The notes beneath the pieces are model-generated. The model ran no database searches. It saw only the letters and a list, made by a program, of their open reading frames with translations, and was not told the DNA's origin. Positions 1-32,788 of a DNA stretch of 32,788 nt are shown piece after piece; the stretch's first letter is position 1; the number at the start of each line of letters is the position of its first letter. The DNA comes from Gemmatimonadales bacterium (GTDB lineage: Bacteria > Gemmatimonadota > Gemmatimonadetes > Gemmatimonadales > GWC2-71-9). Made by a program: the position numbers and the translations under genes. Where the stretch lies: contig JAICJD010000022.1 in assembly GCA_025928645.1 (NCBI GenBank), positions 1-32,788 of the forward strand. Direction: 5' to 3'.

Positions 1-803
1 GAGGCCCGTCCGTCGGTAGCGGAAGCGAGCTGCGCGGCGCTGAGGACGGGGCGCGAGGCCGCCGTCGCCACGAACAGCAGATCGCTGGCCCGGAGCAGCT
101 CGGGCAATGCTTCCCAGTCATGCGCCGTGGCACCCCAGGCCTCGGCCAGCACGCGGCCCCGGTCGGCGCTTCGGTTGACCAGCGCGACGCGCGATGCGCC
201 GTGCAGGTGGAGCGCGCGCAGGAGGCCTTCTGCGGCTTCGCCCGCGCCCACCACCGTCACTGGGCGGGGTCCAATGCCGGCACCACACTCCCCAGCGGCC
301 ACTTCCACGGCGGCCGCGCTCACGGACGCCGGATGACGGCCCAGCAGCGTCTCACGCCGCACGCGGCGTCCGCAGGCAAGCGCCGCGGAGAAGAGGGCGT
401 CCATTTCCCGGCTCGTGGCGCCGGCCGCCCGCGCTGCGTCGTAGGCTCGGCGCACCTGGCCCAGGATCTCGGTCTCGCCCAGGACCTGCGAATCGAGCCC
501 GGCCGTGACTTCGAAGAGATGGCGGACTGCGGCTGCGCCGTCGAAGCGGACGAGCTCATCGGCGAGCGCCACGCCCCGCGCGGCGGCCAGCTCACGCAGC
601 CACGGCTCGTGGTCGTGCGATCCCGACCAGTACAGCTCGAGTCGATTGCAGGTGAAGAGCAGCAGCGCCGTCCGGCCCGCCGCCTGCTCGCAGGCGAGCA
701 GCGCCTCGAGCTCGGCTGGGCTCAGGGCCAGAGCCTCGCGGGTGCCGACCGCTGCTGTATGGTGGCTTAGACCAACGACATGGAACTGCGAATCAGTACG
801 CAC
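1..803 (-). CDS. hemA: Glutamyl-tRNA reductase, N-terminal part (C-terminus beyond window)
   Basis: Reduces glutamyl-tRNA(Glu) with NADPH to glutamate-1-semialdehyde, the first committed step of C5 tetrapyrrole synthesis in the cytoplasm. The translation begins with a family-typical N-terminus containing VVGLSHHTA and GTRE. The catalytic cysteine lies in FTCNRLELY at about residue 52, close to Cys50 of the E. coli enzyme. A Rossmann segment with VVGAGEAAEG follows in the NADPH-binding domain. The start is taken as GTG at 801-803 because an in-frame TAG lies two codons upstream and the family N-terminus starts right there. About 267 codons are visible; the dimerisation domain is missing because the window ends. 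The upstream neighbour hsp20 is on the same strand but separated by about 145 bases with a hairpin, so hemA probably has its own promoter. Confidence 0.93.
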   Translation of the reverse strand, partial: MRTDSQFHVVGLSHHTAAVGTREALALSPAELEALLACEQAAGRTALLLFTCNRLELYWSGSHDHEPWLRELAAARGVALADELVRFDGAAAVRHLFEVTAGLDSQVLGETEILGQVRRAYDAARAAGATSREMDALFSAALACGRRVRRETLLGRHPASVSAAAVEVAAGECGAGIGPRPVTVVGAGEAAEGLLRALHLHGASRVALVNRSADRGRVLAEAWGATAHDWEALPELLRASDLLFVATAASRPVLSAAQLASATDGRA

Positions 804-888
804 GTCCTACGCTACCCGTTCCGGCCGCAGGGGACAATCCGCAGCCGTGCGGAACCCGAGGTCCGTATTACTACGGTATGGCCCGGTG

Positions 889-920
889 GAAAATCGAAGG
901 GCCCCCGCCGTGGAGGCCCT
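889..920 (-). terminator. Possible rho-independent terminator after hsp20
   Basis: Between hsp20 and hemA there is a perfect inverted repeat AGGGCC/GGCCCT (898-903 and 915-920). Read on the minus strand it is followed by TCGATTTT. The stem is short and the U-tract is only four bases, so it is a modest candidate. Confidence 0.4.
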
Positions 921-947
921 CCGGAGCCGAGCTGACTGCCGAACTCG

Positions 948-1400
948 TCAGCCGACCTTGACGGGAATCTCGCGCGGCCGCGCCCGCTCGGCCTTCGGAA
1001 TGGTGACCGTGAGAACGCCGTTGGCGTAGTTCGCCGCGATCTTCTCCGGGTCCACCGTGGTCGGCAGGGCGAACGCCCGCTCGAAGCTGCCGTAGGTCCG
1101 CTCATAGCGATGGACCCGCTCGTTGTTCTCCTCCGCCTTCTGACGCTTCTCACCGCGGACCGTGAGCAGATTGTTCTCGAGCGAGATCTTCACGTCCTCG
1201 GGCTGCACGCCCGGGAGCTCCGCCACGATCTTCACGGAGTCCTTGTCCTCGAACACGTCGCACGCGGGAATCCAGGACGAGGTAAGCGCGCCGCTCTCCT
1301 GCGACTGGAACGGCCAGGTGCCGAACGCTTCATCGAGAATCGAATTGAGGCGCCGAAGGCTGGTCATGTCCTGCGGGCGCCGGGTGGTGCTGACGAGCAT
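948..1400 (-). CDS. Small heat-shock protein, Hsp20/alpha-crystallin family
   Basis: ATP-independent holdase chaperone that forms oligomers and binds unfolding proteins in the cytoplasm. The 150-residue length is normal for the family. After a variable N-terminal arm (about 45 residues, with a LRRLNSILDEAF segment), the alpha-crystallin domain shows VAELPGVQPEDVKISLENN and the conserved ANGVLTVTIPKAE near residues 128-140. The C-terminus carries an IPV motif corresponding to the I-x-I/V motif that docks subunits. The ATG is preceded on the minus strand by GTGGAGG at good spacing, which supports the start. It stands alone between a minus-strand operon and hemA. I could not identify a CIRCE element or a clear heat-shock promoter in the 175 bases upstream. 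Confidence 0.95.
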   Translation of the reverse strand: MLVSTTRRPQDMTSLRRLNSILDEAFGTWPFQSQESGALTSSWIPACDVFEDKDSVKIVAELPGVQPEDVKISLENNLLTVRGEKRQKAEENNERVHRYERTYGSFERAFALPTTVDPEKIAANYANGVLTVTIPKAERARPREIPVKVG

Positions 1401-1575
1401 ACAACCTCCACTTCGGCTGGGTTAAGGTCTCGGAAACGGCCGGCTTCACCCCGCCGGCCCGACGTGCTGAATCGCAGCCGCCGTGCCGCCGTGAAGGGCC
1501 GAAACTCGGTCAGATTGACAAGGTGTGTTCGGACGTTGGCAGATGCTGGCCGCAGAGTCTGCACGATTGACGGGC

Positions 1576-1707
1576 CTAGGAGCGCGCCGTCTTCATCCAG
1601 GCATTGTAGGTATGAATCAGCCGCTGCACCCGGGAAGAGAGCAGTCGTGCGCCCTTGGCATCCAACGCGTTGGCCAGACCCGCACCCCCCGCCGCCGAGC
1701 TGCTCAC
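1576..1707 (-). CDS. Doubtful 43-residue ORF after the ChaN-like gene
   Basis: A GTG start at 1705-1707 lies 8 bases past the stop of the ChaN-like gene and opens a 43-codon frame ending at TAG (1576-1578). The C-terminal half reads as a basic amphipathic helix (RVQRLIHTYNAWMKTARS), with several codons of lower GC than the surroundings. No ribosome binding site is visible and I do not recognise the family. It could be a real small protein, a decayed tail of a longer gene, or chance. Confidence 0.2.
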   Translation of the reverse strand: MSSSAAGGAGLANALDAKGARLLSSRVQRLIHTYNAWMKTARS

Positions 1708-1715
1708 GCCGGCCG

Positions 1716-2642
1716 CTACGGTCTGAGCAGCGTGATGGGCCGAGGGCGGGCGAAGAGAATCATCGCGTCCGCGGCGGTCCTGAGCGGGAACCGCGAGGGC
1801 CAGAACTCGAGGCTGTACCCCTCCTGCTCCACGTCGTAGAGCGGCTGCCGCACGGCATCCGTGGCCGTGTCGAGCGGCACCGCGATGTCTTTTCCCCCGG
1901 CGGGAGGCTCGAGCACGTCGAAGACCCGCGTCGCGCCGTGGCCGCCGCCCTGCCGTGCATCGCAGAGGACGGTGTAGACCTCGATGCCGTCGTCGGCCAG
2001 GTATCCGGCGAACCAGCGGTCGAACCGGTCGTGCGCCTGGCCCAGCCTGACCTCGCCGCCCACCTTCTTGAGCCCGTGATAGCCGCCCATGAAGATCAGG
2101 GTGCGCCATTCCGGGTGCGCCGTGATCGCCTTGCGGAACGCGGCCGCCATCCACACGTCCCGGTTGACGAAGCCGCCGGTAGCCATGTGCTCGGTGAGCG
2201 CCACCATGGGCCATCCCCGGATGTCCGCCGCCAGGACGTGAATCGGCCGCTCGGGATGGTCGGCGTTCCATCGGTAGGCCGCGCGGTAGATATCCAGGTA
2301 CTCGGCGCTTACCCCCCAATGCGACCGAAGCGTGCGCGGGTTCTCCAGCAGGATGGTCGTGTCCTCCGGCATGGAAGCGAGGTAGCGGTCGATCGCCGAT
2401 TGCTCCTCGGAGGCCACCTCGAGCGCGAGAAGATCGATGCCCGTCTCAGTGGTCTGCTCGCGGAGCAGTCGGGCGACCAGCAGCTTGGGCTCGGCCAGCG
2501 GGTGGATATCTCCGAGGAAGACGATCCGGTGCCGGGCCAGCGCCGCCTGCATGAATTGGAGCGGTGGGGATGCCTGCGCCAGGAGCGCGGCGGCGTGAAA
2601 AGCGAGGGCGACGAGCAGGATGGGGGTGCCGCGCGAGCGCAT
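1716..2642 (-). CDS. Exported ChaN/TIKI-like protein of unknown function
   Basis: A 308-residue protein with a signal peptide (MRSRG followed by a hydrophobic stretch to about residue 22, then LAQA-S as a likely cleavage site). The mature N-terminus has IVFLGDIHPLAEPKLL followed by DLLALEV. This resembles the start of the haem-binding-uptake/TIKI (ChaN, DUF399) fold, where a G-E/D-x-H motif and a following E-x-F/V motif line the active or ligand site. A further conserved-looking segment is LIFMGGYHGLKK near residue 180. The family includes haem-binding lipoproteins and metalloproteases; substrate and reaction are unknown here. The gene starts 21 bases after the kinase stop and is probably the last solid gene of the operon headed by the PLP enzyme. 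The assignment rests on motif resemblance only. Confidence 0.7.
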   Translation of the reverse strand: MRSRGTPILLVALAFHAAALLAQASPPLQFMQAALARHRIVFLGDIHPLAEPKLLVARLLREQTTETGIDLLALEVASEEQSAIDRYLASMPEDTTILLENPRTLRSHWGVSAEYLDIYRAAYRWNADHPERPIHVLAADIRGWPMVALTEHMATGGFVNRDVWMAAAFRKAITAHPEWRTLIFMGGYHGLKKVGGEVRLGQAHDRFDRWFAGYLADDGIEVYTVLCDARQGGGHGATRVFDVLEPPAGGKDIAVPLDTATDAVRQPLYDVEQEGYSLEFWPSRFPLRTAADAMILFARPRPITLLRP

Positions 2643-2663
2643 CGGCCTGGCGATCGTGTGGGG

Positions 2664-3794
2664 CTATCGGCGGAAGAAGCGTCCGATCAGCCCGGTGGCG
2701 GCCACGCCCTCGAACGCGTATGCCAGCTCCTCCATGTTCTGGTGCCGCTCGGCCGGATCGATGGCCAGGCAGCGGAGGATCACGGCTTCGAGCTTGGACG
2801 GGAGCTCGGGCTTCAGGTCGCGGAGCTTGGCGGGCGACCCGCGCAGGCGGGCGATCATGGTGTCCTGGGCCGACTTGCCGGCGAACGGAAGCTGGCCGGT
2901 GAACATCTCGAACGCCAGAATGCCCAGCGCGTAGACGTCGCTCCGGCCGTCCAGCGGTTTGCCTCGGATCTGCTCGGGGCTCATGAACTCCGGCGTGCCG
3001 AGCACGATGCCCGTCGCGGTGAGTTTGGCCACCTCGGGTCCCGCGCGCCGCTCCTTCGCTAGCCCGAAGTCCATCACGACCGCGCGGTACTTCGGATCGC
3101 GCCGCTCGTCGATGCCGTCAGGCACCAGCATGATGTTTTCGGGCTTGAGATCGCGGTGGATGATCTGCAGCTCGTGCGCGTGGCCCAGGCCATGGCACAT
3201 CTGGAGCAGGAGCGGAACGCCCTCGGCCACCGAGAATGGCCCGCGCCGCGTTTCGTGCTCGCTCAGCGGCTCGCCCTCGAGGTAGGGCATGACCAGGTAG
3301 ATCATCCGGTCTCCCTCGCCCAGGCGCAGGATGGGGCACACGTTCGGGTGACTCAGCCGACGGGCGATCTCGGCTTCCCGCCGGAGCCGCTCGACCGCGG
3401 CGGGATCGCGCGAGAGCCGGGGGAGCAGGATCTTGACGGCCACCGACTGGCCGGTCTCGGTGTCCTGCGCGCGATAGACGTACGACATCCCGCCCTCGCC
3501 GAGCCGGCGTCCCACCTGATAGCGCCGGTCGAGCAGCTTGCCGCTGAGCGTCGCGAACCGATCGATCTCCTCGGGGGAAAGCGGCAGCTCGTCGTCGATG
3601 GCGCCGGCGAGCGAAGGCCCGCGCCCGCCGGCCGGCACGGGCGCAGCCGGAGCCGGGGCGGCGGCCGCCACTGCGGCCGGCGCGGCGAACGACGCGGTCG
3701 CCTCGAACTCGACCAGCGGCGAGCCGTCCTTCACGCAGTAACGCGCCGGCGACGGATAGGTATTCTGACAGCGGGGACAGCGGCGGATGCTCAA
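2664..3794 (-). CDS. Zinc-ribbon serine/threonine protein kinase
   Basis: A 376-residue cytoplasmic Hanks-type kinase. Residues 4-30 form a zinc-ribbon-like element (CPRC at 6-9, YC at 19-20 followed by KDG). An Ala/Pro-rich linker (30-62) precedes the kinase domain: glycine loop GEGGMSYV (99-106), lysine K121 in VAVK, catalytic HRDLKPEN (213-220), DFG (242-244), SPE in the activation segment (272-274) and DGRSDVYALG (282-291). All catalytic residues are present. No membrane segment, PASTA or other sensor domain follows; the protein ends soon after the kinase fold with IGRFFRR. I place the start at TTG (3792-3794) because it shares bases with the TGA of the upstream GGDEF gene and gives the complete zinc ribbon; no ATG or GTG fits as well. 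The TTGA overlap implies translational coupling. Confidence 0.9.
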   Translation of the reverse strand: MSIRRCPRCQNTYPSPARYCVKDGSPLVEFEATASFAAPAAVAAAAPAPAAPVPAGGRGPSLAGAIDDELPLSPEEIDRFATLSGKLLDRRYQVGRRLGEGGMSYVYRAQDTETGQSVAVKILLPRLSRDPAAVERLRREAEIARRLSHPNVCPILRLGEGDRMIYLVMPYLEGEPLSEHETRRGPFSVAEGVPLLLQMCHGLGHAHELQIIHRDLKPENIMLVPDGIDERRDPKYRAVVMDFGLAKERRAGPEVAKLTATGIVLGTPEFMSPEQIRGKPLDGRSDVYALGILAFEMFTGQLPFAGKSAQDTMIARLRGSPAKLRDLKPELPSKLEAVILRCLAIDPAERHQNMEELAYAFEGVAATGLIGRFFRR

Positions 3795-5221
3795 TCGCGG
3801 AACCGGTTCCGGCCGTCGCTCTTGGCGCGGTAGAGGTGGCTGTCGGCGAGCCGGAGCAGCGACTCCCCGTCGCTCACCCGCTCGTCGGGGTAGGAGGCGA
3901 TGCCGATGCTGATGGTGACCCGCACCGGCTTGCCCGGCTCGCCGAAGTCGTGCGTGGCCACCCGGCGGAGGATGCGCTCGGCGAAGTTGCGCGATTCGGC
4001 CGCGGTGGTCTCGGGCAGCAGGACGACGAACTCCTCGCCGCCGTAGCGCGCCACGATGTCGACCGACCGCTGCTCGCGCTTGAGCAGGTTGGCCAGCTGC
4101 TTGAGCACCCGGTCGCCCACCAGGTGGCCGTGCGTGTCGTTGATCTGCTTGAAGTTGTCGATGTCCACCATCATGCCGGTGAGCATCGTCGCGTAGCGGG
4201 CCGCCCGGTCCATCTCCTGCTCGAGCTTCTCCATCAGCGCCCGCCGGTTGAAGCAGTTGGTCAGCGCGTCCGTCTCCGCCAGATGGCGCATCTGCTCCTG
4301 GCCCATCACGGCGTTCTCGAGATCGTACGCCTTCTCGAGCGCCGCCACCGCCGCGGTGATCACCTGCTCGGCGAACTGGACGTCCTGCTGGTTGAGCGGC
4401 GCGTCCTCGGTGGTGGTGCGCAGGAAGAACACGCCGGCCGGCAGGTTGCGGAGCGAGAACCTGAGCGCGATGGCCGACCGGGTCTGGACCCCGTTCGACC
4501 CGTTGCTCCAGCCGGGCCGCACCTCCTCGTACAGCGGGTCCGTGGTGGCGTCCCGCACCAGCACCACCTCGCCGGTGGCGAGGGCGCGGCGGATCTCGGG
4601 GTACTTGCCGAGGTCCACAGTCAGGTTCCGCAGCATCGGATTCTCGAACGCGGCGACGACGGTGCCGGTATCGTCGTCCGGTCCGGCGATCACGATCGAG
4701 CAGCGCGAGATGTTGAGCCCGTGCGCCACGCGCCGGACGAGGATCTGGTAGATCTCCTCCGGTTTGAGCGATGCCGTGACCTCCTGCATGATGTCCATCA
4801 TTTCCGAGCGCGAGCGGGCCTCGGCGCGCGCCTGGTTGAGCTCGCGGCCCACGCGGAGATGCGCCTTGACCCGGGCGAGCAGCTCGCGCACCCGGAACGG
4901 CTTGGGGATGAAGTCGGCGGCGCCCAGACCCAGCGAGCGCACCGTCGCCTCTTCGGGCGGCATGGACGAGATCATCAGCACGGGCAGGTCCTTGAACCGC
5001 TGGTCGGACTTGACCGTCTGCAGCAGCTGCAGCCCGTCCACCTTGGGCATCATGATGTCGAGCAGGAGCAGATCGAACGGCTCGGCCTCGAGGTGCTCGA
5101 GCAGGTGCTCGCCGCCGGGGACCGTCAGCACCTCGTAGCCGTTCTCCTTGAGGATCCAGGAGAGCGTGCGCGAGAGCGCCTGGTCGTCGTCGGCGACGAG
5201 GATCTTCGGAGCGAGCGGCAT
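3791..5221 (-). CDS. Response regulator with GAF and GGDEF domains (diguanylate cyclase)
   Basis: Predicted cytoplasmic signalling protein of 476 residues that makes cyclic di-GMP under phosphorelay control. The receiver domain (about 5-125) has the acidic pocket DDD at 11-13, phospho-acceptor D55 (LLLLDIMMP), S85 and K107 (FIPKPF). A GAF-like domain spans about 145-305. The GGDEF domain follows, with an active-type GGEEF at 394-398 and an inhibitory I-site RSVD (385-388) five residues before it, so both catalysis and product feedback look intact. No histidine kinase is adjacent. It begins one base before the stop of the PLP enzyme gene region ends (5221/5222) and overlaps the kinase start downstream, so the three genes are probably co-transcribed. 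Confidence 0.93.
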   Translation of the reverse strand: MPLAPKILVADDDQALSRTLSWILKENGYEVLTVPGGEHLLEHLEAEPFDLLLLDIMMPKVDGLQLLQTVKSDQRFKDLPVLMISSMPPEEATVRSLGLGAADFIPKPFRVRELLARVKAHLRVGRELNQARAEARSRSEMMDIMQEVTASLKPEEIYQILVRRVAHGLNISRCSIVIAGPDDDTGTVVAAFENPMLRNLTVDLGKYPEIRRALATGEVVLVRDATTDPLYEEVRPGWSNGSNGVQTRSAIALRFSLRNLPAGVFFLRTTTEDAPLNQQDVQFAEQVITAAVAALEKAYDLENAVMGQEQMRHLAETDALTNCFNRRALMEKLEQEMDRAARYATMLTGMMVDIDNFKQINDTHGHLVGDRVLKQLANLLKREQRSVDIVARYGGEEFVVLLPETTAAESRNFAERILRRVATHDFGEPGKPVRVTISIGIASYPDERVSDGESLLRLADSHLYRAKSDGRNRFRD

Positions 5222-6199
5222 TCAGCCTACCAGACGTTGGTAGAGGTCGGGGTCCACGTTCCCACCGCTCACGATGGCGACGGTGGGGCCGGTGGGCCGC
5301 ACCCGCCCGGCGAGCAGGGCGGCCACGGCCACGGCGCCGCTCGGCTCGGGCCTGAGATCGAGCTCGTGGTGCAGGTAGCGCACGGCGGCGGCGATCTCGT
5401 CCTCGGTGACGGTCACTGCCTCGCGCACGACCCGGCGCAGCAGGTCGAACGTGAGCGTGCCGACGGAGCGGGAGAGCAGTCCGTCGGCCAGACTCTCGGT
5501 GCGCTCGAGGGTGCGGGGCGCCCCGGCCGCCAGCGCCGCGGAGAGCTTGGCCGCGCCCGCCGGCTCGACCCCGATGACATCGGTTCCGGGAGCGAGGCCC
5601 GCCATGGCCACCGAGATCCCGGCGAGAAGCCCGCCGCCGCTCACGGGCGCCAGCACGGTCCGCAGGTCGGGGCGCTGCTCGAGGATCTCGAGCCCGATGG
5701 TCCCCTGGCCGGCGATGACGTCGGGGTGGTCGAACGGCGGGATCATCGTGAGCCCTTCCTCCCGCGCGATCGCCTCGGCCCGAACGCCCTGCTCGGCCGA
5801 GCGGGTGGCGCCGGCGAGCACGACCTCGCCGCCGTAGCGGCGGACCCCATCGATCTTGACTTGCGGCGTCGACTCGGGCATCACCACGACGCTGCGGAGC
5901 CCGAACCGCCGCGCCGCCCAGGCGAGCGCCTGGCCGTGGTTCCCGCTCGAGGCTGCGACGACGCCCCGAGCGCCTCCGCGGCCGACCAGCCGGGCGAGCG
6001 CGTGGTAGGCCCCGCGGATCTTGAATGCGCCGATCGGCTGGAGCAGCTCGCACTTGAGCGCGACCGGCACGCCAAGGCGGGCCGACAGCGCCGGCGCCTC
6101 GCGGAGCGGGGTCCGCACGGCGACGCCGTCGAGCACGCGCGCGGCGGCCCGGAGGGTTTCCAGCGTCACGATGGGAGCGGTATCGGCGGCTATTGTCAC
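5222..6199 (-). CDS. PLP-dependent threonine/serine dehydratase (threonine ammonia-lyase or serine racemase-like)
   Basis: Fold-type II PLP enzyme of 325 residues, expected to convert threonine or serine to 2-oxobutyrate or pyruvate plus ammonia. Visible motifs: IGAFKIRGA with the Schiff-base lysine K60, SSGNHGQ (84-90) for the substrate/phosphate loop, and a glycine-rich SGGGLLAG loop near residue 189. There is no C-terminal ACT regulatory domain, so it resembles the short catabolic (TdcB) or serine racemase type rather than feedback-regulated IlvA. The GTG start at 6197-6199 has a weak AAGG upstream; a second GTG lies ten codons downstream. It heads the operon leading into the GGDEF and kinase genes, although no functional link to signalling is evident. 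A palindromic repeat lies immediately upstream. Confidence 0.9.
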   Translation of the reverse strand: MTIAADTAPIVTLETLRAAARVLDGVAVRTPLREAPALSARLGVPVALKCELLQPIGAFKIRGAYHALARLVGRGGARGVVAASSGNHGQALAWAARRFGLRSVVVMPESTPQVKIDGVRRYGGEVVLAGATRSAEQGVRAEAIAREEGLTMIPPFDHPDVIAGQGTIGLEILEQRPDLRTVLAPVSGGGLLAGISVAMAGLAPGTDVIGVEPAGAAKLSAALAAGAPRTLERTESLADGLLSRSVGTLTFDLLRRVVREAVTVTEDEIAAAVRYLHHELDLRPEPSGAVAVAALLAGRVRPTGPTVAIVSGGNVDPDLYQRLVG

Positions 6200-6213
6200 G
6201 GGATGGCCTTGAA

Positions 6214-6297
6214 GTCATCCTGAGCGTAGGAGTCATCCTGAGCGAAGCGAGGGAGCCATGCACTGGGTCATGCCTCCGTCGCTTCGCTCAGGATGAC
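6214..6297. repeat. Palindromic intergenic repeat (REP-like), copy 1
   Basis: A hairpin-forming repeat with arms at about 6232-6260 and 6268-6297 that share the 19-base GTCATCCTGAGCGAAGCGA end perfectly and then continue with two mismatches. A partial direct copy, GTCATCCTGAGCG, sits at 6214-6226, 18 bases ahead of the full arm. The core resembles that of the repeats near 9033-9061, 16916-16928 and 30053-30139. Confidence 0.85.
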
Positions 6298-6359
6298 CCC
6301 GGGTTGAACTTCGGGTGACCTCGATCGAGTCGGCGGGCCTGCGATGCCCTTCTAGATGT

Positions 6360-6390
6360 GCGGGGGGGCTTGCAGAAGCAAGCCCCCCGC
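6360..6390 (-). terminator. Strong hairpin just after gyrA, likely transcription terminator
   Basis: A 13-bp stem (arms 6360-6373 and 6378-6390, one bulged G) closed by a four-base AGAA loop starts about five bases beyond the gyrA stop. The stem is very G+C rich. There is no U-tract on the minus-strand side, so termination may be weak or the structure may protect the mRNA 3' end. Confidence 0.6.
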
Positions 6391-6394
6391 CCGT

Positions 6395-8899
6395 TCACTC
6401 GTCGGCCGCCGCCGTGGGCGTGACCTCGTCGCCGCCGGCGGCGTCCTCCGGTCCGCCCTCGTCTTCCTTCACCACCCGGGCGACGTCCACCACCGAGTCG
6501 CCGGCGTCCAGATTCATGACCTTGACGCCCTGCGTGTTCCGCCCGATGACCCGGATCCCGTCCACCGGCAGCCGGATGATGACGCCGTGCCGGGTGATCA
6601 TCATGAGCTCGTCGTCCGGGATGACCTCCTTGAGCGCCACGATCGAGCCGGTCTTGTCGGTCTTCTTGAGCGTGATGATGCCCTTGCCACCCCGCTTCTG
6701 GACCCGATAGTCGGCCAGCTCGGAGCGCTTGCCGAAGCCCTTCTCGCTGACCACCAGCAGGGTCGCGTCCCGGCGGACGACGACCATGCCGATCACCTCG
6801 TCGGCCTTCTCGAGCTCGATGCCCTTGACGCCGGTGGTGTCCCGCCCCATCTCGCGCACGTCGCCCTGGTGGAAACGGATGCTCATGCCGTCCTTGGTGG
6901 CCAGCACGATGTCGCTGTTCTGGTCGCACACCTGGACGTCGATCAGCTCGTCGCCGTCCTCGATGTTGATGGCGCGGATGCCGTTCGTGCGGACGTTGCC
7001 GTACGCCGACAGGAGCGTCTTCTTCACCGTGCCCTGGCGGGTGGCGAAGACGAGGCACTTGTCGTCGGTGAACTCCCGCACCGGCACCAGCGCCGCGATC
7101 TGCTCGTTCGGCTTGATGGCGATGCAGTTGATCACCGGCTTGCCCCGGGCGGCGCGGCCCGCCTGCGGGATCTCGTGCACCTTGAGCCAGTAGAGCTGCC
7201 CGGTGTTCATGAAGAACAGCAGGTAGTCGTGGGTGCTGGCGATGAACAGGTGCTCGACCCAGTCGTCCGCCTTGAGGTCGGCGCCGTTGAGTCCCCGCCC
7301 TCCGCGGCGCTGCCGCTTGTAGGTGGTGATCGGGATGCGCTTGATGTAGCCCGTGTGGGAGATGGTGATGACCATGTCCTCCTCGGCGATCAGGTCCTCG
7401 ACCGTGAACTCGCCCTGGTCGCTGAGGATCTCCGTCCGGCGGTCGTCGCCGAACTGGTCGACCACCTCGGCCATCTCCTGCTTGAGGATGTTCATCCGCT
7501 TGGGCCGGCTGGCCAGGATGCCTTTGAGCTCCTTGATCGTGGCGCGCACCTCCTTGAGCTCGGCCTCCAGCTTCTCGATCTCGAGGCCGGTGAGCTTGGC
7601 CAGCCGCATGTTGAGGATGGCGTCGGTCTGCTTCTCGCTCAGGCCGAACCGCTTGCGGAGCCGGGCGTCGGCCTGCGCGGTGTCCGCCGAGCCGCGGATG
7701 ATCTTGATGACCTCGTCGATGTGGTCGACCGCGATCTTGAGGCCCTCGAGGATGTGCTCCCGGGCCTCGGCCGCGTTGAGGTCGAACTGGGTGCGGCGGA
7801 CGACGATCTCGTGCCGGTGCTCGACGTAGCGCTCGAGCAGCTCCTTCAGGTTCATCACCCGCGGCGCGCCCTTGTCCAGTGCGAGCATGATGACGCCGAA
7901 GGTGGACTGCATGGCGGTGTGCTTGTAGAGCTGGTTCAGCACCACGTTGGGGATGGCATCGCGCTTGAGCTCGATGACCATCCGCATGCCGTCCTTGTCG
8001 GACTCGTCGTTGACGCCGGTGATCCCCTCGATCTTCTTCTCGGCGGCCAGCTCCGCGATGTTCTTGACCAGGTTCTCCTTGTTGACCTGATAGGGGATCT
8101 CGGTCACCACGATCTGCGACCTGCCCGACGACTCCCGCTCCTCGATGACCGCGCGCGCCCGCATCACCACGCGGCCGCGGCCGGTCTCGTAGGCCTCCTT
8201 GATGCCCTCGCGCCCGTAGATGTACGCGCCGGTGGGGAAGTCCGGGCCCTTGATGGTCTTGCGCAGCTCGGCGATGGTGGCCTCCGGGTTGTCGATCAGG
8301 AGCTCGACGGCCCGGGCCACTTCCTTGAGGTTGTGCGGGGGGATGTTGGTGGCCATGCCGACCGCGATGCCCGAGGACCCGTTCACCAGCAGGTTCGGGA
8401 TCCGGGACGGCAGGACGGTCGGCTCCTGCAGCCGGTCGTCGAAGTTGGACTGGAAGTCCACCGTGTTCTTGTCGATGTCTTCCAGCATCGCCACCGCCAC
8501 CCGGGTGAGGCGGGCCTCGGTGTAGCGATAGGCCGCGGCCGGGTCGCCGTCCACCGAGCCGAAGTTCCCCTGTCCGTCCACCAGCGGGTAGCGCAGCGAG
8601 AAGTCCTGCACCATGCGCACGAGCGCGTCATAGACGGACCCGTCGCCGTGCGGGTGGTACTTGCCCAGCACGTCGCCTACTACGGTCGCCGATTTCTTGT
8701 AGGGGCGGCCGGGAACCAGACCCAGCTCGTTCATCGCGTAGAGAATGCGTCGGTGCACCGGCTTGAGACCGTCCCGCACGTCGGGCAGGGCCCGCGAGAC
8801 GATGACGCTCATCGAGTAGTTGATGAACGACTGCTGCATCTCCTCTTCGATCAGCCGGGGCAGGATGCGTTCGCGCGAGTTGGGTGCGGTCATAACCAT
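6395..8899 (-). CDS. gyrA: DNA gyrase subunit A
   Basis: Breakage-reunion subunit of the A2B2 gyrase that introduces negative supercoils. The 834-residue length is normal. Motifs include the N-terminal [29 protein letters not shown] in the quinolone region (82-91) and the catalytic tyrosine Y126 in YRYTEARLT. The C-terminal domain contains the GyrA box QRRGGRG near residue 530, which separates gyrase from topoisomerase IV ParC. The tail after about residue 805 is acidic. The position equivalent to E. coli Ser83 is glycine (G87), followed by serine (S88). Start ATG at 8897-8899 or the ATG two codons downstream; neither has a clear ribosome binding site. gyrB is not adjacent. A promoter is proposed at 8952-8981 and a hairpin follows the stop. 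Confidence 0.97.
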
Positions 8900-8951
8900 C
8901 GCTTGCTGGGGGAAGGTTGGCCGGCCGGCGCGGCACCGGCCGAGACCCCCA

Positions 8952-8981
8952 AATATACCCCGGAGCCGGGATACAAAGCAA
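8952..8981 (-). promoter_or_regulatory. Candidate sigma-70-type promoter for gyrA
   Basis: On the minus strand TTGCTT (8976-8981) and TATATT (8952-8957) are separated by 18 bases. This gives an expected leader of about 45 bases before gyrA. The -10 is close to consensus in an otherwise GC-rich intergenic region. Confidence 0.6.
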
Positions 8982-9025
8982 CGGTCGCGATGCGGTGGAA
9001 GTTGAAATGCGGGAAGGAGTTAGAA

Positions 9026-9070
9026 GGCAAGACTTCATCCCGAGCTCAGCTCGGGATGAAGCAGCTTGCC
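9026..9070. repeat. Palindromic intergenic repeat (REP-like), copy 2
   Basis: A perfect 14-bp inverted repeat CTTCATCCCGAGCT / AGCTCGGGATGAAG (9033-9046 and 9048-9061) around one central base. It is flanked by an outer GGCAAG (9026-9031) / CTTGCC (9065-9070) pair. It lies directly past the stop of the M28 peptidase gene and upstream of gyrA. It shares the CTTCATCCCGAGC end with the large repeat after glgC. Confidence 0.88.
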
Positions 9071-9073
9071 CGC

Positions 9074-10768
9074 TTACTGCTTGCAGGGCGCCTTCGGGTC
9101 CGGCTTCGGCTTGTCCACCACCACCCGGTGGTCCAGATCCGCCACCTTGGTGGCCAGGGTATCCACGTACCGCACCACCCGGGCGTACTTGTCGTAGTCC
9201 AGGTACTCCGCCTCGTCGGTCGGCTGGTGATAGTCGCGGTGGCTGCCCGTACTGAAGAAGACGATCGGGATGCCGTACCGCGCGTAGTTGGCGTGGTCGC
9301 TCCGGCAGTAGTACTGGTCCGGGTGGCCGTTGGCGTCGAACTCGTAGTTGAACTTGAAGCCGAACTTGCCGTCCGCGTTCACCTGCTCCGCCAGGTCTCC
9401 CAGCTCGGTGCTGAGCCGGCGGGAGCCGAGGACCTCGAGGTAGGCCGGCCCGCCCGCCGGAACGTCGCCCGGGCCGCCCCGGGCGATCATGTCGATATTG
9501 ATCTGCGCGACGATCGAGTCCCGCGGCACCGTCGGGTTGTCGGTGAACCACGCGCTGCCCTGGAGTCCGGACTCCTCGCCAGTGTGCCACACAAACAGGG
9601 TCGAGCGGCGGGGCCGCTGTCCCTGGCGCGCCATCGCCTCGGCGATCTCGAGCAGGCCCATCGAGCCGGACCCGTCGTCGTCGGCGCCGTTCACGATCGA
9701 GTCCACTCGGGCGGGGTGCAGCTTGCGCATGCTGTCGACCATCGCCCTGATCCGCGCCGCCTCGGCGGCGGACGGCTCGCGGGGAGTGTCGTTCCCCCCG
9801 CGCGGCCGGATCACGGTGTTGTATGCCCGCAGGCTGTCGTGGTCCACCGGCTTGACGATGCCGATGGCGTCGTCGTGCGCGCCGAGGGCCACGTACTGCC
9901 CCCGAAGGGCGGGATCGGAGCCCGGCAGCACGGCCACGACGTTGGTGGCCGGGAGGTCGGTTCCGCTGAACGCGACCTCGCCGTCGAGCGGCGGGCTCGC
10001 GTCCCCGGGGCGGAGCTGGTCGAGCGGCTTGCCGTAGAGCTTCGTCACGGTGGCTGTCGGAACGAACAGCATTCGGGGCTGCGTCACACCCGGGGGGACG
10101 TCGATCGCCTGCTTGACTTCGACCTTGGGTGAGCGCAGGTAGTCGGCGAACTGCTCCAGGAGCGGGTCGATCTCGGTGACGGCGATGCCGGCGATGAGCC
10201 CGAGCCGGCCCTGAGGGCCCAGGTCGGGCATGCCCAGCGAGGAGCTGCCCGCGGCCGCGGCGCTCCGGAACAGCACCACCTTCCCCTTGAGCGAGTCGCG
10301 CGGGGGAAGCGCGGCGGTGTCCGCGATGCCTCCAACGTAGACCACGGGCGCGCCGGCGATGGGGCGCGCCGGCACCGCGAACGTCGGCTGGTAGGCGAAG
10401 TAGTCCGTGAACGGCGCCAGCGAAGCCGATCCCGCATGGAGGGTGGCCTTGCCGGAATCGAGGGCATAGCTCGTGAGGGGAACCCGCTGGAGAAAGCTGC
10501 CGCCGTCGCCCATCGGCGTGAGGCCCAGGCGGGCCAGCTCCGCCGCAATGTACGCGTTGCCCCGCACGTTCCCTACCGTGCCCGCACGCCGGCCGAGCAT
10601 GGAGTCATCGGCGAAGATGGAGATCCGGGCCTTGAGGTCGGCCGGCGTGATTGCCGGCGTCGTGCCGCCGGACGGGGCGGCCGCCGGCGTGGGAGCGGGG
10701 GGACGAGCGCCGCCGCAGGCGGCGGCGAGGGTTGCCAGCGCGGGGGCGACGAACCGCGTGAGACGCAT
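9074..10768 (-). CDS. M28-family zinc metallopeptidase, lipoprotein
   Basis: Predicted envelope-anchored aminopeptidase-type enzyme of 564 residues. The N-terminus MRLTRFVAPALATLAAACGG is a lipoprotein signal with lipobox LAAAC. A PA-like insert (VYVGGIADTAALP and GKVVLF) precedes the peptidase core. Likely zinc ligands and catalytic residues are in GAHDD (near 297), ADDDGSGS (near 360), the EE of GEESGLQGS (near 398), INIDMIARGG (near 423) and HRDYHQPTDE (near 512), the usual M28 order. I prefer the ATG at 10766-10768 because it starts the lipoprotein signal; an in-frame GTG eleven codons earlier (10801) would place charged residues ahead of it. Substrate cannot be inferred. The 77-residue gene upstream is on the same strand. 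Confidence 0.93.
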   Translation of the reverse strand: MRLTRFVAPALATLAAACGGARPPAPTPAAAPSGGTTPAITPADLKARISIFADDSMLGRRAGTVGNVRGNAYIAAELARLGLTPMGDGGSFLQRVPLTSYALDSGKATLHAGSASLAPFTDYFAYQPTFAVPARPIAGAPVVYVGGIADTAALPPRDSLKGKVVLFRSAAAAGSSSLGMPDLGPQGRLGLIAGIAVTEIDPLLEQFADYLRSPKVEVKQAIDVPPGVTQPRMLFVPTATVTKLYGKPLDQLRPGDASPPLDGEVAFSGTDLPATNVVAVLPGSDPALRGQYVALGAHDDAIGIVKPVDHDSLRAYNTVIRPRGGNDTPREPSAAEAARIRAMVDSMRKLHPARVDSIVNGADDDGSGSMGLLEIAEAMARQGQRPRRSTLFVWHTGEESGLQGSAWFTDNPTVPRDSIVAQINIDMIARGGPGDVPAGGPAYLEVLGSRRLSTELGDLAEQVNADGKFGFKFNYEFDANGHPDQYYCRSDHANYARYGIPIVFFSTGSHRDYHQPTDEAEYLDYDKYARVVRYVDTLATKVADLDHRVVVDKPKPDPKAPCKQ

Positions 10769-10834
10769 GAGGCTCCGCCGGAGTGGAAGGAGGGGGTGCA
10801 CGCCCCCTAACTACCTCCGGCGGGCCGGAAAGTT

Positions 10835-11068
10835 TCAGGCGGCCGCGGCGGACGGCCGGTCGGGCTCGCGCCTCAGGAATACCGTGCCCGCGCCCGGTGC
10901 CAGGACCGGCACGCCTTCCGGCGCCACGACCTGACCAATCGGCCGCTCGTCTTCGAGCAGCACGTAGACCGCCCGCTCCCGCCGCGTGACCTGCACCATG
11001 ACCTGCCATCCTTCCGTTCGGGTGAAGCACTCCGCGATCCCGGCGCGTACCATTGAGACCGCGTTCAT
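10835..11068 (-). CDS. Small conserved-looking protein of unknown function (77 residues)
   Basis: A 77-codon frame with ATG start, GC-rich third positions and balanced composition, so probably a genuine gene. No signal peptide or membrane segment. The middle (VQVTRRERAVYVLLEDERPIG) reads as alternating beta strands, suggesting a small beta-rich fold. It lies upstream of the M28 peptidase on the same strand and diverges from the ECF sigma factor gene. I do not recognise the family. Confidence 0.55.
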   Translation of the reverse strand: MNAVSMVRAGIAECFTRTEGWQVMVQVTRRERAVYVLLEDERPIGQVVAPEGVPVLAPGAGTVFLRREPDRPSAAAA

Positions 11069-11093
11069 GGCGTGTGATGCCCCCGACCCCGCC

Positions 11094-11133
11094 AGGGTTG
11101 CGTGAGCGGATGCCCGCCAAAACGCGCAACCCT
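11094..11133. promoter_or_regulatory. Perfect 9-bp inverted repeat at the sigma factor 5' end
   Basis: AGGGTTGCG (11094-11102) and CGCAACCCT (11125-11133) are exact reverse complements separated by 22 bases, with CTTTCTCCC following on the plus strand. It spans one of the candidate start codons of the sigma factor gene (11110). It could be an operator, a leader hairpin or an attenuator; its presence argues for the later start at 11191. Confidence 0.4.
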
Positions 11134-11724
11134 TTCTCCCGGCCCCGTGTCAGAGGGCCGGACGACCTGGACCCCTTACGCGCGGAGCCCGTGAACGACC
11201 GCGACCTGATCGGCCGAGTGCTGGCGGGCGACGCCCGAGCGGAGCGCGAGATGTACGACGCGCACGTGGACCGCGTCTTTCGTCTGGTCTACCGCATGGT
11301 GGGCGACACCCACCGCGCGCAGGACTACACCCAGGAGGCGTTCATCCGGGGGTTCCGCCGGCTGGCCGACTTCCGCGGCGACAGCGCGCTCTCGACCTGG
11401 CTCTGCGCCATCGCGGTGTCGGTCACGCTGAACGGGCTGAGGAGCATGAAGCGGACTCGCGAGCGGGAAGTCGGGTTGGAAGAGGCGCCCTCGGTCGGCA
11501 CGCGCTCCGTCGAGGCGGACCCCGATCTCAAGACCCGGCTCGCCAGCGCCATCGACGGCCTGCCGGACGGCTATAGGACGGTGTTCGTGATGCACGACGT
11601 CGAGGGGTACACCCACGAGGAGATCGCCTCGACCCTGGGCGTCCAGCCGGGCACCAGCAAGGCCCAGTTGTTCCGCGCCCGGGCCCGGCTGCGCGAGGCG
11701 CTGGCCGATTTCGCGAGGGATTAG
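11110..11724 (+). CDS. ECF-family RNA polymerase sigma factor
   Basis: Group IV sigma factor that redirects RNA polymerase to its own regulon. Region 2 is clear (EREMYDAHVDRVFRLVYRMV, then AQDYTQEAFIRGFRRLADFR and LSTWLCAIAVSVTLN). Region 4 follows with a helix-turn-helix: LPDGYRTVFVMHDVEGYTHE, EIASTLG and GTSKAQLFRARARLREAL. Regions 1 and 3 are absent, as expected for the class. The ATG at 11110 gives 204 residues; GTG at 11191 (with GGAG just upstream) gives 177 and begins exactly at the conserved domain, so it may be the true start. Four bases separate the stop from the next gene, an anti-sigma-like membrane protein. Confidence 0.92.
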   Translation: MPAKTRNPFSRPRVRGPDDLDPLRAEPVNDRDLIGRVLAGDARAEREMYDAHVDRVFRLVYRMVGDTHRAQDYTQEAFIRGFRRLADFRGDSALSTWLCAIAVSVTLNGLRSMKRTREREVGLEEAPSVGTRSVEADPDLKTRLASAIDGLPDGYRTVFVMHDVEGYTHEEIASTLGVQPGTSKAQLFRARARLREALADFARD

Positions 11725-11728
11725 GACC

Positions 11729-12370
11729 ATGGACGACGATCCGCTGGACGAGACGATCCGGGCCGCGGCCCGCGAGTATCATCGGCCGCCCGACCCGCCG
11801 CGCGAGGCCATGTGGCAGGCCGTCGCGCGGGAGCGCCGGCTCGACCGCGCCCGGAGGCCCGCGCCCCGCCGCTGGCTGCCGTGGGCCGGCGCGGCGGCCG
11901 CCGCCGCGCTCGTGGCGATCGGTGTCGGCATCGGGCGGCTGTCCCGAAGCGGCGAGTCGCCGCCGGCGCCGGCGGTCATTGCCGCCGGCCCCTCGACCGC
12001 CGGGCCCAGAGTCAACGAGACCGCGTATCGCCTGGCGACGACCGACCACCTGGAACGGTCCGAGGCCTTCCTGACGCTGTTCCGCGCGTCGGTCAGGACC
12101 GGCAGCCAGGAGCGGCTTGCGTCGGCCACCGCGCGGGAGCTGCTCGCGACCAACCGGCTCCTGCTCGACTCTCCTGCGGCGCAGGGCCGGCGCACGCGCT
12201 TGCTGCTCGAGGACCTGGAGCTGGTCCTCGCTGAGATCGCCCAGCTCCGGCCGGATGCAACCGCCGGCGATCGCGAGCTGATTCGTGAAGGCCTGGAGCG
12301 AGGCGGGATGATGTCCCGACTCCGGACGGCGGTGCCGGCCGGCACCACCCCAACCCGAGGTGACTTGTGA
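11729..12370 (+). CDS. Single-pass membrane protein, probable anti-sigma factor
   Basis: A 213-residue protein with a cytoplasmic N-terminal part of about 50 residues and one membrane helix (about residues 50-67, WAGAAAAAALVAIGVGIG). The outer domain of about 140 residues is mostly helical and charged. Position directly after the ECF sigma gene and the N-in, single-pass layout fit an anti-sigma factor. The canonical zinc anti-sigma motif (H-x3-C-x2-C) is absent, so recognition of the sigma factor would have to differ. The stop TGA overlaps the GTG of the next gene, implying translational coupling. The function is inferred from context. Confidence 0.7.
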   Translation: MDDDPLDETIRAAAREYHRPPDPPREAMWQAVARERRLDRARRPAPRRWLPWAGAAAAAALVAIGVGIGRLSRSGESPPAPAVIAAGPSTAGPRVNETAYRLATTDHLERSEAFLTLFRASVRTGSQERLASATARELLATNRLLLDSPAAQGRRTRLLLEDLELVLAEIAQLRPDATAGDRELIREGLERGGMMSRLRTAVPAGTTPTRGDL

Positions 12371-13890
12371 TCGAACGAACGTCGTTGGGCATGGTGCTGG
12401 CCGGGGCGCTCGCGCTGGGCGGGCTGCCCACCCCGCGAGGCCTGCCGCAAGGGCCTGCCGCGGGCAGCGCCGCTCCGGTCGCGGCCGCGGGCTCGAGCCA
12501 GGGCCCGGTGGGCGAGATCGGCGCCCCCGAGCTGCTGCCGCCCGAGGCCTGGCTCCAGGGCGATCCGGCCGACTCGCTCTACCGCGCTGCCCGGGAAGCG
12601 CTCGACCGGCGCGACTACCGCGCGGCGGCAGAGCTTTTCGCCCAGCTCCCCAACCGCTACCCGCGCTCGGGATACGCCGCCGATGCCTACTACTGGCGCG
12701 CCTTCTCGCTCTACCGTGTCGGAGGCACCACCCAGCTCCGGCTGGCGCTCCGCTCGCTCGATCTCCAGCGCGACCGGTTCCCCAAGGCCGCGACCAAGGG
12801 TGACGCCAAGGCGCTGACCCGCCGGATCCAGGGCGAGCTGGCCCGCCTGGGGGATCCGGTCGCCGCCGCGCAGGTAACCCGCGCCGCCGAGGCCCTGGCG
12901 CAGCAACCCGAGCCGCCGGTGCCGCCCACGCCGCCGGCCATGGGGGTGCCGCCCACCCCGCCGTCGCCCCCCGTCCCGCCAAGCGAGTCCGATGACGACG
13001 ACGAGCGCTGCTCGAACGACGACGACGACACCAAGCTCGCGGCGCTCAACGCCCTGATGCAGATGGACGATGCGCGGGCCCGCCCCATCCTCCAGCGGGT
13101 CCTGGCCCGGCGGGACGCGGGGTCGGTGTGCCTCCGGCGGAAGGCCGTGTTCCTCATCGCGCAGGAGAGCGCGCAGGGAACCGAGGACATCCTTCTGACC
13201 TCCGCCCGGAGCGACCCGGATCCCGAGGTGCGGGAGCAGGCGGTGTTCTGGCTGTCGCAGGTCGGGACCGACAAGGCGGTGGTGGCGCTGGATTCGATTC
13301 TCCGGCAGTCCAAGGACCGCGCCCTGCAGGAGAAGGCCGTGTTCGCCCTCTCGCAGCACGGCAGCACGCGCGCGCTGCAGGCCATCCGCGCCTACGCGGA
13401 GCGGTCCGACGTGCCGTCGGACCTGCGCGAGAAGGCCATTTTCTGGATCGGCCAGTCGGGCGGCAAGGAGAACGAGGCGTTTCTCCGCGGGCTCTATGGA
13501 CGCCTCAAGGAGCCCGAGCTCAAGAACAAGGTGCTGTTCTCGATCTCGCAGGCTGGCGGCGCGGAGAACTCGCGATGGCTGCTCGGCGTGGCCCGCGACG
13601 CCACGCAACCGAAGGAGGTCCGCAAGCAGGCGCTGTTCTGGGCCGGCCAGGCCGACGCGCCGATCGCCGACCTCACCGCGCTCTACGCCTCGATTCCCGA
13701 CCGCGAGATGCGCGAGCAGCTGATCTTCGTGTACTCGCAGAGCGACCAGCCGGCCGCGGCGGACAAGCTGCTCGACATCGCGAAGCACGATACCGATCCG
13801 GAGCTCCGGAAGAAGGCGCTCTTCTGGCTGGGCCAGAGCGACGATCCGCGCGCGGCCAAGGCGCTCCAGGACATCATCGAGCAACCCTGA
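12367..13890 (+). CDS. Exported HEAT-repeat protein with N-terminal TPR-like region
   Basis: A 507-residue protein starting with GTG that overlaps the previous stop (GTGA). A hydrophobic N-terminal segment (SLGMVLAGALALGGL) is a likely signal sequence. Residues about 60-150 contain a TPR-like stretch (ALDRRDYRAAAELFAQLP, then YAADAYYWRAFSLYR) like those of YbgF/BamD-type proteins. A Pro-rich linker and an Asp-rich segment follow (about 180-215). Then come eight very regular HEAT-type repeats about 32 residues apart, each with a core like KALFWLGQS, at about residues 258, 290, 323, 355, 387, 420, 450 and 482. Such solenoids bind proteins. With the sigma and anti-sigma genes it may form an envelope-sensing unit, which is inference. 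Confidence 0.85.
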   Translation: MIERTSLGMVLAGALALGGLPTPRGLPQGPAAGSAAPVAAAGSSQGPVGEIGAPELLPPEAWLQGDPADSLYRAAREALDRRDYRAAAELFAQLPNRYPRSGYAADAYYWRAFSLYRVGGTTQLRLALRSLDLQRDRFPKAATKGDAKALTRRIQGELARLGDPVAAAQVTRAAEALAQQPEPPVPPTPPAMGVPPTPPSPPVPPSESDDDDERCSNDDDDTKLAALNALMQMDDARARPILQRVLARRDAGSVCLRRKAVFLIAQESAQGTEDILLTSARSDPDPEVREQAVFWLSQVGTDKAVVALDSILRQSKDRALQEKAVFALSQHGSTRALQAIRAYAERSDVPSDLREKAIFWIGQSGGKENEAFLRGLYGRLKEPELKNKVLFSISQAGGAENSRWLLGVARDATQPKEVRKQALFWAGQADAPIADLTALYASIPDREMREQLIFVYSQSDQPAAADKLLDIAKHDTDPELRKKALFWLGQSDDPRAAKALQDIIEQP

Positions 13891-13901
13891 GCGAGGCGTC
13901 C

Positions 13902-14654
13902 ATGACCCGGCTTTCACTGCTGCTCGGTCTGCTCGCGCTGCCGTCCGCGCTCGAGGGGCAGACCCTCGCCCGGCGCATCGCGGCCGCCGGCGACGGCACC
14001 CTCCGCCTGAGCTTCGCCGCCCGGCACGGCGTGTGCGGAAGCGGCGAGCACAGCATCACGATCATGAACGACGACGACGAGCGCGGCGAATGGGAGAGCG
14101 ATTGCCGCGCCGGCCCGGTTCGGGTCTCTCTCCGCCTCCAGGGTGGCCGCGTCGCCGAGGCGCACACGTACGTGGGCGGGCACTGGCGCGCGCCCGCGGG
14201 CGGCACCACCGATCTCGGCACGGTGTCGGCGCCCGGGGCAGCCGCCGAGCTCCTCCAGCTCGCCGAGCGGGCCGGCGACGATGCGGAGGACCTGGTGACC
14301 GCGGCGACGCTGGCCGACAGCGCGGTGGTCTGGCCGGCGCTGCTCCGGCTCGCCCGGCGGGAGGATGTCGCGCTCGAGACCCGGAAGCAGGCGGTGTTCT
14401 GGCTGGGTCAGGCCGCCGGCGAAGCGGCCGCCCGCGGCCTCGACTCGCTTACCGAGGACGAGCATGGCGAGCTCGAGGTGCGGAAGCAGGCCGTGTTCGC
14501 GCTGTCGCAGCGGCCGGCCAACGAGGGCGTGCCCGCGCTCATCCGCGTCGCCCGGACCAGCCCGAGCGGCGAGCTCCGGAAGACCGCCCTCTTCTGGCTG
14601 GGCCAGAGCGAGGACCCGCGCGCGCTGGCGCTGTTCGAAGAGATCCTGCGCTAG
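13902..14654 (+). CDS. Exported HEAT-repeat protein, short relative of the preceding gene
   Basis: A 250-residue protein beginning MTRLSLLLGLLALPSALEGQ, a signal peptide. The N-terminal half (about 25-130) is a probable beta-rich domain with an acidic NDDDERGEWESDC segment and two further cysteines. The C-terminal half has three HEAT-type repeats with the same FWLGQ-type core as its neighbour, at about residues 162, 195 and 227 (KQAVFWLGQ, KQAVFALSQ, KTALFWLGQ). ATG at 13902 is 11 bases after the previous stop. The shared repeat sequence points to duplication or co-function within the sigma factor cassette. Confidence 0.85.
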   Translation: MTRLSLLLGLLALPSALEGQTLARRIAAAGDGTLRLSFAARHGVCGSGEHSITIMNDDDERGEWESDCRAGPVRVSLRLQGGRVAEAHTYVGGHWRAPAGGTTDLGTVSAPGAAAELLQLAERAGDDAEDLVTAATLADSAVVWPALLRLARREDVALETRKQAVFWLGQAAGEAAARGLDSLTEDEHGELEVRKQAVFALSQRPANEGVPALIRVARTSPSGELRKTALFWLGQSEDPRALALFEEILR

Positions 14655-14667
14655 GCGGGCGACCGCC
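14654..14667 (+). terminator. Small GCGA-tetraloop hairpin after the HEAT cassette
   Basis: GGCGG (14654-14658) and CCGCC (14663-14667) enclose a GCGA loop of the stable GNRA type, right at the stop codon. No U-tract follows, so it may only attenuate or mark the 3' end. Confidence 0.3.
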
Positions 14668-14671
14668 CCAT

Positions 14672-14677
14672 TACATT
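14672..14677 (+). promoter_or_regulatory. Candidate -10 box for a leaderless transcript
   Basis: TACATT ends six bases before the ATG of the lipoprotein gene at 14684. With usual promoter geometry transcription would begin at or next to the A of the ATG. No convincing -35 and no ribosome binding site are present. Confidence 0.35.
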
Positions 14678-14683
14678 CCGCGC

Positions 14684-15769
14684 ATGCGGGCTCCCCCCCA
14701 TGCCCTTCTCGCTACCGCACTGCTGCTCGCGGCATGCGGCGAGAAGCCCGCGCCGGCCCCCGTCGTGACCCTGAGTCCGGCGCGGGATACCATCCCCACC
14801 CAGTTCACCGACGTCACTACCGGCGCCTGGCTCGGCGGCTCGAGTTGGGCGGTGTTGGCGCCGCCGGACGAGCGCGTGGGGCTGGCGGACGCCGGGACCG
14901 GAAAGCTCCGGGAGCTCGCCGCCGGCAGAACCGCGAAGGAGCTCAGGAACCCCTCCACGCTGTTCCGGGCCGGCGACACGCTCTACGTCGGTGACTGGGG
15001 ACTCCGGCGGGTCTCGAAGTGGACGCTCGACGGGCGGTTCGCCGGCGCGGTGCCCACGACCGATGCCGTGCGCGGCGCGCTGCCGACCGCGCGGGACGCG
15101 GAGGCCCGCTACTACCTCGAGCTTCGTCCCCGTCCCGGCCCCGACGGCAGCGGCAACCGCGACTCGGCCGCCGTACTCCGCGCCGGGCCCGCGCTCGAGC
15201 GAGCCGACACCGCGGCGCGGCTCGCACCGTTCGACATCGCCAAGGTGACGAGCGACGCGGGCGAGCGGTTCGAGCGGCGGGTGTTCAGCGGCGCGGACGT
15301 CTGGGGCGTGCTCCCCGACGGCTCACTCTGGGTCGGGCGGGTGTACGACAACCGCGTGGACTGGCGCGATCCCGCCGGCGCCTGGCACCGGGGCGACCCG
15401 CTGCCCGACCGCGTGCTCGAGGTCACCCGGTACGATCGGGAGCTCTTCGTGCGCAGGTTTCCGCCCGAGCTCCGGAGCACCGCCGAACAGCTGCCGTTCG
15501 CGCCGGTGAAGCCGCCCTTCGAGGACGGCCTCACCAGCCCCACGGGCGACGCCTGGCTCGAGAAGAGCCGCGCCCCGGTCGACTCGAGCCGCCGGTACCA
15601 TGTGGTGGATCGCCGGGGCAAGCTGCGCGAAGAGGTCCGCGTGCCCGGCCAGGGCCGCATCGTCGCGCTGAGCCCCGGCGCCGCCCTGGTGGCCGAGCCG
15701 TCCCGCGACGGCATTCGGCTCCTCGTTTTCGATGTGCCTGCCGCCCCGGCGCCCGCCGACAAGCGGTAA
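14684..15769 (+). CDS. Lipoprotein, beta-propeller-like, unknown function (paralog 1)
   Basis: A 361-residue predicted lipoprotein: a short basic start, hydrophobic stretch and lipobox LAAC at about residues 15-18. The mature part has repeated beta-hairpin units such as LYVGDWGLRRVSKW and WGVLPDGSLWVGRVYDNRVDWRDP, suggesting a six-bladed (NHL-like) propeller. The segment NRVDWRDP recurs almost unchanged in the next gene (16498-16521), so the two are tandem paralogs. The ATG follows a TACATT box by six bases with no ribosome binding site. It lies after the HEAT cassette but has its own apparent promoter. Ligand unknown. Confidence 0.8.
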   Translation: MRAPPHALLATALLLAACGEKPAPAPVVTLSPARDTIPTQFTDVTTGAWLGGSSWAVLAPPDERVGLADAGTGKLRELAAGRTAKELRNPSTLFRAGDTLYVGDWGLRRVSKWTLDGRFAGAVPTTDAVRGALPTARDAEARYYLELRPRPGPDGSGNRDSAAVLRAGPALERADTAARLAPFDIAKVTSDAGERFERRVFSGADVWGVLPDGSLWVGRVYDNRVDWRDPAGAWHRGDPLPDRVLEVTRYDRELFVRRFPPELRSTAEQLPFAPVKPPFEDGLTSPTGDAWLEKSRAPVDSSRRYHVVDRRGKLREEVRVPGQGRIVALSPGAALVAEPSRDGIRLLVFDVPAAPAPADKR

Positions 15770-15805
15770 CGGTTCTACGTTCACCCGCATCAGGAGCATT
15801 CCCGC

Positions 15806-16912
15806 ATGAAGCCGGCTCTGGCCCTCTGTCTCCTCGCGCCGTTCGCCCTCGGCTGCCGCCGCGCCGCGGGCGAGGCCAACGGCCTCACGCTCGAGCAGCT
15901 GCTGCCGGCGAAGTTCGGCGCGCTCAGCAACGTGGTCGAGCTCGGGGACGGCCGCGTGGCCTTCGCGGATACCAAGGCCAAGCTCTTCTTCACGGCCGAT
16001 CTCAAGACGGGACGGGTGGACACGCTCGGCACCCGGGTCGACTCGCTGATCTCCAACGCGCCGCCCGAGCAGTACAAGTTCCCCGGCTGGGTGGCGCACC
16101 TCGGCCGGGACACGATCGCGCTGGTGGATTTCAGCGGGATCCGCACCACCCTGTGGAGCGAGAGTGGCAGGCCGCTCGGCGTGCTTCCGGTAGCCGAGGT
16201 GGCCGGCAAGACACCCGTGCTGGTGTACGACACGGTAGGCTACGGATACAAGGTGGACTACCAGTCGATCCTGGGAGGTGCGGAACCCGGACACACGGTG
16301 CGGCCGGACAGCGTGGCGGTGCTCCGCATCGCGCTCAAGACCGGCCGAGTGGATACCGTGGCCAACCTCGCCTCGCCCGAGTACGGCCAGGCCATGTTCG
16401 GAGAGCAGTACCAGCAGGCGGCCAAGGTATTTGCCCCGAACGACTTCTTCGGCGTGTTGCCCAACGGCACCGCGTGGCTCGCGCGGGGGCACGAGAATCG
16501 GGTCGACTGGCGCGACCCGGATGGAGGTTGGACCGCCGGCAAGGGCCACGAGTACGCAAAGCAGCCGGTCACTCAGGCCGACCGCGACCGCGTCCTGGCG
16601 CAGGTGCGCGAGCGCGGGAAGCAGTTCGGCATGCCGCAGAACCTGCCCATCCAGTATCCCTTCGCCGACACCAAAGCACCGTTCGACTTCGCCCTGGGCC
16701 GCCCGAACGGCGAGGTGTGGCTCCAGCGTCCGCGAGCCGAGGAAAGCGCTCCGCTCACCTACGACGTGTTCGACCGCCGTGGCGCCTGGGTCCGTGCGGT
16801 TCCCTTCCCGAAGGGCGTCTCGCTCGCCGGCTTCGGCGCGAACGGCGCGATCTACGGGTCGATCAAGCTGGAGGACGGGGCACGGACGGTGGGGAGGTAC
16901 GTGCTCAAGTAG
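15806..16912 (+). CDS. Lipoprotein, beta-propeller-like, unknown function (paralog 2)
   Basis: A 368-residue predicted lipoprotein beginning MKPALALCLLAPFALGCRR, lipobox LGC at about residues 15-17. Blade-like motifs include GVLPNGTAWLARGHENRVDWRDP and GRPNGEVWLQRP, matching the layout of the preceding gene. A CAGGAG ribosome binding site lies about nine bases before the ATG. The gene follows its paralog by 36 bases. A half copy of the palindromic repeat starts four bases past its stop. Confidence 0.8.
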   Translation: MKPALALCLLAPFALGCRRAAGEANGLTLEQLLPAKFGALSNVVELGDGRVAFADTKAKLFFTADLKTGRVDTLGTRVDSLISNAPPEQYKFPGWVAHLGRDTIALVDFSGIRTTLWSESGRPLGVLPVAEVAGKTPVLVYDTVGYGYKVDYQSILGGAEPGHTVRPDSVAVLRIALKTGRVDTVANLASPEYGQAMFGEQYQQAAKVFAPNDFFGVLPNGTAWLARGHENRVDWRDPDGGWTAGKGHEYAKQPVTQADRDRVLAQVRERGKQFGMPQNLPIQYPFADTKAPFDFALGRPNGEVWLQRPRAEESAPLTYDVFDRRGAWVRAVPFPKGVSLAGFGANGAIYGSIKLEDGARTVGRYVLK

Positions 16913-16915
16913 CCC

Positions 16916-16928
16916 GCTCGGGATGAAG
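16916..16928. repeat. Solitary half-site of the palindromic repeat
   Basis: GCTCGGGATGAAG matches the outer end of the repeat arms at 9050-9061 and 30127-30139. It sits between two convergent genes. No opposing arm is seen nearby, so it is a degenerate or half copy. Confidence 0.6.
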
Positions 16929-16963
16929 CCGCCCTGCCTGCTCCTCCGACCGCCGCCCGCCGC

Positions 16964-17689
16964 TCAGTCCAGAATCGGCGGCTCGTCCCCCGGCGGCGTG
17001 TTCGGCCCCGGGAGGTCGGTGCGGCGGCGGTCGCGGCGGCGGCCTTCCTCGTACCAGCGCCGGGTGATCTCGCCGGCCAGATCGCGGTTCCCGAGCCCGA
17101 ACGCGAGCCCGAACGCCAGCGCCACCGCGCCGAGCGTCAGCGTGAAGGCCGCGGTCACGATCTCCTCCGCCACCCCCACCTGCTGCAGCGCCATGAACAC
17201 CGCGATCACCACCACCGCGCCCTTGGCCATCTTGGCCAGCGTCGGCACGCCCGACACCGTGCCGGCGGAAGCGAGGATCAGGCCGCGGACGAACTCGCCG
17301 AGGATCATCCCCAGGATGACCAGCACGATGCCGGCGATGAGCGTCGGGATGAAGCCGAGCATCCGGCCGAACATCTGGTTGATGCTCTCGAGGCCGAGCG
17401 CGGTGCTCGCGAGCAGGATCACCACCAGCATCACGAGCCAGAAGATCAGCTTGGCGAGCGCCCGGACCGGATCCAGCCGCGACCCCGTGCGCACCACCAC
17501 CTCGTCCAGCCCCCCGGCCGCGGCCATGCGGTTGAAGTCGAGCCGCTTGAGGGTGTCGTCGGCCCAGCGCTGGATCTGGCGGGCGAGAAAGTAGCCGGTC
17601 AGCAGGATCACGGCCGCGCCGACGAGCGCGGGCACCACCGCGCCGATCTGGTCGGCGCCGCTCCGCAGTCGCTCCCAGAGTTCGTTCAC
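16964..17689 (-). CDS. MscS-like transmembrane protein lacking the beta domain
   Basis: A 241-residue inner-membrane protein with about four to five hydrophobic helices (about residues 18-37, 80-97, 110-135, 155-172 and 177-197). The repeated pattern, including ALVGAAVILLTGYFLARQIQRW and AFTLTLGAVALAFGLAFGLGNRDLAG, is that of the conserved TM-helix family related to mechanosensitive channels. Unlike true MscS it ends soon after the last helix with a basic tail (RRRDRRR), and the cytoplasmic beta and alpha/beta domains are absent. GTG start overlaps the stop of the MDR oxidoreductase gene upstream (GTGA), so the two are coupled. Gating or conduction is not proven by the sequence. Confidence 0.82.
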   Translation of the reverse strand: MNELWERLRSGADQIGAVVPALVGAAVILLTGYFLARQIQRWADDTLKRLDFNRMAAAGGLDEVVVRTGSRLDPVRALAKLIFWLVMLVVILLASTALGLESINQMFGRMLGFIPTLIAGIVLVILGMILGEFVRGLILASAGTVSGVPTLAKMAKGAVVVIAVFMALQQVGVAEEIVTAAFTLTLGAVALAFGLAFGLGNRDLAGEITRRWYEEGRRRDRRRTDLPGPNTPPGDEPPILD

Positions 17690-18723
17690 GTCGCCACCTC
17701 GATCACGAGTTTGCCCATCTGCTCGCCGCGGCGGAGGCGCTCGAGCGCCTCCATCGCGCGCGCGAGCGGCACGACGGTGTCCACCACCGGCCAGAGCCGC
17801 CCCTCATGCGCCAGCGCCACGACGCTCGCATACTCGCGGCGGTTGCCGAGCGTGGAGCCCAGGATGCTCCACTGGTGCCAGAACAGGCGGCGGAGGTCGA
17901 GCTGGATCATCGGCCCGGTCGTCGCGCCGCAGACGACCAGCCGGCCGCCGCGCCTGAGGGCGCGGAGCGAGTCGGGCCAGCGCGCCTGCCCGATGCTGTC
18001 CACCACCACGTCGGCGCCGCGCCCGTCGGTGAAGCGCCGCACCTCGGCGACGACGTCGCCGGTGGCGTGGTTCACCACGCCGTCGGCGCCGAGCCGCCGC
18101 GCAACCTCGAGCTTGGCGTCGGACCCGCTGGTGACGATCACCCGAGCGCCCAGGTGCCGGGCGACCTGAAGCGACGCGAGCGCCACGCCGCCGCCGATAC
18201 CCCACACCAGAACCGTCTCACCCGAGCGCAGCGCCGCCCGCGTGGCGAGCATCCGCCAGGCGGTCAGGGTCGCCAGCGAGAACGCCGCCGCCTGGGGCCA
18301 GCCCATCTCCGGCGGCACCGGCGCGAGGTTCCGCTCCGGCACGACGACCAACTCCGCCGCGGTGCCCGGCCGGTGCTCCCCCACGACAGCGAAGGTGGCG
18401 CAGAGCGATGCCTCACCTTCGCGGCAGGCGGGACACCCGCCGCAGGATATCCCGGGGTTGATCATGACCCGGTCGCCCGGCCGGACCGCCGTAACGTCGG
18501 GGCCCACCGACTCCACGGTGCCGGCTCCGTCCGAGCCGATGACGTGAGGAAACCGGTAGCGCACGCCCGGCAGGCCATCGGCCACGAACAGATCGAGACG
18601 GTTGAGCGCGGCGGCCCGCACCCTCACCCGCACGTCGGTAGGCGACTCCAGCTCGGGAGCCGGCAGCTCACGCACTGCGAGATGGTCGAGCCCGCCCACC
18701 GCGTCCAGGGCGAGCGCCTTCAC
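17686..18723 (-). CDS. Zinc-containing MDR oxidoreductase (alcohol dehydrogenase/quinone reductase type)
   Basis: A 345-residue NAD(P)H-dependent medium-chain dehydrogenase. The N-terminal GroES-like domain has NRLDLFV and FPHVIGSDGAGTV. The structural zinc site CGGCPACREGEASLC has the standard four cysteines. The Rossmann domain shows VLVWGIGGGVALASLQVARHLG. The usual catalytic zinc ligands (Cys in the CGTD motif and His of GHE) are not there: the corresponding places read NRLDL and GSDG. This fits quinone-oxidoreductase-like members or a zinc-independent mechanism. Starts with GTG, 13 bases after the preceding stop, and is coupled to the MscS-like gene. Substrate unknown. Confidence 0.87.
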   Translation of the reverse strand: MKALALDAVGGLDHLAVRELPAPELESPTDVRVRVRAAALNRLDLFVADGLPGVRYRFPHVIGSDGAGTVESVGPDVTAVRPGDRVMINPGISCGGCPACREGEASLCATFAVVGEHRPGTAAELVVVPERNLAPVPPEMGWPQAAAFSLATLTAWRMLATRAALRSGETVLVWGIGGGVALASLQVARHLGARVIVTSGSDAKLEVARRLGADGVVNHATGDVVAEVRRFTDGRGADVVVDSIGQARWPDSLRALRRGGRLVVCGATTGPMIQLDLRRLFWHQWSILGSTLGNRREYASVVALAHEGRLWPVVDTVVPLARAMEALERLRRGEQMGKLVIEVAT

Positions 18724-18736
18724 TGCCGCACCGACG

Positions 18737-20962
18737 TCAGAAGGACGGGCTCAGGACCCGCTCGCCCGGACGGAGGGGAATCACCACGGGCGTGCTGCGC
18801 GCGGCGAGCGGCTGGATCCGGAGGCCGAGCGTCGCCTTTCCCTTCTCGGCGTCGGCGAGCTTGCCGGTCACGTAGGCGATCCGCGCCCCGTCAGGCGAGA
18901 GATCGAGCGCCGCCACCGGCCGGTCCACCTCGAGCACCTCGGTGGGTTCGGTCTCCCCGGTGGCGCCGGCGGCGAGCCGCATGATCCGCGCCTTGCTGCC
19001 CTTGTCCACGACGTAGATCAGGTCGCCGCTGGGCAGATAGTGCGGGCTCGACTCGCGGTCGCCCGTCTTGGTGAGCCGCCGCGCCTCGCCGCCGTCCAGA
19101 TCGACCTCGTAGAGCTCGGGATTGCCGTCGCGCAGCGAGACGAAGACGGCGCGCCGGCCGTCCGGCGACACGTCCGGGTCACGGTTGCCGCCGCCCGAGC
19201 TGGTGAGCGCGCGGGGCTCGGAGCCGTCGGCGTGCACGACCATGAGCTGCGGCACGCCCGCCCGGGCGCTCGCGGTGTACACCAGCCGCGCCCCGTCGGG
19301 CGTCCAGACCGGCTCGCTCTCGGCGCCCGGGTCGGTCGTGATGCGGCGGGCGTTGCGGCCGTCGGCGTCCATGGTATAGAGGTCGGGGCTTCCGGCCTTG
19401 CTCGAGCTGTAGGCGATGCGGGTGCCGTCGGGCGAGCGGGCCGGCTGGATGTCACTGCCGCCGTCGGACATCACCGGAAGCAACGGGTCGGGCGCGCCGG
19501 AGCGGACCTGGTAGATGCCGAACGACCCGGTGCGATTGGAGGCCACCAGCAGGTCGGCGGCGACGTACACGTCCGCCCGTGCCGTGTGGCCCCAGGGCGC
19601 CGTCGCGGTGATGACGGCGTGCCCTGGACTCACACCCCGCACCCCGCCCGCGGTCACCGAGGCCACGTCGGGACGGTCGCTCGCCCAGGTCACGGGCGCC
19701 GGGCCGAGCGGCTTGTTGTCATCGTCGTGCAGCGTGGCCGCGAGCGCCGCCTGCTCGCCCAGGCGCACGCCGAGCCGGCTCCGGTCCAGCGCCAGCACGC
19801 CGGGCACGACCTGAATGTGCCATACCACCGGCTCGAACCCGCGGAGCCGGGCCGTGAGGCTGGTGTTCCCCGTGTCCCGCGCGGTCAGCGTGCCGGTCGC
19901 GTGATCGAACCCCGCGCGGGTGGTGTCGCCCACCTCCCAGGCGATCTTCACTTCGGGAATCGCCGTGCTGTCCGCCGCGTTGGCGACCGCGCTGAACTGG
20001 CGGACGCCGCGCACCGGGAGCACCGTCGGCTCCTGCGTCGGCTTGGGCGAGACCACCAGCACCTGGGGCAGCCGGTACACCAGGAGTCCGGCCCGGCGCT
20101 CCTGTCCGAATCCCTGCACGACGATCTCGGTGCGGCCCGGGGCGCGGGCCGTCACGATGCCCGTCGAATCGACCACGGCCACCGCGCTGTCGGACGAGTG
20201 CCAGAGGAGCCCGCGGTCCAGGCGGCGGTTGCTCTGACCGGGCACGTGGACCGACAGCGTCTCCGCATCCTGCGGACCGAGCGCCTCGCTCGCCCCGACC
20301 AGCGCGATGTCGGATTGCTGCACCTCGACCGGGAGCGTCGCCATGAGCCCGCCCGCCGCGCTCGCCTGCACGATGGTCTTGCCCGCGGCCACGCCGAGCA
20401 CGACACCCTGGCTGTCGACGGCGGCGATCTCGGGCTTGAGCGATTTCCAGGTCACCCGCTCCGGCTCGGACGCGCTTCCGTCCTCGTGCAGTGCCTGCGG
20501 GGTCACCTGCTCCGATTCCCCCGGCAGCAGCATGGCGGTCGTCGGCTCGAGCGTGAGCACCGTTCCGCTGGCCGCGCTGCTCCCGCCGTTTCCCGCCGTG
20601 ATGAGCACGGCCAGCGACGCCCGGCGACCCTGCGAGCGGGCCTCGACCTTGGCCAGCCCGGGCGCCACGCCCTGCACCGAGCCTTCGCGCGTGACCCGGG
20701 CGATCGACGTGTCGGAGCTCGCGAATACGAACTTCGCCGAGGCGATGAGGTTGCCCTGGCGATCGTAGGCCGTCGCAAAGATCGGCTGCTTCTGGCCGAC
20801 GGCGAGGGTCATGGTTTCGGGGGTCACCTGGACTTCGCTCACCGTCTGGGCGGCGGCCGGCACGGCCGCGACGAGCACGGCACAGGCCGCCGCGAGACCG
20901 CGGACGAAGCGTCTCGGACGCGCGTGACGGACGCGGTCCGCTGGGGATCGGTGCGATGTCAC
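18737..20962 (-). CDS. Secreted protein with Ig-like (BIG2) domains and a TolB-like propeller
   Basis: A 741-residue exported protein. The N-terminus has basic residues, a hydrophobic segment (LAAACAVLVAAVPAAAQ) and a likely signal peptidase site after AAAQ. Residues about 40-465 contain repeated bacterial Ig-like (BIG2) units, recognisable from VTPETMTLAVGQKQ, VDSTGIVTARAPGRTEI and VASVTAGGVRGVSPGHAVI. The C-terminal part (about 470-720) is a WD40/TolB-like propeller with repeated SPDGTRIAYSS, TPDGARLVYTA, SPDGRRAVFVS and SPDGARIAYVTG. It probably acts in the periplasm or on the surface in binding or adhesion. Starts with GTG; a TATACT box lies about 37 bases upstream. First gene of a three-gene minus-strand unit. 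Confidence 0.88.
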   Translation of the reverse strand: MTSHRSPADRVRHARPRRFVRGLAAACAVLVAAVPAAAQTVSEVQVTPETMTLAVGQKQPIFATAYDRQGNLIASAKFVFASSDTSIARVTREGSVQGVAPGLAKVEARSQGRRASLAVLITAGNGGSSAASGTVLTLEPTTAMLLPGESEQVTPQALHEDGSASEPERVTWKSLKPEIAAVDSQGVVLGVAAGKTIVQASAAGGLMATLPVEVQQSDIALVGASEALGPQDAETLSVHVPGQSNRRLDRGLLWHSSDSAVAVVDSTGIVTARAPGRTEIVVQGFGQERRAGLLVYRLPQVLVVSPKPTQEPTVLPVRGVRQFSAVANAADSTAIPEVKIAWEVGDTTRAGFDHATGTLTARDTGNTSLTARLRGFEPVVWHIQVVPGVLALDRSRLGVRLGEQAALAATLHDDDNKPLGPAPVTWASDRPDVASVTAGGVRGVSPGHAVITATAPWGHTARADVYVAADLLVASNRTGSFGIYQVRSGAPDPLLPVMSDGGSDIQPARSPDGTRIAYSSSKAGSPDLYTMDADGRNARRITTDPGAESEPVWTPDGARLVYTASARAGVPQLMVVHADGSEPRALTSSGGGNRDPDVSPDGRRAVFVSLRDGNPELYEVDLDGGEARRLTKTGDRESSPHYLPSGDLIYVVDKGSKARIMRLAAGATGETEPTEVLEVDRPVAALDLSPDGARIAYVTGKLADAEKGKATLGLRIQPLAARSTPVVIPLRPGERVLSPSF

Positions 20963-21273
20963 CGGCAGTCGTGTCCGAGAAAGAGGGGAGCTGCGCTAAG
21001 TATAGCGCACGCCGCGTGCGACCGCATGGTGGCTCGGCGCGATGTGATCCAAGCTGTTGCCGGAGCGACAGTTAGATGCACAGCCTCCGCCGCCGCCCAG
21101 CCCGGCCATCCCACCCGCGCCCCGCGCGAAAACCCAACGCGGCAGCCCGTGGCCCGTGGCGCGCCTCAGCCTTGCAGAAGGCACCAAGATGTGCATGTTA
21201 TATCAGCATTGCCCACCTGGCGCGCACATTCGCTCTCCGTGCTGCGCCGCATCTGCGATCGGAGGAGGCGACG
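20963..21273. other. Intergenic region between divergent genes (311 bases)
   Basis: No gene was recognised here. It contains the -10-like TATACT for the minus-strand Ig-like/WD40 gene, AT-richer sequence with TTGCAG and TTATAT around 21173-21203 that may serve the plus-strand histone-like gene, and the GGAGGAGG ribosome binding site at 21261-21268. Confidence 0.6.
20999..21004 (-). promoter_or_regulatory. Candidate -10 box (TATACT) for the Ig-like/WD40 gene
   Basis: TATACT on the minus strand is five of six matches to the sigma-70 -10 consensus and stands out in GC-rich DNA. No good -35 is found 16-18 bases upstream. Confidence 0.45.
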
Positions 21274-21726
21274 ATGGCCGAGCTTCATTATATGGAGATG
21301 GGCTGGTCAGGTTCCGGTTGGATGGATCCGTTGCCGGTCGAACCCCCGCCGGCGCCGCCGCCCCCGCCCGCCGCGCCGGCCGCCCAGCCGGCCTCCCGGC
21401 CGGGCTCCCCGGCCATGCCGCCCGACATGGCGGCCAAGCCCCGCCGGGCCACCACCCGTTCCTCGGCCAGGAAGAAGTCGGCCAAGAAGAGCGCCAAGAA
21501 GAGCGCTAGAAAGAGCGCCAGGAAAAGCGCCAAGAAGGCGACGAAGAAGGCCGCCCGGCGCCCGACCAAGAAGGCCGCGAAGAAGGGAGGGCGGAAGAGC
21601 GCCCGCCGGCCCGCCAGGAAGACCGCAAAGAAAGCCGCCAGGAAGACCGCCCGCCGGAGCGCCAAGAAGGGCGCCCGCCGCTCGGCCAAGACGAGCGCGA
21701 AGAGGTCGGCTCGGCGCCGGCGCTGA
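21274..21726 (+). CDS. Lys/Ala/Ser-rich histone H1-like protein
   Basis: A 150-residue, very basic protein. Residues 1-50 form an unusual acidic-to-neutral, Met/Trp-containing start (MAELHYMEMGW) and a Pro/Ala-rich linker. Residues about 52-150 are low-complexity repeats such as KKSAKKSAKKSARKSARK and KKAARKTARRSAKKG, resembling the C-terminal domain of eukaryotic histone H1 and bacterial AlgP or Hc-type proteins. It probably binds DNA or RNA by charge and condenses it; no folded DNA-binding domain is seen. The start is ATG at 21274 because GGAGGAGG ends five bases before it. It converges on the GH15 gene with only ten bases between stops. Confidence 0.85.
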   Translation: MAELHYMEMGWSGSGWMDPLPVEPPPAPPPPPAAPAAQPASRPGSPAMPPDMAAKPRRATTRSSARKKSAKKSAKKSARKSARKSAKKATKKAARRPTKKAAKKGGRKSARRPARKTAKKAARKTARRSAKKGARRSAKTSAKRSARRRR

Positions 21727-21736
21727 GCCGCCGGTC

Positions 21737-21741
<5 letters not shown>
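21722..21741. terminator. Short inverted repeat across two convergent stops
   Basis: GCTGAG (21722-21727) and CTCAGC (21736-21741) form a 6-bp stem that overlaps the stop codons of the histone-like and GH15 genes. It might help end both transcripts, but there is no U-tract. Confidence 0.25.
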
Positions 21742-23587
<1,846 letters not shown>

Positions 23588-23593
23588 GGCCCA

Positions 23594-23599
23594 AGTATA
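23594..23599 (-). promoter_or_regulatory. Candidate -10 box (TATACT) for a leaderless GH15 transcript
   Basis: TATACT ends six bases before the ATG (23587) on the minus strand. With usual geometry the transcript would begin at the start codon. No clear -35 is seen. Confidence 0.5.
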
Positions 23600-23670
23600 A
23601 CGCCGGGCCGCGAAGATCTTGCATGGGCATCGCCGCCCGTCCACCTTCCTACATCTCTTTCCATTCACTC

Positions 23671-25035
23671 ATGCGACTGGCCCTGTCATTCGCGGTCGCG
23701 ACGCTGTTGTCGGCCGCCGCCGCGACCGTCGGCTGCCGGCGCGCGCCGCCCGGCGGCCTCGCGCTGGTCGGCGCCACGCTCATCGACGGCAGCGGCGGGC
23801 CGCCGCTGGCCGATGCCGCGATCGTCGTGCGGCGGGGCCGCATCGAATCGGTCGGCACCCGCGCGGGGTTCACCCTGCCGCCGGATACCCGGGAGGTGGA
23901 CCTCGCCGGCCGGTGGATCATTCCCGGGCTGATCGACGCACACGCCCACGTCGAGCGCTGGGCGCTCCCGCGCTACCTCGCCTGGGGCGTCACCACGGTG
24001 CGCGACCTTCACGGCCAGGTCGATTCCATCCTCCGCCTGCGCCGGCAGGTGAATCTCGGCGCCGTCCGCGGGCCCCGGATCTACAGCGCCGGCGCCATGA
24101 TCGACGGCCTGCCGACCACCTATCCCGACGCCTTCGGCGCGAGTACCCCGCGCGACGCGCGGAAAGCGGTGGACCGGCTGGTCAACGCGGGCGTGGACCT
24201 GATCAAGGTCTACACCCGGATCGACGACACCCTGCTCAAGGCGGTGATCGACGAGGCGCGGACGTTCAATCTCCGCGTCACGGGCCATCTTGGCATGGTG
24301 AACGCGGTGACCGCGGCCCGGGACGGCATCGGCAGCATCGAGCATCTGAGCGGCGTGCCGGAGGCCTGTGTGGCCGACGCTTCCTCGCTCACCGCCGCGC
24401 ATTACCGCGGATTCTTCGCCGGCTGGACGGCGTTCGAGCGGAGCTGGGCCGGGCTCGATTCGTCCGCGCTCGAGCGGGTCGCCCGGGCCCTGGCCGAGCG
24501 GGGCACCATTCTGATTCCGACCCTGGTGCTGCACGACACGTTCAGCCGGCTGGACGACCCGGCGATGCTCAGCGACACGATGCTCGCCGCGGTCCCGCCG
24601 GCCGCCCAGCGGCGCTGGAACGTGCCCGACATGGTGCGCCGGGCAGGCTGGACGGCGGAAGACTATCCCGCCTTCCGCGCGGCCCGGCCGGTACAGGACC
24701 GCTTTCTCCGCCGGTTCGCCGCGGCGGGCGGGCGGATCGCGACCGGCACCGATGCGGCGAACCAGCTCCTCATCCCCGGCTACAGCGAGCACGAGGAGCT
24801 GCAGCTCCTGGTGGGCGCCGGCTTCAGCCCGCGCGACGCGTTGCTCGCCGCCACCAGGAACGGGGCCGTCCTCCTCGGAGTGGATTCGATCGGGCTCATC
24901 GCTCCCGGCAAGGCCGCGGACCTCGTGGTGCTCACCCGCGACCCGCTGGCCGACATCCGCAACACCCTGGCGATCGACCGCGTGATGTCGCGCGGCATCC
25001 TTCTCTCCGCCGACTCGATCCGGAAAGCCTGGTAG
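23671..25035 (+). CDS. Amidohydrolase, lipoprotein or exported
   Basis: A 454-residue metal-dependent hydrolase of the amidohydrolase superfamily. The N-terminal signal ends in a lipobox-like VGC (about residues 20-22). Motifs: GATLIDGSGGPPL, then PGLIDAHAHVER with the first metal-binding histidines (near 89-91). A lysine in GVDLIKVYT (near 177) occupies the usual carbamylated-lysine position, a histidine is in VTGHLGMV (near 204) and one in SIEHLSG (near 226). GTDAANQ (near 358) holds the catalytic aspartate. It resembles exported imidazolonepropionase/prolidase-like enzymes common in soil bacteria; substrate unknown. It diverges from the GH15 gene with 83 bases between; no clear ribosome binding site. 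Confidence 0.9.
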   Translation: MRLALSFAVATLLSAAAATVGCRRAPPGGLALVGATLIDGSGGPPLADAAIVVRRGRIESVGTRAGFTLPPDTREVDLAGRWIIPGLIDAHAHVERWALPRYLAWGVTTVRDLHGQVDSILRLRRQVNLGAVRGPRIYSAGAMIDGLPTTYPDAFGASTPRDARKAVDRLVNAGVDLIKVYTRIDDTLLKAVIDEARTFNLRVTGHLGMVNAVTAARDGIGSIEHLSGVPEACVADASSLTAAHYRGFFAGWTAFERSWAGLDSSALERVARALAERGTILIPTLVLHDTFSRLDDPAMLSDTMLAAVPPAAQRRWNVPDMVRRAGWTAEDYPAFRAARPVQDRFLRRFAAAGGRIATGTDAANQLLIPGYSEHEELQLLVGAGFSPRDALLAATRNGAVLLGVDSIGLIAPGKAADLVVLTRDPLADIRNTLAIDRVMSRGILLSADSIRKAW

Positions 25036-25043
25036 GTCCCGAC

Positions 25044-25922
25044 GTGAGCCCGACGCCGCTCGAGCGGCTCGCGCTGTTCTTCGGCGCGCTGCCCACCCGG
25101 CAAGGCATTCTCGCGCGCCGCCTGCTCGGCGCAGAAGCACCGGAGGACGCGGAGCTCGCGCGCGCGCTGGCGGCGCGGCTCGCGGAGGAGCTGCGGCCGG
25201 ACGGGAGCGTGGGCGGGGCCTTCGTCCCCACGGTCTGGCGCGCGCACGAGCTCATGGATCTGGGCGAGAGCCCCGCCGCTCCCGCCGTCTCGCGCGCGAT
25301 CGGCTGGATCCTCGAGCGGCAGGACGCGCCGGGCACCTATGGCGAAGGCTGCGACAAGACGCGTCACGCGCACCGGACCTGCGCCCACTGGATGACCGGC
25401 TTCTTTTCGCCGGGGCCGCCGGCCGAGCGGCTGGCCCCCGTCACGCTGCCGAACGGCAAGGCGTTTCGCGCCGAGCCGGCGGCGCGCTTCGTCGTGAGCT
25501 GTCTCGCGCTCCGGGCCACGCTCCGCGCCGGCTTCGCGGGGCGGCGGGCGGTGGGGCGGCATCTCGAGAGCCTTCGCGTGCTGGCGGAGGACTGGACCGA
25601 GTGGAACGGATTCTTTGCCCCAGACGTGATCGTGACGGGACTGCACGCGCTCGCGTTGGGCGGCCCGGAGGCCCAGGGCTCGGTGGAGGGGCTGGTGGAC
25701 CTCATCGCGGCGCAGCAGCAGCTCGACGGCGCGTGGCCCAACGCCGATCTGTTTCACACCTTGGACGCCCTGGTGTCCACCAGCCTGCCGGTAGCGCGCG
25801 TTGCCGTTCACCGGGCGCTCCCCGCGCTGGCAGAGCGGCAGCGGCCCGACGGCAGCTTCGGCCAGACCGCGCAGGCGGAGCGCGCGCTCATCGCCGTGCG
25901 GGCACTCGTCTGGGCGGCGTGA
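25044..25922 (+). CDS. Alpha/alpha-toroid protein of the prenyltransferase/squalene-cyclase-repeat type, unknown function
   Basis: A 292-residue protein with repeated helical pairs ending in Q-x-DG-S-like turns: RPDGSVGGAF near 51-60, ERQDAPGTYGEG near 91-102, AQQQLDGAWPNADLFHT in the C-terminal third, and RQRPDGSFGQTAQAERALIAVRAL near the end. This is the signature of prenyltransferase/squalene-oxidase repeats. No DXDD-type cyclase motif is evident. A Cys/His cluster (C103, H108, H110, C113, H115 in GCDKTRHAHRTCAHW) could bind a metal. The GTG start is 8 bases after the amidohydrolase stop, so both are probably in one operon. Family resemblance only. Confidence 0.7.
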   Translation: MSPTPLERLALFFGALPTRQGILARRLLGAEAPEDAELARALAARLAEELRPDGSVGGAFVPTVWRAHELMDLGESPAAPAVSRAIGWILERQDAPGTYGEGCDKTRHAHRTCAHWMTGFFSPGPPAERLAPVTLPNGKAFRAEPAARFVVSCLALRATLRAGFAGRRAVGRHLESLRVLAEDWTEWNGFFAPDVIVTGLHALALGGPEAQGSVEGLVDLIAAQQQLDGAWPNADLFHTLDALVSTSLPVARVAVHRALPALAERQRPDGSFGQTAQAERALIAVRALVWAA

Positions 25923-25934
25923 CGGCGAGGCGTG

Positions 25935-25940
25935 TAACTT
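25935..25940 (+). promoter_or_regulatory. Candidate -10 box (TAACTT) before selD
   Basis: TAACTT ends nine bases before the selD ATG at 25950. Spacing would give a leader of about 2 bases. No ribosome binding site and no good -35 are visible. Confidence 0.35.
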
Positions 25941-25949
25941 CCGCCCCAT

Positions 25950-27017
25950 ATGACCGACGCCGCGACCACTCCCCGGATTCGCCTCACCGCCCTGTCCCAC
26001 GGCGCCGGCTGCGCCTGCAAGCTGGGGTCGGTCGATCTGGGCGAGGTGCTCCGGCACCTGCCCGGCATCGCCGATCCGCGCGTGCTGGTGGACGCCGCCA
26101 CCCGCGATGATGCCGCGCTGTTCCGGCTGAGCGCGGACCGGGCCCTCGTGGCCACCACCGATTTCTTCACGCCCATCGTGGACGATCCGCGCGCCTGGGG
26201 CGCGATCGCCGCGGCCAATGCCCTGAGCGACGTCTACGCCATGGGCGGCACCCCGCTCTTCGCGCTCAACCTGGTGGGCTGGCCGCGCGACAAGGCCCCC
26301 TTCGAGATGCTCGGCGAGGTGATCGCGGGGGCGGCCGAAATCACCGAGCGCGCCCGGTGCCCCATGCTCGGCGGGCATTCGGTGGACGTGGTCGAGCCGC
26401 TGTTCGGGCTCGTCGTGATCGGCGAGGTGCACCCGGACCGGGCCCTGACCAACGCGGGCGCCTGCGCCGGCGACGTCCTGGTCCTGACCAAGCCGCTCGG
26501 GACCGGGATCCTGTCCACCGCCCTCAAGCGCGACGCGCTGCTCGAGCCGGGCATGGCCGAGGCCGTGCGCTCGATGACCACGCTGAACGAGGGCGCCGCG
26601 CGCGCGGCGCTCGAGGTCGGCGTGAGCGCGGCGACCGACGTGACCGGCTTCGGCCTGCTCGGCCACCTGGGGAACATGCTGGCGGCGAGCAGCGTGGGGG
26701 CGGAGATCGCGTTCAGCGCGCTGCCCATCCTGCCCCACGCGATGAGCCTCGCGGGCCGCGGCATCGTGCCCGGCGGCACCAAGCGCAATCTGGCGGCGGC
26801 CACGAACGTCGAGTGGGCCGACGATCTGACGCCCACCGAGCGGGTCATCTGCGTGGATGCCCAGACCTCGGGCGGGCTGCTGCTCGCGGTGCCGCCGGAG
26901 AACGAGGCGGGCTTGCTGAGCGCGCTCCGCGAGGCGGAGACCCCGGCGGCGGCGGTGATCGGACGGCTCACGGCCGGGCCCGCGGGGCACGTGAGGGTGG
27001 TGAGGACGTTGGAGTGA
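25950..27017 (+). CDS. selD: Selenide, water dikinase (selenophosphate synthetase)
   Basis: Makes selenophosphate from selenide and ATP, the selenium donor for selenocysteine tRNA and for 2-selenouridine in tRNA. A 355-residue enzyme of normal length. The N-terminus contains SHGAGCACKLG with C21 and K24 at the positions of E. coli Cys17 and Lys20, so the redox-active residue is cysteine and not selenocysteine. Further motifs: TTDFFTPIVDDP, AANALSDVYAMGGTP, MLGGHSVDV and TSGGLLLAVPP. No selA, selB, selC or selU is in the window, so the selenium use of the cell is unknown. It lies 27 bases after the toroid protein and starts a cluster with the 74-residue gene and RNase H. Confidence 0.95.
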   Translation: MTDAATTPRIRLTALSHGAGCACKLGSVDLGEVLRHLPGIADPRVLVDAATRDDAALFRLSADRALVATTDFFTPIVDDPRAWGAIAAANALSDVYAMGGTPLFALNLVGWPRDKAPFEMLGEVIAGAAEITERARCPMLGGHSVDVVEPLFGLVVIGEVHPDRALTNAGACAGDVLVLTKPLGTGILSTALKRDALLEPGMAEAVRSMTTLNEGAARAALEVGVSAATDVTGFGLLGHLGNMLAASSVGAEIAFSALPILPHAMSLAGRGIVPGGTKRNLAAATNVEWADDLTPTERVICVDAQTSGGLLLAVPPENEAGLLSALREAETPAAAVIGRLTAGPAGHVRVVRTLE

Positions 27018-27051
27018 GCGGCGACCGCTTCACCCCGGGCGCCTAGTCCCC

Positions 27052-27276
27052 GTGTCCCCCGTCCGCTGGACCGCCGACCGCATGGACCAGCTCGAGAGCG
27101 CCGCCCGCCGGGGCCAGCGCGTCGCGCTGTCGCGCCGCGGGACCGAGTACGTCGTGATCGCCCGCCGGGTCACCACCGAGAACAATCGCGAGGTGCTCGT
27201 CGGCCGCCTCCCCATGACGGGCGAGGACCTCACCTTCCGACTCGACGAGATCGAAAGCTTTCAGGTCGTCGGGTGA
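27052..27276 (+). CDS. Small protein of unknown function (74 residues)
   Basis: A 74-codon frame starting with GTG, 34 bases after selD and overlapping the RNase H gene start by four bases (GTGA). Composition is balanced: an N-terminal basic helical part (WTADRMDQLESAARRGQR) and then beta-like segments (VALSRRGTEYVVIARRV, EVLVGRLP, LTFRLDEIESFQVV). Translational coupling to the RNase H gene supports that it is real and perhaps connected to RNA or DNA work. Family not recognised. Confidence 0.65.
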   Translation: MSPVRWTADRMDQLESAARRGQRVALSRRGTEYVVIARRVTTENNREVLVGRLPMTGEDLTFRLDEIESFQVVG

Positions 27277-27896
27277 GCGGCGTCGCCATCCTCCATCTCG
27301 ACGAGAGCTGCCTCGGCAACGGCCGCGACGGGGAGAATCCGGGAGGCGGCGGCGGCCTGATCGAGGCGCGGAGCGCCAACGGCCGCATCCAGCGTCGCGA
27401 CCTCTACCTCAGCGCTCGCGCCACCACCAACAACCGCATGGCCCTCGCCGGCGCCGCCGCCGCGCTCCGGACGCTCTCGAAGAAGGGCGCCCGGCTCCGC
27501 GTGCTCGTGGTGTCCGACTCCCAGTATCTGGTGAAAGGCATGCGCGAGTGGGTGTCGAGCTGGTCGGCGCGCGGGTGGAAGCGGAAGGAAGGGCCGATCG
27601 AGAACCTGGAGCTCTGGAAGGAGCTGCTCGCGAGCTCGCGGCTGCACGATGTGCAGTGGACCTGGGTGCGCGGCCACCAGGGGCACGCGAAGAACGAGTA
27701 CGCCAACGACCTGGCGGTGAAGGCGGCTCGGGAGCAGATCGCCTCCGACGGCATCGTCGCCTCGGGATTCGACGGCTGGCTCGAGACGAAGCGGGCGAAA
27801 GGTCTGTACCTGGAGTACGACCCGGACGAGGCGTTCACCGCGCTCGAGCAGAGAGTAGCCGCGGACGAGCCGTTTCCCCTGGCGGAGGGGCGCTAG
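27273..27896 (+). CDS. RNase HI-like protein lacking the catalytic glutamate
   Basis: A 207-residue protein of the RNase H type 1 fold, expected to bind RNA-DNA hybrids. It keeps D10 (LDESCLGN), D82 (VSDSQYLVKGM), H135 (WVRGHQGH) and D146 (NDLA), matching E. coli D10, D70, H124 and D134. The residue matching catalytic E48 is alanine (A57) in TTNNRMALAGA, where the family has TTNNRMEL. Residue 11, usually glycine, is glutamate (D-E-S). The N-terminal GNGRDGENPGGGGG replaces the usual GNPGPGG. A C-terminal extension of about 50 residues follows. Activity is therefore uncertain: it may be inactive, rescued by E11, or serve as a binding protein. Overlaps the 74-residue gene. Confidence 0.88.
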   Translation: MSGVAILHLDESCLGNGRDGENPGGGGGLIEARSANGRIQRRDLYLSARATTNNRMALAGAAAALRTLSKKGARLRVLVVSDSQYLVKGMREWVSSWSARGWKRKEGPIENLELWKELLASSRLHDVQWTWVRGHQGHAKNEYANDLAVKAAREQIASDGIVASGFDGWLETKRAKGLYLEYDPDEAFTALEQRVAADEPFPLAEGR

Positions 27897-27934
27897 GGCC
27901 GCGCGGCTTCCTTGACAGCCCAGTGGGCGCGGCC
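27897..27934. promoter_or_regulatory. 8-bp inverted repeat overlapping a promoter spacer
   Basis: GGCCGCGC (27897-27904) and GCGCGGCC (27927-27934) are exact reverse complements. The right arm lies between the -35 and -10 boxes of the promoter below, the place where a repressor could act; it could also be a weak terminator for the RNase H gene. Confidence 0.35.
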
Positions 27935-27940
27935 TAACCT
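27912..27940 (+). promoter_or_regulatory. Sigma-70-type promoter for the zinc-ribbon gene
   Basis: A perfect -35 TTGACA (27912-27917), 17-base spacer and TAACCT (27935-27940) as -10. The expected start is about 25 bases upstream of the GTG at 27972. It is the best housekeeping-type promoter seen in the window. Confidence 0.7.
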
Positions 27941-27971
27941 GCGAAACCGTCCGCCCTTCCGCGAGGCCCGC

Positions 27972-28688
27972 GTGACCGATGTGGAACGCTTCTTCCGGCG
28001 GCTCGTCGCCAACCTCGCCGCGAGCGATCCGGCGCGCCTCCACCACCCCATCCCGCTCGACGACATCCAGCAGTCGATCATCCCGTACCGGGCCAACCGC
28101 CGCGCTCTCGACGTCGAGACCAGCGAGGACTACGAGATGGTGCTGCTCCGGCTCTGCGCCGGCGAGGGGGACCTCGTCCGCACCGAGCCCGAAGAGGTGC
28201 GCACCGAGTTCGCGGCTGAGGTCGAGAGCGCGAATCCCGATCTCGATGTGCTGCGCCGGTTCGAGGGCGTGGTGGTGTCGCTGCGCTCGGAGCCGCTGGC
28301 CCGGGCCCTCGACCCGGTGGCGGACCGTGTGCCGGCCACCGCCCCGCGTACGGATGATGGTGCCTCCGGCGATTCCGAGATCGGCGGTGATGAGCTCGAC
28401 GACGCCGAGGACCCCGGCTCGGAGGACTCCTCCGAAGACGCGTCGGGCGATCCGCTCGAGGCGCTCGAGGTGCTCGACGACGAGCCGCTGCCGGACGAGG
28501 AGGCGGACGAGGCCGACGAGCCGCGCTGCCTCTACTGCGGCGACGCCCTGCCCACCGACCGCCCGGTCCGCTTCTGCCCCCACTGCGGTCAGCGCCAGAC
28601 GCCGCCCGAATGCCCGCGGTGCCACGGCGAGGTGGACCCCGGCTGGCGGCACTGCGTGAACTGCGGCGCGGCGCTCGCGGCAGGGTAG
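27972..28688 (+). CDS. Acidic protein with C-terminal double zinc ribbon, unknown function
   Basis: A 238-residue cytoplasmic protein. Residues 1-100 form a mostly helical unknown domain (ERFFRRLVANLAASDPARLHHP, then SEDYEMVLLRLC). Residues about 118-182 are a very acidic, probably disordered linker. The C-terminus holds eight cysteines in four C-x2-C pairs (CLYC near 186, CPHC near 202, CPRC near 213, CVNC near 228), a double zinc ribbon. The start is GTG at 27972, downstream of a clear promoter. Zinc ribbons of this sort often mediate protein or nucleic acid binding; no enzymatic domain is seen. It is followed by glgC after 95 bases. Confidence 0.8.
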   Translation: MTDVERFFRRLVANLAASDPARLHHPIPLDDIQQSIIPYRANRRALDVETSEDYEMVLLRLCAGEGDLVRTEPEEVRTEFAAEVESANPDLDVLRRFEGVVVSLRSEPLARALDPVADRVPATAPRTDDGASGDSEIGGDELDDAEDPGSEDSSEDASGDPLEALEVLDDEPLPDEEADEADEPRCLYCGDALPTDRPVRFCPHCGQRQTPPECPRCHGEVDPGWRHCVNCGAALAAG

Positions 28689-28783
28689 GCCGTGGTCGCG
28701 CCGAGGGGGTGCCGGCCGGCTCGGCATTCGGCCTCAACCCCCGGCCGCCGCCTGCCGATACTCCGCTTCGGGGAGGTGCACCC

Positions 28784-30040
28784 ATGGTCTGGACCGGCAG
28801 CCTCAGACCGCATGACGTCCTCGCGGTCATCATGGGCGGCGGCGCCGGCACGCGCCTCTTCCCGCTGACCAAGGATCGCGCGAAGCCCGCGGTGCCGCTC
28901 GCCGGGAAGTATCGCCTGGTGGACATCCCGATCAGCAACTGCATCAACTCCGACCTGCGCCGGATCTTCCTCCTCACCCAGTTCAACAGCGGCTCGCTCC
29001 ACCGCCACATCCAGGAGAGCTTCCGGTTCGACACCTTCTCGCCGGGGTTCGTCGAGATCCTCGCGGCCGAGCAGCGGATCGACCGCACCGACTGGTACCA
29101 GGGCACGGCGGACGCCGTCCGCCAGAACCTGCTCCACATCAATTCCTATCAGCACCGCCTGGTCCTGATCCTCTCGGGCGACCAGCTCTACCAGATGAAC
29201 TACCACGCCATCCTCGAGCAGCATGCGACGAGCCGCGCCGAGGTGACGGTGGCCACGACGCCGGTGCGGGCCGACCAGGCGCACGCCTTCGGGATCATGG
29301 AGGTGGGCGAGGGCGGCCGGATCACTCACTTCGTCGAGAAGCCGACCGACCCGGCGGTGCAGGCCCGGCTGCCTGGCTATCCGAACGAGCTGCCCGCGTC
29401 GATGGGCATCTACGTGTTCGACCGCGCCGTGCTGGCCGACGCGCTGGCCGGCGACGAGGTGGACTTCGGCAAGCACGTCATCCCCCGGCTCATCGAGAGC
29501 CGGCGGGTGCACGCCTACCGCTTCGACGGGTACTGGGAGGACATCGGGACCATTCGCGCGTTCTTCGAGGCCAATCTCGACCTGTGCGAGCCGCTCCCGC
29601 AGTTCAACTTCTACGACGCGAGCGCGCCGATCTACACCCACGCGCGGTATCTGCCGGCCACCAAGATCATCAAGAGCCATATCGAGCGGTCGATCCTGGC
29701 CGACGGCTGCGTCATCAACGATGCCCGGATCGAGCGGTCGGTGGTGGGCGTGCGGAGCCGGATTCAGGCGGGGACCACGGTCCGCGAGTCGCTGGTGATG
29801 GGGGCCGACTTCTACGACAGTCCCGACCGGTTGCCGGTGCCGGGCGCACCCATCATCGGCATCGGGCACGGGTCCTACATCGAGCGCACCATCGTGGACA
29901 AGAACGCCCGCATCGGCGATGGGGTCCGGATCTCACCCGAGGGGAAGCCGGCCTTCCTCGACGGCGCCAATTTCTATATCCGCGACGGGATCGTGATCAT
30001 CCCCAAGAACTCGGTGATCATGAGCGGCGCCGTGATCTGA
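28784..30040 (+). CDS. glgC: Glucose-1-phosphate adenylyltransferase (ADP-glucose pyrophosphorylase)
   Basis: Makes ADP-glucose from glucose-1-phosphate and ATP, the committed step of bacterial glycogen synthesis in the cytoplasm. The 418-residue length is typical. The N-terminal nucleotidyltransferase domain has GGGAGTRLFPLTKDRAKPAV, YRLVDIPISNCINS, WYQGTADAVRQN and LILSGDQLYQM. FVEKPTDPA and YWEDIGTIRAFFEANLDL follow. The C-terminal left-handed beta-helix is seen in IIKSHIERSILADGCVIN and further hexapeptide repeats, and the protein ends GIVIIPKNSVIMSGAVI. GGGGAGG lies about seven bases before the ATG. A large inverted repeat follows the stop. Confidence 0.96.
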   Translation: MVWTGSLRPHDVLAVIMGGGAGTRLFPLTKDRAKPAVPLAGKYRLVDIPISNCINSDLRRIFLLTQFNSGSLHRHIQESFRFDTFSPGFVEILAAEQRIDRTDWYQGTADAVRQNLLHINSYQHRLVLILSGDQLYQMNYHAILEQHATSRAEVTVATTPVRADQAHAFGIMEVGEGGRITHFVEKPTDPAVQARLPGYPNELPASMGIYVFDRAVLADALAGDEVDFGKHVIPRLIESRRVHAYRFDGYWEDIGTIRAFFEANLDLCEPLPQFNFYDASAPIYTHARYLPATKIIKSHIERSILADGCVINDARIERSVVGVRSRIQAGTTVRESLVMGADFYDSPDRLPVPGAPIIGIGHGSYIERTIVDKNARIGDGVRISPEGKPAFLDGANFYIRDGIVIIPKNSVIMSGAVI

Positions 30041-30052
30041 GCGCGTCGCAGT

Positions 30053-30139
30053 CTTCATCCCGAGCGCTAGCGAGGGACCTTGCCAGGCCGAGTTCGAACC
30101 ATTCCCGGGCAAGGTCCCTCGCTAGCGCTCGGGATGAAG
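30053..30139. repeat. Palindromic intergenic repeat, copy 3: perfect 32-bp inverted repeat
   Basis: Arms at 30053-30084 and 30108-30139 are exact reverse complements over 32 bases with a 23-base loop. The outer end is CTTCATCCCGAGCGCTAGCG, continuing into AGGGACCTTGCC. It lies 12 bases past the glgC stop and could fold into a very stable hairpin. No coding sequence is interrupted. Confidence 0.93.
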
Positions 30140-30236
30140 GTGGGATGCGCTTGCTTGAAGCGCCCCCCCGGCGCGGGCATATTTCGCCCAGCATGACCCG
30201 CGTCCAAAGCCGCAGTACCTCCCCGAGTCCCCCCTC

Positions 30237-31439
30237 ATGACCGCCCAGCGGGACGTCGTGTTCCTGTCCGCGGTGCGCACCGGCTTCGGCGCCTTCGGCG
30301 GCGCGCTCAAGGACATGTCCGCCACCGACTTGGGCGTCGCGGCCGCGCGGCCGGCGCTCGACCGGGCGGGCGTGGAGCCCACCGCGATCGGCCACGTCAT
30401 ATTCGGCAACGTTCTCCAGACCTCGGCCGACGCGCCCTACCTCGCCCGCCACGTGGGCCTCCGGGCCGGGCTTCCAATCGAGGTCCCGGCCGTGACGGTC
30501 AACCGGCTGTGCGGGTCGGGGTTCGAAGCGGTCATCCAGGGCGCGCACCGTCTGCTGCTCGACGAGACGGACGCAGTGCTGGCCGGCGGCACCGAGTCCA
30601 TGAGCCAGGCACCCCACGTCCTTCGGGGCGCACGCTGGGGACTTCGGCTCGGCCCCGCGGCGCCGCTCGAGGACACGCTGTGGGAGGCGCTGCGCGACGG
30701 CTACTGCGATCTCGCGATGGCGGAGACCGCGGAGCGTCTCGCCGAGCGCTATCACATCGGCCGCGAGGCGGTGGACTGCTATGCCGCCCGGAGCCAGGCC
30801 TGCGCCAGGGCCGGCTGGGAGAGCGGGGCGTTCGCGGACGAGGTCGTGCCGGTGGCGGTCAAGGACCGGAAGACGAAGCGCGACGTCGCCTTCGCCGCCG
30901 ACGAGCACATGCGGCCCGACACTACGCCCGAGGGGCTGGCCAGGCTGCCGCCCTATTTCCGGAAGGACGGGGTGGTGACCGCGGGCAATGCCTCGGGCAT
31001 CTGCGACGGGGCGGCGGCGCTGGTCATCGCGAGCGGCGGCTTCGCCCGCGAGCGCGGGCTCCGTCCGATCGGGCGGCTGATGGGCTGGGGCGTCGCCGGC
31101 GTGGAGCCCGCGGCCATGGGCCTCGGGCCCGTGCCCGCCTCGCGCCAGGCGCTCGCCCACGCCGGACTCTCGCTCGAGGACATGGATCTGGTCGAGATCA
31201 ACGAGGCGTTCGCCGCCCAGTACCTGGCGGTCGAGCAGGAGCTCGGGCTCGACCGCGAGCGCACCAACGTGGATGGGGGCGCGGTCGCCCTGGGCCACCC
31301 ACTCGGCGCGAGCGGCGCCCGCATCACGACCCACCTGCTCCACGCGCTCCGCCGGCGCGGCGGCCGCTACGGGCTGGGCGCGGCCTGCATCGGCGGAGGC
31401 CAGGGCGCTGCGGTCGTGGTCGAAGCCTTTCCCGCCTGA
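30237..31439 (+). CDS. Acetyl-CoA C-acyltransferase (thiolase)
   Basis: Condenses or cleaves acyl-CoA with CoA (biosynthetic or degradative thiolase) in the cytoplasm. A 400-residue protein of normal length. The nucleophilic cysteine is C92 in VNRLCGSGF. The C-terminal half has NEAFAAQYL, the active-site histidine in [17 protein letters not shown] (near 354) and the second cysteine in AACIGGGQG (near 383), so the catalytic triad is intact. Ten bases separate the stop from the SPFH gene. Whether it works in beta-oxidation or acetoacetyl-CoA synthesis cannot be settled here. Confidence 0.95.
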
Positions 31440-31449
31440 GGAGCGTACG

Positions 31450-32316
31450 ATGGAACTCCTGTTCCCCCTGCTGGTCGCCGCCGTCGCCTATTCGTTCATC
31501 AGCCTGCGCGTGGTGCGCCAGTACGAGCGCGGGGTGGCATTCTTCCTCGGCCGGTACTGGGGCACCAAGGGTCCCGGGCTGGTCTTCCTCCCCGCCGGAT
31601 TCGCGTCGCAGAAGCGGGTCTCGCTCCGGATCGTGGCGCTCGACATCCCGCCCCAGGACGTGATCACCCGCGACAACGTCTCGGTCAAGGTGAACGCCGT
31701 GCTGTACATGCGGGTGACCGAGCCGGGCAAGGCCATCCTCGAGATCGAGGACTACCTCTACGCCACGAGCCAGCTCGCCCAGACGACGCTGCGGTCGGTG
31801 CTCGGCGAGGTGGAGCTCGACGAGCTCCTGTCCGACCGCGAGAAGATCAACGCGGTGCTCAAGAAGATCATCGACATGCGCACCGAGGCGTGGGGGATCG
31901 AGGTCTCCGCCGTCGAGGTGAAGGACGTGGACCTCCCCGACCAGATGAAGCGCGCGATGGCCCGCCAGGCGGAGGCCGAGCGCGAGCGGCGGGCCAAGGT
32001 CATCGCGGCGCAGGGCGAGCTGCAGGCGTCGCAGACGCTGGCGGAGGCCGCGCGTACCCTCGCGACCGAGCCGAGCGCCATTCAGCTCCGCTATCTCCAG
32101 ACGGTCACCGAGATCGCGGCCGAGAACAACTCGACCACGATCTTCCCGATCCCGATCGAGCTGTTCAGGCCCTTCCTCCAGGCCCACGCGTCGCGGCCCG
32201 AGGCCGTGCCGTCGGGCGAGGAGGGCGAAGCGCCCGGCAAGGCGCTGCCCGCCGCCGACCTGTCCAATCTCATGTCCACCCTCCGGCTCGGCGCGGCCCG
32301 CACCTCGAAGGAATAG
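31450..32316 (+). CDS. SPFH/band-7 (stomatin-like, slipin) membrane protein
   Basis: A 288-residue membrane-anchored protein that typically forms large oligomeric rings in membrane microdomains. An N-terminal membrane segment ([17 protein letters not shown]) precedes the SPFH domain, with [50 protein letters not shown] and [21 protein letters not shown]. The C-terminal coiled coil ([20 protein letters not shown]) ends in [11 protein letters not shown]. This is the slipin pattern rather than HflK/HflC. The usual NfeD partner is not seen. It follows the thiolase gene by ten bases and the next gene by one, so all three are likely co-transcribed. Confidence 0.93.
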
Positions 32317-32317
32317 G

Positions 32318-32788
32318 ATGGGCGAGGGAACGCCGGCCCGGCTCGACCGGGCCGCACTCGAGCGGATCATCCAGCGCGCCACCGAGCTGCAGACCTCGGA
32401 GCGCGACCTGGCGGACGAGCTCACGCCCGACCAGGTGCTGGCGCTCGGCCGCGAGGTGGGAATCCCCGAGCGGCACCTGCAGCGGGCGCTGCTCGAGGAG
32501 CGCTCGCGGCTCGTCACCGTCCAGCCGACGGGACGATGGGACCGGATCGCCGGTCCGGCCGGGGCCGCGGCCCAGCGAACCGTGCCCGGCTCGACCGGCG
32601 CGATCGAGGCCGCCCTCATCGAGTGGCTGGAAGAGCGCGAGATGCTCTGCGTGCAGCGGCGGCAGCCCGGCCGGATCACCTGGGAGCCGATGGGCGGGGT
32701 GGCGGCGGCCCTCCGCCGCTCGACCGCGGCCCTGAGCCGGGGCAGCTCCGCGATGCTGCTGAGCCGCGCCGACACCGTCGCGGCCACC
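32318..32788 (+). CDS. Unknown protein, N-terminal part (truncated by window end)
   Basis: Starts with ATG one base after the SPFH stop, with GAAGGAATAGG upstream. About 157 codons are visible. Residues 1-60 form a helical domain (LDRAALERIIQRATELQ, then LTPDQVLALGREVGIPERHL) that I recall as a recurrent N-terminal region of membrane proteins in Gemmatimonadota-like genomes; that is memory, not a search. The rest contains Arg-rich, weakly amphipathic segments. Function cannot be told because the C-terminus is missing. Confidence 0.65.
   Translation, partial: MGEGTPARLDRAALERIIQRATELQTSERDLADELTPDQVLALGREVGIPERHLQRALLEERSRLVTVQPTGRWDRIAGPAGAAAQRTVPGSTGAIEAALIEWLEEREMLCVQRRQPGRITWEPMGGVAAALRRSTAALSRGSSAMLLSRADTVAAT

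Follow-up and report, generated by a model that had tools for sequence, protein, structure and literature searches.

The window analysed here, a 32,788-nucleotide stretch of DNA from a Gemmatimonadales bacterium, carries between glgC and a downstream thiolase gene an 87-nt element (30053-30139) that starts 13 nt past the glgC stop codon and ends 15 nt ahead of a pair of promoter-like boxes (Table 1). Its two arms form a perfect 32-bp inverted repeat around a 23-nt loop, just as a preliminary description of this DNA had claimed, and are still 97% complementary when extended to 35 nt. The RNA of the 30053-30139 strand is predicted to fold at -74.3 kcal/mol, whereas shuffled sequences average -29.4 (z -13.3); as RNA either strand reaches about -75 kcal/mol, and as DNA the plus strand reaches -45, with z near -13. 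The promoter-like boxes score under threshold in a standard consensus scan, and TTGAAG/CATATT boxes with the same 17-nt spacing are common to five element-free congeners, the second box being GATATT in two of them. Rfam returned nothing above threshold for this site, the nearest being a weak g2 match at 30062-30127 (29.8 bits, cut-off 70). The glgC copy was without a match in a plasmid collection, and a literature search with the core sequence retrieved unrelated papers only. In named genomes, relatives of glgC reach at most 61% identity and are too distant to reveal empty sites.

Table 1. Coordinates of the repeat copies and neighbouring genes in the window
Feature	Position	Strand	Basis
PALP-family gene	5225-6199	-	
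Half-site GTCATCCTGAGCGTAGGA, iterated 18 nt ahead of the complete copy	6214-6231	+	
Complete 64-nt-class copy in the gap between gyrA and the PALP-family gene	6232-6297	.	Fold, Pfam; absent in nine congeners
gyrA	6398-8899	-	
Short hairpin CTTCATCCCGAGC-TCA-GCTCGGGATGAAG	9033-9061	.	Fold; full-size copy in the same gap of G001
Half-site between convergent genes, 3 nt past a stop codon	16916-16928	-	
glgC (ADP-glucose pyrophosphorylase)	28610-30040	+	Pfam NTP_transferase and LbH_GLGC
Left arm of the glgC-site element, outer CTTC plus ATCCCGAGCGCTAGCGAGGGACCTTGCC	30053-30084	+	Exact complement of 30108-30139
Spacer (loop) of the short-class type, conserved elsewhere as CGGGCCGAGTTCGAGCCATTCCCGG	30085-30107	.	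Short-class spacer comparison
Right arm of the element downstream of glgC	30108-30139	-	Inverted-repeat match and fold
Promoter-like TTGAAG-17-CATATT before the thiolase gene	30155-30183	+	Conserved boxes in congeners, by direct reading
Thiolase gene 3' of the element	30237-31439	+	Pfam Thiolase_N/C

Three other sites in the window carry related sequences. The core TCATCCYGAGC, with at most one mismatch, occurs 12 times in the window against 2.1 expected, and all eight exact matches lie within the four sites to which the preliminary description had assigned a shared core. That all four are intergenic is confirmed by gene calls trained on the genome itself. The division into three hairpins and one half-site is real, but two outlines had to be redrawn: 6214-6297 consists of a half-site plus a complete copy (the copy proper occupying 6233-6296), and the hairpin placed at 9026-9070 is that of 9033-9061, which is probably an internally collapsed copy. 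A CCTTGCC/GGCAAG pair had also been read as internal to this short hairpin; instead, the GGCAAG/CTTGCC pair sits outside it, and its left half, GGCAAG, looks like host flank, to judge from AAGGCGAGAC at this place in an element-free congener. A separate strong GC hairpin lies at 6361-6392 just 3' of gyrA, and the equivalent place in the congener G001 holds a comparable GC-rich hairpin of different sequence.

Across the 3.89-Mb draft genome (71% G+C) the core is found 235 times, compared with five times for a reversed control. A covariance model built on 12 copies gave at least 150 strand-specific matches at roughly 76-80 places, and at least 76 full inverted doublets are present. The 76 distinct complete copies analysed here, taken from about 0.5 Mb of genome stretches, are for the most part 41 of 78-84 nt (the short class), 28 of 92-101 nt (the long class) and five of 64 nt. 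With 235 core matches and 76 full copies, the genome holds many more than the ten or so below which the preliminary description would have given up its proposal of one dispersed REP-like palindromic family of several lengths, and that proposal is supported, the family lying at gene ends and being polymorphic in copy number and in insertion, as presented below. The 64-nt class, of the form TCATCCTGAGCG...CATGG...CATG, is a minority in the window's genome yet has many copies in the congeners G002, G004 and G009; therefore, different size classes have expanded in different species.

In 14 of the 76 copies a further half-site lies 17-22 nt from one end, most often at 19 nt, where 0.06 would be expected per offset. 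At one locus (L200, G000:C118 near 9026-9144) three tandem half-sites in 19-nt steps lie to the left of a copy and mirrored units lie to its right, so that the whole array is palindromic. At three others (L188, L202 and L247) the inverted symmetry runs 10-25 nt into otherwise unique flank. At least five extra flank pairs were counted in nine copies, against 1.1 after shuffling; misassembly at contig ends may account for part of this figure.

Within a copy, each arm forms a small REP of its own, composed of an outer tetranucleotide, the sequence ATCCC-GA-GC-GNA-GC-GA-GGGA[C/T] and a tail that is mainly CTT, CTG or CTC (CTN; CCA in six). Among the 152 arms the outer tetranucleotide is CTTC in 91, TGTC in 18, TTTC in 12, CCTC in 11, AGTC in nine and CGTC in five. 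The predicted fold of an arm is a 4-5-bp stem, paired GA/GA mismatches, 2 bp and a 3-nt loop, with the first A unpaired in most copies (ATCCC/GGGAC 84, ATCCC/GGGAT 22). In every full copy the tags point outwards, and the spacer of the doublet measures 20-45 nt. The two arms of a copy vary together: the GNA core matches between them in 44 of 61 copies, as against 18.5 after shuffling (maximum 31 in 2000), and the agreement covers the N of the GNA loop as well as rarer length variants such as the GCTA of the window copy. Likewise, the outermost two bases differ among copies but covary between the ends. This covariation could alternatively reflect hairpin selection or quasi-palindrome correction, without mobility. 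The spacers of the short class (n=41) represent copies of a single sequence, present in either orientation, with a mean pairwise identity of 75% (57% shuffled), while those of the long class are much less conserved (63% versus 58%).

This anatomy bears on whether the family could be a MITE moved by a DDE transposase that recognises the arms. Like the bacterial MITEs NEMIS and ERIC, the copies are short, non-coding and likely transcribed as hairpins, with inverted ends of about 30 nt around a non-coding interior, 80-100 bp in all. However, a search for target-site duplications of 2 to 12 bp at the 76 copies revealed no excess, with 2-bp matches below chance; the outermost dinucleotide is not fixed; and the arms hold their own small hairpin. 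We therefore consider a DDE-mobilised MITE an unlikely identity for the family.

The copies occupy a particular position relative to genes. Of the 73 copies that could be scored, 70 are intergenic, compared with 11% of random positions, and the gaps that they occupy are convergent, unidirectional or divergent in 21, 46 and 3 cases, as against 72, 324 and 145 for random intergenic positions (chi-square p 4e-6); the gene calls come from a simple codon-usage program trained on the genome itself, so that single cases may err while the overall bias is large. Within unidirectional gaps the upstream stop codon is the closer in 32 of 46 copies. Thus, the copies lie near stop codons; random positions inside genes, which the preliminary description had named as counting against its proposal, are not what is seen. 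In the broad sense of high-copy, short palindromic, extragenic sequences, they are REPs (235 core matches, 76 copies, 70 of 73 intergenic).

Placement at gene ends raises the question of transcription termination. Only two of 152 flanks are T-rich, the hairpins otherwise being without a trailing T-tract, and no intrinsic terminator was called at 30053 or 6214. Lacking a U-tract, the copies are therefore not canonical intrinsic terminators, and we rejected this identity. Located just past a stop codon, a very strong hairpin should impede 3' exonucleases or be cleaved by RNase III. By analogy with REP and MITE hairpins in general, a role at mRNA 3' ends or as an RNase III site is plausible for the family.

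Comparison within the genus, in which the relatives are designated by G numbers, reveals that the sites are polymorphic. In G001, G002, G004, G006 and G008 glgC, the thiolase gene and the promoter-like boxes can be aligned with those of the window, yet the junction between the two genes is free of the element. At 6214, none of the nine congeners has the copy. In the gap at 9026, G001 carries a copy of full size and G003 a short, degenerate one; in the gap at 16916, a full doublet is present in G002 and a single REP in G007, with nothing in G003, G004, G006 and G008. These empty sites are defined at intergenic rather than base resolution, because the congener DNA is only about 75-80% identical. 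Judged from these alignments, the simplest reading would be that copies are gained and decay in individual lineages and that the same permissive gaps are occupied repeatedly. In G008 the gap orthologous to window 16913-16963 (L281) contains an intergenic hairpin of another kind, a large inverted repeat built from imperfect GGTRAGM-like heptamer runs; a matching run is nearly absent from the sampled stretches of the window's genome.

Abundance varies as widely as occupancy. Core counts within the genus range from 11 to 311 (both strands summed), and full-length model matches from 7 in G003 to 125 in G004, an about 18-fold variation in copy number; over the ten genomes of the genus, full copies number roughly 4 to 77 per genome. 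Beyond the genus, the 22-nt arm pattern was found in 44 of 395 genomes sampled from the phylum, all in the window's own order, where it is confined to certain genera of two families. No genome sampled outside this order, whether in the same class or in another, contained it. Taken together, copies throughout the genome, placement at gene ends, covariation of the arms and the absence from the junction in congeners therefore define a dispersed, lineage-variable miniature element.

It might be argued that such hairpins are immobile structures, serving to terminate transcripts or to stabilise mRNA, that originated repeatedly at the ends of genes and are kept palindromic by selection or by template-switch correction. 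The 3'-end bias and the covariation of the arms would be explained in this way, and the iterated half-sites look like slippage products. However, independent origins would not account for a short-class spacer sequence that is conserved across the genome, for orthologous junctions that are empty in congeners or for an about 18-fold copy-number range within one genus. In addition, the scarcity of T-rich flanks and the lack of a terminator call at the glgC site speak against a terminator function. Immobility thus appears quite unlikely.

Mobilisation by a RAYT (Y1) transposase had been suggested in the preliminary description, but this was not borne out. No match to PF01797 was found in the window's genome, nor in the other congeners richest in copies (G002, G004, G008 and G009), nor in G175, G276, G266 and G238, members of a second family of the order that have 65-122 arm matches and are 97-100% complete. 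The same search detects an E. coli control as well as Y1 genes in 24 of 61 relatives, and missing contigs cannot explain the absence because the product of the incompleteness values is about 5e-6 for the genus alone. Genomes of intermediate copy number are mixed, a Y1 gene being present in G001, G338 and G392, and congeners that have a Y1 gene carry fewer copies. Within the sampled flanks, the element core was not found beside the Y1 genes of the low-copy congeners. A classical REPIN moved by a RAYT that is resident in, or was very recently lost from, each high-copy lineage would fit the doublet architecture, the intergenic placement and the lack of target duplication (PMC3116915), and some congeners do encode Y1 proteins. 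Nevertheless, given that PF01797 is missing from all nine of these high-copy genomes (the window's own, G000, included), that the Y1 loci of congeners are without the core and that the GTAG tag is absent, this reading is strongly disfavoured and in our judgment very improbable.

Two further sources of mobility were considered. In two closely spaced pairs of elements, the enclosed genes are by eye ordinary-looking host genes with no recognised transposase, and an autonomous element between closely spaced copies was rejected since both intervals hold host-like genes. REPs are targeted by IS elements in other bacteria (PMC1525189), and the copies could in principle serve an IS110-type element as a preferred insertion site or target, as REPs and dRS3 do elsewhere. 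However, PF02371 (IS110) is absent from the window's genome, G002 and G008, and such targeting would leave the spread of the repeats themselves unexplained, making it a highly improbable account of the family.

Among known systems, the family has the REP-doublet organisation of REPINs, and its nearest counterparts are the CGTC-type REPs (Di Nocera et al. 2013, PMC3733652). The latter are intergenic head-to-head dimers found in five phyla without a dedicated transposase, include Neisseria dRS3 and Rickettsia RPE-6/RPE-4, and are defined by a CGTC (or TGTC/CCTC) tag, a stem of 8-9 bp with AT first stem bases, a loop of 4-5 nt and a CCA tail. In both groups head-to-head dimers with outward tags predominate (here all full copies are of this kind), AT occupies the base of the stem, intergenic gaps are unidirectional or convergent, the distribution between species is uneven and a dedicated tyrosine transposase is lacking, as PF01797 is in the high-copy genomes here. 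In contrast, the outer tetranucleotide here is mostly CTTC (91 of 152 arms) and CGTC in only five, 34 arms carrying CGTC, TGTC or CCTC; the stem of 5 bp, paired GA mismatches and 2 bp, with its 3-nt loop, does not match; the tail is mostly CTN, with CCA in six; and neighbouring half-sites iterate at 17-22 nt. The family is thus best called a REP-doublet family that resembles the CGTC type, with most copies lacking the defining tag, stem and tail. As in REPINs (Bertels and Rainey 2011, PMC3116915), two inverted REPs and a spacer make up one intergenic hairpin that is apparently the dispersed unit. In contrast to GTAG REPs and REPINs, GTAG was not seen in the 152 arms, and RAYT is absent from the highest-copy genomes tested. 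With the GTAG tag and a RAYT both missing, the element falls outside the strict REPIN definition of PMC3116915.

We propose that the hairpin downstream of glgC belongs to a family of non-autonomous REP-doublet (REPIN-like) miniature elements whose copies were spread as units by an enzyme other than a resident RAYT, which we consider the probable explanation. Two small inverted REPs, their outer ends facing outwards, would enclose a spacer and form the dispersed unit, which probably spreads via a single-stranded hairpin intermediate; the mobilising enzyme is presumably other than a resident Y1/RAYT transposase. Insertions would persist chiefly in the interval from a stop codon to the following promoter, where they would be harmless. 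Once transcribed, the 32-bp RNA hairpin is a putative barrier to 3'-end exonucleases and/or a site for RNase III, and at the glgC site it would separate glgC from a thiolase gene with its own conserved promoter-like boxes. More tentatively, and as a possibility that we hold somewhat short of probable, the REP-doublet family may have spread recently in genomes without any Y1 transposase, recent spread being read from the insertion polymorphism and the about 18-fold variation in copy number in one genus.

Owing to its orthologous empty and filled sites, its wide range of copy numbers and the lack of RAYT in its high-copy members, the genus is a natural comparison, and relating gene content to copy number across it could name the mobilising enzyme. 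For the host, the very strong RNA hairpins that separate the end of one gene from the gene that follows may shape transcript ends genome-wide. How CGTC-type REPs spread was left open by Di Nocera et al. 2013 (PMC3733652), because no transposase accompanies them. If recent spread in Y1-free genomes is true, there would be a second dispersal route for REP doublets, through another single-stranded DNA endonuclease or through host replication or repair copying hairpins, and it would suggest that CGTC-type REPs are not relics heading for extinction.
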